From Blautia parvula (GTDB lineage Bacteria > Bacillota > Clostridia > Lachnospirales > Lachnospiraceae), in contig NZ_CP084061.1 in assembly GCF_020215665.1 (NCBI RefSeq), forward strand, positions 1,240,001 through 1,304,000: a stretch of 64,000 bases of DNA. Reading direction: 5' to 3'. The first letter of the stretch is position 1, and every line of letters starts with the position of its first letter. The notes beneath the pieces were generated by a model that searched no databases, was not told where the DNA came from, and saw only the letters and a program-made list of their open reading frames with translations. This document shows positions 1 to 64,000 of the stretch, piece after piece. A program made the position numbers and the translations under genes.

Positions 1-111
1 CTCTCCTGTTTCCCGGTCCAGATGCAGCAGCCTGGAAGCGGAACGGTCGGCAAGAGGGTCCTGCGCGATCAGTTCCTCCGGCAGATCATAATAAAAATCT
101 GATGTCTTCAT
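1..111 (-). CDS. queA: QueA, N-terminal fragment (tRNA ribosyltransferase-isomerase)
   Basis: The reverse strand encodes the first 37 residues of a protein that runs off the left edge. It begins [17 protein letters not shown] and continues with a [12 protein letters not shown] segment, which is the characteristic start of S-adenosylmethionine:tRNA ribosyltransferase-isomerase. QueA transfers and rearranges the ribosyl group of SAM onto 7-aminomethyl-7-deazaguanine in tRNA, making epoxyqueuosine at the wobble position. An AAAGGAG ribosome site lies just upstream of the ATG. The histidine phosphatase gene ends 19 bases upstream on the same strand, so the two are probably co-transcribed after pheST. 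Only the N-terminus is visible, but the match is distinctive. Confidence 0.9.
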
Positions 112-130
112 TTTTTCTCCTTTATCCCTG

Positions 131-733
131 TCAGCCAAATACAACATCCTCTTCCAAAAGCTCTGCCCTTCCGTCTGCGACCTCCACAATATTTACGCCG
201 CAGTTTGGCGGAACACAGCCATGCCAGAAATTTCTGATCTCCGCATCCGGATAGACATTCTGTAAAAGTGCCCGCACGGCGCATCCGTGGGACGCAATGA
301 GCAGTGTTTTATCCTGCAGTTTTTCCCTGCATATAAGCTCCTGGAAAAAGTCCTTTGTCCTTGTGCAGATTTCCCTGATACTCTCCCCACCCTTCGGAGG
401 CTCATACACCTCTGTATGGTGGAAAAAATTATCCAGCATATGGGCAGGCAAAAGGGCGGAATCCCGCCCTTCCCATTCGCCGAAGGAGATTTCCCGGAGA
501 CGTTCATCGTCGTATATGGGGATATTCCTTCCGGCCAGTATCAGTTCTGCAGTCATTTTAGCCCGTTTTAACGGGCTGGTAAAGCAGAGGTCAAAGGGAA
601 TTTCTTTTAAAGCCTCCCCTGTCCGCTTTGCCAGAGTAATGCCGTTTTCATTCAAATCCGTGTCAGAGGCCCCCTGAAGCCTTCTCTGGACATTCCAGGA
701 GGTTTCCCCGTGACGGATAATATAAAGCTTCAT
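131..733 (-). CDS. Histidine phosphatase family protein
   Basis: A 200-residue cytoplasmic enzyme of the phosphoglycerate mutase-like (histidine phosphatase) superfamily. The catalytic RHGET motif is at residues 7-11, where His8 would be phosphorylated. The second conserved block is FTSPLKRA near residues 51-58, Glu at about 81-88 (EISFGEWEG) is the likely proton donor, and the second catalytic histidine is in [13 protein letters not shown] near 145-157. Members include cofactor-independent mutases, CobC and general sugar-phosphate phosphatases; the sequence alone does not fix the substrate. It lies 41 bases after pheT and just before queA on the same strand, so it is likely a passenger of the pheST transcript. 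Confidence 0.85.
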
Positions 734-774
734 ATTACCTGCTCTCCTAAAATTTCTGCAAACCGCGCTTTGTC

Positions 775-3192
775 TTATTTACGCAGTTCTATTCCAAGGC
801 CCTCAAGCCCGTTTAAGATTTTCTTCATGGCTGCTGTGATCTCAGCCTCCTCCAGTGTCTTATCTTTTGCACGGAAGGTTACAGAGTATGCCAGTGACTT
901 GAATCCGTCTTTGATCTGGCTTCCCTCATAGATATCGAAGAGTTTGTAACTCTCCAGAATCTTGCCGCCGCGCTGTACAAGTACATGCTCAATCTCTCCT
1001 GCCAGTACGTGTTTCGGCACTACCATACTGATATCGCGGCTCACTGCAGGGAATTTGGCGATTCCTTCGTATTTCCTGTCAAAAGTTGCGAACTCCAGAA
1101 TAGCCGGAATCTCCAGCACTGCAACATAAGCTCTCTCGCCAATGCCGTAGGTGTCCGCTACAGCCGGGTGTACCTCACCCAGATAGCCGATCACGGTTCC
1201 CTTGTAGATGATGTCAGCCTGGCGTCCGGGATGCAGGAACGGTTTGCCTGATTTCGGGTCATATTCCTCTTTCTCATGCATTCCGATCTTATCCAGGAAT
1301 TCCTCCACAACACCTTTCATGGCAAAGAAGTCACCGGCACCGTACATGCCGAGAGTGAACATCATTCTCTCCTCCGGCAGATCCTTAAGGGGCAGTTCCT
1401 TCGGCAGATATACATTGCCCAGCTCATAGAGACGCACATCTTTATTTCTTCTCTTATAGTTTGTTCCCAGGGACTGGAGCATACCGTTCAGCGGTGTGGT
1501 TCTCATAATGCTGAAATCTTCGCCTAAAGGATTGGAAATGGTGATCACTTTGCGAAGCTCATCCTCTGCCGGGATCAGCAGCTTGTCAAATACCTTGGGG
1601 CTTTCAAAGGAATAGCAGTATCCCTGTGAAAATCCGTTGCACTCTGCCATATCTCTCGCAACCTGCTCAATACGCAGCTTAAACGGCAGTTTGCCCGTGG
1701 TAGCTTCTCCCTTAGGAAGTGTGGTAGGAATATTGTCGTATCCGTAGAAACGTGCCACTTCCTCCGCAATGTCCGCGGTACGGAAAATATCCGCGCGGAA
1801 AGTAGGCGCTACGATCTCATTTGTCTTCTCGTCATATGCCAGCTCCACTTTTGCAAGATAGGAGAGCATTTCCTCCCTGGAAAGTTCTGTACCCAGCAGA
1901 TCGTTTATTTTCTCCGGCTCAAATGCAACACGGACCGGCTCTTTCACTTTTGCATACACATCAACCATTCCGCCCACAACTTCACCGCAGCCAAACTCTT
2001 CAATCAACTGGCAGGCTCTGTCAATGGCTGCCTGCGCATTGTTGGGATCAAGGCCCTTCTCGAATTTGCCGGAGGCATCTGTCCTGAGTCCCACTTTCTT
2101 GCTGGAAAGGCGGATATTTACACCGTCAAAGCAGGCAGCCTCAAATAATACCGTACTTACGCTGTCTGTGATCATGGAGTTCTCTCCTCCCATGATACCT
2201 GCAATTCCCACCGGCTTTCTGCCGTCGCAGATCATCAGCACGGAATCATCCAGAACACGTTCCTGTCCGTCCAGTGTCACAAACTTCTCATCCTTAGAAG
2301 CGCGGCGCACAATGATCTCCTGTCCCTCAATCGTATCCATATCGTAGGCGTGCATGGGCTGTCCGTATTCTTCCATCACATAGTTGGTGATATCCACCAG
2401 ATTGTTGATCGGACGGATACCGTTTGCCGCCAGGCAGCGCTGCATCCATTTTGGTGAAGGGCCGATCTTAACATTCTTTACCACCCTTGCGCAGTAACGC
2501 GGGCACAGATCCTTATCTTCCACGGTCACCTTGATGTAATCATGGGCGTCCTCCTGATTTCCTTTTACTTCCACTGCCGGAGGAATGAATTTCTTATTGA
2601 AAGTTGCTGCTGCCTCCCTTGCAATACCGATCACACTGTAACAGTCCACACGGTTTGAAGTGATCTCATATTCAAATACCACGTCATCCAGACCCAGCGC
2701 GTGAATAGCGCTCTCACCGACCACAGCGTCCTCCGGGAAAATGTAAATACCGTATTCCGGAGCTTCCGGATAAAATTCCCTGGTGGAACCCAGCTCCTCA
2801 ATGGAGCACATCATGCCGCAGGACTCAATGCCGCGCAGTTTCCCTTTTTTGATCAAAACACCGCCCGGTGTCTTTTTGCCGTCGTGACCGCCTGCGACAC
2901 GGCCTCCGTCCAGAACGACAGGAACCTTGTCACCCTCTTTTACATTCGGCGCACCGGTCACGATCTGAACCGTCTCTGTTCCCACATTGACCTGGCAGAT
3001 GATCAGCTTGTCCGCGTCCGGATGGCGTTCGATCTTCTCAATCTGTCCGATGACGATTTTATCCAAATCCGCATCCAGCTTCTCAAAGCCTTCCACTTTG
3101 GTTCCGGATAAGGTCATTGCATCTGTATATTCCTGTGCCGTAACGTCCAGATCCGGCACATACATTTTAATCCATGATAAAGATGTATTCAT
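775..3192 (-). CDS. pheT: Phenylalanine--tRNA ligase beta subunit
   Basis: An 805-residue protein, the normal length for PheT. It forms the alpha2-beta2 phenylalanyl-tRNA synthetase with PheS and charges tRNA-Phe. Visible in order: an N-terminal tRNA-binding OB domain (about residues 40-150, with GAPN and GVLIKKGKLRG), the B3/B4 editing domain (about 210-400, with YCARVV and NNLVDITNY), the B5 domain (about 405-475), and the C-terminal ferredoxin-like anticodon-binding domain (about 710-805, FPAVSRDISMVV). It follows pheS on the same strand with a 63-base gap and a clear GGAG ribosome site. Control is by the shared T-box leader upstream of pheS. Confidence 0.97.
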   Translation of the reverse strand: MNTSLSWIKMYVPDLDVTAQEYTDAMTLSGTKVEGFEKLDADLDKIVIGQIEKIERHPDADKLIICQVNVGTETVQIVTGAPNVKEGDKVPVVLDGGRVAGGHDGKKTPGGVLIKKGKLRGIESCGMMCSIEELGSTREFYPEAPEYGIYIFPEDAVVGESAIHALGLDDVVFEYEITSNRVDCYSVIGIAREAAATFNKKFIPPAVEVKGNQEDAHDYIKVTVEDKDLCPRYCARVVKNVKIGPSPKWMQRCLAANGIRPINNLVDITNYVMEEYGQPMHAYDMDTIEGQEIIVRRASKDEKFVTLDGQERVLDDSVLMICDGRKPVGIAGIMGGENSMITDSVSTVLFEAACFDGVNIRLSSKKVGLRTDASGKFEKGLDPNNAQAAIDRACQLIEEFGCGEVVGGMVDVYAKVKEPVRVAFEPEKINDLLGTELSREEMLSYLAKVELAYDEKTNEIVAPTFRADIFRTADIAEEVARFYGYDNIPTTLPKGEATTGKLPFKLRIEQVARDMAECNGFSQGYCYSFESPKVFDKLLIPAEDELRKVITISNPLGEDFSIMRTTPLNGMLQSLGTNYKRRNKDVRLYELGNVYLPKELPLKDLPEERMMFTLGMYGAGDFFAMKGVVEEFLDKIGMHEKEEYDPKSGKPFLHPGRQADIIYKGTVIGYLGEVHPAVADTYGIGERAYVAVLEIPAILEFATFDRKYEGIAKFPAVSRDISMVVPKHVLAGEIEHVLVQRGGKILESYKLFDIYEGSQIKDGFKSLAYSVTFRAKDKTLEEAEITAAMKKILNGLEGLGIELRK

Positions 3193-3255
3193 TGTTGTTC
3201 TCCTCTATAATTATTATTCTGCCTCAGGATCTCCTGATCATTTTCTTCTCCGCGA

Positions 3256-4275
3256 TCAGAACTGTTTCAGGAATCTGGTGTCGTTTTCGTACAGAAGTCT
3301 CATATCATCAATCTCATATTTCAGCAGTGCAATACGCTCCAGTCCCACACCAAAGGCGAAGCCTGTGTATTCTTCCGGGTCAATGCCGCACATTTCAAGA
3401 ACATGAGGATGTACCATGCCGCAGCCCAGAATCTCGATCCAGCCGGAGCCTTTACAGAAACGGCAGCCTTTGCCTCCGCATTTGAAGCAGGAGACATCCA
3501 CCTCTGCGCTTGGCTCTGTGAACGGGAAATGATGGGGACGGAATTTTGTCTTTGTCTCCGGTCCGAACAGCTCTTTTGCAAATTCTTCCAGCGTTCCTTT
3601 TAAGTCTGCAAAGGTAATGTGTTTGTCAATGACAAGTCCTTCAATCTGGTGGAAGGAAGGAGAATGGGTTGCATCCACCTCGTCGGAACGGAACACGCGT
3701 CCCGGTGCGATCATACGGATGGGCAGTTTTCCCTTTTCCATGGTACGCGCCTGTACCGGGGAAGTCTGGGAACGCAGGCAGATCTTATCATCAATGAAGA
3801 AGGTATCCTGTTCATCTCTTGCAGGATGTCCCTCCGGAATGTTCAGTTTTGTGAAATTGTAGTCCATGTACTCCACTTCCGGGCCTTCCACCACTTCATA
3901 GCCCATACCGATGAAGATACGCTCCACTTCCTCCAGCGCTATGGTGTTGGGATGTCTGTGGCCGATTTCCATTTTCTTAGCCGGAAGAGTAACATCGATC
4001 ACTTCTGCTTTCAGTTTTTCTTCCATAACGGCTGCTTCCAGCTTTACTTTTGTGTCTTCCAGATGCTTTTCAATCTGGGCACGTGTCTCATTTACCCACT
4101 GTCCGACCTTTGGCCTGTCCTCAGCAGCTACCTCTTTCATACCCTTTAAAACTGCTGTCAGCTCTCCTTTTTTTCCAAGGAAAGCAACACGTACATCGTT
4201 TAATTTGTCCAGGGAATCCGACTCCTGGATGCGCTTTGCAGCTTCTTCCTGAATCCGCTGTAATTTTTCTTTCAT
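3256..4275 (-). CDS. pheS: Phenylalanine--tRNA ligase alpha subunit
   Basis: A 339-residue protein of standard PheS length. It is the catalytic subunit that adenylates phenylalanine and transfers it to tRNA-Phe. An N-terminal coiled coil (about residues 1-90) is followed by the class II core. The core shows motif 1 (HPNTIALEEVERIFIGMGYE), motif 2 (RVFRSDEVDATHSPSFHQ) and motif 3 (GFAFGVGLERIALL, near the end). A CXXC...C cluster near residues 262-275 (SCFKCGGKGCRFCKGSGW) is a zinc-binding insertion seen in many Firmicute PheS proteins. It heads the pheST operon, directly behind a T-box leader. Confidence 0.97.
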   Translation of the reverse strand: MKEKLQRIQEEAAKRIQESDSLDKLNDVRVAFLGKKGELTAVLKGMKEVAAEDRPKVGQWVNETRAQIEKHLEDTKVKLEAAVMEEKLKAEVIDVTLPAKKMEIGHRHPNTIALEEVERIFIGMGYEVVEGPEVEYMDYNFTKLNIPEGHPARDEQDTFFIDDKICLRSQTSPVQARTMEKGKLPIRMIAPGRVFRSDEVDATHSPSFHQIEGLVIDKHITFADLKGTLEEFAKELFGPETKTKFRPHHFPFTEPSAEVDVSCFKCGGKGCRFCKGSGWIEILGCGMVHPHVLEMCGIDPEEYTGFAFGVGLERIALLKYEIDDMRLLYENDTRFLKQF

Positions 4276-4304
4276 AGTTATCTCCTTATGATTTTATTTC
4301 TGAC

Positions 4305-4570
4305 AATAAAAAAAGACCCCGCCCGAAAGGGACGAAGCCTGTAAAGTCCGTGGTACCACCCTTGTTCCCATCTGTCAAAATTACAGTGGGCACTCATATC
4401 TGTTTAACGCACAGTGACGGCATTTCCTACTGCTGCTTCAGAAATGCGGCTCCGGTGGGAATCTCAATGGTTATCTGAACTGAGAGGAGCTTGCAGCCGG
4501 TGACTCCTCATCTCTGACAGAAGATAAACATCTACTGACACCTTCACAGCCTTTTTCATGTATTGTCTGT
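4305..4570 (-). promoter_or_regulatory. T-box leader (tRNA-Phe responsive) with terminator
   Basis: The transcribed leader of pheST carries the T-box hallmark AGGGTGGTACCACG (reverse strand, about 4348-4362), which forms the antiterminator and pairs with the uncharged tRNA acceptor end. It is followed by a GC-rich hairpin (GCCCGAAAGGG loop region, 4319-4340) and a run of seven or more U, the intrinsic terminator, at about 4308-4315. Stem I lies around 4440-4520 and has an AGAGA bulge element. By aligning this leader with the leuA T-box in this window, the specifier codon is most likely UUC at 4459-4461, a Phe codon. Low charged tRNA-Phe should therefore raise pheST expression. The specifier assignment is inference; the T-box itself is clear. 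Confidence 0.93.
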
Positions 4571-4575
4571 AAACC

Positions 4576-4604
4576 ATTTTAGCCATTAATCTGCAATCTG
4601 TCAA
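4576..4604 (-). promoter_or_regulatory. SigA-type promoter of pheST
   Basis: On the reverse strand a -35 TTGACA (4599-4604) and a -10 TAAAAT (4576-4581) are separated by exactly 17 bases. Transcription would begin near 4569, at the start of the T-box leader. The -35 box overlaps the stop codon of the upstream BrkB-family gene. Confidence 0.8.
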
Positions 4605-5563
4605 GAAGGTTTGTCAGCTTTTCTGTCTTTTTCTTCCGATTTCTTTATAGAATCCTCTGTTTCTCCCTCTTCTTCCTCGTCATCCCTTCCTATTAACTGC
4701 TGATATTCCCTTTTAAGGGTTTCCGTTGCCACCTGATGCACCCATTTGAATTTTTCCTCAAAATAGCAGTTGATCTGTGCGCCGATCATCATGATATTCA
4801 TACAGAAGTACATCCACAAAAGGATCAGTATGATGGTTGTCATGCTTCCGTACATGTTCGACGTTCCCTCATAATAATCAAAATAAAGGGAAAATCCGAA
4901 GGAAAATGCAGACCAGCTCACTGCCGTAAACACCGCCCCGGGCATCTGGCTTCGGAAGGTAGCCTTCCTGTTTGGCACAAATTTATACAGAAAAAGGAAC
5001 ACCACACACAGGGCCAGCAGGGTGATGGTCACTCGCATGCTGATGATCATGGACACCAGCTTGTCGAGAAACGGCAGGTGCTTGCTCAGCTCCCTCTGCA
5101 GACTGTTGCCGAAGACCTGAAGGATCAGCGTCAGTATAATGGCAATGACAAAGACAAGGGTGTAAAATACAGACCGTATTCTTGTCACAATATAATTCCT
5201 GGTCTCTTTTACCTGATAAATACAGTTGAATCCATTGGTAAGCGACTGGATTCCTTTGCCTGCGGACCACAGGGCAATGACACCGGAGAGAGGGACAACA
5301 GTCAGGGATTTCTCATACACTTCATTGACTATGCCCTGGATAAAGGTCTCAAAGCTCTCGGGGCAGATCTGCATTACCGCATTGATCACTTCCTGTCTGT
5401 TAAGGGGCGTATACCGCACAGAAGTCATGAGAAGGAGCATAAATGGGATAAAGGAAAGTATGATAAAATAAGCAGCCTGTGCAGAGTAGGCTGACACATG
5501 GTTCTTATTCATATTTTCCATAAATCCGGTGACTGTGCGCACCACACTTTTTAGTATCTTCAT
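4601..5563 (-). CDS. YihY/BrkB family membrane protein
   Basis: A 320-residue integral membrane protein of the YihY (BrkB, formerly 'RNase BN') family, function unproven. About six transmembrane segments are visible, including the conserved PFMLLLMTSVRYTP, LWSAGKGIQSLTNGFN and TIILILLWMYFCMNIMMIGAQ stretches. The C-terminus (about 40 residues) is highly charged and acidic. The reading frame is open 25 codons further upstream, but a near-consensus promoter lies inside that stretch (5603-5631). The start is therefore placed at the ATG at 5563 (MKILKSVVRTV), although its ribosome site is weak. Its end overlaps the pheST promoter. The upstream SpoIID-like gene ends at 5635, so the two are close but each may have its own promoter. 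Confidence 0.88.
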   Translation of the reverse strand: MKILKSVVRTVTGFMENMNKNHVSAYSAQAAYFIILSFIPFMLLLMTSVRYTPLNRQEVINAVMQICPESFETFIQGIVNEVYEKSLTVVPLSGVIALWSAGKGIQSLTNGFNCIYQVKETRNYIVTRIRSVFYTLVFVIAIILTLILQVFGNSLQRELSKHLPFLDKLVSMIISMRVTITLLALCVVFLFLYKFVPNRKATFRSQMPGAVFTAVSWSAFSFGFSLYFDYYEGTSNMYGSMTTIILILLWMYFCMNIMMIGAQINCYFEEKFKWVHQVATETLKREYQQLIGRDDEEEEGETEDSIKKSEEKDRKADKPS

Positions 5564-5602
5564 TTTATCTGCACCCGCATGTAAATTCTGCATTATTTTC
5601 CC

Positions 5603-5631
5603 ATTATAGCATGTGCCCCTTCGGATGACAA
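5603..5631 (-). promoter_or_regulatory. SigA-type promoter of the BrkB-family gene
   Basis: Reverse-strand -35 TTGTCA (5626-5631) and consensus -10 TATAAT (5603-5608) have 17-base spacing. The predicted transcript start, near 5596, lies downstream of the longest possible start codon. This supports the shorter protein starting at 5563. The -35 box sits just outside the stop codon of the upstream gene. Confidence 0.82.
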
Positions 5632-5634
5632 GTT

Positions 5635-7122
5635 TCACAGAATGCTGCTGATGTCAGCCAGCTCAACATCCTGGTAAAAGTATGCAAGTATCTCCTGGTA
5701 ACCCATTCCCGCTTCTGCCATTCCTTTTGCACCGTTCTGACTCAGGCCTACGCCGTGACCGTAACCGCCGCCCTTTATCACATAACCTGTGAGCACATTA
5801 TTTTCATCCCTCTGTTCCTCCAGTGTAAAATACGCGCTTGGAAGAAGATTGGAGCCCTTCACCACAGAGCCGTCCTGCCTTGTTATGGACAGTCCGTCCG
5901 GGGACAGCAGGGCACGTATATCGTACTCATTGCTGATATTGTAGACTCCCTGATCTGTGTCCAATGCCAGGCTCATGACAACACCGCTGTCTCCTGTCTT
6001 CTCCACATCAATCCCATATATTTCCTTTACCCCCGCGTATTTTGTCTGTACGGCTTCCAGCAGGCGTTCCCGGGAAAAGGAGATGCTCCACTGATGCCAC
6101 GGCTCCTGTGCGTCATAACTGCAGTCCACGCTTTTTAGGTAGGAGGCAGGAGCGGAAACCTCCCACACCTCATCCGTGCTGGTTTTTCCGCTGGATGTGG
6201 AGAAATAATAGGCGGTGATTGGCTGACCATTGCTTTCCAGGATCTCTCCTTTTGTCTCATCCACAGCAGCATTGGCCTCGGCAGCCTCCCCGCCGTTTTG
6301 ATAGACCTGATAGGCTACACTGTCATCCACCTGGGCCCCCAGATCCGACAGCGCGCTTTTCTGCATCTGCACACAGGCGTACGTTCTGGCGCAGACTGCC
6401 TGGGCTTTCAGGGCTTCCTTGTCGTAGGACGCCGGCATTTCACTGGGTACCACACCGTACAGATATTCCTCCAAAGGCAGAGTATTCACAAGGCGCAGAC
6501 CTCCCTGCTCCTGATAGACCGTAAAATCGCCCCTGTAGGCAGGATTACCCTGCTGTCTTTCCACTGACAGCAGGGTTGCCCTGTTTTCCTCTCCGTCTGC
6601 CCGAAGCTCCAGCTTTCCATCCTTAAAAAGAGAACTGTCCGCGGTCAGCTCCAAGGTCTCACCGTCTGCATAATCCATTTCCTGGCTTCCCTGAAGATGA
6701 TAACTGCCATGAAACTGCAGACTTACACTCTGGTGTGTATATCCCTTATATCCGTCTGTCATAAGCAGTACGGAAATCCTGGGTTCCTGTACAGCCGCCG
6801 CTGCCGATTCACTCTTTGGTGTTTCGGCAGGCTGACTGTCATCCTGCTCTGTATCATCAGCCTGAGAATCTGTGTCTGCAGTTTCTGCAGCACTCTCCTG
6901 TCCGTTTTCCTCTGCTTCTGCATGGTTCTGGGAGGATGCCGGCAGAGTCAGACCGGCGCTGGCCCGCTCATTTTCTTTTATCATATTTTCCTGCAGGCTC
7001 TGCGTCCGGTAACTTTCCTGTCTTCTCACTCCCGCTCTGTTTGCCTGCCATACAATCACGATTCCGATTACGGCAAGCAGTATGATCAGCATTTTCCATT
7101 TTAATTTCTGCTTCCAGTCCAT
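5635..7122 (-). CDS. SpoIID/LytB domain protein
   Basis: A 495-residue secreted or membrane-anchored protein. Residues 9-26 form an N-terminal transmembrane/signal segment. A low-complexity acidic linker (about 50-110, rich in A, E, D, S and Q) follows. The SpoIID domain occupies about 210-480, with LEEYLYGVVPSEMPA and LKAQAVCARTYA, and ends with YGHGVGLSQNGAKGMAEAG. SpoIID proteins are lytic transglycosylases that cut denuded glycan strands during engulfment in sporulation; other members act in peptidoglycan turnover. The extra N-terminal region and acidic linker differ from short canonical SpoIID, so this is called by domain and not by gene name. No strong ribosome site precedes the ATG. 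Confidence 0.88.
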   Translation of the reverse strand: MDWKQKLKWKMLIILLAVIGIVIVWQANRAGVRRQESYRTQSLQENMIKENERASAGLTLPASSQNHAEAEENGQESAAETADTDSQADDTEQDDSQPAETPKSESAAAAVQEPRISVLLMTDGYKGYTHQSVSLQFHGSYHLQGSQEMDYADGETLELTADSSLFKDGKLELRADGEENRATLLSVERQQGNPAYRGDFTVYQEQGGLRLVNTLPLEEYLYGVVPSEMPASYDKEALKAQAVCARTYACVQMQKSALSDLGAQVDDSVAYQVYQNGGEAAEANAAVDETKGEILESNGQPITAYYFSTSSGKTSTDEVWEVSAPASYLKSVDCSYDAQEPWHQWSISFSRERLLEAVQTKYAGVKEIYGIDVEKTGDSGVVMSLALDTDQGVYNISNEYDIRALLSPDGLSITRQDGSVVKGSNLLPSAYFTLEEQRDENNVLTGYVIKGGGYGHGVGLSQNGAKGMAEAGMGYQEILAYFYQDVELADISSIL

Positions 7123-7176
7123 ATATTAATATATGAAAGAAGAAAAGATTTCATACCCTTTGAGAAATTTTCCGGC

Positions 7177-8745
7177 TTATCCCAGATACAGTTCCCTGTA
7201 ATAATCCAGTTCTTCCCCTATGATCTCATCTAAGACTTTCATTCCCAGAAGCTCTACAGGTGCCTTGTCATCGGTCAGTATCCTGTCTTTTCCCTCATAT
7301 CCGGTAAGTTCAGCCGATACGGTTTCCATCATGCCCTTTAGCTCTCCATCTGGAAGTTTTTCCGTGTTTTTCTTAAGCATTTCCGGAAGACCCGCCTCGT
7401 TGGAGGCAAAGACCTCCATATTGGTTCCGCCGTCCACAGGCACGGTGTACACATATTTGAACACAGAGGCTATGGTATCACAGAGATAGTCATTGATGGA
7501 ATCCTCGGAGCTGGATTTCATATTCATATTGACCACCATCACCCCGTTCTTCTTCAGATGGCTTTCCACCTGGCTGAAAAATTCAACAGAGGACATCTGA
7601 AAAGGGATGGTGATATCCTGGTAGGCGTCCACCATGATCACATCATAGGCTTCCTCAGAGGCTGTCAGATAGGCTCTGCCATCCTCCACTGCCACTTCCA
7701 CACTGTCAGGCAGCCCGAAATAGTCCGTTGCGATATCCGCTATCTTCTCATCAATCTCTGCCCCCTGGATTTTGGTTCCCGGAAAATACCGGTCACAGTA
7801 ATCGGCAAAGGTACCGCTCCCAAGCCCCAGTATCATCACGTTGTTATCTTTTTTTGTGTGAATGCCTGCCATCACCGGGGCTGCCAGCGCATAGTCATAA
7901 TACATGCCTGTCAGTTCCCGGTTCTTCGCCTTGATGGACTGCACGCCGAAAAGCACATTGGTGGACAGAATCGTCTGGTCTTCACTGTCTTTTACCTGCA
8001 GATAATTATAGATGGACTCATCCTCCAGTGTCACATCCTTCTCCCAGAAAGCGAAACTGAATCCCGGTGTCAGCGCTGCCAAAACGAGAAGCACGACAGC
8101 GGTTCCGATACAAAGTCCTCTTTTTCTTTTGACTGTCACAAAGTACACCACCGCGATAGCTGCCAGAACCGCTGAAAATATCAGGAATGTGGCTGCAGTC
8201 CCCACTGCCGGAATGGTGACAAATGTAGGGAGAAAAGTACCGATAATACTGCCGATGGTGTTCAAAGCGCCCAGCTCTCCCACTGTCTTTCCGTTGTCAT
8301 CCAGATTACTCACGGAAAACTTCACCAGAGACGGTGTCACGGTTCCCAGCAGTACACAGGGAAACGCGAAGATTGCCAGACAGGTAAAAAGCGCTGCCCA
8401 GACCAGAAAATTAGACTTTATAAAAACTGCCAAAAGCAGAGATATCCCCGCGATCAGATATCTGCCGGCAAACGGTATCAACGCGATCCATATGGCAGCG
8501 ATCAAAAGCCTCCGATACAGCCTGTCCGGATCATGACGTTTGTCCGCAGAGCGTCCGCCCCACACATTTCCAATCGCCATTGCGATCATGATCACTCCGA
8601 TGATAACGGTCCACACGATCTGGGAAGAACTGAAATAGGGCGCCATAAGCCTGCTTGCCCCCAGTTCCACAGCCATCACAGACATGCCGGAAAAAAACTC
8701 TGTTACATACAAGAAATATTTGTTTCTCAATAATCTGGACTCCAT
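7177..8745 (-). CDS. Membrane-anchored spermidine synthase-like protein
   Basis: A 522-residue two-part protein. Residues about 10-235 contain six or seven hydrophobic helices resembling a truncated transporter-like domain (SLVKFSVSNLDDNGKTVGEL loop between them). Residues about 250-510 are a Rossmann methyltransferase fold of the spermidine synthase type, with the nucleotide-binding VMILGLGSGTFADYC, acidic KIQGAEIDEKI and the active-site-region YDVIMVDAYQD. The conserved Asp after VD in true aminopropyltransferases is not clearly present, so polyamine synthesis is doubtful. 'Fused MFS/spermidine synthase' is the family name only. It precedes the SpoIID-like gene by 54 bases on the same strand and may be co-transcribed with it. 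Confidence 0.85.
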   Translation of the reverse strand: MESRLLRNKYFLYVTEFFSGMSVMAVELGASRLMAPYFSSSQIVWTVIIGVIMIAMAIGNVWGGRSADKRHDPDRLYRRLLIAAIWIALIPFAGRYLIAGISLLLAVFIKSNFLVWAALFTCLAIFAFPCVLLGTVTPSLVKFSVSNLDDNGKTVGELGALNTIGSIIGTFLPTFVTIPAVGTAATFLIFSAVLAAIAVVYFVTVKRKRGLCIGTAVVLLVLAALTPGFSFAFWEKDVTLEDESIYNYLQVKDSEDQTILSTNVLFGVQSIKAKNRELTGMYYDYALAAPVMAGIHTKKDNNVMILGLGSGTFADYCDRYFPGTKIQGAEIDEKIADIATDYFGLPDSVEVAVEDGRAYLTASEEAYDVIMVDAYQDITIPFQMSSVEFFSQVESHLKKNGVMVVNMNMKSSSEDSINDYLCDTIASVFKYVYTVPVDGGTNMEVFASNEAGLPEMLKKNTEKLPDGELKGMMETVSAELTGYEGKDRILTDDKAPVELLGMKVLDEIIGEELDYYRELYLG

Positions 8746-8795
8746 GTTTTGCCTCCTGTTGTCTCTTTTATTTTCCCCGCCTTCTTACGGGACAG

Positions 8796-8863
8796 AAAAC
8801 GGGCTGCCCCAAGGCCGTCCGCACCGAAATCCGGCGCCGGCGTGCCTGCCTGCGGCAGCCCGT
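8796..8863 (-). terminator. Intrinsic terminator of galM
   Basis: A CGGGCTGCC / GGCAGCCCG stem (8854-8862 with 8800-8808) surrounds a GC-rich internal hairpin (CCGGCGCCGG). On the reverse strand it is followed by TTTTC. It lies just after the galM stop codon. Confidence 0.6.
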
Positions 8864-8877
8864 CTTCTTTTTTATGC

Positions 8878-9942
8878 CTACGCTTCAGTTACAAACTGAT
8901 AAATTGTGGTAGTATCGTATTTCTCTCCGGCTTTCAGAACAGAGGACTGGAAATTAGCCTCATTGCAGGCATTGGGATAATACTGCGTCTCCATACAGAA
9001 GCCGGCACGCTTTGTATAGACACTGCCTCCCTTTCCGTTCTCGTTGTTGATGAAATTACCGATGTAGAACTGCATGCCGGGAAGATCTGTGAACACCTTC
9101 ATGGTAATGCCTGTCTCATCACTGTGAGCAGCGGCTGCTTCTTTCACCTCGCCCTTCTCCCTGCAAAGTGCATAGTTATGGTCATAGCCGCCTCCGAAGA
9201 TGAGCTGTTCATAGTCAGCCTCCACATCCTGTCCGATCTTCTTTGGAGAAGTAAAGTCCATGGGTGTGCCCTCCACCTTCAGGATCACCCCTGTGGGAAT
9301 AGCTTCGGAATCAGATACCGGGGTGAATTCCGGTGCATGGATCTGAACCACATGATTCAGCATGCTCTCCGCTCCGGCATTATGTCCTGCCAGGTTAAAG
9401 TAGGAATGGTTTGTCATGTTCACCACAGTATCCGCGTCTGCACTTCCCGTATAATGCATAACCAGCTCATTGTCATCTGTGAGCTTATAGGTTACATATC
9501 CGGTAAAGTTTCCGGGGAATCCCTGGTCACCGTCCGGGCTGAAGATACGGAAGGTTATGCTGTTCTCCTGCTCCTTTACTTCTTCCACATCCCATACGCG
9601 GGTACGGTAGAAATCCGGGCCGCTATGTAAATTATTTTTGTTGTCATTCTGAGCCAGCACATATTCTTTTCCGTTAATGATGAATTTTGCTCCGCCGATA
9701 CGGTTTCCGTTCCTGCCGATGGGGGAACCGAAATGAGGTTTATTCTCATAATACCCTTCCACGGTATCATAGCCAAGAACCACATCGGTCAGCTTTTTAT
9801 TTTTATCCGGAACCATCACGCTGACCAGTATGGCACCGAAATCTGTAACAGAAGCTGCCACACCATTTTCATTTTTCAGTTCATAGAGAAATACATCTTT
9901 TCCTTCAGGACTTTTTCCAAAGCTCTTTTTTGTCACTCCCAT
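8878..9942 (-). CDS. galM: Aldose 1-epimerase (mutarotase)
   Basis: A 354-residue cytoplasmic beta-sandwich enzyme of normal GalM length that interconverts alpha and beta anomers of galactose or glucose. The family motifs are all present: DVVLGYDTVEGY, FGSPIGRNGNRIGGAKF with the substrate-binding Arg, NNLHSGPDFY with the His-Ser-Gly block, VNMTNHSYFNLAGH with the catalytic His, and the C-terminal FCMETQYYPNACNE with the catalytic Glu. The start ATG has a GGAG ribosome site 8 bases upstream. It stands alone between a terminator and the 6S-like RNA gene. No other Leloir pathway genes are in the window. Confidence 0.95.
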   Translation of the reverse strand: MGVTKKSFGKSPEGKDVFLYELKNENGVAASVTDFGAILVSVMVPDKNKKLTDVVLGYDTVEGYYENKPHFGSPIGRNGNRIGGAKFIINGKEYVLAQNDNKNNLHSGPDFYRTRVWDVEEVKEQENSITFRIFSPDGDQGFPGNFTGYVTYKLTDDNELVMHYTGSADADTVVNMTNHSYFNLAGHNAGAESMLNHVVQIHAPEFTPVSDSEAIPTGVILKVEGTPMDFTSPKKIGQDVEADYEQLIFGGGYDHNYALCREKGEVKEAAAAHSDETGITMKVFTDLPGMQFYIGNFINNENGKGGSVYTKRAGFCMETQYYPNACNEANFQSSVLKAGEKYDTTTIYQFVTEA

Positions 9943-10074
9943 GTCTTCATCTCCTGTTTTTCATGATTTAATATCAATGAGTCCTGCCTGCCGGACTCCT
10001 GCGCCGAAGCGTGCGGTCATCTGCCTGCTGCGCCAACTGCGCATTCCCCTGAGGGTCCATGTTCCTATTGTTAT

Positions 10075-10104
10075 AAACAAAAAGAGTCTGATTCTTCAGA
10101 CTCT
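10075..10104 (-). terminator. Intrinsic terminator after the 6S-like RNA
   Basis: On the reverse strand a perfect 9-bp stem AGAGTCTGA / TCAGACTCT with a 4-base loop is followed by TTTTTG. It lies about 75 bases beyond the folded RNA and is the only strong terminator before galM. It should end the primary transcript that starts near 10361. Confidence 0.8.
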
Positions 10105-10177
10105 CGCATCAAATGCGGCGTTCCTGCTGCAAATGTCCACTATTCATATATATCAGCAAACCTGCTGTTATATTAAT

Positions 10178-10361
10178 AATCCCAGGATGCCGTTTCCTAC
10201 TTTCTGACTCCTAGCCTAAGCCAGGTGGGCAACCGCAACTGTTCTTCTGCCTTCCGCTGCGCAATGACGGCCTGACATCTGAACAGAAATATAGGAATCC
10301 CGTTTAAAGAAATGTAGGTTCAAAAACTGTAGGAGCATCGCACACCCCAGGATTACTTCGT
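10178..10361 (-). ncRNA. ssrS: Probable 6S RNA
   Basis: There is no open reading frame here, but a strong promoter fires into it and a terminator follows. The two ends of the roughly 184-nt RNA pair in a long closing stem: AATCCTGGGGTGTG at the 5' side (about 10341-10354) pairs continuously, with some G-U pairs, with GGCATCCTGGGATT at the 3' side (about 10178-10191). A largely unpaired centre separates further helices. Length, closing stem and central bubble are as in Firmicute 6S RNA, which binds the SigA-RNA polymerase holoenzyme and damps transcription in slow growth. The identification is structural and from memory of the family, with no covariance search. Another structured small RNA is the main alternative. 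Confidence 0.68.
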
Positions 10362-10367
10362 ATCTTT

Positions 10368-10396
10368 ATTATACTCTAGTATATGAACTTTTTCAA
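10368..10396 (-). promoter_or_regulatory. Strong SigA promoter of the 6S-like RNA
   Basis: Reverse-strand -35 TTGAAA (10391-10396) and perfect -10 TATAAT (10368-10373) with 17-base spacing. The predicted transcript start is near 10361. No ribosome site or start codon follows, which fits an RNA gene. Confidence 0.85.
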
Positions 10397-10411
10397 CAAA
10401 AATGCACACAC

Positions 10412-11182
10412 TTAATAAATTTTTTCTTCAATATAAATATTACAGATAGAACGCACTTCTTCCATATCCGCCTTTGTCTTCGGATTCCCATAAGGAATGC
10501 GGTCTATATTCCGGTTCATGTAGTCCTGATTCTTAATGTAAAGGAAACTGGAAGGGAAGTTTAAGTCAAAGATAAAAGCCAGATAGGATATCCACATATC
10601 CATATGCGTGGTTCTCTCCCCCCGCCGGATACAGCGGTGTTCTCTTATGGCGTTCAAGATGTTTTCTGAGACAGGTTCAAGCCCTACCTGTTCTGCAGAA
10701 ATGCCAAAGATGGCCTCAGCCTTCTCCGTATTCTTTACCCTGAAATTATCCAGTTTATCCGCATCCCTGATGATCCTGCAGTGCAGGAGTTCCCTTCCCT
10801 CTACTTCCTTTGGTATTTCATAGAGGGAATGACAGGCAATCGCTGTCCTGATGATGGGGTCATAACTGTCATCGCGGATAAACTGCCTGATCATGCCGTC
10901 CTCAAAGAGGACCTTTACGCCGAACTCGGCATGGTCAAACAAATTGTCGTCATAGCTGTGGAAGGTCTTCAACTGTTCAAACCGTCCGATATCGTGAAGC
11001 AGAGCTATGAGAAGAGCCAGTTCGTGGTCTTCCTTGGAAATCTTCTCTTCCCTGCAGATATAGTCCGCTGCATCCAGGACGCAGAAGGTATGGACTTCCT
11101 TCAGCATGATCTTATCGTCGCTTCTGTCGTAATGATTGAGATATTGCCGGAAACTTTCTTTTGCATATTCCAAATCCATCAT
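10412..11182 (-). CDS. HD domain phosphohydrolase
   Basis: A 256-residue soluble protein of the HD superfamily of metal-dependent phosphohydrolases. The signature H...HD...D is seen as His31, the His63-Asp64 pair in LLHDIGRFEQ, a further His near 84 (FDHAEFGVKVLF), and Asp in RDADKLDNF near residue 140. The segment IACHSLYEIP also carries a conserved His. The substrate cannot be told; nucleotides and phosphorylated signals are common in the family. It is a single gene upstream of the 6S-like RNA gene and downstream of the pckA terminator. Confidence 0.85.
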   Translation of the reverse strand: MMDLEYAKESFRQYLNHYDRSDDKIMLKEVHTFCVLDAADYICREEKISKEDHELALLIALLHDIGRFEQLKTFHSYDDNLFDHAEFGVKVLFEDGMIRQFIRDDSYDPIIRTAIACHSLYEIPKEVEGRELLHCRIIRDADKLDNFRVKNTEKAEAIFGISAEQVGLEPVSENILNAIREHRCIRRGERTTHMDMWISYLAFIFDLNFPSSFLYIKNQDYMNRNIDRIPYGNPKTKADMEEVRSICNIYIEEKIY

Positions 11183-11232
11183 ATATTTTCTCCGCTGCCC
11201 GAGGACCTTTGAATATCTCCGGGTATGAAACA

Positions 11233-11262
11233 GGAAAACGGACCGCCATCACTGACGGTCCG
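11233..11262 (-). terminator. Intrinsic terminator of pckA
   Basis: A 10-bp inverted repeat CGGACCGTCA / TGGCGGTCCG (one mismatch) with a short loop, followed on the reverse strand by TTTTCC. It lies 25 bases past the pckA stop codon. Confidence 0.75.
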
Positions 11263-11286
11263 CAAGATTTCTATTACAAGACTGAA

Positions 11287-12978
11287 TTATTTCAGCTCTT
11301 CAACAACTTTCTGGATTGCCTCTAAAGCGTCAGCAGGAAGTTTGTCATATCCATCTTTCTTTGTCTCAAAAGCTTTGATCTCATTGACACGGTCATTCAT
11401 ACGAGCTCTGAGCTGATCAACGTAGCTTGCATCATTCATATCCGGAACGAATCCTTCCCAATCGAAGATTTCGATATCGGAGAACGGTCCCCAAGGTTTG
11501 AAGTCTGCTTTCTTCTCTACGATTGCTTCCAGGATACCTAAAGTATCTTTCGGCTGTACTTTCTTGCCCATGAAATCGCCTGTGTTGATGATGTAGCAGT
11601 CTACATTTTTCTCTTCAACCAGTTTTTTGAATTTCTCGTAGTCATCAGCTAACGGATATGTTCTGAACGGGTTAGCGTAAGGAACAACAACCAGCTTATT
11701 CGGGTCAACGCCCGGTGCAAGACGCTCTGCTGAAGAACGTTTTGTAGCCAGAGTAGCGCCCATTACAGATGCTAAAGAAGCACCTTTTAATTTCACTACC
11801 GGCGGAATGGTCGGGTCTTTCATGATCCAGAAGATTGCGTTAACCGGCTCGTCGATCTTGTCAACGCGGTTCGGTGCCCACAGTTTGGATTTGATCGCAC
11901 GTCCGTTACCATTTCTGATATCTTCTGTTACAAGCTGGATGTTTCCATCCTCGTCTAATGTAGCAGAGTTATTCATAGATGTCAGAAGGAACTTGTTGTC
12001 ATCGCATCCTGCAGGATAATCCTGAGTTTTATCGAAGTATGTAGGCTCTAACGCTACGGAAGCACAAGTATCTGTGTTGATGATGAATGCATCATCATGC
12101 AGAACCTTGATCTCGTATTTGCCATTGTGTTTTGCATGTGTGATGGTAGATTTACCTGATCCTGACAGACCGTATACAGAAGCAACGTATTTGGAGCCGT
12201 CAGCCAGTGTGTACTCTTTCTGTCCGCCGTGGCATGCTGCATAACCATTTCTGTTGGCAATTGCCCAAGCCATGGTCAGAGTACCTTTTTTGTGCTCACC
12301 GAAGTATCTCATACCAAGGATACAAGCACAGTTCTGGTCTGTGTTGAAGTAGCACAGAGTCTGCGGATCGCTTAAGCAGCTGAAGTCAACGCCCGGACGG
12401 CTTGCAGGTGCCCACTGAGGATCTGAGAAGATAAAAATATCTGCTTCTTTTCCGCCGCCTACAGGCTGGGAATTTTTATACATTTTTACATAGTCATCAG
12501 ACATATACTGGAAGTTCAGCATCCAGGAGTACATGATGTTCTCTTCGCCTTCCGGAATCAGCAGGTGAGCTTTTACCATGAATTCTGGGTCCAGACCTAC
12601 ATATACCTCTGCATGATACATGGTTTTCCAGCGGGCTTCATAAATAGCATCCATAGCCACTTTGTCAAGAGCCGCGCAGTCAACACCTGGTTCTCCGGCA
12701 ATACGGCGTGCTGCTGCATAACGTCCTGTGATAGCACCATCGTTGAATAATAAAACTTTAGCATCTCTCTCAAGACCAAACTCTTCGCCTCTATAAACAG
12801 GCATATCTGTAACGACTGTTCCAGGTGAGTTCTTCGCTAATTCATATGCCTCTTTTAATGTGTTAACCTTAACAACATTGTTGCCATAGAATGCTGCTTC
12901 AATAATGGAACGAGTTTTGCTGAAGCCAGTTTTGCCTGCTCCAATCTCGTTGATTGGGTAATATGCTTTTGTTGACAT
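11287..12978 (-). CDS. pckA: Phosphoenolpyruvate carboxykinase (ATP)
   Basis: A 563-residue cytoplasmic enzyme interconverting oxaloacetate plus ATP with PEP, CO2 and ADP. The kinase P-loop GLSGSGKST is at residues 270-278, the metal-binding LHDDAFIIN follows at about 293-301, and TYP/RTYPLAD and the oxaloacetate-site Arg are recognisable. It is some 30 residues longer than the E. coli enzyme. In rumen and gut anaerobes the reaction often runs toward oxaloacetate and conserves ATP during CO2 fixation to succinate or aspartate; that is inference here. It has a consensus promoter, an AAGGAGG ribosome site and its own terminator, so it is monocistronic and probably highly expressed. Confidence 0.96.
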   Translation of the reverse strand: MSTKAYYPINEIGAGKTGFSKTRSIIEAAFYGNNVVKVNTLKEAYELAKNSPGTVVTDMPVYRGEEFGLERDAKVLLFNDGAITGRYAAARRIAGEPGVDCAALDKVAMDAIYEARWKTMYHAEVYVGLDPEFMVKAHLLIPEGEENIMYSWMLNFQYMSDDYVKMYKNSQPVGGGKEADIFIFSDPQWAPASRPGVDFSCLSDPQTLCYFNTDQNCACILGMRYFGEHKKGTLTMAWAIANRNGYAACHGGQKEYTLADGSKYVASVYGLSGSGKSTITHAKHNGKYEIKVLHDDAFIINTDTCASVALEPTYFDKTQDYPAGCDDNKFLLTSMNNSATLDEDGNIQLVTEDIRNGNGRAIKSKLWAPNRVDKIDEPVNAIFWIMKDPTIPPVVKLKGASLASVMGATLATKRSSAERLAPGVDPNKLVVVPYANPFRTYPLADDYEKFKKLVEEKNVDCYIINTGDFMGKKVQPKDTLGILEAIVEKKADFKPWGPFSDIEIFDWEGFVPDMNDASYVDQLRARMNDRVNEIKAFETKKDGYDKLPADALEAIQKVVEELK

Positions 12979-13014
12979 ATGGTTTCCTCCTTAATCTTAT
13001 CTCAAAGTCAATTT

Positions 13015-13043
13015 ATTATCTCATGTTAGTTTTTAAAAGTCAA
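13015..13043 (-). promoter_or_regulatory. SigA-type promoter of pckA
   Basis: Reverse-strand -35 TTGACT (13038-13043) and -10 GATAAT (13015-13020) spaced by 17 bases, with the ribosome site about 30 bases further down. The thrC stop codon is 58 bases upstream of the -35 box. Confidence 0.8.
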
Positions 13044-13100
13044 TACTTTAACAATGTATTTTCTTGACGATTTTTTTACATTTTATAGAATTTTTATTTT

Positions 13101-14588
13101 TTAAATTCCGAGCACATTTTTTACTGCGGCAGGCATATCAGGAACGTCCACCACGGTATCGTGCAGAACAGGGGCTGTACGGATCTCCTCAATGGCATTG
13201 GGAACCTTCACATTTGCAATTTTGGACAATTCATCCACCAGCTCGAAATCACCCATGGCATCATATTTGCTGTCAATGGCGTTCATGACGCTTCTTGTGA
13301 ATTTAAACGGACTGGCTGTGGAGGCGATGACCGTCTTGGTGCTGTCCCCGGTCTCATCTGTGTATTTTCCGTAAACACAGGCAGCAACCGCTGTATGGGT
13401 GTCAATCACGTAGCCTGTATCCTCATAAAGAGCCTTTATAGCCTGGGCAGTCTCCTCCTCTGTAGCAAAATTGCCATAGAAATCAGCAAGCTGGCCACGC
13501 ATTTCCTCTGTGATCTGATAGGTTCCGCCCTTGGTAAGCTGCTCCATCATCTCCCGGTTTTTGTCCGCATTTTCCCCTGCAATGCGGTAAATAAGCCTTT
13601 CCAGGTTGCTGGATATAAGGATATCCATGGATGGAGAGGAGGTCAGAATGAAGTCACGGTTCCTGTCATAGCTTCCGGTAGAGAAAAAGTCAAAGAGAAC
13701 TTTGTTCTCATTGGAGGCACAGATCAATTTATCGATCGGCAGGCCCATATTCTTGGCATAATAAGCTGCCAGAATGTTTCCGAAGTTTCCGGTGGGCACT
13801 GTTACGTTAATTTTTTCACCATCTTTTATCTCACCGTTCTTGAAAAGGTTCACGTAAGCGTAAACATAGTACACCACCTGAGGCACCAGACGGCCGATAT
13901 TGATGGAGTTGGCAGAAGAGAACTGGAAGCCTGCCTTGTCAAGCTCCTCCTCCATGGCCTTGTCATTGAACATTTTTTTCACTGCGGTCTGGGCATCATC
14001 AAAATTGCCTGTGATTCCTACCACATATGTATTATTTCCCTTCTGTGTCACCATCTGTTTTTCCTGGATGGGGCTGACACCATTCTTGGGATAAAAGACA
14101 ATGATCCTTGTACCGGGCACATCTGCGAAACCGGCCATAGCTGCTTTGCCTGTATCGCCTGATGTGGCAGTGAGGATAACGATCTCATTTTTTACATGAT
14201 TTTTCTTTGCGGAGGTGGTCAAAAGATGGGGCAGGATGGAAAGTGCCATATCCTTGAACGCTATGGTCGCTCCGTGAAACAGCTCCAGATAATATGCGCC
14301 GCCTGCCTTTACCAGAGGGGCGATCTCCTCTGTATCGAATTTGGAATCATAGGCTCTGGCAATACATGCCTTTAACTCTTCCTCTGTAAAATCGGTCAGA
14401 AAACGGCTCATAACCTCATAAGCAATCTCCTGATAAGTCATCTCCGCCAATTTTTCCATGGGAATATCCAGCCTGGGAATACTTGTGGGTACGAACAGTC
14501 CGCCGTCCTTTGAGAGTCCTTTTAAAATTGCCTCGGATGCCTTTACGCATTCCCCTGTTCCTCTTGTGCTCTTGTACAAAATCTCCAT
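13101..14588 (-). CDS. thrC: Threonine synthase
   Basis: A 495-residue PLP enzyme converting O-phosphohomoserine to threonine. It belongs to the long (type 1) class. The PLP lysine is in LFHGATIAFKDMALS near residue 113. The phosphate-binding TATSGDTGKAA loop and the GNFGNILAAYYAK glycine loop are present, as is the N-terminal TRGTGECVKASEAILKGLS segment. It begins 21 bases after the SleB-like gene on the same strand, so the two may share the promoter at 15526-15555. No hom or thrB gene is nearby, so threonine synthesis genes are dispersed. Confidence 0.95.
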   Translation of the reverse strand: MEILYKSTRGTGECVKASEAILKGLSKDGGLFVPTSIPRLDIPMEKLAEMTYQEIAYEVMSRFLTDFTEEELKACIARAYDSKFDTEEIAPLVKAGGAYYLELFHGATIAFKDMALSILPHLLTTSAKKNHVKNEIVILTATSGDTGKAAMAGFADVPGTRIIVFYPKNGVSPIQEKQMVTQKGNNTYVVGITGNFDDAQTAVKKMFNDKAMEEELDKAGFQFSSANSINIGRLVPQVVYYVYAYVNLFKNGEIKDGEKINVTVPTGNFGNILAAYYAKNMGLPIDKLICASNENKVLFDFFSTGSYDRNRDFILTSSPSMDILISSNLERLIYRIAGENADKNREMMEQLTKGGTYQITEEMRGQLADFYGNFATEEETAQAIKALYEDTGYVIDTHTAVAACVYGKYTDETGDSTKTVIASTASPFKFTRSVMNAIDSKYDAMGDFELVDELSKIANVKVPNAIEEIRTAPVLHDTVVDVPDMPAAVKNVLGI

Positions 14589-14609
14589 CTTTTTTAAGTC
14601 CTTTCTTCT

Positions 14610-15440
14610 TTACGGATACGTGAAAAAATCATGTACCCCATATTGGAATAAAAATTTTAAATCCTCTTTAAACCATTTAATATTGTGCTGTTCCGCATAA
14701 GCCTCTTCCATGAAGAACAGTGCACCCTGGGAGTAATCCTCCCCGTCTATCGCCCGGTTGACCGCTTCTCTGGTCCCCTCTGAAACGGTGACCGTATCGA
14801 TTCTGCCGTCAACCGTAGGAGAAAACTGGGGACTTCCGTCCGAATTCTCCCACACCACATCGTGAATACTGTTGGGAAAATCAGGGCTTTTCACCCGGTT
14901 GAAGATCACATTTGCCACCAAAATACGGCCTTTGATATCCTCTCCGCCGGCTTCCGCCTCCACAATTTTAAGAAGCGTCTCATAATCCTGGTCCGTCATC
15001 CTGAGGAGACTCTCAGAAGCGCCGATGGAATGATTCTCCAGTTCAGCCACACTGCTGGCTGTCTCTTCACTGAAATCAAAATGTGATTCCTGCACCTTTT
15101 TTCCTGTTCTCTGCCCTACCAGCACAGCCTCACAGGAGGTGCCGAGCCGATGTACTTCGCTCTGGGTATCCTGACTTATCAGTACGCCTGAAATAATTGC
15201 GTCCAGACCGTACAGCTGTTCTTCCTCTGGCTCATCCTTATCGTTAGGCGGATCTTTGTCGTCACTCACAGATGCATATACATTATTTTTCCCGCCTGCA
15301 TGAAGCCCATGGAAGGTGAATGCCACGGCAGCGATCACCACTGCCCCTGTCATAACCAGCGCACAGGTTCTCCGGCTCTTTTTAGATATCTTCCGGATCA
15401 AAAATAAAAATCCGGCCGCAATCGTACGAATAATGTCCAT
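14610..15440 (-). CDS. Cell wall hydrolase, SleB/CwlJ-type
   Basis: A 276-residue exported protein. A transmembrane/signal segment (about residues 28-48) is followed by a spacer of about 100 residues and a C-terminal hydrolase domain of the SleB/CwlJ family (about 165-276). The domain shows LKIVEAEAGGEDIKGRILVA with the catalytic Glu, NVIFNRVKSPDFPNSIHDVV and AIDGEDYSQGALFF. These enzymes cut spore cortex or cell wall glycan. The frame is open upstream to 15545, but a promoter sits at 15526-15555, so the ATG at 15440, with AAAGGA upstream, is chosen. The domain composition suggests germination or envelope turnover; no LysM or SPOR domain is seen. Confidence 0.88.
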   Translation of the reverse strand: MDIIRTIAAGFLFLIRKISKKSRRTCALVMTGAVVIAAVAFTFHGLHAGGKNNVYASVSDDKDPPNDKDEPEEEQLYGLDAIISGVLISQDTQSEVHRLGTSCEAVLVGQRTGKKVQESHFDFSEETASSVAELENHSIGASESLLRMTDQDYETLLKIVEAEAGGEDIKGRILVANVIFNRVKSPDFPNSIHDVVWENSDGSPQFSPTVDGRIDTVTVSEGTREAVNRAIDGEDYSQGALFFMEEAYAEQHNIKWFKEDLKFLFQYGVHDFFTYP

Positions 15441-15525
15441 ACCTTTTTCCTTTGCCTGTTTTCTTATCTCGAATAGACACCAGTGATACCTCTCAGTTCC
15501 GTTTCTGATGTCATGAATTATATGG

Positions 15526-15555
15526 ATTATAAAATAATTGGGCAATGGAAGTCAA
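15526..15555 (-). promoter_or_regulatory. SigA-type promoter of the SleB-like gene (and thrC)
   Basis: Reverse-strand -35 TTGACT (15550-15555) and -10 TATAAT (15526-15531), 18-base spacing. The predicted start, near 15519, excludes the longest open reading frame start at 15545. Confidence 0.78.
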
Positions 15556-15691
15556 TAAGCCGGGGCGTCTTTTAGCTAATCTTCACAATATTATCTTATT
15601 TATTGATGGTTATTTTATACACTTTTTCGTGCTTTTTTCCTCTATTTCACTAAAATGTGGAAATATCTGTATCTTCTTTTATTCTATCTGC

Positions 15692-16588
15692 TTATGATAT
15701 CCAGGCCGCACCCAGACGGTAAGTTCCGGCGCCGTCCTCAAATGTCCCTTCGCAGGAGTCATACCCGATAGCACCAAGACCGGAACGCCATTTTTCCACA
15801 TCAAACCGGAAACTGTCATTTTTTATCTGTCCTGCTTTTATGGTTATCAGAATTCCTTCCGGAAAATCCAGGTTTTCTTTATCGATCAAACCTTCCTCCG
15901 TCAGTTCCTCCCAAGTGGACAGCATTACATCTATATGTCCACTTCCGCCGTCAGGCAGGCTTTCCTGTGCATTTGTCAAATAGGACCAAAAAAGATATCG
16001 AAGGGCCTCCTTCTCCTGTTTGGAAAGGTTCTCTTCCTTTGTCAGATCAAGAGCCGCTATGGTGATCTTATCATTCAGTGCCGTGTCTGCGCCGTAGACT
16101 GCCTTCAGGATGTCAAGATACAGGCCGACCACATCATTTTGCTGTTCCAGAACGCGGACTTTGTGAACGCCTGTGATTCCCAGCGGATAACGCTCCACAG
16201 AAGTGCTGTCAGCGGCTGTGGAAAGCGCGATGCGCATTCCCGGCCGGAGTGCCTTTGCTTCTAATTCCGTTCCTTCTTGGTCATAAAACAGGACATCACT
16301 TGTGCCAAAGTCGGCCAGTCCACCATTTTCTTCCCCATCCTGTAAAAACAGTATGGTGTTCTCATCTGCTGTTATCACTTTTCCGGTAATCTCAAACTCC
16401 CGGGCAGCCGGTTCGTTGTCCTCCCGGGATGTATTTCCCACCTCTGAAGACACATTTCCCCTCGGTTCGGTCATTTTATCACCGCCACTTTGTCTCTGTA
16501 TGGAGGAACACCCTGTAAGCAGTACCAGACATAATGCCAATGTGTAAAGAAAAATACCGCCTCTCTTCTTTTCCTTTATTTTTTTCAT
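15692..16588 (-). CDS. Putative lipoprotein, function unknown
   Basis: A 298-residue protein with a charged N-terminus, a hydrophobic stretch and a lipobox LTGC ending at Cys27, so it should be lipid-anchored outside the membrane. After a Ser/Glu-rich spacer comes a region starting about residue 65 (EITGKVITADENTILFLQDG) that looks like a small beta-barrel. The rest is alpha/beta with no motif I recognise. The ribosome site GAGGTG is 7 bases before the ATG. It lies between the SleB promoter and another lipoprotein gene; gaps of about 140 bases on both sides suggest it is transcribed separately. Confidence 0.75.
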   Translation of the reverse strand: MKKIKEKKRGGIFLYTLALCLVLLTGCSSIQRQSGGDKMTEPRGNVSSEVGNTSREDNEPAAREFEITGKVITADENTILFLQDGEENGGLADFGTSDVLFYDQEGTELEAKALRPGMRIALSTAADSTSVERYPLGITGVHKVRVLEQQNDVVGLYLDILKAVYGADTALNDKITIAALDLTKEENLSKQEKEALRYLFWSYLTNAQESLPDGGSGHIDVMLSTWEELTEEGLIDKENLDFPEGILITIKAGQIKNDSFRFDVEKWRSGLGAIGYDSCEGTFEDGAGTYRLGAAWIS

Positions 16589-16732
16589 ATCATTTCACCT
16601 CATTTTCTGAAATACACAGCAATCGTTACCCTTCTTTTTATAAGTGTCCGCTGAGTCCTGTTTTGTTGCATATGTGCGAAAATGATGTTAAAAATGATGG
16701 CATAAAAATTGATCTCTCAATTTTGAAAATGC

Positions 16733-17488
16733 TTATTTTGATTCATTTATCTGAGATGCCATTTCATCCAAAGTAAAAACTTGGTATTCCTCTTCCTCTG
16801 AGCCGGTATCTCCCCTTGTCTCTATACTTTTGCGGTAATCACAGAATGTTTTTACTTCTGCAAAATACCCCTCCTCTGTTTCCATATACTCTCCTTCCGG
16901 CCCGTTTATTCTGGCATACGTCCCATCCGTATTGTAATATGCAGACTTCTGAAGAAAATAAATACTTTTCTGACCTGTTTCCAGCATTATATCATCTTGC
17001 TCTATCTGCAGCACATAAATGTGTTTTAGTGCTTCATCACTGTATTGTTCATATTTTTGACGGCAGCTTCTCCTCTCATCCTTTGTTCCGAAAGAATCAA
17101 TATAATCCTTTACGGATGCATACCCCTGATCTTTTATCATTTTAATTTTTGTTCCTTTTTTATAATTTTCCTTAAAAGACTGCAGAATTTTAATATCCGC
17201 TTTTGTGCGGCACACACCATCCCCGGCAATATAATAGCTTATACCTGCTGTCTCAGCATAAACGACCACATCACTTTCTCTGGCCAGTGACGGAATGTCT
17301 GGATAAGAATGCATATATTCGTAAAACATTCCATCCTCACAGGATACAATGGTGTCCTTTGTTATCTCTTCTGTGTTTATCTCTAATTTTCTTTCCCCGC
17401 TGCATGCTGTAAGGCATATGGAGCATAGTATCAGCAGCAATAATCCTTTTATTATATTTATTCCCCCTCTGTACCCGCCTGATTTCAC
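16733..17488 (-). CDS. Putative lipoprotein, function unknown
   Basis: A 251-residue protein with a hydrophobic signal and lipobox LTAC ending at Cys29, then a soluble extracellular part. Segments such as ARESDVVVYAETAGISYY and ILQSFKENYKKGTKIKMIKDQG resemble small secreted beta-sandwich proteins of Clostridia, but I cannot name a family. The longest frame uses a GTG at 17488 with no ribosome site. A strong GAGGGGG site at about codons 7-9 is followed only by ATA codons at a usable distance, so the true start is uncertain. It sits 10 bases from the leuA terminator and may depend on readthrough or an unseen promoter. Confidence 0.65.
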   Translation of the reverse strand: MKSGGYRGGINIIKGLLLLILCSICLTACSGERKLEINTEEITKDTIVSCEDGMFYEYMHSYPDIPSLARESDVVVYAETAGISYYIAGDGVCRTKADIKILQSFKENYKKGTKIKMIKDQGYASVKDYIDSFGTKDERRSCRQKYEQYSDEALKHIYVLQIEQDDIMLETGQKSIYFLQKSAYYNTDGTYARINGPEGEYMETEEGYFAEVKTFCDYRKSIETRGDTGSEEEEYQVFTLDEMASQINESK

Positions 17489-17498
17489 TGTATTTATA

Positions 17499-17546
17499 AA
17501 GAAACAGGACTGAACAAATACCCTTCGATATTCATTCAGCCCTGTT
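17499..17546 (-). terminator. Intrinsic terminator of leuA
   Basis: A stem of roughly 15 bp, AACAGGGCTGAATGAA paired with TTTGTTCAGTCCTGTT (one mismatch), followed on the reverse strand by TTCTTT. It begins 6 bases beyond the leuA stop codon. Confidence 0.7.
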
Positions 17547-17551
17547 GATAT

Positions 17552-19207
17552 TTATCTGTTATTAATAGCTGTCACCAGCGCGTCGATGGATGCCCTGATG
17601 ATATCAGGATCCACTCCTGCGCCCCAGGCAAGACTGCCGTCCGGTTTGCGGATTCCCACATAGGCAATGGCCTTGGAACTGGAACTCTGCTCCAATGCAT
17701 GTTCCTGATATGTTATCAGATCATACTGGAACCCGTATTCCTTTTTCAATGCGTTGCTGACTGCGTTGAGACGTCCGTTTCCGGCTGCCTCTATCGTCAC
17801 CTCACGTCCGTTAAAACTGGATGTCACCTGTGTGGTGATGCCGCCGTCCTTCTGCTGGAAATGAACACTGTGGATTTTCAGAGGAGAGGTAACGTTCTCA
17901 AATGTCTTTTTGAACAGCTCGAAAATCTGCTCAGGCAGCAGTTCCTTCTGTGTATGATCTGAGACAGCCTTGGCTGTATATCCCATGGCCTCCCGCATCT
18001 TAGCCGGCAGGTTCAGGCCGTATTTTGTTTCCAGAATATAACCTACACCGCCTTTGCCGGACTGGCTGTTAATACGGATAACGTCTGCGTCATAGTTTCT
18101 TCCCACATCTTTCGGATCAATGGGCAGATAGGGAACAGTCCAGTGTTCCGGTTTCTTTTCATCCAGCCAGTGCATGCCTTTTGCAATGGCATCCTGATGG
18201 GAACCGGAGAAAGCTGCGAAAACCAGCGCGCCGCAGTATGGGCTTCTCTCGCTTATTTTCATTCCTGTGAACTCTTCGTATTTTTCACAGATTGCACTCA
18301 TATTGGTAAAGTCAAGATTCGGTTCAACACCCTGGGAATACATATTCAAGGCCAGGGTAATGATGTCCACATTACCGGTTCTCTCGCCGTTTCCGAAAAG
18401 TGTTCCCTCAATACGGTCAGCTCCTGCTAAAAGTCCCATCTCAGAATCAGCCACACCACATCCTCTGTCGTTGTGCGGATGAAGGGATACGATCACGTTT
18501 TCTCTGTATTTCAGGTTCTCACACATATATTCTATCTGACTTGCGTATACATGGGGCATGGAATGCTCCACTGTTACAGGCAGGTTGATGATTGGCTTTC
18601 TGTCGGCTGTGGGCTGCCAGATGTCAAGCACTGCGTTGCATACCTCAAGCGCATATTCCGGTTCAGTTCCTGTAAAGCTCTCCGGACTGTACTCGAAGCG
18701 GTAATTCTCTCCTGCTTCCTCTGTGAGCTGTTTTAAAAGTTTAGCGCCTTCTACTGCAATCTTCAGAACTTCTTCCTTTGATTTTCTGAACACCTGTTCA
18801 CGCTGTGCAAGGGATGTGGAATTGTATACATGAACAATTACATTTTTGGCTCCTTTTACTGCCTCAAATGTCTTCTTGATAATATGTTCCCTGGCCTGAG
18901 TCAGAACCTGAATGGTCACATCATCCGGAATCAGGTTTTCCTCGATCAGCTTTCTGAGGAATGTATATTCTGTTTCAGAAGCAGCCGGGAATCCCACTTC
19001 TATCTCTTTAAATCCAATCTCCACCAGAAGTTTGAAAAACTCCACTTTCTGTTCCAGATTCATGGGGATGACAAGTGCCTGGTTGCCGTCACGCAGGTCA
19101 ACACTGCACCAAACGGGAGCTTTGTCCACATACTCTTTTTCTGCCCACTTCATACATTTTACCGGCGGCATGAAATACTGTCTCTTGTACTTACTGCAAT
19201 TTTTCAT
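17552..19207 (-). CDS. leuA: 2-isopropylmalate synthase
   Basis: A 551-residue enzyme joining acetyl-CoA and 2-ketoisovalerate, the first committed step of leucine synthesis. The catalytic TIM barrel begins with the metal-binding SVDLRDGNQAL and contains VSLHPHNDRGCGVADSE. The C-terminal LeuA allosteric domain (about residues 420-551) contains the HSVHFQQKDGGI and ERSSSKAIAYVGIR-like segments, so leucine feedback is expected. The length and N-terminal YMPPVKCMKWAEKEYVDK place it in the long 'LeuA2' class, not the short E. coli-like class. It is monocistronic, with a T-box leader and its own terminator. leuCD are 13 kb away. Confidence 0.95.
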   Translation of the reverse strand: MKNCSKYKRQYFMPPVKCMKWAEKEYVDKAPVWCSVDLRDGNQALVIPMNLEQKVEFFKLLVEIGFKEIEVGFPAASETEYTFLRKLIEENLIPDDVTIQVLTQAREHIIKKTFEAVKGAKNVIVHVYNSTSLAQREQVFRKSKEEVLKIAVEGAKLLKQLTEEAGENYRFEYSPESFTGTEPEYALEVCNAVLDIWQPTADRKPIINLPVTVEHSMPHVYASQIEYMCENLKYRENVIVSLHPHNDRGCGVADSEMGLLAGADRIEGTLFGNGERTGNVDIITLALNMYSQGVEPNLDFTNMSAICEKYEEFTGMKISERSPYCGALVFAAFSGSHQDAIAKGMHWLDEKKPEHWTVPYLPIDPKDVGRNYDADVIRINSQSGKGGVGYILETKYGLNLPAKMREAMGYTAKAVSDHTQKELLPEQIFELFKKTFENVTSPLKIHSVHFQQKDGGITTQVTSSFNGREVTIEAAGNGRLNAVSNALKKEYGFQYDLITYQEHALEQSSSSKAIAYVGIRKPDGSLAWGAGVDPDIIRASIDALVTAINNR

Positions 19208-19305
19208 TCTCTTTTCCTCCTGACTTTTTTGGATACCTATATCTAAGCTTTAATAACAGGCGGCCTGCCCGGACTTCCAGGGATTTCTCTGGCTTCCCAA
19301 ATGGT

Positions 19306-19643
19306 ATAAAAAAAAGCCCTCCATCTTTATTACAATATGCTTGTAATAGAGACGAAAGACTACTGTCCTGCGCGGTACCACTCTACTTTATGAATATACT
19401 TCATACGCTTAATAAGATACAGATATGTACACCTTATATCTTTCCCTTCTGATAACGGCAGGGTTCCGTCTGCGCCTACTGTTTCTCAAAGAAAGTTCGG
19501 GCAGCTGCTCCAAGGGCAGTTCCAGATTCTGCGTCTGCCGCTTCACACCAGCCAGCGGCTCTCTGAAATCCGATATGAATCTGTACTAATCCTTATCTTC
19601 GCATTTGTCATATTGCAACAGCTCGTTGCTGTTGTGTTAAAGT
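19306..19643 (-). promoter_or_regulatory. T-box leader (tRNA-Leu responsive) with terminator
   Basis: The leader of leuA holds the T-box element AGAGTGGTACCGCG (about 19375-19388, reverse strand). It is followed by a hairpin and a run of eight U (about 19308-19315), with a typical long stem I upstream (AGAGAG bulge near 19555-19563). Aligned with the pheST T-box, the specifier position reads CUG at 19517-19519, a Leu codon, which fits the gene it controls. Shortage of charged tRNA-Leu should allow readthrough into leuA. The T-box call is firm; the codon is inferred. Confidence 0.92.
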
Positions 19644-19644
19644 T

Positions 19645-19673
19645 AAGATACCATTCCCTGCCGAAAATGTCAA
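19645..19673 (-). promoter_or_regulatory. SigA-type promoter of leuA
   Basis: Reverse-strand -35 TTGACA (19668-19673) and -10 TATCTT (19645-19650), 17-base spacing. It overlaps the last codons of the SGNH hydrolase gene. Confidence 0.75.
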
Positions 19674-20707
19674 GAGAGAAACGCATGTATTTTTCCAAAA
19701 ACCCTCTGCGCGATCCGGTAAAATCCCAAATCATTGGGATGAATGCCATCCACAGTGCAGCACTCTCTTGCTTCCTCCCCAAACAGCTCCGCACCGTCCA
19801 GAAAATCCACCTGATATCCTCTTTTCCTGCATTTGAAAACCGTCTCCCATATAATCTGTCTGCGCTCCCTGCTCTGCAGCTCTTCTGTCTTAAATTCCGG
19901 GTTTGGCCGTGACATGACAAGCACAGGAAGCGCCGGGTTATGTGAAAGAATATATTCCAGAAACGGTTCATGTGTTTCCCTCAAAAACGCGGCATCGGGA
20001 GCATTGTAGTCGTAATCATAGACCAGATATTCTGCAGGCAGTCCGGCAATATAACGGGCAATCGGCAGATCCCCTCTGGCATTGCCTGAGAACCCAAGAC
20101 AATACATGCCTGCATCCAGCCATCTTGTCACCAGCGCCGGATAGGCATTGGAGGTTCTGGAGGCACATCCGCCCTGTGTGATGGAGGAGCCATAAAAGAT
20201 TATAGGCCTCCTTACTTTATGTTCAAGCGGCTTCCATATACATGCCTTCTCTGAGATACCCAGGTATAATTCCTTCACACCGTTGTAGAGGGGCAGATAT
20301 ACGGTTATTTCCGACTTTTCCCCTGAAAGAAGAATTTCTCCCTTTACCGCATCTTCTCCCAGTTCTGCCCTGAATGTAGCGGCATAGCTGCCGTTTACAA
20401 ATACATCCATGCCCGCGCTTCCGGTCAGGGGCATATGGGACATCATAAAATCCGGCTCCAGCAGTTCCATACACAAACCCAGAATACAGGTATCTGTCTG
20501 AAATCGCAGCACACCTCCGCTGGTATGCCGGGCAAGCGCAGTAAGCTCCGGTCTGTCTATTTCTTCCAGAACACCATCGGGAAGGCGCTGCCAGGTATGG
20601 GGGCATAATCCCTCAATCTCTACCTCTGTTTCCTTTACCTTCCTGTAATTTAAGCGTGTACTGTTTGCTTCCTGTTTAAAATTACTGTCCAGGTCTTCTA
20701 TCTTCAA
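19670..20707 (-). CDS. SGNH/GDSL hydrolase family protein
   Basis: A 345-residue protein without a signal peptide. Residues about 1-165 are a beta-sandwich-like N-terminal domain. The SGNH esterase core follows: block I FYGSSITQGGCASR with the catalytic Ser (about 174), block II GFSGNARGD with Gly/Asn, and the C-terminal catalytic Asp-His pair in VDGIHPNDLGFY near 322-333. This two-domain arrangement is common in gut Firmicute carbohydrate esterases and deacetylases, but the substrate is not evident. Its 3' end carries the leuA promoter. The upstream gap (20708-20897) has no gene apart from the divergent promoter at 20840. Confidence 0.85.
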   Translation of the reverse strand: MKIEDLDSNFKQEANSTRLNYRKVKETEVEIEGLCPHTWQRLPDGVLEEIDRPELTALARHTSGGVLRFQTDTCILGLCMELLEPDFMMSHMPLTGSAGMDVFVNGSYAATFRAELGEDAVKGEILLSGEKSEITVYLPLYNGVKELYLGISEKACIWKPLEHKVRRPIIFYGSSITQGGCASRTSNAYPALVTRWLDAGMYCLGFSGNARGDLPIARYIAGLPAEYLVYDYDYNAPDAAFLRETHEPFLEYILSHNPALPVLVMSRPNPEFKTEELQSRERRQIIWETVFKCRKRGYQVDFLDGAELFGEEARECCTVDGIHPNDLGFYRIAQRVFGKIHAFLS

Positions 20708-20839
20708 AGGTTCATCCTCCTGCTCTGTCTGTTATTTCATCCCACGACAGACATTTTTGAAGAGTGCGGTCATATCGTGGGGTATCCTCGCTTATTTTCG
20801 CTTATTCTTTTAAATAGCGCTTTCTTTTTCTCATGTATT

Positions 20840-20848
20840 TGCTATAAT
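20840..20848 (+). promoter_or_regulatory. Extended -10 promoter of the PNPOx-like gene
   Basis: An extended -10 TGCTATAAT (TATAAT at 20843-20848) lies 50 bases before the start codon. No good -35 hexamer is visible at 16-18 bases, which extended -10 promoters do not strictly need. Confidence 0.6.
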
Positions 20849-20897
20849 ATTAGTATAGGCGCGTAAAAATGTCAAATTTACAAAGGAGGTCTGTTTT

Positions 20898-21290
20898 ATG
20901 CAGGAAATCTATGATTTTCTAAAGAAATGCGGGACTTATTATCTGGCAACCACAGAGGGCAGTCAACCAAGAGTCCGTCCCTTTGGAACCGTGGACATCT
21001 TTGAAGACAAACTCTATATCCAGACCGGTAAAGTAAAAAATGTTTCCCGACAGATTCTGGCTAATCCCCAAATAGAGATCTGCGCATTCGACGGCGGTCA
21101 CTGGCTGCGGATCGAGGCCACTGCCGTGCTGGATGACAGGGTAGAGGCACAGAAGCACATGCTGGACGGCTACCCGAACCTGCAGGCCATGTATCAGCCC
21201 GGCGATGGCAATACACAAGTATTTTACCTGAAAGATGCCACGGCTACCTTTGCATCATTTACGGATGAACCAAGGGTGATTCATTTCTAA
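20898..21290 (+). CDS. Pyridoxamine 5'-phosphate oxidase-like flavin-binding protein
   Basis: A 130-residue protein with the split-barrel PNPOx fold. Motifs include YYLATTEGSQPRVRPFG, the flavin-phosphate-binding Arg region, and KVKNVSRQILANPQIEIC. The family binds FMN, F420 or heme and is often annotated as general stress or putative NimC/NimA-like. The substrate is unknown. The ribosome site AAAGGAGG is perfect. It stands alone between its promoter and tRNA-Pro. Confidence 0.85.
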   Translation: MQEIYDFLKKCGTYYLATTEGSQPRVRPFGTVDIFEDKLYIQTGKVKNVSRQILANPQIEICAFDGGHWLRIEATAVLDDRVEAQKHMLDGYPNLQAMYQPGDGNTQVFYLKDATATFASFTDEPRVIHF

Positions 21291-21472
21291 TAGGAATCCC
21301 AGCGTTTTTGATCATTCAAATGGGGGACTGCCGATGGAAACAACTGCGGTCCTCCGTACAGAAAACAGCCATTATATCTGTACTTTTATCATGCGGCAGT
21401 CCGGTCAAAATGCGCGTTTTTTTCCTTAAAAATATTTTAATAAAAAAAATTAAACTTTTTTTCGATTTTTTC

Positions 21473-21500
21473 TTGCATTTTCCAAAAATTCTGTTATAAT
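21473..21500 (+). promoter_or_regulatory. SigA-type promoter of tRNA-Pro
   Basis: -35 TTGCAT (21473-21478) and perfect -10 TATAAT (21495-21500) with 16-base spacing, ending 12 bases before the tRNA. Confidence 0.8.
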
Positions 21501-21512
21501 AAATAATCGTTA

Positions 21513-21586
21513 CGGGGTATGGCGTAGCTTGGTAGCGCGCACGGCTGGGGGCCGTGAGGTCGCAGGTTCAAATCCTGTTGCCCCGA
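21513..21586 (+). tRNA. tRNA-Pro (anticodon GGG)
   Basis: A 74-nt cloverleaf. The acceptor arms CGGGGTA / TGCCCCG pair with one G-U, the D-arm holds AGCTTGGTAGC, and the anticodon stem CACGG/CCGTG encloses a loop reading anticodon GGG. The T-arm GCAGGTTCAAATCCTGT contains GTTCAAAT, and the discriminator base is A. CCA is not encoded, so it must be added after transcription. A decayed integrase gene lies immediately downstream, so this tRNA is the likely attachment site of the island. Confidence 0.96.
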
Positions 21587-21598
21587 TTAATAATTAAG

Positions 21599-21641
21599 AT
21601 ACTGGAGGCTGCTGTTTATGTGGTTCTCCAGTATTTTTTTA
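21599..21641 (+). terminator. Terminator after tRNA-Pro
   Basis: A 9-bp stem ATACTGGAG / CTCCAGTAT with a 16-base loop is followed by seven T. It lies 12 bases after the tRNA and before the convergent integrase remnant. Confidence 0.85.
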
Positions 21642-21644
21642 TTT

Positions 21645-22325
21645 TTAAAATGAATCATTATTTTGAAGACAGTTTTTATTATTTTGTAATATGGATGTTT
21701 TTTTTCGCTTCTCCTTCATCTCGTCTTGTCGATAGGGATTAAAAATATATTTTAATGTTGTTTCTTTACTTGTATGTCCTAGCCATCTTCTGATCTCTTC
21801 TAGTGACCATCCATCTACATTCATTCGCGATGCCACAGTACGCCGTATACAATGAGAATATTTTAACTTTCCTGTTTTCCATCCTAATGCCAGTTCAGCT
21901 TTTGTTAACCTATGTTCAAATTGATCTTTAACCGCTCTACTACTATCTGGATTTGAAAATAAATACTCAGATAAAACTTTTTATTCATTTTTTATCCTTT
22001 TAAAGATCTGCATAACGCCATCCGTCAAATACAGCTCACTATAGCCAGCCGAGCTATCAGATTTCACATAATCAACCACTTCACCAGTAGTACATTCTTG
22101 CCTTTGAACAAAAAGCGTCTCATTTATCCAATTAATATCTAGCCATTTTAAGGCACATAGCTCACCTCCCCTTAATCCCAAATCAAAGTTGCATATTAAT
22201 CCCAAATTAACGATATTACCATTTGATTGATATCCCTTTTCTAATACTTCAAAAAGTTCTTCTATTTCATCTGCATAAAATATCATTTCTGCTGATGCTC
22301 TCATTCTCTCACTTCTCCTCAAGGT
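21645..22325 (-). pseudogene. Tyrosine recombinase (integrase), interrupted and truncated
   Basis: The C-terminal catalytic half of a phage or conjugative-element integrase. In one continuous frame the sequence shows the first catalytic Arg box (DLGLRGGELCALKW), then an in-frame TAA at 21979-21981. It then continues KVLSEYLFSNPDSS with the H-x-x-R box (SHCIRRTVASRMN) and the late His box (WLGHTSKETTLKYI). The stop is a single nonsense codon; reading through restores a normal domain. The Arg1 box reads GLRGGE where GLRxGE is usual. A stop at 22326-22328 ends the frame upstream, so the N-terminal DNA-binding domain is missing. The gene points at tRNA-Pro, as integrases at tRNA sites often do. 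Ending 58 bases from the tRNA, it marks the left end of the island. Confidence 0.88.
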
Positions 22326-22434
22326 TTATGATGCCGCCAGTGGCAGGGATATACCGGCATATATATTTGCTGCCGTTCTTCCATGCAGTATGTACGGATG
22401 CGCAGAGGCTTTTCCGGATATGAAATCCAATCAC

Positions 22435-22769
22435 TGGATAGAAGCACATTCCTCAAGGTATTCTGTCCATAGGAGCTTTTTGTTCACGCCGTTTCGTAGC
22501 AGTTCCTTGCGGATGTGAGCGTAATCCGGAATCCGGCATCCGTTTGTTGGTATGAGCCTGCTTACCATTCTGTTTGGGGAACAACAGCTGCTCGATTACC
22601 GAATCAATCTGGTTTGCATCAAGCGGCCATGAGATATTTTGCTCCCGTGCCGCCTTCAGAACCTTATTGTCCGTTTTCTTGGAGACACCGCAACTGAGTG
22701 CGATATTGGTTTGGCTGAGATTCAGGCTGGCAAGCCTGATAATCTCTCGATAACTCGATAATTAGTCAT
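22435..22769 (-). pseudogene. istA: IS21-family istA transposase, N-terminal remnant
   Basis: A decayed start of an IS21 transposase. An ATG at 22769 with a GGAGG site begins MTNYR. An 8-bp tandem duplication (TTATCGAG twice, about 22744-22759) then shifts the frame. Removing one copy restores MTNYREIIRLA followed by a helix-turn-helix region (NIALSCGVSKKT). Downstream, SWPLDANQIDSVIEQLLFPK and NKRMPD are typical of IstA. A second frameshift after RMPD leads to YAHIRKELLRNGVNKKLLW in another frame. The catalytic domain and istB are absent. It is therefore a dead fragment, consistent with old decay of the island. Confidence 0.8.
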
Positions 22770-22881
22770 AAAAGATGACCTCCTTTAAATGTATTTACGT
22801 CAAAGACGTATGAATACATTATAAGACTTCAATTTTACCCAAACTATAAGTATTTGCTTTTTTATGTACAAAACTTTTTCA

Positions 22882-23748
22882 TTATGATACAGAAAACTCA
22901 AATGAAATAATACTTAATATAATTAAATGAAGTGGATAATAGAGATAAAAAAAATACCTCATCCCAATACCCCTTTTTCCATTATATGAAAGAATGAATG
23001 GAATAGACAATAACATCATCCAGACATAATTATCATATAATAGAGAATGTTCATAAATATTCATTGGTGCAATATTTAATATGGTAACAGATATAAAAAA
23101 AAATATTTCACCAAGAATATGCCCTGATATGCGGTCCAAATAATTTCTTGTTCTTTCTAATATGTTAAATTGAAACAATGCTGTATATGTTACTGCAAAT
23201 CCAGTGAATGATAAAGATAATAGTAGTTTACGATTATGAAAAATATAAAATAATAAAGACAGAATTATAAATAACAATCCACCTTCGACATAAAATACAC
23301 TTCCCAGTAATGGTGCTACAACACGTACGATAAATTCTTCGTTAAACTTGGAAATTTGTAATATGCAAACCATAAATATGTATGCAAATAGCTGCCAAAT
23401 GGTATAGACATAAAAATATTTGTACTTTTTTTCTTTTATCTTATCATAGATATAATATGATAAAACAGCTATTAATAATGTTCTAAAAATATTATTAGGT
23501 ATATCTTTATATTTAGAAAGGCTCCAAAAGTTAATAATCCCCATTAATAAACTTGATATGTAAAGCCTAATCATGTATTTTATTTTTTTACTAGTGTGGC
23601 GATAACTTTCACATGATAAAAACAAAAAAATAGGTGCTGATATCCTTCCTATCCACTTAAAAAAAAGAGGAGAGCCAGGAAAATAATCATATATATGGTC
23701 TAATGTCATAAAAAATAATGCGAAGAATTTCAAAAGAGTCGCTGACAT
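22882..23748 (-). CDS. TraX family membrane protein
   Basis: A 288-residue, very hydrophobic protein of the TraX family (named after the F-plasmid TraX that N-acetylates pilin). The N-terminus shows the family pattern LKFFALFFMTLDHIYDYF with the conserved Asp-His, then KWIGRISAPIFLFLSCES. About nine membrane segments are predicted by eye. In Firmicutes TraX-like proteins are common outside conjugation and may be membrane acyltransferases acting on envelope components. The ATG at 23748 has a strong GGAGGT site, so it is preferred to the longer frame starting at 23793. The gene is very AT-rich compared with flanking chromosomal genes. It is apparently intact inside the decayed island. Confidence 0.85.
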   Translation of the reverse strand: MSATLLKFFALFFMTLDHIYDYFPGSPLFFKWIGRISAPIFLFLSCESYRHTSKKIKYMIRLYISSLLMGIINFWSLSKYKDIPNNIFRTLLIAVLSYYIYDKIKEKKYKYFYVYTIWQLFAYIFMVCILQISKFNEEFIVRVVAPLLGSVFYVEGGLLFIILSLLFYIFHNRKLLLSLSFTGFAVTYTALFQFNILERTRNYLDRISGHILGEIFFFISVTILNIAPMNIYEHSLLYDNYVWMMLLSIPFILSYNGKRGIGMRYFFYLYYPLHLIILSIISFEFSVS

Positions 23749-23873
23749 AAAATACCTCCACGCCTTGAAAGATTCTTTTTTCCCATATAACACCTTCCTA
23801 ATATTGCTTAAGAGTATAGAGTGAAAATGATCTGATTAATGGCCTTTCCAAAAAATATATATTTCTAACGGTA

Positions 23874-23900
23874 CTAATCCCCAGACATGCTAGGGATTAG
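23874..23900. repeat. Inverted repeat between traX and the secreted protein gene
   Basis: A perfect 8-bp inverted repeat CTAATCCC / GGGATTAG with an 11-base loop. On the forward strand it is followed by ATTTTC, and on the reverse strand by no T run. It could be a weak terminator or an operator; no forward gene precedes it. Confidence 0.4.
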
Positions 23901-23948
23901 ATTTTCATTGTAACGGGCCGCATAGAGTGATATATGAGCAATAAGCCT

Positions 23949-24491
23949 TTAATCTAATGCTTTAATCCACCCTGAGAAATCTGAAGGAGCTTCAAATAAA
24001 ATATATACATTGCTACTTGTAGAAAATCCACTCACTTCTGCATAAATTGTATTTCCTGGTTTTACAGTCAATGTCTTCTTTGTGCTAAAAAATGTTTTTA
24101 CTTTTGCTGTTAATGTTGTGTCTGAATAGTTTTTAATTTGAACATAATACTTCTCATATCCAGAAAAATAGTAGTTTGTATATAAGTTGCCGCTTGTTGA
24201 GCTACCAGCAAAATTGTAGGCAGTTGTAGTGGATATGTTATACTTCGTAGTTGGTATGCCTATCCCATAAGGAACAATACCCGTTGAGCTTTGTTCTGTT
24301 AATCCAATATTTACGTGTTCTTTCGCATTGTATTCCTGAATCTCTTCATCAGACATTTTTTCTTCGCTTATTATACGAATATTAATATCCTCATTATTTT
24401 CTGGTGAGGATGCATCTGCAGCGACAGACATGGGTGTGCAAAGCATTGAGAATATGGCTAAGGTGCTTATTATTTTCATTTTTAACTTCAT
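23949..24491 (-). CDS. Small secreted protein, function unknown
   Basis: A 180-residue protein with a Sec signal peptide (positively charged start, hydrophobic IISTLAIFSMLCTPMSVA, predicted cut after AADA at about residue 26-28). The mature part is rich in Ser, Thr and Tyr. It contains an acidic NNEDINIRIISEEKMSDEEI stretch and a beta-rich C-terminus (YYFSGYEKYYVQIKNYSDTT). This resembles small surface beta-domain proteins of Lachnospiraceae, but I recognise no named family. It is AT-rich, lies in the island, and is followed by traX on the same strand after a 200-base gap. No enzyme motif, LPXTG motif or toxin signature is seen. Confidence 0.72.
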   Translation of the reverse strand: MKLKMKIISTLAIFSMLCTPMSVAADASSPENNEDINIRIISEEKMSDEEIQEYNAKEHVNIGLTEQSSTGIVPYGIGIPTTKYNISTTTAYNFAGSSTSGNLYTNYYFSGYEKYYVQIKNYSDTTLTAKVKTFFSTKKTLTVKPGNTIYAEVSGFSTSSNVYILFEAPSDFSGWIKALD

Positions 24492-24858
24492 ATATTCATT
24501 CTCCTTTTTAGAAAACGTATTTTCAAGTTACAAGATTCATGTAAATAATATAAATCCACTCTTTTCTCTTTTTATCTATTCGCAATATTTTTTATTACTT
24601 ACCTCTCCATTGGAATCACCTGCTTTCAATTTTATAGTACATCTCAAAACACATTAATCTCTTTTAACACTATTCTCTTTTAATATTATTATTTTTTAAT
24701 ACTATTATTATTTTTATATGTATATATTACCATTAATCCCATATTTTTACAAGTTATTTTTGTAAATATTGTACATATTTTGCAAGTAAAAGCCGACGTA
24801 GCTATTCTTTCAACCACATCGGATTCATTAGTCCCTTTATTTATTTGAATTTATAATA
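24492..24858. other. AT-rich gene-free stretch
   Basis: About 370 bases with no credible gene, RNA or mobile element. It is strongly AT-rich, with repeated TATTATTATTTTT-type runs around 24660-24720. It separates the secreted protein gene from the antirepressor-like scrap and probably represents decayed DNA. Confidence 0.5.
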
Positions 24859-25140
24859 CTATCTACCCGCAAAAATGTTATTTCGTCCATCGTCAGACAT
24901 GTCAAGCCATTCCGTAAACACCCTGGATTTCTTCTCACACAGAATACCTTTGTCATATTCTTCAATCATTTCATTTGTTTTTGCCAGAATAAAACAATCA
25001 GAAGGTCTCCAGTTATAGACTAATCTTTTTGCTTCTTCTAAAGATTTTGTGGGAATATTTTTGGAACTTGATACTTTAAAGTGTTTTTTTAACATACCGT
25101 AAATCGCCGGATAGAAATATCTGCTCCATATAGTGCGCAA
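24859..25140 (-). pseudogene. Phage antirepressor-like C-terminal scrap (ORF6C-like)
   Basis: A 93-residue frame without a good start (the first usable codon is TTG with no ribosome site). It reads YFYPAIYGMLKKHFKVSS, followed by KNIPTKSLEEAKRLVYNWRP. The pattern of an aromatic-rich helix, a KxxF/KVSS turn, then 'Ixxxxxxea..f..W' resembles the ORF6C domain found at the C-terminus of phage antirepressors. The rest of the gene is missing; upstream the frame meets a stop within 25 codons and then the tape-measure-like pseudogene on the other strand. The assignment is tentative. Confidence 0.45.
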
Positions 25141-25159
25141 TACTATATCTGACGTTAAG

Positions 25160-27841
25160 GTATATACCTGAAAGGATACTGCTGCTTAATGAAGGTGGAC
25201 ATACATGGGCACGAACTAATAAAGACATGGATTCTGCTTCCAAGCGCTATTTTACTACAGTAGAGCATGGTAAGGCTACATTACAAGAAGGCGTAGATTC
25301 TACGGGACACAATCTTTCCTTGTCTGCTCAGGAATTTGCCGAATACCAATCACTTGCACCCAGTTTAGCTTCTACTCTTCCGTCTCTTGTAAAAGGATAT
25401 AATGATCTTGGTCAGCCTATTCTGACAGTTGCGTCAAATACCGCTTCTTTAAATGACGCATTTCGATCTGCCGAATTACAGGAATATCAAAGGAACATCA
25501 AAAAGACAGGTATTTTACTGCGAGTTTTCAAAGCTCAGACTGACCAATCTAGAAAATACCTTTGGCGAGAATCTGGAACAAAGCAACAAAATCAAATCAA
25601 AGGCATACGTGATGCTTACGAAAAGAATGGGGATAAAGAAAAAAAATATCCATGATTACTTGGATACTGTTGCAATTGATGAAGGGTTAACAAATCTGAA
25701 CTGGAAGTACACTTTAAAACAGGCAGGTCTGAAAAAATACGACTCAAAATCTGTTGTCAAGAATATTAATTTAATTATTGCTAAAACAGACGAATCAGAA
25801 GCCAAATAAACAGAAATGGCGAATACTGTCAGTCAGGTACTGCTGATTTTCTAAATGCTAATGATGATTATTATAAAATGATCATCAATACCACTGATAA
25901 GAAGGCTGCTAATATAGATACATTAATGTAATCCACCATCGGCTCTTTTAGCACTGAGACTATAAGTAAATATCTCGATTCAGAAGAAAAAATCAAAAAT
26001 TGGACGAAGAATGTTGTCAAAAGTTTAAAAAACTCTGATGTACAGGATGCTATCGGTCAGCTCTTTGAACTTGACACCAAAAATCGCAAATGTCCTTCTG
26101 CGAATATGCTACACAAGTAAATTCTTTGACAAAGACAATCGGTTCCAAAATAAAAGGTATCAGCCAAAAACAAATCAAAGAAGGTATGGACTTCAATGAT
26201 GTTCTTGATGAATTGGGAACCAATTATGCCAATTTTGTTGCCAAATTTGGTGAAGACGCTGTAAAAGGTTTATCTGTAGATGATTTAAATTTAGCTGGTC
26301 AACTGGTGTCTGAAAAAGATATCCACAATGCGCAGGAATTGAAAATGGCTCTCTATGAAGCCAAACAAGCTGCTGTTGATTTAAATGCTACTCCTCTGTT
26401 AGACGAAGCAACAAAAGCCGCTGAAACACCGAATGCAGGTAGCAATTATGAGAAAATGGTTTCTCAAATAAAAACAGCTCAGGAACTTTACGCCAAAGGA
26501 CTTGTCGGCACTGATGATTTCAAATCCATAGCAAAATGGCTTTCTTCTTCTGGAGCAGACAATCCTGTCAACTTCATAGAAAATTATGAAAAAGCAGTTC
26601 GCTATTTAACAGATGATGCATCTGGATGTAAAAACTTCTTGGAAGATCTCCGAACGAAAGGATTTTCTGAATAAGTTCCTGCAGTTGATGCAAGCGGTCA
26701 ATCATTTGAAAAATGGCAGTACAATATAGCCGACCTTGAAGATGCTGCGCAACGGATGGGTATTGGTTTTGAACCATTTATGGCTATGTTTGGTCGTTTG
26801 GAGGATTATGGTTTTTCCAATAACTTTGTTGCTACGGTTGACCAAGTAAAAGAGCATATCAAAGATTTGGCTGGAGAGTTAGCCGAGGCTGGAGCACATT
26901 ATGCGGAACCGACCAAAGCTGGTCAATACGAGACTTCTGAAGGAATGACTTTTGGGAATCAGACCGCTATTGACGCACAAAAAGATAAGATTGCCGGACT
27001 CAAACAAGATATACAAGAAACTGCGGATGTTATACAGTTATTGGCCGAAAGAGAAGCTGACACCTATAATAACGAAATAGAAGGTGCAAGAAGTACAGTA
27101 AATACTCTTGCAATTGAACGTAAACAAATCCTCAAAGAGAATACCTATGGCAAGAATACTACTCTTGTTGCCGACAAACTTGCAGAACAAATCAAAGAAA
27201 CTGCAGGTGAATATAATATTGAACTCAAAGCTGACCTGTCTGTTAAAGACGATGCTGTCGATAAGGTTGCAGATTCATATCAAAAGGCACTAGAAACTCC
27301 TACAAACAGAAATTTTAACGGAAACGAAGAGGCTGAAGCTCAATATGCCGAAATATCTGAAAAAGTACAGTCTGCATATGAAGGTCAAGATGTTGCATTA
27401 AAATCAGCAACCACTTCATTATCAGGATACACATCTGAACAATTAAAATCCATAGATTTATCCGATGGGCAGTATGCGCAAGGTAAAGAAATGGAACAAG
27501 CATTGGAAAACACCATGGATGTACTTGGTGTCAGTGCTGACCAAGCAGAACAATTCAATAATGTCCTGTCTGACCTCGGCCTGATTGACATTGCTCCTGA
27601 AGTGGATACAAATGGATTAGACAATTTATCTAATTCAGCTAAAGAAGGAATTGAACTTCTTAAACATCTACAAGAAAATAAGGAGATCAACCCTAACTTT
27701 GATTTCGACGCTGACATTAGTACAATGTCTGCTGAAAAATTGTCATGGCGCGTCGATGAACTCAAAGGGATGCGGGTACAGATTACTCCTGAAGTGAATC
27801 CTACTGGCGCACAAGCTCTTGATGAACTGATTGCAAAGACT
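25160..27841 (+). pseudogene. Phage tail tape-measure-like protein, decayed
   Basis: About 2.7 kb of recognisable coding sequence broken into pieces. Pieces: 25227 to about 25500 in one frame, then a frameshift to the frame ending 25809, a further shift, an in-frame stop near 25931, a piece at 26090-26674 ending in a stop, then direct continuation to 27841. The first piece, with FAEYQSLAPSLASTLPSLV and KGYNDLGQPILT, resembles the long alpha-helical part of tape measure proteins in Firmicute prophages. The later parts are coiled-coil-rich. The 3' end is cut off by an IS256 remnant. No other tail gene remains, so this is a prophage relic. Function by family: sets tail length and forms the DNA channel. 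Confidence 0.7.
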
Positions 27842-28073
27842 CATCTACCAGGCAGCTGATGAAAAAAAGGCGCTGGCAGCACTTGACCGGGTAACAGAAA
27901 AATGGACGCCCAAATATCCGAATCCCATGAAGCCCTGGAAGGATAACTGGGATGCCATATCCCCAATTTGAGGCCACAAAGAAATGGACCACAACCATCC
28001 GGAACTGGGCTCAGGTGTATGGAGAATTAAGTATCATGTACGAAGGACGGCTTCCAGAGTAATCGAACATGAT
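27842..28073 (+). pseudogene. Deleted remnant of an IS256-family transposase
   Basis: This stretch matches the intact transposase gene downstream almost base for base. First it matches the part for residues about 294-334 (from CATCTACCAG), then it jumps directly to the last 27 or so residues and the stop codon. The internal gap (about 150 bases of the intact copy) joins CCAATTT to TTTGAGGC, so the two sides share a TTT microhomology. A few point differences from the intact copy show it is an older, separate copy. It truncates the tape-measure-like gene, and the intact element is inserted 11 bases after its stop codon. Confidence 0.88.
28066..28073. repeat. 8-bp target site duplication, left copy
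   Basis: AACATGAT directly precedes the left end of the IS256-family element and is repeated exactly at 29556-29563 after its right end. Eight to nine bp duplications are normal for this family. Confidence 0.88.
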
Positions 28074-29555
28074 GAGAGTGTGAAACTTTTTCTGTAAAAT
28101 AGGATTTATAAGGTTCTTCTATGATAAAATAAAAATCATAGGAGGGCCTTTTATTATGGCAAGACAAAAGAAACCAGTACACAGAGTACAAATGACGGAA
28201 GGAAAGCGCAGCATTATCCATCAGCTTTTGGAAGAATACGATATTCAGACAGCTGAAGACATTCAGGATGCCCTGAAAGATCTTCTTGGCGGAACCATCA
28301 AGGAAATGATGGAGGCTGAGCTGGATGATCACCTGGGATATCAAAAATCGGAACGCTCAGACAATGATGATTACCGGAACGGTTACAAACGAAAACGGGT
28401 CAACAGTAGTTTCGGTTCCATGGAAATCGATGTGCCGCAAGACCGAAAATCTACCTTTGAACCACAGGTGGTCAAAAAACGCCAGAAAGACATTTCTGAT
28501 ATTGACCAGAAGATCATCTCCATGTATGCGAAGGGAATGACTACCCGGCAGATATCTGAAGCTATTGAAGATATCTACGGATTTGAGACCTCGGAAGGAT
28601 TTATTTCTGATGTTACAGACAAGATCCTTCCTCAGATCGAAGACTGGCAGAACCGTCCTCTGGATAATGTCTATCCCATCCTTTACATTGACGCCATCCA
28701 CTATTCTGTCCGTGACAATGGTGTGATCCGCAAGCTTGCCGCCTATGTCATCCTTGGGATCAATACAGAAGGAAAGAAAGAGGTACTGACAATCCATGTG
28801 GGAGAGAATGAAAGTTCAAAATACTGGCTGTCTGTTTTAAATGAACTGAAGAACCGGGGGGTAAAAGACATCCTCATCATCTGTGCGGACGGCCTTACGG
28901 GAATAAAGGAAGCCATTGCTGCCGCATTCCCCAAAACAGAATATCAGAGATGCATTGTCCATCAGGTAAGAAACACATTAAAATATGTTCCAGATAAAGA
29001 CAGGAAGGCATTTGCTGCAGATCTAAAGACCATCTACCAGGCAGCTGATGAAAAAAAGGCGCTGGCAGCACTTGACCGGGTAACAGAAAAATGGACGCCC
29101 AAATATCCGAATTCCATGAAGCGCTGGAAGGATAACTGGGATGCCATATCCCCAATTTTCAAGTTTTCAGCAATGGTCAGGAAGGTCATATATACGACAA
29201 ATGCCATTGAATCGCTGAATTCCACTTATCGAAAGCTGAACCGCCAGAGAAGCGTATTTCCAAGCGACACAGCGTTGCTCAAAGCGTTATATTTAGCAAC
29301 CTTTGAGGCTACAAAGAAATGGACCACAACCATCCGGAACTGGGCTCAGGTGTATGGAGAATTAAGTATCATGTACGAAGGACGGCTTCCGGAGTGATTG
29401 AACATGAGCAAATAACAGGCGGATTTACCGCCTGCTGTTGACATGCCTTTTTGTAACTGTTATATATAAAGTAAGGGTGAAAAGCCTATTCTTAAGACTT
29501 TTCACCACTCATTATCATAGAAGAATCTTATTTACAGACTTTTCTTCATAGTCTC
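28074..29555 (+). mobile_element. Complete IS256-family insertion sequence (1482 bp)
   Basis: The element runs from GAGAGTGTGAA at the left to the inverted GAGACTATGAA at the right. The imperfect terminal inverted repeats share TCTGTAAA a few bases inside and, further in, TTCTTCTATGATAA, which is matched on both ends after a short gap. One transposase gene fills the middle. Exact 8-bp direct repeats (AACATGAT) flank it, so the insertion is intact and fairly recent. It sits in the 3' tail of an older, deleted relative. Confidence 0.9.
28156..29397 (+). CDS. IS256-family transposase
   Basis: A 413-residue mutator-type DDE transposase of normal length, apparently intact. The catalytic residues are visible as Asp179 (YPILYIDAIHYS), Asp245 (IICADGLTGIKEA) and Glu352 (YTTNAIESLNS). 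The family signature around CIVHQVRNTLKYV is present at about 266-278. The ATG follows GGAGGG by 11 bases. Transposition goes by copy-out/paste-in through a circle. GC content is higher than in the surrounding island and closer to the host average, suggesting it entered after the island began to decay. Confidence 0.96.
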   Translation: MARQKKPVHRVQMTEGKRSIIHQLLEEYDIQTAEDIQDALKDLLGGTIKEMMEAELDDHLGYQKSERSDNDDYRNGYKRKRVNSSFGSMEIDVPQDRKSTFEPQVVKKRQKDISDIDQKIISMYAKGMTTRQISEAIEDIYGFETSEGFISDVTDKILPQIEDWQNRPLDNVYPILYIDAIHYSVRDNGVIRKLAAYVILGINTEGKKEVLTIHVGENESSKYWLSVLNELKNRGVKDILIICADGLTGIKEAIAAAFPKTEYQRCIVHQVRNTLKYVPDKDRKAFAADLKTIYQAADEKKALAALDRVTEKWTPKYPNSMKRWKDNWDAISPIFKFSAMVRKVIYTTNAIESLNSTYRKLNRQRSVFPSDTALLKALYLATFEATKKWTTTIRNWAQVYGELSIMYEGRLPE

Positions 29556-29563
29556 AACATGAT
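29556..29563. repeat. 8-bp target site duplication, right copy
   Basis: AACATGAT immediately after the right inverted repeat, identical to 28066-28073. Confidence 0.88.
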
Positions 29564-29727
29564 CTCTTTATTTTTTCAATATTCAGTCATCATAGTGCTT
29601 CCAACTTTCAAAGAATCCCTTTTCACTATAACCTTTTTTACCCATATCAGACCTCCTCTTTATACTGCAAATTACACACTGAATATTGCACAGCATATTT
29701 TGCAGCATCCACTAAAATTCCATATAT

Positions 29728-29988
29728 CTATTCTTTCAGAACATATTTATCGCCAAATCCCTTCTTCTCGATAACCCCCTTTAACCCTTTGGTACTCTTG
29801 ATTGAAAAACGTTTTCCTTTTGAAAAGAAACCGGATATATCTTCCAGTTCAAAGTTTTCACCAAATATATTATGCGTTCTCAACTTCCCGGTAAACGTTT
29901 CTTCCAGTTCCCCTAAATCATCATCAAAAATGCCGTTTTCCCTGTATAGGTGCATTTTCCCGCCTTTCAATTTAAAATAAAATTCCAT
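29728..29988 (-). CDS. Small hypothetical protein
   Basis: An 86-residue protein, rich in Gly, Lys, Phe and Asp/Glu, with no signal peptide or membrane segment. The pattern LKGGKMHLYRENGIFDDDL ... TGKLRTHNIFGENFELEDI ... GKRFSIKSTKGLKGVI suggests a short beta-rich fold, perhaps a lipid-scramblase (LURP-one-like) or tubby-like sheet, but that is a guess. The second ATG (29988) is preferred because AAAGGA lies 6 bases before it. It is AT-rich and lies at the right part of the island. Nothing nearby tells its role. Confidence 0.55.
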   Translation of the reverse strand: MEFYFKLKGGKMHLYRENGIFDDDLGELEETFTGKLRTHNIFGENFELEDISGFFSKGKRFSIKSTKGLKGVIEKKGFGDKYVLKE

Positions 29989-30207
29989 ATACATTCCTTT
30001 GATAAATCTGCTTTTTATCGGTTTCCGTTACTTCTGCACTTTATAACTGTTATCCAATTTTTTACTCATAACAATTGTTTTCCTATGCCGCTCCACCACG
30101 AATTCTTTCTCTATACATTATATTTTACCAGCCTGCCGGTTTGAATAAAGCGGAATTTTCCCGAATATATCACTTTACCGCTGTTTCTGCATAATAATAA
30201 AGCAGAG

Positions 30208-30395
30208 ATGATAATAATGAATTCCTGTGAACTTGTTACTTTTATATCTACAGCGGCCTGTGCTCTTTCTCAAAACTGCACAGAGGACAAATTAGAGATC
30301 TTGGCTGCGGTTTTTCCCAGCTTGGCGACACCTTGAACACCATCCTTGTACACAAAGAAATCTGCGGCGGTGATAAAATAAAGAAAACGGATTAG
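30208..30395 (+). pseudogene. Small DUF6774-like protein, frameshifted
   Basis: A short gene missed by open-frame searches. From ATG 30208 the frame reads MNSCELVTFISTAACALSQ (from the second ATG, 30217) and then TEDKLEILAAVF. It then goes out of frame at a TTTTTCCC run near 30320 and meets a stop. One added base there restores QLGDTLNTILVHKEICGGD and a stop at 30393-30395. The pattern 'CELVTF..AACA......E.L..LAAVF.QLGDTL.TI' matches a small family common in Lachnospiraceae (DUF6774 as I recall it). So this is either a recent one-base deletion or a sequencing slip in a homopolymer. Function unknown. Confidence 0.65.
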
Positions 30396-30473
30396 CTTTC
30401 AAACACTTCTCATAAGTAATCAAAAAAACGCATATGTTTTAGTAAATACCCGTACAGGGAGTACATTACAGAT

Positions 30474-30941
30474 ATGAGTAAAGAAAACAGAAGCTCTTTT
30501 GTTATCTCCATCCTGCTTCCGCTGGCCATTGGTTCTCTGTCTACCCTGATCAGCGGAAACCGTTCTATGTATGACATGATAAACAAGCCAGCCCTCAGTC
30601 CGCCGGCTTTTATATTTCCGGTTGTGTGGACAATACTTTACATTTTAATGGGAATTTCTTCCTACCTCATCTATGAATCCAATAATCCGGGCAGGCGCAG
30701 GGCGCTTAGGACATACGCTGTTCAATTGCTTTTCAATTTCTTCTGGAGCATTATTTTCTTTGGTTTCTCCCAGTATTTTCTTGCATTTATATGGCTGCTG
30801 GCGTTGATTCTTGTTATTATCGTCATGATCTGTCAGTTTTATAAGATCAGCCCCGCTGCCGCTTATTTACAAATTCCTTATCTCATCTGGTGTATATTCG
30901 CGGCGTATCTTAATTTTATGATCTATATTATGAATCGGTGA
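30474..30941 (+). CDS. TspO/MBR family protein
   Basis: A 155-residue membrane protein with five predicted transmembrane helices, the TspO/peripheral benzodiazepine receptor fold. Conserved features include NKPALSPPAFIFPVVWTILYILMG-type residues near 36-58 (KPALSPPAFIFPVVWTILY), FNFFWSIIFFG near 90-100, and a C-terminal PYLIWCIFAAYLNF. These proteins bind tetrapyrroles and act in stress responses or porphyrin handling. The next gene follows after 10 bases, so they form a two-gene operon. Confidence 0.92.
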   Translation: MSKENRSSFVISILLPLAIGSLSTLISGNRSMYDMINKPALSPPAFIFPVVWTILYILMGISSYLIYESNNPGRRRALRTYAVQLLFNFFWSIIFFGFSQYFLAFIWLLALILVIIVMICQFYKISPAAAYLQIPYLIWCIFAAYLNFMIYIMNR

Positions 30942-30951
30942 GGTGGTATAT

Positions 30952-31593
30952 ATGCAGACAGTCACGACAAATACCTTAACAGATACCATATCATATAAAA
31001 ACATACCGATCGTAACATATAAAATCAACTACCCTTCCTTTACTACCACATGCAATGTGAAAGCCGCCGAGGCCATAAATGCTTACTATCTCCGACTTGC
31101 CCAGAACACCCGGGACTACTGCAGGAATGTGATATTTGCGCAGGCAGCACAGGACCTTGAATACATACAGGGCACGCGCCCGTTTAATGCTTATACTCTG
31201 GACGTTATTTTCCAGATTACCTATAATTCTGGATGCATCACCAGCCTATATACGGATACATATACTTATACAGGCGGAGCCCACGGGCAAACAATACGCA
31301 CTTCTGATACATGGGATTTCAGCAGCGGAGAAAAGCTGCGGCTCACAGCTTTTTATCCTCTTACGCCTTCTTCCCTGCATCAGCTGCAGGTATCCATGGA
31401 AAGCCAGATTGCCAGAAGATTAAAAGAGAATCCCGGTACTTATTTTGATGACTATAAAACGCTTTTGCATAACACATTTCGTATCAACAATTTTTATTTA
31501 GAGCCGGGAAAACTGGTTATTTATTTTCAGCAGTATGACATAGCGCCATATTCTACCGGACTGCCGGAATTTTATTTTCCAATTAATATTTGA
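30952..31593 (+). CDS. DUF3298/DUF4163-like (RsiV/PdaC-type) protein
   Basis: A 213-residue protein without a signal peptide. The N-terminal half (about 10-95, IPIVTYKINYPSF and NAYYLRLAQNTRDYC) resembles the DUF4163/PdaC_C domain. The C-terminal half (about 100-213, TYTGGAHGQTIRTSDTWDF then LRLTAFYPL and YFQQYDIAPYSTGLPEF) is typical DUF3298, seen in anti-sigma factor RsiV and polysaccharide deacetylases. In those proteins the domain binds lysozyme or sits outside the cell; here no export signal is visible, which is odd. The ATG at 30952 follows a GAGGTGG site. It shares an operon with TspO and ends at a strong terminator. Confidence 0.78.
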   Translation: MQTVTTNTLTDTISYKNIPIVTYKINYPSFTTTCNVKAAEAINAYYLRLAQNTRDYCRNVIFAQAAQDLEYIQGTRPFNAYTLDVIFQITYNSGCITSLYTDTYTYTGGAHGQTIRTSDTWDFSSGEKLRLTAFYPLTPSSLHQLQVSMESQIARRLKENPGTYFDDYKTLLHNTFRINNFYLEPGKLVIYFQQYDIAPYSTGLPEFYFPINI

Positions 31594-31603
31594 GGCCAAA
31601 CAC

Positions 31604-31640
31604 TGACAGGAGGGCTGATGCAGCCCTCCTGTCAATTTTC
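31604..31640. terminator. Bidirectional terminator
   Basis: A perfect 14-bp stem TGACAGGAGGGCTG / CAGCCCTCCTGTCA with a 3-base loop, followed by ATTTTC on the forward strand. It sits between convergent genes and overlaps the last codon of the leftward one at 31632. Confidence 0.8.
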
Positions 31641-32036
31641 CTCCTCATCTGCCGGTGACCCAACAACAAATTCCCCAATCACTGTTTTACCGTCCTGCAG
31701 ATACATAGGTATACGGAAAGATTTTATTTTATTTAATTCCAAAGCCTCCTCAGGACTTTCCGGCAGGTCTCCAACCAGGTCTGTGCTTTTCACATATCCC
31801 TGTACATCATCTTCCCCTATAGCCAGCAGCAGTTCAGGATCTCCATATATAACGCCTCCAATACCATAGGTTTGCCCTTCTTCGTTCTTTGGATACCCTT
31901 CTTTTATAATCTCTTCCCGTTTTGGTATGATCAAATCCGGTTTTATGCTGTTATTTACATGTACTCCTACCCCAACCACCATAGAAATGCATAATACAGA
32001 CAGCACAGAAGCGGCCGCCATTTTCCGTTTTATCAC
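31632..32036 (-). CDS. Small membrane-anchored protein, function unknown
   Basis: A 134-residue protein with an N-terminal hydrophobic anchor (VLSVLCISMVVGVGVHV) and an outside part with acidic C-terminus. The pattern TYGIGGVIYGDPELLLAIGEDDVQGYV resembles small 'peptidase M56' or YidC-like partner peptides in Clostridia but no family is recognised. The longest frame starts at 32162, but the only good ribosome site (GGAGG) fits a GTG start at 32036, giving a normal signal-anchor. It lies 16 bases after the NUDIX gene and is probably co-transcribed with it. Confidence 0.6.
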   Translation of the reverse strand: MIKRKMAAASVLSVLCISMVVGVGVHVNNSIKPDLIIPKREEIIKEGYPKNEEGQTYGIGGVIYGDPELLLAIGEDDVQGYVKSTDLVGDLPESPEEALELNKIKSFRIPMYLQDGKTVIGEFVVGSPADEEEN

Positions 32037-32052
32037 ATTCTCCCTCCTTTTC

Positions 32053-32526
32053 TTATGCAAAATGTAACATATAATATTCAAGAATATCCTTATGCGTCTC
32101 TGCAATTGTAAGCCCCGATAATTCATCTGTCTCAAAAAAACGCAGTTCTCTGGATTCCTCACTGCAGCAAAGTCCCTGAAAATCTTTTATAAAGACCTCA
32201 TAGACCGCAGTTATAATGCGCACGATATTTCCATCCGGGTAAGCAGCTATCCTGTAAGGATAGGAAAATACATTAAGTAATTTTAGACTGTCTGCCCAAA
32301 GTCCTGTCTCTTCCCTTACCTCCCTCTGCACACATTCCTCCAGCGATTCTTCCATTTTCAGGCCACCGCCGATAAATGCCCAGCGATCTGCGTCTGTCCT
32401 GCGTTCCAGTAATACCCTTCCGTTATTTCTTATAATGCCAACTGCACCCATGTGAATCGGACGGTTGGGTTTTGGAGCATCTGGTGTGTTATAGAATTTT
32501 GTCTGCTTTTTCATGTTTTTTATCAT
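32053..32526 (-). CDS. NUDIX hydrolase
   Basis: A 157-residue pyrophosphohydrolase. The full NUDIX box G(x5)E(x7)REVREETG is present at about residues 52-74 (GGGLKMEESLEECVQ then REVREETGL). An upstream FIGGGL strand and HMGAVGIIRNNGRVLLERR precede it. The substrate (nucleotide diphosphate derivative, capped RNA or similar) cannot be told. The ATG at 32526 follows an AGAGGAAAG site. The longer frame to 32643 has no good start. Confidence 0.88.
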   Translation of the reverse strand: MIKNMKKQTKFYNTPDAPKPNRPIHMGAVGIIRNNGRVLLERRTDADRWAFIGGGLKMEESLEECVQREVREETGLWADSLKLLNVFSYPYRIAAYPDGNIVRIITAVYEVFIKDFQGLCCSEESRELRFFETDELSGLTIAETHKDILEYYMLHFA

Positions 32527-32642
32527 ACACTTTCCTCTGCTAACTCTGTACAAAAATAATATCATATTTTCATTCCTCTTACAACCTGATTCCGCCCATC
32601 CCGAAGCCAATGAATCGCAGCCATCACCTCCCCCCACGCACA

Positions 32643-32686
32643 TAAAAAACGGCCCATCCCGCTTTTCCCGGCGAAATGGACCGTTT
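32643..32686 (-). terminator. Intrinsic terminator of leuCD
   Basis: On the reverse strand an AAACGGTCCAT / ATGGGCCGTTT stem (one mismatch) followed by TTTTTA, 15 bases after the leuD stop. The loop is about 18 bases and GC-rich. Confidence 0.75.
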
Positions 32687-32700
32687 TATATCCTGCTGTT

Positions 32701-33189
32701 TTACTGCTGACTGTTAATGTAATTGATCAGGCCTTCAGCCTTAATGATTTTCTGCATGAACTCAGGGAATGCCTGGCCTTTGAAGCTGGTTCCTTTTGTC
32801 TTGTTGGTGATGATCCCGCTGTCGAAATCCACTTCCACCTCATCTCCCGCTTCGATGTTCTGTGCCGCTTCCGGACACTCAATGATAGGCAGGCCGATAT
32901 TGATAGAGTTGCGGTAGAAAATACGGGCAAAGGTCTCGGCAATGACGCAGCTTACCCCTGCTGCCTTGATGGCAATGGGTGCATGCTCACGGGAAGAACC
33001 GCAGCCGAAGTTCTTATTTGCCACAATGATATCACCCTTCTGTACCTTCTTCACGAATTCCTTGTCAATGTCCTCCATACAGTGCTGTGCCAGCTCTGCC
33101 GGATCGGAAGAATTCAGATATCTTGCCGGGATGATGACATCCGTATCCACATTGTCGCCATATTTAAAAACTGTTCCGTTTGCTTTCAT
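32701..33189 (-). CDS. leuD: 3-isopropylmalate dehydratase small subunit
   Basis: A 162-residue swivel-domain subunit of isopropylmalate isomerase. It pairs with LeuC to convert 2-isopropylmalate to 3-isopropylmalate. Typical features: [17 protein letters not shown] near the start, [15 protein letters not shown] at about 64-78 with the substrate-binding Ser-Arg loop, and [14 protein letters not shown]. The length fits the short HacB/archaeal-type subunit, paired with a roughly 420-residue LeuC. The gene follows leuC by 12 bases. Confidence 0.95.
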
Positions 33190-33201
33190 GTCTTCACCCT
33201 C

Positions 33202-34470
33202 CTATAATCCAAGTTCTTCCGGAACGGAAATTTTGCCGGTTACTGCGCTTGCCGCAGCCACAGCCGGGCTTGCCAGATATACTTCAGAGTCCACGTGTCC
33301 CATACGTCCCACAAAGTTTCTGTTTGTGGTGGAAATGCAGCGCTCACCCTCTGCCAGGATACCCATATATCCGCCCAGGCACGGTCCGCAGGTCGGAGTG
33401 CTGACAACTGCGCCGGCTTCTATAAAGATCTTCAAAAGTCCTTCATCCATTGCCTGCAGATAGATGTTCTGTGTTGCAGGAATGATAATACAGCGCACGC
33501 CCTTTTTCACTTTACGGCCTTTTAATATCTCTGCTGCACAGCGAAGGTCTTCAATTCTGCCGTTGGTACAGGAACCGATCACGGACTGGTCGATCACCAC
33601 ATCCTCTGTGATCTCATCCATTGTCTTTGTATTTTCCGGCAAATGCGGGAATGCGATGGTCGGTTTCAGCTGGCTCAGATCAATGGTATATTCTTCGTCG
33701 TAAACCGCATCCGCATCTGCCTCGTAAACTTTATACGGGCGTTTGGAATGTTCTTTCATATATGCTTCCGTCTGCTCGTCAACCGGGAAGATTCCATTCT
33801 TTCCGCCTGCCTCAATTGCCATGTTGGCAATAGTGAAGCGGTCATCCATGCTCAGGTTTTTGATGCCTTCACCTACAAATTCCATGGATTTGTAAAGAGC
33901 ACCGTCCACGCCGATCATGCCGATGATATGTAAGATCACGTCTTTTCCGCTTACCCATTTGGCCGGTTTGCCTACAATATTGAATCTGATGGCAGACGGT
34001 ACTTTGAACCAGGCTTTTCCCGTAGCCATGCCTGCTGCCATATCTGTACTTCCCACGCCTGTGGAGAAAGCGCCCAGCGCGCCGTAGGTACAGGTATGAG
34101 AGTCCGCTCCGATCACCACGTCACCTGCCACGGTAAGGCCTTTTTCCGGAAGCAGCGCATGCTCAATGCCCATCTCTCCCACATCGAAGTAATTGGTAAT
34201 TTCATTCTTACATGCGAATTCACGCACGCATTTGCAGTGTTCCGCTGATTTGATATCCTTGTTCGGAATAAAGTGGTCCATAACCAACGCGATTTTGTCT
34301 TTATCAAATACATTCTTAACGGTCATTTTATCCATCTCGTGAATTGCTACAGGAGATGTAATATCATTACCCAGTACCAAATCCAGGTCTGCCTCGATCA
34401 ACTGTCCGGCTTCCACTTTGTCAAGGCCGGCTGCTGCAGCCAGAATTTTCTGTGTCATTGTCATTCCCAT
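33202..34470 (-). CDS. leuC: 3-isopropylmalate dehydratase large subunit
   Basis: A 422-residue aconitase-family protein carrying the [4Fe-4S] cluster. Cysteines that hold the cluster are seen in [13 protein letters not shown] (about residue 295) and in [14 protein letters not shown] (about 357-368). [16 protein letters not shown] and [25 protein letters not shown] are also conserved. The ATG at 34470 has a GGAGG site; the longer frame starting at 34500 lacks one. leuB is not in the window. A LysR gene is divergent and probably controls leuCD. Confidence 0.95.
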
Positions 34471-34611
34471 GGGTATTCCTCCTTGTTCTATCGATTTCAT
34501 CTATTGCTATCATAGCATATCTTTTGTTATAATAGAAATACATATTAAATATATCTGCCATAACTCCTATTTATATGGTGTAAAATAAAATACAGAAGTG
34601 AGGTTTTATAA
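34471..34611. promoter_or_regulatory. leuC - lysR divergent control region
   Basis: 141 bases between divergent genes. It is AT-rich, with a near-palindrome around ATACATATTAAATATAT (about 34543-34560) that could be a LysR binding site. A -10-like TATGAT for leuC lies at about 34510-34516 on the reverse strand, with no good -35 box, as expected for an activated promoter. A TAAAAT for lysR lies about 30 bases before its ATG. All assignments are by eye. Confidence 0.4.
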
Positions 34612-35508
34612 ATGGAGCAGAATTTATCCCTGTACCGCGTCTTCTACACTGTAGCCAACGCGGGTAATATTTCCAAAGCCGCAGAGCAGCTCTATATCAG
34701 CCAGCCGGCGATCAGCAAATCCATCCGCAAACTGGAGCAGAGTCTGGATGTGACTTTGTTCTCCAGAAATTCCAGAGGCGTCCAGCTCACCGAGGAGGGG
34801 GAGATCCTCTACGACTATGTGCAGAAAGCCTTCTATTCCCTACAAATGGGAGAATCCCGTATTAAGAAGATCAATGACCTGGGAATCGGGCATTTACATA
34901 TCGGGGTCAGCACTACCCTCTGCAAATATATGCTGCTTCCTTATCTGCAGGAATTCATCAAGCTGCACCCACATGTGAAGATCACCATTGAATGCCAGTC
35001 CACCAACCATACCCTGCAGCTTCTGAAGGAAAACAAAATTGATCTGGGGCTTATCGGGGAACCGGAACGGCTTCACCACATACATTTTGATTCTCTCGGG
35101 GAAATTGAGGACATTTTCGTCAGCACCAGTTCCTATCTGGACAATCTGTCCCTGCGCACCAACCACAAGGACGATATCTTCCACACAGCCACTCTGATGC
35201 TGCTGGACAAGGAAAATATGACCCGCCAGTATATAGATGACTACCTCTCCATGCACCACATTGAGACAAACAACCTGCTGGAAGTGTCCACCATGGACCT
35301 GCTCATTGAATTTGCCAAGATCGGCCTGGGCGTGGCCTGTGTCATCCGCCAGTTCGTAGAAAAAGAACTGAGGGATAAGACTCTGGTGGAGATTCCCCTC
35401 CCCTTCCCGATCCACAAGCGGAATATCGGCTTCGCTTTCCTGGATAACCTGCAGCAGACCACAGCGGTAAAGGATTTCATTGATTTTTATAACAGTAAAC
35501 GGCCATAA
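34612..35508 (+). CDS. LysR family transcriptional regulator
   Basis: A 298-residue LysR-type regulator of normal length. The N-terminal winged helix-turn-helix (residues about 3-62) contains NISKAAEQLYISQPAISKSIRKLE. The effector-binding domain (about 90-295) follows, with HLHIGVSTTLCKYMLLPYLQEF at its start. It is transcribed away from leuC and is probably the activator of leuCD, perhaps sensing 2-isopropylmalate as LeuO/LeuB-linked regulators in other bacteria do; that link rests on position only. A forward terminator follows at 35546. Confidence 0.9.
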   Translation: MEQNLSLYRVFYTVANAGNISKAAEQLYISQPAISKSIRKLEQSLDVTLFSRNSRGVQLTEEGEILYDYVQKAFYSLQMGESRIKKINDLGIGHLHIGVSTTLCKYMLLPYLQEFIKLHPHVKITIECQSTNHTLQLLKENKIDLGLIGEPERLHHIHFDSLGEIEDIFVSTSSYLDNLSLRTNHKDDIFHTATLMLLDKENMTRQYIDDYLSMHHIETNNLLEVSTMDLLIEFAKIGLGVACVIRQFVEKELRDKTLVEIPLPFPIHKRNIGFAFLDNLQQTTAVKDFIDFYNSKRP

Positions 35509-35545
35509 TTACAGGAATAACTGCGGGGCAGCGGCCCCACGGCAA

Positions 35546-35592
35546 AGCCGCCGGGAAAAGGATACTTCCTTCACCCGGCGGCTGTTTTTATT
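35546..35592 (+). terminator. Intrinsic terminator after lysR
   Basis: A 10-bp stem AGCCGCCGGG / CCCGGCGGCT with an 18-base loop, followed by GTTTTTATT. It separates lysR from convergent ilvC and may serve both. Confidence 0.8.
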
Positions 35593-35605
35593 TATACATT
35601 AACAT

Positions 35606-36631
<1,026 letters not shown>

Positions 36632-36690
36632 CTAGCATATTGTTTTATCTTAGGGAATAAAAAATCATTCTCTAGCTAACGTATGTAAAA

Positions 36691-37203
36691 TTACTCCTCG
36701 TCTTCCTCTAAATAGAAGACATCATCAACACCTCTGGAAAGTCCGGTGATACCCGTTCTTGCCAGTTCCAGAATCTCATAGCCTTCCAGCAGGTCAATAA
36801 ACGCTTCCAGCTTTGACTTGGTACCGGTAAGCTCAATGATCATGGATTCCTTGCCCACATCAATAATATTGGCACGGAAAATATCCACGATTGAAGAGAT
36901 ACTCGGTCGCTGCTCAGGCTCCACACGGACCTTCACCAGAATCAATTCTCTGTTGACACTCTGCCCGTCCTTCAGCACCTTCACGGTAAGTACGTCTTCA
37001 AGCTTTTCCACCTGCTTGGTGATCTGTTCCAGAATCAGTTCATCCCCTCTGCAGACAACTGTCATACGGGAATAATTCGGATCCGTTGTGATACCCACGG
37101 AAAGACTGTCGATATTATAACCGCGTCGGCTGAACAAACCGGAGACCCGGCTCAGAACACCGGCCGTATTTTCAACCAGAATAGATAAAATTCTTTTGTT
37201 CAT
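36691..37203 (-). CDS. ilvN: Acetolactate synthase small (regulatory) subunit
   Basis: A 170-residue protein with an N-terminal ACT domain (about 3-75, LSILVENTAGVLSRVSGLFSRR) and the C-terminal ALS_ss_C domain (about 85-165, RELILVKVRVEPEQRPSI). It binds valine and stimulates the catalytic subunit (IlvB). The catalytic subunit is not beside it; no ilvB or ilvD is in the window. The start at 37203 is chosen because the promoter at 37260-37288 places transcription after the longer start at 37269. The tail is acidic (FYLEEDEE). Confidence 0.93.
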   Translation of the reverse strand: MNKRILSILVENTAGVLSRVSGLFSRRGYNIDSLSVGITTDPNYSRMTVVCRGDELILEQITKQVEKLEDVLTVKVLKDGQSVNRELILVKVRVEPEQRPSISSIVDIFRANIIDVGKESMIIELTGTKSKLEAFIDLLEGYEILELARTGITGLSRGVDDVFYLEEDEE

Positions 37204-37259
37204 ACAGCACCTTCTCCCATGCTCTCCCGTTTTCACGGAACAGCTTAACTTTTCTTGTA

Positions 37260-37288
37260 ATTCTATCAACTATTCAAAATTTTGTCAA
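37260..37288 (-). promoter_or_regulatory. SigA-type promoter of ilvN-ilvC
   Basis: Reverse-strand -35 TTGACA (37283-37288) and -10 TAGAAT (37260-37265), 17-base spacing. The leader before ilvN is only about 50 bases and holds no T-box, unlike leuA. Confidence 0.82.
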
Positions 37289-37376
37289 TGCATTTAAAGC
37301 GTTATAACTAATTAGTATGTAAATCATAACTGAAAGCTATACCGGCGAAAGCCCTGTATTTTTGCCCCTCTCCCTC

Positions 37377-38537
37377 TCAGCTTTCCCTCAGAACCATCTG
37401 CAGGGATGTGTCTGAAAAGAAAGTATTGGCATTGTACAGATATAAAACCTCCTGTATCTCCTCCACCTGCATCAGCTCTTCCAAATCCCCGTAATAATAT
37501 CTGGGGTCCACTGCCACAATCTTCCGGTACTGGGTCGCCAGAAACGGCAGGTAACAGTTGGCATAGGAATCCTTCAGCACCAAAAGTGTCTTATCTGACT
37601 GCACAGGTGTCTCGATACGGATAAGCGGATGGTTGCCGCCCAGAAAACAGGCGTATCCGTCTCTGGTATCCAGTTTTCCCGTATCGTAAAAGCTGGCTGT
37701 CTTTTTCTGCTCATCCACATAATTGACCACCGAAGAAGGGGAACCGTCCTTTGGCAGAAAGACTTCCAGCTCCTCCTTCTCCCCTGAACGAAAACCGCTC
37801 TTTGCAGACAGTGTACCCTGGAATCCGCCTGTGACAGGCAGCGCGTCAAATGTGATCTCTGATCCATTGTATCCCATGGTCTTCCCTGCCTCCAGAAACG
37901 CCAGATACGCCGCCTCTGTGGTCCAGTGATGGTCTGTCTTATAATACAGTTTCTTGTCCCGGTTCTTTTTCAGGACGCCGCGCATATCCAGAACCGTAAT
38001 TCCCTGCTCCTCCAGCTCTTTTCCGAGGGTGTCAAGATACCTTCCCTGATCTGCTGCCGGTGCGAAGGCAGGCAGCTTGTCAGAGAGGATTTCCACTGCA
38101 TTAGGCACTATCATGGCGTACTGCTTCACTTCCCCATATCTCTTAGCGAAGTCTCCCATGGCGCTGCAGGTCTCCTTCAGGTTTTTCCCGTCGGGTTCTG
38201 TGAACTTCTCTATCAGGTATCCGTCTTTTCCCAGATAGACGCCGTTTGACTCCACTCTGCCGATCAGCCGGTCGAATCCGGCCTTCATCTCAATCCACAT
38301 ATCCCGCAGCAGGAACTGATCAGTGAAATACGTCTCGAACTTCTCCTCATATCTGCCGGATATGATCTGTCCCCCATTGATACCGGGTGCCTGTTCCAGC
38401 ATTCTGTTCTCCTTGTCAGAAAAAGTCCTGTCTCTGGCGATCAGGCTGCCAAGAAAGAAAAAGGCTGTGACTGCGATAAATACCCAGCCTGTAATGATCG
38501 CTGCCCTCCTGTGCAGGTTTTTATTTTTTTCATTCAT
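37377..38537 (-). CDS. DHHW family protein (AlgX/AlgJ-like)
   Basis: A 386-residue protein with an N-terminal transmembrane anchor (about 12-32) and an external SGNH-like acetyltransferase domain. The family-naming motif is YKTDHHWTTEAAYLAF at about residues 200-215. GRYEEKFETYFTDQFLLRD and GVYLGKDGYLIEKF are also typical, and VLKDSYANCYLPFLATQY near 320-337 carries the catalytic Ser. Such proteins act with an MBOAT partner to put acetyl groups on secreted polysaccharides or cell wall. It follows the MBOAT gene by 39 bases and is the last gene of the four-gene operon. Confidence 0.9.
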   Translation of the reverse strand: MNEKNKNLHRRAAIITGWVFIAVTAFFFLGSLIARDRTFSDKENRMLEQAPGINGGQIISGRYEEKFETYFTDQFLLRDMWIEMKAGFDRLIGRVESNGVYLGKDGYLIEKFTEPDGKNLKETCSAMGDFAKRYGEVKQYAMIVPNAVEILSDKLPAFAPAADQGRYLDTLGKELEEQGITVLDMRGVLKKNRDKKLYYKTDHHWTTEAAYLAFLEAGKTMGYNGSEITFDALPVTGGFQGTLSAKSGFRSGEKEELEVFLPKDGSPSSVVNYVDEQKKTASFYDTGKLDTRDGYACFLGGNHPLIRIETPVQSDKTLLVLKDSYANCYLPFLATQYRKIVAVDPRYYYGDLEELMQVEEIQEVLYLYNANTFFSDTSLQMVLRES

Positions 38538-38576
38538 GAACCTCTCCGTTCCGGTGGGGAATCCCCGCCTGTTTTA

Positions 38577-39968
38577 TTAAAAACGCAGGTATAAAAAAGG
38601 ATGGTAAGAGCTGTAGACCAGGCAGGCTGTCCCCAGAAGAAACAGCACGCCGTACAGCACCGCGGAGCCAATTATAGAATCGTGGAACCGGCTCTCCACC
38701 CATCTGTAAAAGCCCGGTCTGCAGGCAAGTATGCACAGCAGGAAGACCACGAGGTTTGTCTTCAGATAATACAGCGCCGCCGTATCCGCAAGACCCACGG
38801 CCCCGATTCCCACCAAATGCCCCAGATATCCTACTGCCTCCCCCAGGGAATTGTGGGAAAACAGCATCCAGCCTGCCATTACCAGCAGCATCGTATAAGT
38901 CCCTGATACCCAGCCCGGCAGTTTTTTCAGCCTGCTGCCAAGAATATATTTTTCTGCTATCAGAAGTACTCCGTAGTATACCCCCCACACAGGAAAATTC
39001 AGCGCTGCCCCATGCCACATTCCGGTAAGGCACCACACGATCAGGATATTGCGGATATGCTTTCCTGTTCCCACGCGGTTGCCGCCCAGAGGTATGTAGA
39101 TATAATCCCTGAACCAGCTTCCGAGGGAGATGTGCCATCTCCGCCAGAACTCAGTGACGCTTTTTGACATATACGGATAGTCAAAGTTTTCTTTTACCGT
39201 AAATCCCAGCATTCTGCTGATTCCAATGGCCATATCGGAATATCCCGAAAAATCAAAATAGATTTCCATGGTAAAGGCAAACATACCAATCCAGGCAGTG
39301 AGCACAGATATATTCCCTGCCCCTGCGCTGATCTCCCCGTAAAGGGAGGCCAGTGTGTCGGCCAGCAGCACCTTTTTTGCAAGACCCAGAATAAACCTTC
39401 TGGCTCCGTAGCCAAGCTGCAGTGCATTCACCCTGCGCTTCTTCATCTGCTCCTTCATGTCCTTGTACCGCACAATAGGCCCTGCGGTCATGGCAGGAAA
39501 AAATACCGCGTAGGCGGCAAAATCCGTAAATTTCTTCTCCGCCTCTGTTCTGCCGTAATAGATATCGAAGAGATAGGACAGATTCTTAAAAGTATAAAAG
39601 GACAGTCCTATGGGAAGCGCCAGCTCCCTGACTGCAATCTGTGTATGAAAAAAGCTGCCGATCAGATTCGCTGCCGGCCCGAAATATTTAAAGAAACAGA
39701 GCAGAAATACATCCACTCCCACGGCAAAGATCAGATCCTGTTTCTTCCGTCTTCCGTCATTCTCCTCTCCTCCGATCTGCAGACCCATAATATAATGAAA
39801 TACCGCAGAAAATATCAGCAGAATAAGATAGACCGGGTCTCCCCAGGCATAAAACACAAGGCTGGCTGCCAGAAGGAACCAATTCCTCCCCGCGGCAGGC
39901 AGCAGGTAGTATATCAGCAGCACTGCCGGTAAAAATGCAAAGATAAAAAACAAACTGTTCAGCAACAT
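38577..39968 (-). CDS. MBOAT family O-acyltransferase (AlgI/DltB-like)
   Basis: A 463-residue polytopic membrane protein (about eleven helices). It shows the AlgI/PatA-type signatures LPIGLSFYTFKNLSYLFDIYYG (about 137-158), FPAMTAGPIVRY, EFWRRWHISLGSWFRDYIYI with the conserved His and Trp (about 267-286), and the catalytic His in GMWHGAALNFPVW (about 317). It moves acyl groups, usually acetyl from acetyl-CoA, across the membrane for transfer to a cell-surface polymer by a partner. It lies between a DUF4358 gene and a DHHW gene in one operon. Confidence 0.95.
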   Translation of the reverse strand: MLLNSLFFIFAFLPAVLLIYYLLPAAGRNWFLLAASLVFYAWGDPVYLILLIFSAVFHYIMGLQIGGEENDGRRKKQDLIFAVGVDVFLLCFFKYFGPAANLIGSFFHTQIAVRELALPIGLSFYTFKNLSYLFDIYYGRTEAEKKFTDFAAYAVFFPAMTAGPIVRYKDMKEQMKKRRVNALQLGYGARRFILGLAKKVLLADTLASLYGEISAGAGNISVLTAWIGMFAFTMEIYFDFSGYSDMAIGISRMLGFTVKENFDYPYMSKSVTEFWRRWHISLGSWFRDYIYIPLGGNRVGTGKHIRNILIVWCLTGMWHGAALNFPVWGVYYGVLLIAEKYILGSRLKKLPGWVSGTYTMLLVMAGWMLFSHNSLGEAVGYLGHLVGIGAVGLADTAALYYLKTNLVVFLLCILACRPGFYRWVESRFHDSIIGSAVLYGVLFLLGTACLVYSSYHPFLYLRF

Positions 39969-40016
39969 ATATATTCTCCCCTGAATCCGGACGCAGTCCG
40001 GAAATCATCCTCCCTG

Positions 40017-40487
40017 CTATTTGATCAATTCCAGAAATTCTTTCCTCCACTGCTGCGCATGACTTCCGGATGCGTACAGCACATAACTTCCCCTCGATTC
40101 CACCGCTGCCTCTGTAAGAAGCGCCGTCTGGGACACGCCGTATCCCTCAAAACTTTTCTTCTGCTCCTCCAGATGCTTTTCCGCACTGTCCAGCACATTC
40201 TCTGCCTCCTTCGGACTTTCCGCCTTTACGACCAGAAACTCATCCACAGACATGGGGGACTCTGCTTTATAAAAAACATATCCTTCAAGATTCCCTGCTT
40301 CCAGCCCGTAGAACCTGCGAAGCTGTCTTGCACCGCATTTTTCCAGGGAAGTTATTGTCTTATCCTGCTCCATTTTGGAAGCTATTTCCTCTATGGGAAC
40401 ATCCTTTGCCCAGCCTCTTGTGCATAAAAAACCAAGGTAGGCTGCCAAAAACATAAGGGTTCCCGCTTTTACCCATTTTATTTTCAT
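40017..40487 (-). CDS. DUF4358 domain protein
   Basis: A 156-residue protein with an N-terminal membrane segment (about 8-25) and an extracytoplasmic alpha/beta domain. ESPMSVDEFLVVKAESPKEAENVLDS-type sequence (VDEFLVVKAESPKEAE) is characteristic of DUF4358. The family very often sits beside MBOAT and DHHW genes in Clostridia, suggesting an accessory role in surface polymer acylation. No biochemical function is known to me. Its stop lies directly beside the start of the gene order: upstream SGNH gene ends one base away. Confidence 0.85.
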   Translation of the reverse strand: MKIKWVKAGTLMFLAAYLGFLCTRGWAKDVPIEEIASKMEQDKTITSLEKCGARQLRRFYGLEAGNLEGYVFYKAESPMSVDEFLVVKAESPKEAENVLDSAEKHLEEQKKSFEGYGVSQTALLTEAAVESRGSYVLYASGSHAQQWRKEFLELIK

Positions 40488-40488
40488 C

Positions 40489-41268
40489 TTATAATCCCGC
40501 CGTATCCGCCAGATAGGACAGCCATGCCGGATAATAACTCTTGATCACATGGATGCCGTCCGGCTCATAAATTCCATCTTTTCCTTCTATTAAAAAAGTA
40601 CAGTCCACAAAGGTATATCCATCTTCTTCACACATGGCCTGAAGTGCCTCGTTAAACGCTTCACAGTACGCATAACTCGGCGTCTCCTTCACAGCCTCTT
40701 TGGTTGCGGGCAGAATGCTGTTGATATAAACTGCAGCATCCGGAAGCCCTTCTTTCAGCCGCCCGATCTGGCGCCTGTATGCCTCAATAAACTTTTTGCT
40801 GTCCCCTTCACAGATTTCCATGTCGTTTGTTCCGAAAACAAAAAACACTGCCGAGGGACGCAGTGAGATGGCATTGTCCACCAGGTCATCTGCCTGGCTT
40901 ACGCTGAGCCCTCTTTTATAGAGCACCACATCCGTGTCCAAAAAGCCGTACTCCACGATGGATTCTGAAAAAGAATCCCCCAGTATCACAGCATTCTGGA
41001 ATGCCCTTTTTAATTCCACCGTATCCCGCTCTTCCCCTTGACTGCCCTCGGAACCGTCCCGGCTTTCCAGGTCTTTCAGAGCATTTTCCGTATGGGAAAT
41101 ATCCGCCTTTTCCAGGGCGGCTACGGTCTTTCTGTTTTTTTCATAAGGAGTTTCTTCGGCGTTTTCCGCCTTTTTAAAGATAACAACAACAGCAATGATG
41201 ACCATCAGCACCACTGCCACAAGAACCCAAAAACGGGTTTTAGATATGTACGCTTTGATTTTTTCCAT
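40489..41268 (-). CDS. Membrane-anchored SGNH/GDSL hydrolase
   Basis: A 259-residue protein with an N-terminal membrane anchor (about 10-32) and an external SGNH domain. Block I is AVILGDSFSESIVEYG with the catalytic Ser, the Asn block is FVFGTNDMEICEGD, and the Asp-His pair is in EPDGIHVIKSYY. The GDSFSES start is typical of a group linked to MBOAT genes, either an acetyltransferase or a deacetylase. The ATG at 41268 has GAAGGG upstream; the first frame codon is a TTG at 41280. It opens the acylation operon. Confidence 0.88.
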   Translation of the reverse strand: MEKIKAYISKTRFWVLVAVVLMVIIAVVVIFKKAENAEETPYEKNRKTVAALEKADISHTENALKDLESRDGSEGSQGEERDTVELKRAFQNAVILGDSFSESIVEYGFLDTDVVLYKRGLSVSQADDLVDNAISLRPSAVFFVFGTNDMEICEGDSKKFIEAYRRQIGRLKEGLPDAAVYINSILPATKEAVKETPSYAYCEAFNEALQAMCEEDGYTFVDCTFLIEGKDGIYEPDGIHVIKSYYPAWLSYLADTAGL

Positions 41269-41335
41269 TTTTCCCTTCAATTCCTATGTCCTTTTCCCCT
41301 ATTCGACAGATTCCCCGATTCCTGTCGTTTAATAA

Positions 41336-41364
41336 ATTATAGACGTTAAAAACTGAAAGTTCAA
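41336..41364 (-). promoter_or_regulatory. SigA-type promoter of the acylation operon
   Basis: Reverse-strand -35 TTGAAC (41359-41364) and perfect -10 TATAAT (41336-41341), 17-base spacing. It lies just after the terminator of the ABC transporter operon. Confidence 0.82.
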
Positions 41365-41390
41365 GGTGAATATTCCAACTTTTATATATT

Positions 41391-41432
41391 TAAAAAAGCT
41401 GTTACAAAATCGCCTGATTTTTGTAACAGCTT
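41391..41432 (-). terminator. Intrinsic terminator of the ABC transporter operon
   Basis: A 14-bp stem AAGCTGTTACAAAA / TTTTGTAACAGCTT with a short loop, followed on the reverse strand by TTTTTT. It lies 9 bases after the stop codon of the fused ATPase gene. Confidence 0.88.
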
Positions 41433-41441
41433 CACAATGAT

Positions 41442-43052
41442 TTATTTTTCCTGCCCCATCATGATGATTCTGTCACTGACGTGCATGACCATGGGCAGGT
41501 CATGGGCAATGAGCATAATAGTCAGATGATGCTCCTCCTGCAGCTTTTTAAACAGATGCATGATCTGTGCCTGAATGGAGATATCCAACGAGGAAATGGG
41601 CTCATCCGCCACAATAAACTCCGGTTCCACGGACAGCGCCCTGGCAATGGCTGCCCTCTGCCGCTGTCCTCCTGACACGTCATAGGGATGGCGGAGGGCA
41701 AGGGCCGGATCAAGTTCCACCTGCTCCATTAAGGAGCGCACCCGCTCCCGCAGTTCCCGCCTGCCTCTGCACAGCTTCTGGATCCTGAGCGGTTCCCCTA
41801 TGATCTCCTCCAGGGTCATGTGAGGATTGAATGCTGAGGAGCTGTCCTGGAAGATCATCTGTCTTCTGTAAATGCGGGCAGTGTCCCCGTGATAGAGAAT
41901 CTTTCCGCCATCCGGTTCGTAAAGCCCTACGATACACCTGGCAAGGGTGGATTTCCCGCAGCCGGAGGGACCGGCCACTCCCAGGATTTCCCCTCTGTAG
42001 ACATCCAGAGAAAAATCCTCCAGGACACGGGAAACCGTATGCCTGTCCAGACGGAAATTTTTAGACAGATGGCGAATCTCGATGAGCTTTTCCGGTTCCG
42101 GCTCTTTAAGAAGAACCACCTGATCACCGGGTGTTATCTTTTCCTCTACCTGTACAGCCGGATGAGAGACATCCCCCTCCACATGGGGGTGCATATGGTT
42201 GTGCGTGCCGCCGTGGGTATGGGGCATGCCGTTGTGGAAATGTATCTTACCGTGTGTATGCCCGATGCCTTTTCCGTAATTCCGGTATCCCAGCATTTTT
42301 ATGGTATAGGGATTCTGCGCGTGATCAAAAATATCATGGACACTGCCGCTCTCCACAATCTCTCCCCGGTACATGACATATACGCTGTCCGCCACATCTT
42401 CCACCAGACCCAGGTCATGGGTGATGAAGAGAATGGCAACCCCGGTCTCTTTTCTTATCTTTGCCAAAAGCTCCATGATCTGCTGCTGGGTGTCCACATC
42501 CAGCGCAGTAGTCGGCTCATCTGCCAGCAAAAGGCCCGGGCTGCAGGCAAGGGCTATGGCGATTGCCGCCCTCTGCCGCATGCCCCCGGAAAACTGGTGG
42601 GGATACTGGGAAAACCGCTTTTCACATTGCTCAAATCCGGTGAGTTCCAATAGTTCCAGTGTTCTGGCCTTTGCCTCTTTTTTTGATATTTTCTCATGGA
42701 GAAGGATGGTCTCCATAATCTGCTTTCCGATGGAAATCGTTGGGTTCAATGACAGATAAGGGTCCTGAAACACCATGGAAATCTCCCTGCCGCGGAATTT
42801 CTGCATCTGCTTTTCCGTATATTCCAATATGTTGCTGCCCTGATACAGAATCTCGCCGCTTTCCACCCGGGTCTTATTTCCGAGAAGCTGTAATATGGTT
42901 TTGCACAGCACGGTTTTTCCGGAGCCGGATTCCCCCACAAGGGCAGCCAGCTCCCCTCTTTTAAGCTCCAGACTTACGTGTCTTGCGGCGCGGGTCTGCT
43001 CCTCATCCTGAAAGGTCACGGACAGATCGCGAATCTCCAATAATGTCTCCAT
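41442..43052 (-). CDS. Fused double ATPase of a nickel/peptide-type ABC importer, His-rich linker
   Basis: A 536-residue protein made of two full ABC ATPase domains (DppD+DppF or NikD+NikE in one chain). Domain 1 (about 5-255): Walker A GESGSGKT (40-47), signature FSGGMRQR (154-161), Walker B LLLADEP. Domain 2 (about 323-536): Walker A GPSGCGKST (361-369), signature VSGGQRQR (459-466), Walker B FIVADEP. The linker at 265-297 holds 11 histidines in HTH, HFH, HTH and HNHMHPH patterns. Normal oligopeptide transporters lack this. It suggests binding of Ni2+ or another transition metal, as in His-rich loops of metal chaperones. It is the last gene of a four-gene operon with its own terminator. Confidence 0.94.
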   Translation of the reverse strand: METLLEIRDLSVTFQDEEQTRAARHVSLELKRGELAALVGESGSGKTVLCKTILQLLGNKTRVESGEILYQGSNILEYTEKQMQKFRGREISMVFQDPYLSLNPTISIGKQIMETILLHEKISKKEAKARTLELLELTGFEQCEKRFSQYPHQFSGGMRQRAAIAIALACSPGLLLADEPTTALDVDTQQQIMELLAKIRKETGVAILFITHDLGLVEDVADSVYVMYRGEIVESGSVHDIFDHAQNPYTIKMLGYRNYGKGIGHTHGKIHFHNGMPHTHGGTHNHMHPHVEGDVSHPAVQVEEKITPGDQVVLLKEPEPEKLIEIRHLSKNFRLDRHTVSRVLEDFSLDVYRGEILGVAGPSGCGKSTLARCIVGLYEPDGGKILYHGDTARIYRRQMIFQDSSSAFNPHMTLEEIIGEPLRIQKLCRGRRELRERVRSLMEQVELDPALALRHPYDVSGGQRQRAAIARALSVEPEFIVADEPISSLDISIQAQIMHLFKKLQEEHHLTIMLIAHDLPMVMHVSDRIIMMGQEK

Positions 43053-43081
43053 AAGTGTTCTCTCTTTTCTATAATGAAGTG

Positions 43082-44665
43082 TTACATATCCCAGTCGTAA
43101 ATATTCCAGAAGATACCCACACCGTGATGACCGAGAACCGTGTCCTTCGTCAGTCCGGTGATGTTGTCTTTTGATACATACATGGCGTCAATATATGCGA
43201 TAAAGGTATAAGGAAGGTCTTTTGACAGCTCTGCCTGGAATTCCTTATACAGCGGAAGTCTCTCCTCCTGTGTCTCCAGTTCTCTTGCCTGCTGAAGAAG
43301 TTCGTCTACTTTTGCATTGGAGTAGCTGCTGTAGTTGGCTCCTTTGTCTGTGCCGAATACTTTGTAGGTATGGTCATCCGGGTCAAAAGGACTTCCCCAC
43401 CCGATCAGGTATGCATCCTGGTTTGCCCAGTCTGTCTCTGCTGTCACTTCCACTTTACAGTTCACGCCGATATCCTGCAGGTTCTGCGCGCAGATATTTG
43501 ACATATCAATACGCACCTGGTCTGCCTGACCGTTGGAAATGGTGAAGGCAAGCTGTTCTCCGTCTTTTTCATAATACCCGTCATCGCCCATTTTCCAGCC
43601 GTTTTCTTCCAGAAGCTGTTTCGCTTTCTCCGGATCAAACTCATATTTTTCAATGTCCGGGTTGTTATAAGGTCCCATCTGCAGAGGAGAGTACGCTGCC
43701 TCCCCGTGGCCTAACAGCACGCTGTCCACAATAGACTGGCGGTCAATGGCATAGCTTAAGATATTTGGCAGTTCCCTGTGTCTGCCAAAGAACTCACTTC
43801 CGAAGTTATAAAGGATTCCTCTGTAATCTGCTGTTTTCATAACATCCACAACAAATCCGTCTTCCCCCTCAAACTGCTTGGCATCTTTCGGTGTCACCTG
43901 CGCCAGATCCAGTTCCCCTGATTTTAACTGAAGGGCCCTTGCCTGGGTATCCTCCACAATCTTAAAGACTACCTTGTCAATCTTAGGTGCTCCCAGATAG
44001 AAGTCATCAAACTTTTCAAGGGTAATGCTCTGTCCCTCGTCCCAGGAAACCAGCTTGTATGGGCCGCAGCCCACAGGATTTCTGTTGAAATCATCGGTCA
44101 CGATGTCTTTTCCCTCCAGCAGATGCTTGGGCAGGATTCCGATAGTCAGGTAATCCAGCATGGCAACATTTGGTGCTTTCAGAGTAATCTTCACCGTACT
44201 GTCATCCGGAGTCTCAATCCCTGTGATATCCTCATAGTTGGAAGCAATCTCAGAGGCATTGTCCGGGTTCATTATAGTATCCAGCGTAAACTTCACATCC
44301 GCGGAGGTAAAGGTCTCGCCGTCATGGAATGTCACGTCTTTTCTCAAATGAAAGGTATAGGTTTTGGACGCCTCATCCCACTCCCAGCTCTCTGCAAGAG
44401 CAGGTACCACTTTGTCCTCTGCATCATGGGCTGTCATACCTGCAAATATAAGGGAATTGATCTCCCCATGCTCATAGAGCGCAGGGTTAATATTGGTGTA
44501 ATCACCGCTTCCGTAAACCAGCGTCTTTTCCTCCCCGCTCTTATCCGCAGCCTCTGTTTTTGTGTCTGTATCTCCTTTTGCCTTATCGTCTTTGCTCCCG
44601 CAGCCTGCAAGCAGTGAGGCTGCCATGGATGCTGCCAGCAGTAATGTCAGTATTTTCTTCTTCAT
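43082..44665 (-). CDS. Solute-binding lipoprotein of a nickel/peptide-type ABC importer
   Basis: A 527-residue family 5 extracellular solute-binding protein. Lipobox LLAGC ends at Cys22, followed by a charged linker (DDKAKGDTDTKTEAADKSG). The family signature LAESWEWDEASKTYTFHLRKDVTFHDG is at about 90-116 (AESWEWDEASKTYTFHLRK). YAIDRQSIVDSVLLGHGEAA and FDPEKAKQLLEENGWK are also typical. Members bind oligopeptides, glutathione, heme or a Ni2+ chelate. The sequence alone does not decide; the His-rich ATPase of the same operon tilts toward a metal. The gene precedes the ATPase by 29 bases. Confidence 0.92.
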   Translation of the reverse strand: MKKKILTLLLAASMAASLLAGCGSKDDKAKGDTDTKTEAADKSGEEKTLVYGSGDYTNINPALYEHGEINSLIFAGMTAHDAEDKVVPALAESWEWDEASKTYTFHLRKDVTFHDGETFTSADVKFTLDTIMNPDNASEIASNYEDITGIETPDDSTVKITLKAPNVAMLDYLTIGILPKHLLEGKDIVTDDFNRNPVGCGPYKLVSWDEGQSITLEKFDDFYLGAPKIDKVVFKIVEDTQARALQLKSGELDLAQVTPKDAKQFEGEDGFVVDVMKTADYRGILYNFGSEFFGRHRELPNILSYAIDRQSIVDSVLLGHGEAAYSPLQMGPYNNPDIEKYEFDPEKAKQLLEENGWKMGDDGYYEKDGEQLAFTISNGQADQVRIDMSNICAQNLQDIGVNCKVEVTAETDWANQDAYLIGWGSPFDPDDHTYKVFGTDKGANYSSYSNAKVDELLQQARELETQEERLPLYKEFQAELSKDLPYTFIAYIDAMYVSKDNITGLTKDTVLGHHGVGIFWNIYDWDM

Positions 44666-44735
44666 GTCTGTTCTCCTTTTGCGTTTATTGCCGGTTTGCC
44701 GGAATGCCCGGCAGCGGCTGTAATCGGTTGCCGTT

Positions 44736-45554
44736 TTATAGGTTGCTGTGTTCTCTGTTGTTTCTCAGGCGGATGTACTCTCCCACATTGGTGATACACA
44801 CCAGAGTGGTTACCAGGAACAGCCCGGGAATCAGAATGATCCACCAGGAGTTGGACAACAGGGCTTTCTGTGAAAGGGACATCATGCTGCCCCAGGAAAT
44901 GATCTCCATGGGAAGGCCGATTCCCAGAAAACTTAAGGTGGCCTCCGTGCCGATCGCCGCGCTTACATTTGTGACGATCATGAACATGGTGGAGGATATA
45001 AAATTGGGAAACAGATGTTTCCGCAGTATGTAGAAAAACTTTCCGCCGGCCAGTCTGGACGCCAGAACAAAATCACTGTTCCGTATCTGGCGCACTTCAC
45101 TTCTGACCACTTTGGAAATGTTCATCCAGCTTGTAAGTCCAATCACCACAGCAATACTGGTAGCTGTAGCTTCCCCCAAAAGTGCCTGCAGAAAGATCAC
45201 AAGCAGGATGGAGGGAATACTCAAAATGATCTCTGTGAAGCGCATCAGCAAATCGTCCAGCCAATCCGGCACAAGGCCGCTGACACAGCCGTATACAATG
45301 GCAGTCACAGAGGATATAGCAGTCGCCAGTATCCCGATATACAGGGATACTCTTCCGCCCTCCCATATCATGGAGTATATATCCCTCCCCATGGTATCCG
45401 TGCCGAAATAATGGGCACTGCCGGGCGGCAGACTGACTTCTGTCAGGTTCATGTAAAAAGGATCTCCTGTCGCTAAAACTTTTCCAAACAGGCATCCTAG
45501 GATAATAACTCCCAGTACCAACAGGGAGAAAACGGGGAAATTTTTCTTTTTCAT
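44736..45554 (-). CDS. ABC importer permease, DppC/NikC type
   Basis: A 272-residue permease with about six transmembrane helices. Typical features are HYFGTDTMGRDIYSMIWEGGR near 48-68 (HYFGTDTMGRDIYSMIWEG), the DRTEI-type LLMRFTEIILSIPSI, and the EAA loop region ASRLAGGKFFYILRKHLFPN that touches the ATPase. The start overlaps the stop of the preceding permease by four bases (ATGA), so the two are translationally coupled. Confidence 0.94.
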   Translation of the reverse strand: MKKKNFPVFSLLVLGVIILGCLFGKVLATGDPFYMNLTEVSLPPGSAHYFGTDTMGRDIYSMIWEGGRVSLYIGILATAISSVTAIVYGCVSGLVPDWLDDLLMRFTEIILSIPSILLVIFLQALLGEATATSIAVVIGLTSWMNISKVVRSEVRQIRNSDFVLASRLAGGKFFYILRKHLFPNFISSTMFMIVTNVSAAIGTEATLSFLGIGLPMEIISWGSMMSLSQKALLSNSWWIILIPGLFLVTTLVCITNVGEYIRLRNNREHSNL

Positions 45555-46564
45555 GCTGCTTTTTCCCCTCTTTCCTGTTTCATTCTGGGGTCAATCCATT
45601 CGCTGATGATCTGGCCTGCCACATTTGCCACAATGACCGCAAAGCCTGTGATAAGGCTTAATACCATCAGCATATTGTAGTCATGGTACTGGGCGCTCTC
45701 CATACTGAGCGTCCCCAGACCGGGATAGGAAAAGACACTCTCCGCGATGTAGGTTCCGCCGATGATATGGGGCACGGAAATAGCCATGATACTGATCAGG
45801 GAAGGCAGGATTTTCCTCAGGCAGTGGGTGAACATGATGCGGCATTTCCCCATGCCCTTTACCTTGCACAGAAGTACATAGTCCTCGCGGATTTCCTCCA
45901 GAAGCTTGTTTCTTACCATATATGTGTAATACCACAGATGGGATAACACCATAACCGTGACCGGCAGGATCAGATGTATCAGCCTGTCACCCAGGGAATG
46001 TTCCCCTCCCAGGGCATAGGCGCCGCTTGTGGGCAGTACAGCCAGATTCACGCCGAAGATAAGGATCAGCACAAGCGCAACGAAAAAGGAGGGGATACAG
46101 TTGGTCACAGTCCCGATCTTACAGATGCACCTGTCGATCAGGGTATTCTCACGCATCGCACAGAAAATACCCAGCAAAACAGCGAAAAGGAAGGTGAGCA
46201 CATAGGATAAGCCTCCCAGTATCAGGGTATTGGCATATACCTTCTCTATGACTGCTCCCACATCCTGCTTATATTTATATGAAATCCCGAAATCCCCGTG
46301 CAGGGCATTTTCCACCCAGCGCACGTACTGCACGGTCATAGGCTCATTGAGGCCCAGACGCTCCCTGGCCTTCTCCTTCTGGCTCTCATTCATCCGCTCC
46401 ACGCTCTCCCCGTAATAGGATTTTAAAGGGTCCCCGGGAGAAAGGCGGGCAATAAAAAATACCAGTATGGACAGCACCAGCATGGACAGCAGGATCTGTA
46501 CCAGTTTCTTCAGCAAAAATTCAAACTTCTGTGGTGTATTCAATGTATTTTCCTCTTCATTCAT
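45551..46564 (-). CDS. ABC importer permease, DppB/NikB type
   Basis: A 337-residue permease, first gene of the operon. The N-terminal helix LSILVFFIARLSPGDPLKSYYG and the sequence ERLGLNEPMTVQYVRWVENALHG-type (LNEPMTVQYVRWVENALHGD) are classic for DppB/NikB. The EAA loop VKGMGKCRIMFTHCLRKILP and about six helices follow. The chain starts MNEEENTLNTPQKFEF with a charged cytosolic tail. It is longer by about 20 residues than E. coli NikB at the N-terminus. Confidence 0.94.
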   Translation of the reverse strand: MNEEENTLNTPQKFEFLLKKLVQILLSMLVLSILVFFIARLSPGDPLKSYYGESVERMNESQKEKARERLGLNEPMTVQYVRWVENALHGDFGISYKYKQDVGAVIEKVYANTLILGGLSYVLTFLFAVLLGIFCAMRENTLIDRCICKIGTVTNCIPSFFVALVLILIFGVNLAVLPTSGAYALGGEHSLGDRLIHLILPVTVMVLSHLWYYTYMVRNKLLEEIREDYVLLCKVKGMGKCRIMFTHCLRKILPSLISIMAISVPHIIGGTYIAESVFSYPGLGTLSMESAQYHDYNMLMVLSLITGFAVIVANVAGQIISEWIDPRMKQERGEKAA

Positions 46565-46622
46565 TCCGGTAAATTGTCAGCAAAAAAGTAACGCCGCATC
46601 TGTTATTTTTTTGACTATCCAT

Positions 46623-46651
46623 AGTATAGCAGACAAAAAATCCCCCCACAA
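46623..46651 (-). promoter_or_regulatory. Candidate promoter of the ABC importer operon
   Basis: Reverse-strand -35 TTGTGG (46646-46651) and -10 TATACT (46623-46628) spaced by 17 bases, with start near 46616. The -35 box lies inside the stem of the upstream terminator, an unusual overlap. No NikR-type or Fur-type palindrome is obvious around it. Confidence 0.55.
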
Positions 46652-46666
46652 GCCACGTGGGGGGAT
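46635..46666 (-). terminator. Intrinsic terminator of the flavoenzyme gene
   Basis: A stem of ATCCCCCCAC / GTGGGGGGAT with a short loop, followed on the reverse strand by TTTTTTG. It lies 60 bases beyond the oxidoreductase stop codon. Confidence 0.85.
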
Positions 46667-46726
46667 ATAAATATATATTTTTTGTTATGGCTGCCGTACG
46701 CTTTGGCAGCACGCTTGTTGATACAC

Positions 46727-48721
46727 CTATCGCATATGGTTTGCCACTTCAAATGCATCCCAGATCGCGTACATAATATTGGAAACTTTCTTCGCGTCAC
46801 CCAGCAGATAGATTTCCGGCACATCAAACTGCAGGTCATTGTAGAGGGAATTCTCCTCCCTGTATCCAACAGATAAAATGACGCTGTCACAGGAAATCTC
46901 CTTCTTCTCCTCCTGAACAACACAGGATAACATTCCATCCCGGAATCCGGTCACTTTGGCGCCGGTCACCACCTCAATGCCGTTGTAGGGGATCAGGCGC
47001 TCCAGCATATCTTTGTTGGCATGGCAGAGAGGGCCGTTGACTGCCATCAGCTTATCGAGGGCTTCCACAATCGTCACTTTCTTGCCCTGCTGCGCAAGCC
47101 ACAACGCTGTCTCACAGCCCACCAGACCGCCGCCTACCACAACGGTACTGCCGCCGCAGTCTTTTTCCTTTGTGAGGACCTGTGCCGCAGTGTATACATG
47201 GGCATCGTCACCCAGAGGGAACACCTTCGGGACTGAGCCTGTGGCGATGATCACAGCGTCATATTCTGCTTTTTCCACATCTTCTTTTCTGACTTCAGTA
47301 TGAAGGTGTACCGGAACATCCAGTTTTTTCAGAGTGGTCTCATACCACTTTGCCAGTTCCAGATCATCTTCCTTAAAGTCAGGAGCACCGCCCGGGATCA
47401 GATTGCCTCCCAGACACCCGGTCTTCTCAAACACTTCCGGCCTGTGTCCGCGGATTGCCAGCACTCTGGCTGCCTCACAGCCGGCCACACCGCCGCCCAC
47501 CACCATTACTTTTTTGCTCTTCCGTATAGGTTCATAGGCGGTCACCCGTTCCCGGGCCGCCTGGGGATTCACGGCACAGTTGATCATGGAATATTCCTGT
47601 ACACGCCCCATACAGCCCTCCTGGCAGGAGATGCAGGGACGGATATCCTCTGTGCGCCCTGCCCGCAGTTTGTTCACATAGTCCGGGTCAGCCAGAAGAG
47701 GACGGCCAAGACTTACAATATCACAGGTTCCATCCTCCACAGCCTCAGAAGCCATAGCCGGATCATCCATACGTCCGGCGCAGAGCACAGGTACATCCAC
47801 CACTTCCTTCACCATTTTACAGTACGGGCGGAACAACCCTTTTTCCTGATACATGGGGGGATGATTCCACCACCAGGCATCATAGGTACCCACATCTGTA
47901 TCCAGCGCATCGTATCCATAGCTGACAAGCAGTTTTGCAGCTTCCAGGCCCTCCGGGATATCGCGGCCCTTTTCCTCAAACTCTTCGCCCGGAAGGGCAC
48001 CCTCTCTCCAGTCCTTGATCATGCTTTTTACGCTGAAACGCAGGACAACCGGGAAATCCTCTCCGCAGCGGGACTTGATCTCCTCCACCACTTCCCTTGC
48101 GAAGCGGAGCCTGTTTTCCAGGGAACCGCCGTATTCGTCCGTTCTCTGGTTGAACATGGAAATGGCAAACTGGTCCAGCAGGTATCCCTCATGGACCGCA
48201 TGGACTTCAATACCGTCAAAACCGCCGCGCTTGGCATTGTATGCGCCGTCGCCGAAAGACTTTACGATGCTGTGTATTTCCTCTTTCGTCAGAGGACGGC
48301 ATGTCTTATCCAGCCATCTGTGAGGAATGGCGGATGGCGCAACCGGCGGGAACTCTCCCAGGTTGGTGGGTATGGTGACACGGCCAAAGCCCCCTGACAT
48401 CATGAGAAAAATCTTGCTGCCGTACGCGTGAACACGCTCTGTCATCTCCCTGCTGGTCCGGATAAAATGTACCGGATTGTAAGTGGAATTTGGACAGTTG
48501 GGCATACTCTGAGTCTCCACCCGGCAGTCTGAGAACGTGACACCGGTGATGATCAGGCCGGTGCCGCCCTTTGCCCGCTCTGTGTAATAATCAATACCTC
48601 TCTGGTTGAATCCGCCCTGGGCGTCCGCCAGTCCCAGAGGGCCCATGGGGGCCAGTGCAAAACGGTTCTTTAGGGTAACCCTGCCGATCTGCACAGGGGT
48701 AAATAAATTTTTATATTTCAT
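46727..48721 (-). CDS. NADH:flavin oxidoreductase, 2-enoate reductase / BaiH type
   Basis: A 664-residue multidomain enzyme. The N-terminal TIM barrel (about 1-340) binds FMN (NRFALAPMGPLG, EVHAVHEGYLLDQF with the catalytic His pair, and VSLGRPLLADP). A [4Fe-4S] site CISC-x3-C...C (C-x2-C-x3-C-x11-C) lies at about 350-370. The FAD domain (VVGGGVAGCEAARVLA) and NAD domain (VVVGGGLVGCETALWLA) follow. Enzymes of this group reduce C=C bonds of enoates, dienoyl-CoA, cinnamate or bile acid intermediates, using NADH. The HAVHEGYLLDQF variant is typical of 2-enoate reductase, FldZ and BaiCD/H. No bai genes are nearby, so the substrate is open. The ATG at 48721 follows AAGGAGG. Confidence 0.92.
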   Translation of the reverse strand: MKYKNLFTPVQIGRVTLKNRFALAPMGPLGLADAQGGFNQRGIDYYTERAKGGTGLIITGVTFSDCRVETQSMPNCPNSTYNPVHFIRTSREMTERVHAYGSKIFLMMSGGFGRVTIPTNLGEFPPVAPSAIPHRWLDKTCRPLTKEEIHSIVKSFGDGAYNAKRGGFDGIEVHAVHEGYLLDQFAISMFNQRTDEYGGSLENRLRFAREVVEEIKSRCGEDFPVVLRFSVKSMIKDWREGALPGEEFEEKGRDIPEGLEAAKLLVSYGYDALDTDVGTYDAWWWNHPPMYQEKGLFRPYCKMVKEVVDVPVLCAGRMDDPAMASEAVEDGTCDIVSLGRPLLADPDYVNKLRAGRTEDIRPCISCQEGCMGRVQEYSMINCAVNPQAARERVTAYEPIRKSKKVMVVGGGVAGCEAARVLAIRGHRPEVFEKTGCLGGNLIPGGAPDFKEDDLELAKWYETTLKKLDVPVHLHTEVRKEDVEKAEYDAVIIATGSVPKVFPLGDDAHVYTAAQVLTKEKDCGGSTVVVGGGLVGCETALWLAQQGKKVTIVEALDKLMAVNGPLCHANKDMLERLIPYNGIEVVTGAKVTGFRDGMLSCVVQEEKKEISCDSVILSVGYREENSLYNDLQFDVPEIYLLGDAKKVSNIMYAIWDAFEVANHMR

Positions 48722-48795
48722 TGCGTCCTCCTTCGTATTTCTTTTAACAATATAATACAAAAGAACAACGCCTTTCCGCCAGCAACCTTTGCTTG

Positions 48796-49674
48796 TCAGG
48801 TGGAAACTTTTTGTTTTAGAAAGCAGTCAAACTGCTGTATGGTCTCATAATTTTTCGTATCTTCCTTGTAAACGCCGAACACCTCCCAGGTCATATGTTC
48901 CTCAAAGGGTATGGCGCGCATATGTTCCATACGGAAATCCTCCAGCATAAATTCCGGAATGACTGCAAGACCGATCTTCTGGCGGCAGAGTTTGTACAGG
49001 ACAGCACCGTCCGATGTCTTTGCTATGATGTTGGGAGTAAATCCCTTCGCACAGCAGATGGAGGCAAAATCGTGGTACATGTGGAAATGTTCATTCATGA
49101 GGATCATGTTCTCCTCCCTCAGCATCTCCACGTTCACACTCTCCTTTTCATACAGGGGATGCCCTTCAAAGACAAGCAGCAGGATCTCCCTTCCGTCCAG
49201 TTTCCGCTGTATCATGTCGTCCCCTTCGTGTTTTCCCACAATGAAACCGTATTCCAGTCTGGAGTCCTCCAGCATGGACTTCACTTCCTCGTTGGAATAC
49301 TCATTCCACTCCACCCGGATATGGGGATTCTCCCTCATAAAATTCAGGATCAGCTCAAAAGGAAGGACATTAAAGACACCGCAGGCGCATCCGATGCGAA
49401 GGACTATCTTTCTGTTCTCAAGCTGTCTTACGCCGTTTTCCAGCTCCTCCAGCTCCTGTATGATCTTCTTCGTCCTTCCGTAGAGAAAATCCGCGCTCTG
49501 TGTTGGGCGCATACCCTGTTTGGTGCGCTCAAAAAGAACGGTTTCCAGTTCTGCCTCCAGGGTCCTTATATTTTTTCCCAGTCCCTGGGGTGTGATATAA
49601 AGGCGTCTGGCAGCCCTGCTGATGCTTTTTTCCTGATAGACGGCCTCAAAACATTTCAAATCTTTTGTGTTCAT
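48796..49674 (-). CDS. LysR family transcriptional regulator
   Basis: A 292-residue LysR-type protein. The winged helix-turn-helix is at about residues 2-60 (QEKSISRAARRLYITPQGLG), and the effector domain begins at about 90 (VLRIGCACGVFNVLPFELIL). The usual start codon in the frame is at 49737, but the promoter lies there, so the ATG at 49674 is chosen. It is upstream of and in the same direction as the flavoenzyme gene with a 74-base gap, so it may be co-transcribed and may sense the substrate of that enzyme. This is inference from position. Confidence 0.9.
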   Translation of the reverse strand: MNTKDLKCFEAVYQEKSISRAARRLYITPQGLGKNIRTLEAELETVLFERTKQGMRPTQSADFLYGRTKKIIQELEELENGVRQLENRKIVLRIGCACGVFNVLPFELILNFMRENPHIRVEWNEYSNEEVKSMLEDSRLEYGFIVGKHEGDDMIQRKLDGREILLLVFEGHPLYEKESVNVEMLREENMILMNEHFHMYHDFASICCAKGFTPNIIAKTSDGAVLYKLCRQKIGLAVIPEFMLEDFRMEHMRAIPFEEHMTWEVFGVYKEDTKNYETIQQFDCFLKQKVST

Positions 49675-49707
49675 GTGTTTGCCTGCCTTTTCTCTCGTGA
49701 TACCCCT

Positions 49708-49737
49708 ATTGTATAGGGAGAGAAAACACTCTGTCAA
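49708..49737 (-). promoter_or_regulatory. SigA-type promoter of the LysR gene
   Basis: Reverse-strand -35 TTGACA (49732-49737) and -10 TACAAT (49708-49713), 18-base spacing. The -10 lies within a CTATACAATAG near-palindrome, a plausible site for autoregulation. Confidence 0.75.
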
Positions 49738-49749
49738 CTGCAGTCTGTG

Positions 49750-50481
49750 TCAGTTCTTCTGTACCTTTTCCTTTATTTCCTCGTAAAGCTTCCTGGTAGC
49801 TGCCTCGTCTTTACCGTTCAGCACCACGGTTCCCTGCTCTGTGTCCAGGACCACAAAGCTGTCACAGGATGTATAGGAATACAGTTTATAATCACCGAAC
49901 TCTGCGTTCTTAAAATATCCTGCCTGCAGTGTGGGACCTCCAATCCCATTTTTCCGGCTGCCGCGCTGCAGATCATCCGTGTAAGAAACAGATTTAACAG
50001 AAGCATACGGCACCTCATGATCCGGCCAGAAGGATACCTGTATCTCCAGGGATGCCTCATGCATAACCGGGGTTACGTTTCCTGTAAAAAGCACAAAGGA
50101 AACCACTGCCAAAATGACTGCGGTGAAAAGAAAGGACGCGTTTCTGTAAATCTTATCCCTGGCCCTGTCTTTTTCCTGAACGGCTTCCCCTTTTACTACG
50201 CACACCGTATTGCTCAGAATCTGTATGGCAGCCACCACAGCAGCAATGCTGATCACAAAGGCTGCCACAGGGAACCGGTCTCCCATTATACTCCAGGCAG
50301 CCATAACAAGGGTGATCACACCCAATCCTCCGCCTACGACCCGGCACAGCCTTTTCTCATTGTATTTTTCTTTATTCCGGGACGTATTGTACCCGGCAAT
50401 GAGAAAGCTCCCTTTTCCCATCAGCAGAATCACTGCTATGATTCCCGTCAGTGCTGTTAATCCCCATAATATCCATTTCAT
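49750..50481 (-). CDS. DUF3784 membrane protein with C-terminal PH-like domain
   Basis: A 243-residue membrane protein. The first 100 residues hold three helices and the pattern KGSFLIAGYNTSRNKEKYNEKRLCRVVG, cut here as SFLIAGYNTSRNKEKYNEK, the hallmark of DUF3784. A fourth helix (about 118-136) is followed by an external or cytosolic region of about 100 residues with beta-strands (VPYASVKSVSYTDDLQRGSR and YKLYSYTSCDSFVVLD) that looks like a bacterial PH domain. Function is unknown. It is divergent from the XRE operon. Confidence 0.75.
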   Translation of the reverse strand: MKWILWGLTALTGIIAVILLMGKGSFLIAGYNTSRNKEKYNEKRLCRVVGGGLGVITLVMAAWSIMGDRFPVAAFVISIAAVVAAIQILSNTVCVVKGEAVQEKDRARDKIYRNASFLFTAVILAVVSFVLFTGNVTPVMHEASLEIQVSFWPDHEVPYASVKSVSYTDDLQRGSRKNGIGGPTLQAGYFKNAEFGDYKLYSYTSCDSFVVLDTEQGTVVLNGKDEAATRKLYEEIKEKVQKN

Positions 50482-50532
50482 ATAAATTCCTCCTTACAAT
50501 GATTCCAGTTTTTCATAAGTTTTCTTACACAC

Positions 50533-50541
50533 ATTATAGCA
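50533..50541 (-). promoter_or_regulatory. Extended -10 promoter of the DUF3784 gene
   Basis: Reverse-strand TGCTATAAT (TATAAT at 50533-50538), 52 bases before the ATG. No clear -35 hexamer at the usual distance. Confidence 0.6.
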
Positions 50542-50659
50542 GGTTCAAAAAAGATTGATATTCATTTGCACAGGATACATCTTTTCAGGTCTGAAGGACA
50601 GTATGCTGTGTCGGTTTCCCAACAGTTGATTTTGTATCTCAAAGTATCGCTGCAATCCA

Positions 50660-50688
50660 TTGATAATTTTCAGTTACCTGCTTATAAT
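50660..50688 (+). promoter_or_regulatory. SigA-type promoter of the XRE/ABC operon
   Basis: -35 TTGATA (50660-50665) and perfect -10 TATAAT (50683-50688), 17-base spacing. Transcription would start near 50695, between the longest open-frame start (50566) and the real ATG at 50713. Confidence 0.85.
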
Positions 50689-50712
50689 CAACCATATAAG
50701 GAGGATGAAAGG

Positions 50713-51840
50713 ATGAATATACTTAATTTTTCCGAAAACATCATTAAATTACGCCACAAAAAAGGAATCACCCAGGAAGAGCTGGCTGATTTCGTGGGTG
50801 TCACCAAAGCCTCTGTCTCAAAATGGGAGACAAAGCAGAGCCTGCCGGATATTATGCTGCTTCCCCGCCTGGCCGCCTATTTTGATGTCACAGTAGACGA
50901 ACTTCTGGGATATGAGCCTAATCTCAGCAGGGAACAGATTCAGAAAATATATTTTGATTTCACGAAAGAATTCGCAGAACAGCCCTTTGAGGAGGTGATG
51001 GAGAAGAGCCGGCAATTGGTCAAAAAATACTACTCCTGTTCCCCCTTCCTTTTCCAGGTCTGTGTTCTTTGGATGAACCATGCCACCCTTGCCCCAAACC
51101 CGCAAATGCAGACAGAGATTCTGGAGGAAGCAGCCAGACTGTGTTCCCACATTATCAATGACTGCAGGGAAATCCCGCTGTGCAACGACGCCCTCCTGTT
51201 AAAAGCCAGTATTGATCTGCTCTGCGGCAGGACCCAGGAGGTGATCGACACACTGGAAGAGATACTGAATCCGTATCACTACTCCTTTCAGGGGGAAACG
51301 ATCCTGGTTCAGGCCTATGCTATTGCCGGTCAGAAGGAAAAGGCCAACCGGTACAGCCAGTTCGGCATGTATACCCATCTCCTTTCCCTTGTGTCGGGAG
51401 CTGTGCAGTATCTTTCCCTCCACGCGGAGGATATGGATGCCTGTGAGGAAACCATTCACCGCATGGACTGTCTCATGAAGCTCTACAATCTGGAGAATCT
51501 GCACCACAACACAGCCGCCCAGTTCCATTACCAGACTGCTGTCATCTGCTGCATACACGGAAGACTTGAGGAGGCTCTGGACCGCTTGAAAAAGTTTGCA
51601 TCCATAACCGATTCCCTGCTGGAATGTGACAAGGTTTTCCTGCACGGAGATCAGTATTTCGATGCCATTGATCCTTATTTTGAACAGTCGGATCTGGGAG
51701 GGAACCTGGTCCGTGCTAAAAAAGTCATTGCGGACAGCGTGGTGCAGGCACTGGAAAACCCTGTGTTTCAGCCGCTTGAGAGCAGTGAAGATTACCGGAA
51801 GATCAAACAAATATTTTTAGTGAGAGGAGAATCCCTATGA
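50713..51840 (+). CDS. XRE family regulator with helical-repeat C-terminus
   Basis: A 375-residue protein. Residues about 5-60 are a Cro/CI helix-turn-helix (RHKKGITQEELADFVGVTKASVSKWE). The rest is alpha-helical and resembles TPR repeats (YAIAGQKEKANRYSQFGMY; HGRLEEALDRLKKF), an arrangement found in peptide-sensing or stress-sensing RRNPP-like regulators. The ATG at 50713 has an AGGAGG site. It overlaps the next gene by four bases (ATGA) and heads an operon with a PLDc_N protein and an ABC pair. It probably controls that operon. Confidence 0.9.
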   Translation: MNILNFSENIIKLRHKKGITQEELADFVGVTKASVSKWETKQSLPDIMLLPRLAAYFDVTVDELLGYEPNLSREQIQKIYFDFTKEFAEQPFEEVMEKSRQLVKKYYSCSPFLFQVCVLWMNHATLAPNPQMQTEILEEAARLCSHIINDCREIPLCNDALLLKASIDLLCGRTQEVIDTLEEILNPYHYSFQGETILVQAYAIAGQKEKANRYSQFGMYTHLLSLVSGAVQYLSLHAEDMDACEETIHRMDCLMKLYNLENLHHNTAAQFHYQTAVICCIHGRLEEALDRLKKFASITDSLLECDKVFLHGDQYFDAIDPYFEQSDLGGNLVRAKKVIADSVVQALENPVFQPLESSEDYRKIKQIFLVRGESL

Positions 51841-52037
51841 CAGTTTCAGAACTTTTACCATTTCTCATTCCTTTAGCCATTGCGGAACTGCTTCTGCTTT
51901 TCATCACCCTGCGCCATATTCTCACCCATAAGAATTATAAAAGGGGTTCACGTGCCCTGTGGCTGGTTGTCACAATCGTGGGGCTGGAATTTATCGGGCC
52001 GGTCCTGTACCTTCTGCTCGGAAAGGAGGACAATTAA
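51837..52037 (+). CDS. PLDc_N domain small membrane protein
   Basis: A 66-residue protein with two helices, FLIPLAIAELLLLFITL and ALWLVVTIVGLEFIGPVLYLLLG. This matches the phospholipase D-nuclease N-terminal (PLDc_N) domain. Alone it has no catalytic domain. In Firmicutes it often accompanies bacitracin-type ABC transporters such as the pair that follows. Its stop codon precedes the next ATG directly (TAA then ATG). Confidence 0.8.
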   Translation: MTVSELLPFLIPLAIAELLLLFITLRHILTHKNYKRGSRALWLVVTIVGLEFIGPVLYLLLGKEDN

Positions 52038-52940
52038 ATGGATATGCTGACCCTTTCCCATGTATCAAAATCTTTCGGGAGTAAAAAAATCATTGACGAC
52101 CTGAGCTTTACCGTACCGGAACACTGTGTCTACGGATTTATCGGACAGAACGGAGCAGGTAAGACCACCACCATGAAAATGATCCTGGGACTTCTGCAGA
52201 CAGACAGCGGCACGATCAAAGTAAACGGGGAAACGGTCCGCTACGGGCAGAATCGTACCAACCGCTATATGGGCTACCTGCCGGATGTCCCGGAATTTTA
52301 CGGATACATGACACCCTCGGAATATCTCAGACTGTGCGGAGAGATCACAGGAATGTCATCCGCCGGAATCCGCAAAAAATCAGACGAACTGCTGCACCTG
52401 GTGGGACTGGATAAGGAAAATAAACGCATTCACGGGTTTTCCAGAGGAATGAAGCAGCGCTTAGGAATCGCCCAGGCTCTTCTGAACGAACCAAAACTGC
52501 TGATCTGCGACGAACCCACTTCTGCCCTGGACCCCCTTGGCAGAAAAGAGATCCTGGATATTCTTCTGTCCGTCAAAGACCATACCACGGTTGTCTTCTC
52601 CACACATATCCTCTCGGATGTGGAACGCATCTGTGATGAAATCGCTCTTCTCCACAACGGCCGCACCGCGCTTAAGGGGACCCTGGAGGAAATAAAGAGC
52701 AGACGAAAAGGCAACGGATTTGACATAGAATTTTACACGCCGCAGGACGCCGACGCCTTCGCAGCATCCATGTCCGGCAGCGAGAGAATAAGCGCAGTCC
52801 GCCTGTTCTTCCCGGGAAAAGATGAAAAAGACATGACACATGCCATGAAGATTCTGGCAGACAATGCGCTCTGTGTCCAGAAGGTAGAGATGCGGGAAGC
52901 CACACTGGAAAACCTGTTTATGGAGGTGATTGGGATATGA
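52038..52940 (+). CDS. ABC transporter ATP-binding protein (antibiotic-export type)
   Basis: A 300-residue ATPase with the CcmA/BcrA-type domain (residues about 4-215). Walker A is GQNGAGKTT (about 37-45), the signature is FSRGMKQRLGIAQAL (about 136-150, SR in place of SG), and Walker B is LLICDEPTSALDP. A C-terminal region of about 80 residues follows. With the following permease it forms an export ABC transporter like BcrAB/YtrBE. The operon arrangement with an XRE repressor suggests induction by envelope stress or a peptide; this is inference. Confidence 0.92.
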   Translation: MDMLTLSHVSKSFGSKKIIDDLSFTVPEHCVYGFIGQNGAGKTTTMKMILGLLQTDSGTIKVNGETVRYGQNRTNRYMGYLPDVPEFYGYMTPSEYLRLCGEITGMSSAGIRKKSDELLHLVGLDKENKRIHGFSRGMKQRLGIAQALLNEPKLLICDEPTSALDPLGRKEILDILLSVKDHTTVVFSTHILSDVERICDEIALLHNGRTALKGTLEEIKSRRKGNGFDIEFYTPQDADAFAASMSGSERISAVRLFFPGKDEKDMTHAMKILADNALCVQKVEMREATLENLFMEVIGI

Positions 52941-53707
52941 GACAGCTCACAGCTTTTACTAAAAAAGAACTGCGGGAATCTCTGCGCACCGGCAGAATGC
53001 CCCTGCTTGTGATTCTCTCTGTTTTATTCGGGATCATGAATCCCCTTGTTGCCAAGCTGACGCCTTGGATGATGGAGAACTTTGCCGGTTCCCTGGAGGA
53101 AAGCGGTATGGTCCTGACAGAGATCAAGGTGGACGTATTTACATCCTGGACGCAGTTTTATAAGAATACCCCCATATATCTGATTGTTTTTATTGTCATT
53201 GCAAGCGGTATTCTGACCACGGAATATCAGAAAGGCACCCTGATCATTATCCTGACAAAAGGCATGAACCGGTGGAAACTGATCCTGTCCAAAGCCTTTT
53301 CCGCCCTTCTTCTCTGGACTGTGTGTTACTGGATCTCTTTCGGGATCACCTATGCCTATAATATGTATTTCTGGGATAACAGCATGGCATCCCATATATT
53401 TTTCGGAGCCTTCTGCCTCTATATGACAGGGCTGTGGCTGATCACGCTTATTATGCTTATGTCCTCCCTGTGCAGCACCAATTATATGGTACTGGCCGGA
53501 ACCGGAGGTGTGTTTTTCGTATTCTACCTGCTGGCATGGATACCTGATATGAAAAAGTATATTCCCACACAACTGATGTCCTCTTACAGCCTGCTTCCCC
53601 AGGCAGCAGATGTGTCTGATTTCATGTGTGCTGTGGTGATCACCGGCGTTTTATCGGTGGTGAATCTGCTTCTTTCCATACTGATTTTTAATAAAAAGCT
53701 TTTATGA
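52937..53707 (+). CDS. ABC transporter permease (ABC-2 type)
   Basis: A 256-residue membrane protein with six predicted helices, starting TAFTKKELRESLRTGRMPLL. It resembles the ABC-2/BcrB permease family. The start overlaps the ATPase stop by four bases (ATGA). No peptidase domain is present, so it is an exporter or a flippase subunit and not a bacteriocin-processing transporter. Confidence 0.88.
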   Translation: MRQLTAFTKKELRESLRTGRMPLLVILSVLFGIMNPLVAKLTPWMMENFAGSLEESGMVLTEIKVDVFTSWTQFYKNTPIYLIVFIVIASGILTTEYQKGTLIIILTKGMNRWKLILSKAFSALLLWTVCYWISFGITYAYNMYFWDNSMASHIFFGAFCLYMTGLWLITLIMLMSSLCSTNYMVLAGTGGVFFVFYLLAWIPDMKKYIPTQLMSSYSLLPQAADVSDFMCAVVITGVLSVVNLLLSILIFNKKLL

Positions 53708-53723
53708 GACCACCGGATCATCC

Positions 53724-53758
53724 AGAAAAAAAGAGACGAGGAATGTTCTCCTCATCTC
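53724..53758 (-). terminator. Intrinsic terminator of the atp operon
   Basis: Reverse-strand stem GAGATGAGGA / TCCTCGTCTC (one mismatch), then TTTTTTT. It lies 14 bases after the atpC stop codon. Confidence 0.8.
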
Positions 53759-53771
53759 CTGTATAAACGTC

Positions 53772-54185
53772 TTATACGTCATGCTTCTTTGCTGCTTTCA
53801 TACGGGCCATGGCTCTTGCAAGGGATGCCTTGGATATATAATATTCCTGCAGACTCTGCTGCTGCCTGAGCTGTTCTTCCGCGCGCTCCAGGGCATCTTT
53901 TGCACGCTTCAGGTCAATATTCTCGGGGTACTCACAGCTGTCTACCAGAACAGTCACACGGTTATTGATGATCTGCGCAAACCCGTTTCCCACAATCGCT
54001 GTCTTCCACTCTTCACTGTCAGCAGGCTTAAAACGCATCTCACCGGGTACAATGGCAACCATCATATCCGCATGGTGGGCCAGAATGGAAATCTGGCCGT
54101 CCTTTGCAGGAAGCATGATACTGGTTCCTCTGCCGTGATAAAAATCTTTATCACTGGCAACGATATTCAGTCCGAATGTATTCAT
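53772..54185 (-). CDS. atpC: ATP synthase epsilon subunit
   Basis: A 137-residue subunit of the F1 central stalk, which couples rotation and restrains ATP hydrolysis. The N-terminal beta-sandwich (about 1-85, with LPAKDGQISILAHHADMMVAIVPGE) and the C-terminal helical hairpin (about 88-137, AKDALERAEEQLRQQ) are both present. The second ATG (54185) is preferred since AAGGAG lies 9 bases before it; the ATG at 54191 is too close. It ends the operon. Confidence 0.92.
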   Translation of the reverse strand: MNTFGLNIVASDKDFYHGRGTSIMLPAKDGQISILAHHADMMVAIVPGEMRFKPADSEEWKTAIVGNGFAQIINNRVTVLVDSCEYPENIDLKRAKDALERAEEQLRQQQSLQEYYISKASLARAMARMKAAKKHDV

Positions 54186-54212
54186 ATACATGCACTCCTT
54201 TTCCGCCCTGCA

Positions 54213-55613
<1,401 letters not shown>

Positions 55614-55645
55614 TCACAGTCGTGAGGAAACCTCCTTCCTGCTCG

Positions 55646-56545
55646 CTAGTTTTTATTCTTCTGTGCCTTGGCTCCGCTGATGACCTCAGTGATTTCCTGG
55701 GTGATCGCAGCCTGACGCACACGGTTATATTTTATTGATAAATCTTTCAGCATGTCTTTTGCACTGCTGGTAGCTGCATCCATGGCCATCATACGGGAAT
55801 TATGCTCACTGGCATAGGATTCCACAAGACAGCCGTAAATGATACCGTGCAGGTAATTGGGAACAATGCTGTTCAGGACTTCTTCTGCGGAGGGAACCAT
55901 CTCGATCTCCTCCTGATGAATATCTACCATCACCTGTGCCGGTGTACGGAAACTTGCTTTTTTAAGGGGAAGAAGCTGTTCCATCTCTGCCACCATATTG
56001 GCGGCATTGGCCATTCTCGTGTAAATGATATACACTTCATCCAGCTCCCCGGTCAGGTAATTGGCGATCATCTTCTCTGAGATCACCCTGGCCCGGTGCA
56101 TGGTCGGCTTCTGTACTGTGAACCGGAAGTTCGTGTCAATATCCACGTTCTTCTTGTAGAAATACTGTCTTCCCACCTCTCCCAGCACAAAGAGCTGGGG
56201 ATGCGCGTCATTTTCCATACATTCTTCTGCTATCTTAAACACATTGTGATTGTAAGCACCGGCAAGACCCTTGTCTGCGGAAACGACGATGTAGCCCGTT
56301 CTGCGTTTGTCTTCCGGAACATCAGCCCGCTCGTCAAAGAAACGGTTTCCTTCCGTATCCGGAGGCATATGACGGAGAACACGGCCGATCGCAGACTGCA
56401 GGGAATAAAAATACGGCTCCGTATCCGCCAGCACTTTCCTTGCTCTCTTTAACTTGGAGGAGGAAATCATGTACATGGCGTTGGTGATCTTCATCGTATC
56501 CTGGATACTGTTTATACGGCTTTGTATCTCTTTTGCACTTGCCAT
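55646..56545 (-). CDS. atpG: ATP synthase gamma subunit
   Basis: A 299-residue rotor shaft subunit. The N-terminal helix RINSIQDTMKITNAMYMISSSKLKRA, here KITNAMYMISSSKLKRAR, and the C-terminal helix YNRVRQAAITQEITEVISGA (YNRVRQAAITQEITE) form the coiled coil in the F1 core, with the Rossmann-like middle (VVSADKGLAGAYNHNV). Length is typical. The start ATG is 4 bases after the atpA stop codon, which suggests coupling. Confidence 0.96.
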   Translation of the reverse strand: MASAKEIQSRINSIQDTMKITNAMYMISSSKLKRARKVLADTEPYFYSLQSAIGRVLRHMPPDTEGNRFFDERADVPEDKRRTGYIVVSADKGLAGAYNHNVFKIAEECMENDAHPQLFVLGEVGRQYFYKKNVDIDTNFRFTVQKPTMHRARVISEKMIANYLTGELDEVYIIYTRMANAANMVAEMEQLLPLKKASFRTPAQVMVDIHQEEIEMVPSAEEVLNSIVPNYLHGIIYGCLVESYASEHNSRMMAMDAATSSAKDMLKDLSIKYNRVRQAAITQEITEVISGAKAQKNKN

Positions 56546-56549
56546 CTCA

Positions 56550-58067
56550 TCACCTGCTCTTATTCTTAAATTCCTCTGCCACCTTTAAAATCTTCTCGCC
56601 CAGTTCATCGGAGATGACTTTTTTCGTCTCAATCTCCTGTCCGATCTCCGGATAGTTTTTCTCAAAGTAAGCCAGCATATCTGTCTGGAACGGCTTCACA
56701 TCCTTAATCTCCACACCGGAAAATACCTTATGTGTTGCTGTCCAGAGGGTGATAACCTGCTCATGGTTGGACAAGGGATGGCACAGAGGCTGTTTCAAAA
56801 GCTCCATCAGCGTCTTTCCGTAGGAAAGCTGTTCTTTTGTGGCATCATCCAGGTCAGACGCGAACTGTGTAAACACTTCCATCTCCCTGTACTGTGCCAG
56901 GTCAATCCTCATGCTGCCTGATGCCTTTTTCATGGCCTTTGTCTGGGCCGCGCCGCCCACACGGGATACGGAAAGACCCACATTGACAGCCGGACGGTTG
57001 CCGGCGAAAAACAGGTCACTTTCCAGGAAAATCTGTCCGTCTGTGATGGAAATAACATTGGTCGGAATATAAGCGGAAACGTCGCCTGCCTGTGTCTCAA
57101 TGATAGGCAGTGCCGTGATGGAACCGCCGCCCGCCGCGTCGCTCAAACGGCTGGAACGCTCCAGCAGTCTGGAATGCAGGTAGAATACGTCACCCGGGTA
57201 AGCCTCACGTCCCGGAGAACGCTCCAGAAGCAGGGAAAGGGCACGGTAAGCCACCGCATGCTTTGACAGGTCATCATAGACGATCAGCACATCCTTGCCC
57301 TGGTACATAAAGTACTCTGCCAGAGCGGTTCCCGAATAGGGAACAATATACTGAAGGGGCGCACAGTCGCTTGCTGTCGCTGCAAAGACTGTGGTGTAAT
57401 CCATGGCGCCGTATTTTTCCAGAGTTCCGGTCAGTTTTGCAACTGTGGAGGCCTTCTGTCCGATTGCCACGTAGATACACATGACGTCCTTGCCTTTCTG
57501 GTTCAGGATAGCGTCAATGGCAATGGAGGTCTTACCTGTCTGACGGTCGCCGATGATCAGCTCACGCTGTCCGCGGCCGATGGGGAACATGGAGTCAATG
57601 GCCAGAATACCTGTTTCCATGGGAACAGATACGGATTTACGGTCAATGATACCAGGTGCTTCCTGCTCGATGGGACGGTAATCCTCTGCCTTGATCTCTC
57701 CTTTTCCGTCAATGGGTGCGCCAAGGGCATCCACGATTCTTCCGATATAGCCTTCACCAACCGGGATACCTGCTCTTTTCTTTGTGCGGACAACTTTTGT
57801 GCCCTCTTTGATTCCCATGTCCTTGCCGAATATGATGACACCGATCTCATTTCTCTTGATATCCTGCACCATACCCTTGACACCGTTCTCAAAGGTCACG
57901 ATCTCTCCGTACATCGCATGGTCTATTCCATAAACAGTCGCAATTCCGTCACCGACCCAGATTACGTTTCCCACTTCACGGACACCCGTTGTCATATCGA
58001 AATTTTCTATTTCTTCTTTCAGAATGGAGATAATCTCCTCTGAATTGATTGAACTCAAAGCGTTCAC
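56550..58067 (-). CDS. atpA: ATP synthase alpha subunit
   Basis: A 505-residue regulatory subunit. The Walker [10 protein letters not shown] is at about 169-177, and [37 protein letters not shown] and [18 protein letters not shown] are all conserved. The frame opens with GTG at 58067, overlapping the atpH stop (GTGA). A GGAGG site touches that GTG, so the TTG at 58058 (8-base spacing) is a realistic alternative start, giving 502 residues. Confidence 0.96.
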
Positions 58068-58576
58068 CTCCAGGTCAATTTTTGTTGTAGTGCATTGATT
58101 CTGCCCTTCAGGCTGTAATCAATCTCCCGGTCTCCTACGCGGAGGGTAAATCCGCCGACCAGGTCTTTTTCTTCCTGTAACTGAAATGCTACATCCTTTA
58201 CGTGGTATTGCCTGCAGAGAAATCTTCTGATTCCTTCAAGCTGCTCCTCTGTAGGAAGTACCACATAAGACAGAGTGGCATTTAAAATATTATTTTGCTC
58301 GTTGTAATACTCCTGATATGCCTTAAAAATTTCCTGTGCCTCGCCTGCTTTGTGGTATCTGCACAGTATTTTCATAAAATTATGTATCTCTTTCGGAAAA
58401 ATCCGGTCTACAACTCTCTGCTTCGCCGCCAGGGATACAACAGGGCTTGAAAGCACTTCCGACACCTGGGGAACTTTCTCTAAAAGTTCTCTTGCGCCGG
58501 CTGCAGATTCCGGTGAAATGTTCAGCTCATACAGCACTTTCCCGTAATTATTCAGACTCTCTGTCATCTGCATCAC
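58064..58576 (-). CDS. atpH: ATP synthase delta subunit
   Basis: A 170-residue peripheral stalk subunit (OSCP homologue) joining F1 to the b subunit. The N-terminal helical domain ([16 protein letters not shown]) is followed by the typical C-terminal segment [23 protein letters not shown]. It overlaps atpF by 29 bases and atpA by three to four bases, suggesting tight translational coupling. A second ATG at 58567 is possible. Confidence 0.93.
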
Positions 58577-59045
58577 CCGCTTCTGCTAAAAATGTGTCGT
58601 AGAGCATGCTGTTTCCCGCCTGGCTTCCGCCTGCAAGCATTTTTCTGGCTGCTTCCACGGCAAGGCCCGCGATTTCGGATTTTGCTCCTGCCAGGGCATT
58701 TTCCTTTTCCTGTTCTGCCGTTTTTCTGGCACTTTCCAGGATTCTGGCAGCCTGCTCATTCGCTTCCCGAACGGTACGCTCTGTCAGGGTCCTCGCATCC
58801 GCTTTCGCTTCCTCGATAATCTGTAAGGACTCGGCTTTTGCACCGCTTATTGCCATTTCATACTGGCCTTTCAGCTCATTCGCCTTTCCTTCTGTTGTCC
58901 TGGCATTTTCAAGCTGCTGTGCGATGAGTGTCTTTCTTTTTTCCATGATTCCCAGTATCGGTCCGATCAGGAATTTTTTCAGTAAGAGATAAAGAACTAT
59001 CAGGTTAATTATGGTCCAGATAAGGCCCCAGCCTAAACTCAGCAC
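58548..59045 (-). CDS. atpF: ATP synthase b subunit
   Basis: A 165-residue peripheral stalk protein. The N-terminal membrane helix (about 5-22, WGLIWTIINLIVLYLLLKKF) anchors it. A long charged coiled coil follows (about 30-150, EEAKADARTLTERTVREA). It is preceded by atpE, 19 bases away. There is a single b subunit, so it should form a homodimer. Confidence 0.94.
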   Translation of the reverse strand: MLSLGWGLIWTIINLIVLYLLLKKFLIGPILGIMEKRKTLIAQQLENARTTEGKANELKGQYEMAISGAKAESLQIIEEAKADARTLTERTVREANEQAARILESARKTAEQEKENALAGAKSEIAGLAVEAARKMLAGGSQAGNSMLYDTFLAEAGDADDRESE

Positions 59046-59064
59046 CTGTCTTCACCTGCCTTCC

Positions 59065-59301
59065 TTATTTTACGAATAACAGTAATAAAGCGATAACGAA
59101 ACCGTAAATAGCAGTTGCCTCTGCAAGTGCACATCCGAGTAACAGCGCTTTACTGATCTTTCCCTCTGCCTCCGGCTGTCTTGCGATCGCTTCTGTTGCT
59201 TTAGATGTTGCAAGACCGATACCTAAACCTGCTCCTAAACCTGTTAAAACTGCCATACCTGCACCAATTGCTGTTAACATATCTCTGTTCTCCTTTTCCA
59301 A
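59065..59301 (-). CDS. atpE: ATP synthase c subunit
   Basis: A 78-residue rotor ring subunit with two helices. The carboxylate that carries the ion is Glu61 in [13 protein letters not shown]. The polar loop is ARQPEAEGK (40-48). The N-terminus has seven extra charged residues (MEKENRD). In Na+-coupled c subunits such as that of Ilyobacter the ligands include Gln at the position held here by Ile28, and Ser after the Glu, here Ala62; only Thr63 is kept. H+ coupling is thus predicted. Upstream is atpB, 16 bases away. Confidence 0.96.
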
Positions 59302-59316
59302 ATTTATTTTTAATGA

Positions 59317-60013
59317 TTACTCTTCTATCTGCTCCTTGATAAAGAGCGAAGTTAAAAAAACAAATACATAGGCCTGAATCAGACCATCAAAAATGTCAAA
59401 ATAAAAGCTGAATGGAATGGGTAAAACAACCGGTAAGATCATTTTGATCAGTTCCATTACAACAAATGATCCGATAACATTGCCGAACAACCGCATACAA
59501 AGCGATACCGGGCGGATAAATATCTCCATAATGTTAATCGGCGTAACAATGGCCATGGGTTCTGCAAAACTGTGCATGAACCGCTTAAACCCTTTCTGCT
59601 TCCATCCTGAATATTCAATCAGGAAGATGCTTATGATTGCCAGCCCTGCTGTCACGTTTAAGTCCTTTGTGGGCGGCTTAAAGCCCAGAAGACCAATTAA
59701 GTTAGCCACGCCAATATAGATGGCAGCGGTAATCAAGTAAGGAATATACTGCTTTCCTCTCTCGCCCAGAATATCCGCGAAAAAGTCATGCAGAAATCCA
59801 ATAGATGATTCCAGAGCCAACTGTTTCTTACCGGGATTTTCCACCTTCAGATTTCTGACAAGAACGATGGATAATATCGTCAATGCTGCCATAATGATCC
59901 AGGTGACCACCACGGACTCCGTGACTGGTATCCCGCCAAAAATTGGGATGGTAAATACGGTCTCGCAGTTCAGCTCTTCCGTAATCCTATCCGCTATAGT
60001 TCCCGTAGGACAT
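59317..60013 (-). CDS. atpB: ATP synthase a subunit, start region out of frame
   Basis: The stator channel protein, about 231 residues if complete. Helices and the essential Arg region are clear: RPVSLCMRLFGNVIGSFVVME, and GLIQAYVFVFLTSLFIKEQ at the end. The conserved N-terminal region (RITEELNCETVFTIPIFGG) is in frame but has no standard start. The ATG with AAAGGGAGG directly upstream (60011-60013) is one base out of frame and hits a stop after eight codons. Removing one A in GGGAAC (about 59999-60001) would join ATG to the gene. A GTG at 59913 would give a 198-residue form without the N-terminal extracellular part. A sequencing or real one-base insertion is the likeliest cause. Confidence 0.9.
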
Positions 60014-60075
60014 CCTCCCTTTCTATTTTATGATTTTTTAACTTCTCCTTTCTTATTTATTTATGATTCCAGAAA

Positions 60076-60104
60076 ACATTACAGCTAATTTTTTCATTTG
60101 TCAA
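60076..60104 (-). promoter_or_regulatory. SigA-type promoter of the atp operon
   Basis: Reverse-strand -35 TTGACA (60099-60104) and -10 TAATGT (60076-60081), 17-base spacing, start near 60069. A second ribosome-like AAAGGAG lies at about 60045-60052 with no start codon at a usable distance. The stretch from 60105 to about 60320 is AT-rich and has no gene; atpI is missing from the usual place at the head of the operon. Confidence 0.75.
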
Positions 60105-60323
60105 TCTTTCTTTATATTTTTTTCGATGTGGCTTTCCTGTGATTTTACGGACAATTTTTCAGACATTTTTTCAATTTCTTTTATGGTTTTCTCCCTGTTT
60201 TTGGAGGGTTTTCGTGTACCAATTGGTATATGGAAAAATACAACTGATTTTTTTCATAAATACAAGTTGTTTTTTTGATTAATTTTTGTGAAATGTGTTA
60301 GTGTTTTTCTAAATCCCTCATAT

Positions 60324-60360
60324 AAAAAGCGCCTCATTCACGAAAAACGGGGCGCTTTTT
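60324..60360 (-). terminator. Bidirectional intrinsic terminator after the sirtuin gene
   Basis: A 10-bp stem AAAAAGCGCC / GGCGCTTTTT that carries T runs on both strands. It lies 16 bases after the sirtuin stop codon and upstream of the atp promoter region. Confidence 0.85.
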
Positions 60361-60375
60361 TGTTAGGTTTTCACA

Positions 60376-61113
60376 TTAATAACCTAGTTTCGTAAAAATA
60401 TTTCTCGGCTCATCCCAGATGACAAGGTATGCTCTGCTGTCTGAGTGATGATGCTCTTTATGAATGATGACCAGATTCGTTCCCTCAAAGTATTTGATAT
60501 ACTTGGAAAACACCTCGGAATCCAGTGTCGTTCCAAGAAGGATCAGGGTATCCGCGTTCTCAATCTCCCAGGTTGCCCTTGTCATGAGCTGGCTGTCCAT
60601 CATTTCGCCAAAGAGAGCCACCTGCGGACGGATGACACGGCTGCAGTCCTCACACAGCGGTACTTTTTTGGACGCTCTTATATATTCCAGCGGATATTTC
60701 CTTCCGCAGTGGGGGCAGATATTCTCATGGATGCTTCCGTGCAGGTTAATCACATTGCGGCAGCCTGCCTTCTGGGGATATCCGTAAATATTCCCGGTAA
60801 TGATACACTTCAGCTTTCCCTTCTGCTCCATCCTGGCTGCCACACGGAACGTGTCGCTGGTGTCCACATCCCCCTGGAGAACTTCGTCGCGGTAAAATTT
60901 GAAAAACTCCGCCGGCCTGTTGTTGTAGTACACACTGGTAAATATATCCTCCGGTGACACACCGTATGTCTTCTCGATCTCATACGCTTTCTCCGGTGTC
61001 TTCATTCCCATGTATCCGCACTCTGCCATCATGCCGGAACCGCTTAAAATGACTGTATAGGCGCTGGCATCAAGGATTGCCCTCAGCCTTTCAATCTTTT
61101 TTTCCTCTTCCAT
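60376..61113 (-). CDS. Divergent Sir2-family (sirtuin) protein
   Basis: A 245-residue NAD-binding protein of the sirtuin fold. The zinc site CPHC (133-136) ... CEDC (154-157) and the catalytic His125 (LHGS) are intact, as is LFGE (167-170). But the NAD loop, normally GAGxS, reads GSGMM (25-29), and the conserved TQNID reads TGNIY (106-110), losing the Gln and the Asp. Canonical deacetylases need that Asn-Asp pair. It may thus have a different reaction, for example ADP-ribosylation or NAD cleavage, or a different peptide preference. It is alone on its strand with an AT-rich region on each side. Confidence 0.88.
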   Translation of the reverse strand: MEEEKKIERLRAILDASAYTVILSGSGMMAECGYMGMKTPEKAYEIEKTYGVSPEDIFTSVYYNNRPAEFFKFYRDEVLQGDVDTSDTFRVAARMEQKGKLKCIITGNIYGYPQKAGCRNVINLHGSIHENICPHCGRKYPLEYIRASKKVPLCEDCSRVIRPQVALFGEMMDSQLMTRATWEIENADTLILLGTTLDSEVFSKYIKYFEGTNLVIIHKEHHHSDSRAYLVIWDEPRNIFTKLGY

Positions 61114-61276
61114 AAATCTTTCCTCCTCCCGGCCATTTCTTATGTTTATATTTTACCATTTTTCTCTGTTTTTATAAAGGCTTTTTTCTTATGTAACCAG
61201 GTCACCAACAAAACCTGTGTCTTTTGGTAAAATTTATGATAAGATAAGAGTAGAAAGAAAGGAAGTGCCTGAATAT

Positions 61277-62152
61277 ATGGAAAAACTGATTATCGCCGGC
61301 GCAGGACCTGCCGGAATCTCCGCTGCTCTGTACGCAGTCCGCTCCGGCATCACGCCGCTTATCATACACAAAGGTATCGGTGCTCTGGAAAAGGCAGCGA
61401 AGATTGAAAATTATTACGGACTGCCTGACCCTGTTTCCGGACAGGAGCTGTATGAGAACGGTCTGAAGCAGATCAAAGCCCTGGGAGTCCCTGTCGTGGA
61501 GGATGAAATGCTGTCTGTGGAATACGACGGCGATTACACGATTCACACCATCACGTCCACCTATCAGACCAAGTCATTGATCCTGGCAACGGGAACCAAA
61601 AGGAACACGCTTGCCCTTAAGGAAGCCCGCAGATATGAAGGCAGCGGTATCAGTTACTGTGCCATCTGCGACGGTTTTTTCTACCGCCAGAAGGATGTGG
61701 CAGTGATCGGCAACGGAGAATACGCCCTGCATGAAGCAAAGGTGCTGGAACCCATGGCTGCCAAAGTCACGATCCTCACCAACGGCATGGAACCCACTTT
61801 TGAAAAAGAAGCGCTGGGAACCATCCAGGTTGAGACAAGGAAGATCATTTCCGCCGGAGGAGAGCCCACCTTAAAATGGCTGGAACTGGAGAATCACGAA
61901 AAATTTCCGCTGGACGGACTTTTCGTGGCGCTCGGAACCGCAGGAAGCACAGATATTGCAAGAAAACTGGGCTTGATGATAGAAAACAATCATATCATGA
62001 TAGAGACAGACACCAGCACTGCCCTTCCCGGACTTTTTGCAGCAGGAGACTGCACAGGCGGCCTTCTTCAGGTATCAAAAGCCGTCTATGAAGGAGCCCT
62101 TGCGGGAACAAAAGCTGTGAAGTATTTAAAAAAGCTTCCGGAAGCAGTGTGA
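61277..62152 (+). CDS. Thioredoxin reductase-like flavoprotein
   Basis: A 291-residue protein with the FAD motif GAGPAGISAALYA (8-20) and the redox pair CAIC (128-131) followed by Asp132, as in thioredoxin reductases. The C-terminal FAD motif is FAAGDCTGGLLQVSKAVYEG. The nucleotide domain has GNGEYA (145-150) but the next strand reads KVTILTNG, with no HRRxxxR. That motif binds the NADPH phosphate, so NADPH use is doubtful; ferredoxin-linked flavin thioredoxin reductases in Clostridia also lack it. The gene is followed 93 bases later by trxA, the likely partner. The start ATG is 61277; its ribosome site is a weak GGAAG 11 bases upstream. Confidence 0.9.
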   Translation: MEKLIIAGAGPAGISAALYAVRSGITPLIIHKGIGALEKAAKIENYYGLPDPVSGQELYENGLKQIKALGVPVVEDEMLSVEYDGDYTIHTITSTYQTKSLILATGTKRNTLALKEARRYEGSGISYCAICDGFFYRQKDVAVIGNGEYALHEAKVLEPMAAKVTILTNGMEPTFEKEALGTIQVETRKIISAGGEPTLKWLELENHEKFPLDGLFVALGTAGSTDIARKLGLMIENNHIMIETDTSTALPGLFAAGDCTGGLLQVSKAVYEGALAGTKAVKYLKKLPEAV

Positions 62153-62162
62153 CACAGTCACA
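62148..62162. promoter_or_regulatory. Candidate Crp/Fnr-type operator
   Basis: A perfect 6-bp inverted repeat TGTGAC-ACA-GTCACA. The half-site TGTGA is that bound by Crp. It overlaps the stop codon of the reductase gene (62150-62152) and lies 84 bases before trxA. The Crp/Fnr gene starts 0.4 kb further on, on the other strand. Spacing between halves is one base shorter than in E. coli Crp sites. Confidence 0.45.
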
Positions 62163-62245
62163 GAAAAGTGGGCCTGCATCTGATAGAATAGGCTCATAAA
62201 GATGAGAAACCAAAAATTTATGATAAAAATAAGGAGTGTATAATT

Positions 62246-62554
62246 ATGGCAATGGTATTTGATGAGAAAAACTTTAAAAGTGAGGTATTGGATTCTGTTG
62301 TTCCTGTAATGGTAGATTTCTGGGCAACCTGGTGTATGCCCTGCCGCATGCTGGGGCCGGTTATTGAGGAGATCGCCGAGGAATCCAAAGGCGCGTATAA
62401 AGTAGGCAAAGTAAATGTGGATGAGAATCCGGGTCTGGCTTCCTCCTACGGCGTTATGAACATTCCCACGGTTCTGGTGTTCAAGAATGGAAAGGTTGTG
62501 GAAAAATCTGTGGGAGTTGTTCCAAAAGGGCAGCTTTTGAATCTTCTGAAATAA
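62246..62554 (+). CDS. trxA: Thioredoxin, WCMPC active site
   Basis: A 102-residue protein-disulfide reductant. The fold is complete: [10 protein letters not shown], the active site Cys30-Met-Pro-Cys33, the cis-proline IPT near 74-76 ([12 protein letters not shown]), and the C-terminal helix. The active site reads CMPC where CGPC is normal. The Gly-to-Met change next to the first Cys would shift its redox potential or partner choice. The ribosome site AAGGAG precedes the ATG by 9 bases. It follows the reductase gene and ends at a strong terminator. Confidence 0.95.
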
Positions 62555-62575
62555 AAACAGAGATGGATGGATAAA

Positions 62576-62604
62576 AGGGTGCGGCTTCCTGCCGCACCCT
62601 TTTT
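62576..62604. terminator. Bidirectional terminator between trxA and the Crp/Fnr gene
   Basis: A perfect 10-bp stem AGGGTGCGGC / GCCGCACCCT with a 5-base loop, with T runs on both strands. It serves trxA and the convergent regulator. Confidence 0.9.
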
Positions 62605-62617
62605 CGTCATGCCTGCC

Positions 62618-63289
62618 TTACGGCAGCAGCTCATAAAGGCTGCTTTTATTTTCAATCTTGATTCCGCCGCGGAACAGGGATATATCCCCCTTTTTTACCA
62701 TCTGTTTCAGGGTTCTGCTCACCGCTTCCCTGGCACTGCCGATGGCTTTTGCGATTTCCTCATGGGTCATACGGATGCTGTCATCCTTCCTCTGTGCGGA
62801 TTCGTCGATGAGAAAAGCGGCGATCCTCTGAGTCAGACTTAAAAACAGCATCTGCTGCAGAGCCTCCACAACGCTTGAAAAACGCTCTGTGGCAATCTTG
62901 TAGGCATAATTCTCCACATAGATATTGTCCACCGCAAGAGCGGAAAATACAGGTGCCGGTATCAGCAGAACATCACAGTCCGCCTCTGCCTCTATCTCCA
63001 CATCAAAGGTGATGGCTGACAGGGCACAGGAAGCTGTGAGCACACAGGTATCCCCTTCCCTGATCCGGTATATGGTCACCTCTTTGCCCTCGTCAGACAG
63101 GAGATACGCACGGATAACGCCCTTTAAAATAAATACGGTTCCCAGGCATTCCCTGGTGGGTGAATAGATCAGGCTTCCCGCCGGATAGTGCACTTCTCTG
63201 GAATCCCGGCACACCCTCTCCTGCTGCTCTTTTGTCAAATGTTCCCAGAAAGGTGTCTGCACCAGAACTTCTTTTATTCTATCTTCCAT
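62618..63289 (-). CDS. Crp/Fnr family transcriptional regulator
   Basis: A 223-residue regulator. The N-terminal cyclic-nucleotide-like barrel (about 20-130) contains YPAGSLIYSPTRECLGTVFI and the C-terminal winged helix (about 150-215) contains the helix-turn-helix MTHEEIAKAIGSAREAVSRTL. The barrel does not carry the Crp cAMP-site GELGLF/RSA pattern, and four-Cys Fnr clusters are absent, so ligand or cofactor is open. The start ATG is 63289. The gene is convergent to trxA. It is a candidate redox or nitrosative-stress regulator by location only. Confidence 0.9.
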   Translation of the reverse strand: MEDRIKEVLVQTPFWEHLTKEQQERVCRDSREVHYPAGSLIYSPTRECLGTVFILKGVIRAYLLSDEGKEVTIYRIREGDTCVLTASCALSAITFDVEIEAEADCDVLLIPAPVFSALAVDNIYVENYAYKIATERFSSVVEALQQMLFLSLTQRIAAFLIDESAQRKDDSIRMTHEEIAKAIGSAREAVSRTLKQMVKKGDISLFRGGIKIENKSSLYELLP

Positions 63290-63304
63290 TTTTGTATCCT
63301 TCCC

Positions 63305-63333
63305 TTGCAATTCCATTTTTTAGCCCTTACAAT
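63305..63333 (+). promoter_or_regulatory. SigA-type promoter of the last SGNH gene
   Basis: -35 TTGCAA (63305-63310) and -10 TACAAT (63328-63333), 17-base spacing, start near 63340. The 86-base region also holds the divergent regulator start. Confidence 0.78.
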
Positions 63334-63375
63334 AAGATATGCATGTGAAATATGAAAAAAGGAGAAAATTCCTTT

Positions 63376-64000
63376 ATGAGACAAAAGAAACTTTCTGATT
63401 ACCTGCTGCGCTTTGCCGTTCTTCTGGCCGTCATACTCCTCGTCCTCCGGCTGACCTGCCCTTCCCAAACGCGGATCGCCTGTGTGGGGGACAGCATAAC
63501 CTACGGCGCCACGATCCGGGACAAAAGCCACGACAGTTATCCCGCACAGCTTGGAACTATGCTCGGCCGGAAATATTCCGTAAAAAATTTCGGTGCCAGC
63601 GGATACACACTTCAGGAAAGCTGTGACAGACCTTATACGAGCCACAAGCGGTACAAAAAAAGCCTGGACTTCAAACCGGATGTGGTGCTGATCATGCTGG
63701 GGACCAACGATACAAAGCCCTATAACTGGATCAGCACAGAGGCATTCCAGGATGATTACCGGCAGTTGATCCTCTCCTACCAGGAGCTGCCATCCAGACC
63801 GGATGTCATTCTCATGACGCCTGCCTCTGTATTCCCGGAGAATTTCAATCCTGCAAAGCCCTATAAGATACGGGCCGGCGTAGCCGGCGAAGCAGCAAAA
63901 GCAGTCCGTGAGCTCGCCAAGGAACTGGGACTGCCTTTTATCGATATTCATGAGGTGACTGCCAGCCACCCCGAATTTTTCCTCCAGGACGGTGTCCATC
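63376..64000 (+). CDS. SGNH/GDSL hydrolase, 3'-truncated by the window
   Basis: The first 208 residues of a secreted or membrane-anchored esterase. The N-terminus MRQKKLSDYLLRF precedes a transmembrane/signal segment (about 12-28, LLAVILLVL). SGNH block I is IACVGDSITYGATIRD with the catalytic Ser (about 40). Block III is LIMLGTNDTKPYNW with Asn. The conserved C-terminal region begins at FLQDGVH, where the Asp and His of the triad are expected. The catalytic Asp is visible; the His is the last residue before the edge. Related proteins are sialate O-acetylesterase-like or polysaccharide deacetylases. It is the only rightward gene after trxA and has its own promoter. Confidence 0.88.
   Translation, partial: MRQKKLSDYLLRFAVLLAVILLVLRLTCPSQTRIACVGDSITYGATIRDKSHDSYPAQLGTMLGRKYSVKNFGASGYTLQESCDRPYTSHKRYKKSLDFKPDVVLIMLGTNDTKPYNWISTEAFQDDYRQLILSYQELPSRPDVILMTPASVFPENFNPAKPYKIRAGVAGEAAKAVRELAKELGLPFIDIHEVTASHPEFFLQDGVH

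Follow-up and report, generated by a model that had tools for sequence, protein, structure and literature searches.

What is the purpose of a histidine-rich linker between the two ATP-binding domains of an importer ATPase? The question is raised by a fused ABC ATPase of Blautia parvula, encoded in the stretch of 64,000 nucleotides which was analysed here as a whole (the window). The sequence-only reading of this DNA had pointed out eleven histidines including H-x-H pairs in residues 265-297 of the protein. Count and pairs were exact on the minus strand at 42162-42260, and a plus-strand reading of these positions was rejected because the gene occupies the minus strand at 41442-43052. The gene and its parts, named NBD1 and NBD2 for the two halves, are as follows.

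41442-43052, minus strand: complete fused ABC ATPase gene, 536 amino acids (open reading frame and translation)
42291-43052, minus strand: NBD1 (OppD/NikD-like), residues 1-254 (motifs and profile scores)
42087-42290, minus strand: whole linker, residues 255-322, replacing the C-terminal domain of NBD1 (comparison with relatives)
42162-42260, minus strand: histidine-rich part of the linker, residues 265-297, 11 histidines, starting H-T-H-G-K-I-H-F-H-N-G (translation)
41445-42086, minus strand: NBD2 (OppF/NikE-like), residues 323-536 (motifs and profile scores)

The fused ATPase and its operon

Walker A, signature, Walker B and H-loop are present in both halves of the ATPase, where they were found by their own letters. 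NBD2 ends about 20 residues past its H-loop, the usual tail being gone. An AlphaFold2 model based on 25 alignment rows (mean pLDDT 85) consists of two confident halves and predicts disorder in the linker, with a pLDDT below 50 at residues 266-268 and 270-316.

The NCBIfam models of NikD (TIGR02770) and NikE (TIGR02769) were among the stronger matches of half 1 and half 2, respectively. Scored apart, the halves reached 252.7 bits against the NikD cut-off of 318.7 and 196.6 bits against the NikE cut-off of 332.55. The undivided fusion passes these cut-offs because the scores of its two halves add up. The strict name of a NikD plus NikE fusion, as proposed in the sequence-only reading, was rejected since each half alone stays below its cut-off; what is left of it is a likeness.

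The eleven histidine codons of the linker (265, 267, 271, 273, 278, 280, 284, 286, 288, 290 and 297) are a mixture of CAT and CAC, and the 33-residue stretch contains six overlapping H-x-H steps. Over the 48 open reading frames of the window judged to be plausible genes histidine makes up 1.97% of the residues (329/16672), and the second-highest count per 33 residues among them is 6. At the rate found in the NBDs (2.1%) the binomial probability of at least 11 histidines in 33 residues is 4e-11, a value which applies to a stretch chosen for being rich in histidine. No tandem repeat was detected in 42100-42320 at a score of at least 30, and a slippage repeat was thus rejected as origin of the tract.

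The ATPase gene belongs to an operon which encodes two permeases and two NBDs together with a substrate-binding lipoprotein. Its further genes and the elements in front of it are listed below.

43082-44665, minus strand: NikZ-type substrate-binding lipoprotein, 527 amino acids (homology; HH pair 513-514 and H66 conserved)
44736-45554, minus strand: permease of the NikC/OppC type, 272 amino acids (profile match)
45551-46564, minus strand: permease of the NikB/OppB type, 337 amino acids (profile match)
46581-46613, minus strand: palindrome just upstream of the first permease gene, 12-nt arms, 92% complementary, 9-nt gap; candidate operator
46640-46666, minus strand: terminator-like hairpin (11 pairs) that separates the operon from the gene of a flavin oxidoreductase lying upstream (hairpin scan)

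The binding protein is a member of family 5 and nearest to the NikZ kind. Its best solved match is PDB 8efz (397.7 bits, 7e-118), which we take to be CcNikZ-II, and the second is 4oet (356.3 bits, 2e-105), presumably the NikZ of Campylobacter jejuni; the third-ranked solved match lies far below both (220.8 bits). 8efz and 4oet both align to the C-terminal G-H-H-G of the binding protein with the HH pair kept, and this pair and H66 are invariant in all 10 aligned rows. The pair presumably corresponds to the 'HH-prong' of CcNikZ-II, a term from the title of a study cited in PMC12086673. In the accessible parts of two papers, direct recognition of Ni(II) is described for C. jejuni NikZ (PMC12086673) and the NikZ ligand is given as Ni-(L-His)2 (PMC5140060). 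The nikA cut-off (TIGR02294) was missed by the binding protein (210.7 against 393 bits). Judging from these protein sequences the operon very probably encodes a NikZ-type importer, and we infer that nickel is its most likely substrate. The sequence-only reading is supported in so far as the linker is part of a transporter with a binding protein of the NikZ nickel type.

Terminator-like sites number 14 in the window scan against 6.3 in shuffles, and the hairpin at 46640-46666 has the most pairs among them. Due to its position between the two, a common operon with the BaiCD-like flavin oxidoreductase gene is thought unlikely. The palindrome at 46581-46613 stands beside a TATACT-like box and appears longer by eye if gaps are allowed. 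As the genome search did not detect NikR, the palindrome is a candidate operator for a different regulator. Nothing resembling it was seen by eye among the palindromes listed upstream of 26 relatives from the clade described below. Furthermore, no nickel/cobalt riboswitch (Rfam) was detected in the window or in 8 relatives.

A clade of compact fusions

A scan of genome contigs with the ATPase as query yielded no relative. Of the loci compared here, 79 named ones stem from a scan with the binding protein, in which the best 80 out of 523 stretches were kept; they are thus the nearest loci and not the full set. In addition, 397 genomes of the same family were searched, of which 23 contained a NikZ-like protein at 1e-100, the own genome being included with two. 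The relatives comprise 102 loci, among them three pairs with identical binding proteins (L046/L111, L048/L127 and L054/L142) that were kept in the neighbour counts. Together with the window they gave a tree of 103 binding proteins, calculated by a quick method (LG+G4) with SH-aLRT supports and without bootstrap.

Separate ATPases with a C-terminal domain in the first half are encoded in 46 of the 103 loci and compact fusions with H-x-H in 26. The other loci contain fusions keeping the domain (12), separate ATPases that are short or incomplete (11), compact fusions without H-x-H (5) or no ATPase seen nearby (3). In the compact fusion the linker takes the place of the half-1 C-terminal domain, and the second half is trimmed. 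NikZ-type binding proteins and permeases were observed in L059, L063 and L086, where no ATPase of the family was recognised within the examined stretch.

One clade of 30 of the 103 binding proteins (SH-aLRT 99) has no member with the C-terminal domain. It unites 25 of the 26 compact fusions with H-x-H, three of the five without H-x-H and two loci with ATPases cut by contig ends (L108 and L129). The latter are outside the 28 readable linkers, all of which belong to compact fusions. NBD2 ends soon after the H-loop in 27 of these 28 proteins; the remaining one (L130) is cut by a contig end and was counted for its linker. The linker of L110 was delimited too long (252 amino acids) with a split NBD2 match, and its core H-R-H was counted. 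Three further fusions without the domain (L121, L137 and L145) lie outside the clade, keep the NBD2 tail and were excluded from the 28; one of them (L121) contains H-x-H. The window ATPase combines all four traits of the clade, namely the fusion, the loss of the NBD1 C-terminal domain, the H-x-H after Y-x-x-Y-G-K and the trimmed end of NBD2. The distinct arrangement that had been supposed for this protein is thus confirmed as a compact fusion without the usual half-1 C-terminal domain, characteristic of one clade.

The sister of the window binding protein is that of Anaerovorax odorimutans DSM 5092 (L069; support 97), whose ATPase has a linker with 9 histidines. The nearest relatives of the operon (41442-46564) were observed in other families, first of all in the Anaerovoracaceae. 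None of the loci from 21 other genomes of the same family (L046-L063, L065-L068) falls inside the clade, and in two genomes of the same genus neither protein was found at the cut-offs used. Taking this distribution into account, the operon may have been acquired sideways.

The own genome contains a second NikZ-like operon (L064:7367-12813; G000:C1:4923866-4929312), the binding protein of which is 45-46% identical. Its ATPases are separate and the first keeps the C-terminal domain. About 4.5 kb downstream of it a gene resembling a MerR-type regulator was noticed by eye (L008:534-1415). In OppD-type proteins cysteines of the C-terminal domain hold an iron-sulphur cluster. The half-1 C-terminal domain of the NikZ-like loci (L047-L068 and others) seems to be without most of these cysteines and to keep the motif T-H-x-A-A-T-W-L-L.

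Nickel genes in the neighbourhoods and genomes

The sequence-only reading had linked such linkers with nickel enzymes (urease, CODH or hydrogenase) encoded nearby. No nickel genes stand beside the window operon, and Lar genes are absent from the window. The nickel genes found as neighbours are the nickel-pincer genes larE, larB and larC, at least one of which was detected near the operon in 7 of the 29 clade relatives and in 9 of the 73 others. These counts are lower bounds, since the flanks are unequal in length. BLAST from a single locus served to detect the Lar neighbours, and those of L091 alone were checked with NCBIfam, where they were over the cut-off. Occurring in clade and non-clade loci, they are a mark of NikZ-like transporters in general, rather than of the histidine clade. 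Nine neighbours of the operon in the window gave no BLAST match at 1e-10 among the open reading frames of at least 100 amino acids kept for the 29 clade loci, which likewise makes a common operon with the flavin oxidoreductase gene unlikely.

Two side observations concern these neighbourhoods. In L091 a gene for a LarC with a long histidine-rich stretch of its own (L091:14782-16176) adjoins the gene of a compact ATPase with a 10-histidine linker. Genes of the DUF3842 type were observed beside NikZ-type operons in several clades (L128:10791-11276, PF12953, and 15 loci by BLAST) and possibly represent a nickel-linked family.

At the genome level 28 clade genomes were searched for LarB, which was detected in 26 of them and in 241 of the 397 genomes of the family. 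Within the family, as compared by eye, it occurs in 22 of the 23 genomes that encode a NikZ-like protein and in 219 of the 374 that do not (Fisher p 2e-4, uncorrected for relatedness and genome size). The co-occurrence of LarB and the NikZ-like protein is real but moderate. The own genome encodes three CODH genes, HypB, LarB and a LarA-like protein, none of them near the operon; urease and NikR were not found in it. The 28 clade genomes, many of them incomplete, contain HypB in 20, CODH in 7 (6 over the cut-off), urease in 7 and a LarA-like protein in 5 cases, and NikR (NikR_C) in none, the own genome included. Comparing by eye the 8 genomes with at least 8 linker histidines and the 20 others, mostly incomplete assemblies, we found HypB in 6/8 and 14/20, CODH in 2/8 and 5/20, and urease in 1/8 and 6/20, respectively. 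Long histidine linkers are no commoner where these proteins occur, and the supposed link was rejected at this level.

Possible roles of the linker

We give an even chance to a role in which the importer carries a metal-binding tether that captures Ni(II) and hands it off to nickel users. The NikZ-type importer would bring in Ni(II), driven by the compact fused ATPase. On the cytosolic side the flexible linker, with its almost invariant H-x-H core and 11 histidines in this protein, would tie the two halves together and bind Ni(II) leaving the transporter or coming from the nearby cytosol. The metal held there would be guarded against loss or mis-metalation and could be given to the nickel users present in this genome (CODH, hydrogenase maturation and the nickel-pincer pathway). 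By analogy with other histidine tracts, binding of Ni(II) by the linker in vitro can be expected with high confidence; zinc or cobalt would be bound by such a tract as well. The fusion, the replaced domain, the conserved H-x-H, the type of the binding protein and the Lar neighbours of relatives can be read from the sequences; we infer that the linker binds metal and serves capture or hand-off.

Behind NBD1 the clade linkers share the order Y-x-x-Y-G-K-x-x-G-H-x-H, followed by a stretch of very different lengths. Histidine is found at position 267 in 27 and at position 265 in 25 of the 28 linkers, Tyr256 in 23, Tyr259 in 21 and Lys261 in 20. This fixed core is the best argument for a sensor of trans-inhibition, in which Ni(II) bound to the H-x-H core and the tract would link or stiffen the halves and slow ATP hydrolysis once nickel is sufficient. 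In its favour, the linker joins the halves of the ATP sandwich and stands in for the C-terminal domain, and control at the protein level would be useful in genomes among which NikR was found in 0/28. However, outside the core the linker is free in length and letters, and a several-fold variation in length with 0 to 14 histidines is a poor fit to a tuned switch, as is the predicted disorder. Capture or buffering accounts for the very variable number of histidines no less well than a slowed ATP hydrolysis does. In view of this great variation and of the predicted disorder, capture and hand-off are favoured over the inhibition of the ATPase, which we consider rather unlikely.

The same variability could speak for a mere tether, whose histidines arose by drift or serve solubility and bind metal incidentally. 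Between 8 and 14 histidines are present in 8 of the 28 clade linkers (window, L069, L074, L090, L091, L114, L117 and L124) and fewer than 8 in the other 20, while H-x-H occurs in 25 and is missing in L122, L126 and L128. The tract is therefore not essential to the transporter. Linkers of other fusions contain few histidines. H-x-H was found in 1 of 12 linkers of fusions keeping the domain, in neither of two fusions that belong to a different kind of transporter (L020, L021) and in none of 49 separate NBD1 tails of at least 60 amino acids. The median histidine fraction is 11% in the clade linkers against 1.9% in the 12 domain-keeping fusions. The claim that H-x-H is absent from ordinary Dpp/Opp ATPases hence holds for the most part; an exception within the own genome is an unrelated fused ATPase of the Opp type (L006:238-2274), which has HHH in its linker and cysteine-containing C-terminal domains.

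Against a neutral tether stands the persistence of the core, as the two histidines are kept although the 24 aligned relatives share only 39-59% identity with the window ATPase. Both synonymous codons are used at position 265 (CAC 14, CAT 11) and at position 267 (CAC 20, CAT 7), indicating conservation at the level of the residue and not of the DNA, and no DNA repeat underlies the window tract. When these 28 linkers were shuffled 2000 times, H-x-H appeared in 9.9 of them on average and in 17 at most, far below the 25 observed, although the proteins are related and a p-value would not be independent. Furthermore, the motif H-[TH]-H-G-x-[IM]-H-[FY]-H recurs in seven linkers (window, L069, L074, L091, L114, L117 and L124), and the eight long linkers are spread over the clade, with all three of its main branches represented. 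The long form is thus either old and often shortened or was repeatedly regained. As a DNA pattern, H-x-H-G-[KNDE]-I-H-[FY]-H matched 2 of 391 Clostridia genomes, both times inside this ATPase; the two are the window's own genome and one encoding the same protein as L074, and the reversed control pattern had no match among the genomes listed. Taken together, a purely structural linker seems unlikely. The import of another metal or complex (cobalt, zinc, metal-histidine or metal-peptide) with a linker serving that metal is very improbable: histidine tracts do not discriminate between nickel, cobalt and zinc, the binding protein family includes peptide-binding members and Ni-(L-His)2 is mentioned for NikZ in the accessible part of one source (PMC5140060), but the binding protein has its closest match in the NikZ kind and possesses the HH pair, and the genes repeatedly found in the neighbourhood, larE, larB and larC, serve a nickel cofactor.

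A capturing tether would touch two open issues, that is how an importer hands over a toxic metal without free release and how nickel uptake is restrained in bacteria without NikR. The conserved linker of a metal-binding type is a small and easily mutated element of the motor on which both could be tested. Moreover, the clade allows a group of transporters from anaerobes to be recognised by sequence as probable importers of nickel rather than of peptides, although the curated family models used here leave their parts below the cut-offs. A broader evolutionary reading is tentative: in a class of nickel importers, mainly of Clostridia, the half-1 C-terminal domain might have given way, apparently in a single event, to a disordered tether that binds metal and has a nearly invariant H-x-H core, so that the metal is captured by the ATPase and perhaps throttles it. 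If this were true, a metal-responsive motor would have been made from an intrinsically disordered linker.

Among known systems E. coli NikABCDE imports nickel and belongs to the same superfamily, but its NikD and NikE are separate proteins, and NikR was not found in the window genome. NikZYXWV of C. jejuni and CcNikZ-II are similar in the binding protein, which aligned nearly over its full length with the HH pair kept, and NikZYXWV likewise has two permeases and two ATPase halves. The accessible part of one paper names NikZYXWV with five subunits (PMC5140060), from which it follows that its two ATPases are separate, unlike the window fusion; a fused ATPase with a histidine linker is not described in the portions of NikZ-related text covered. 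Two Opp/Dpp-type NBDs in one chain are found in OppABCD and DppABCD of M. tuberculosis (PDB 8j5r, 8wda), which are also the closest solved folds of the window ATPase (33-35% identity over 545-594 alignment columns). In contrast, these are by name oligopeptide and dipeptide systems, and their chains comprise 612 (Opp) and 548 (Dpp) amino acids against 536 in the window.

The C-terminal domains of the methionine importer MetNI and the molybdate importer ModBC confer trans-inhibition by the substrate. The window ATPase resembles them in having a region attached to the NBDs that could bind the imported substrate; unlike their folded C-terminal domains, this region is a linker between the NBDs with predicted disorder. 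A cytosolic histidine-rich stretch on a nickel protein is shared with RcnA, Hpn/HspA and HypB, the latter being a histidine-rich nickel GTPase chaperone. However, RcnA is an exporter and Hpn/HspA act in storage or sequestering, whereas the window tract is located inside the ATPase of an importer. The accessible parts of two papers report that the RcnA loop differs in length and histidine number between organisms (PMC11247825) and that Hpn and HspA are histidine-rich nickel proteins (PMC5140060). The literature searched, covering few subscription journals, contained no described histidine linker in an importer ATPase. Nickel ABC importers, fused Opp/Dpp ATPases and histidine-rich nickel proteins are already known separately; their combination did not appear in the papers searched.
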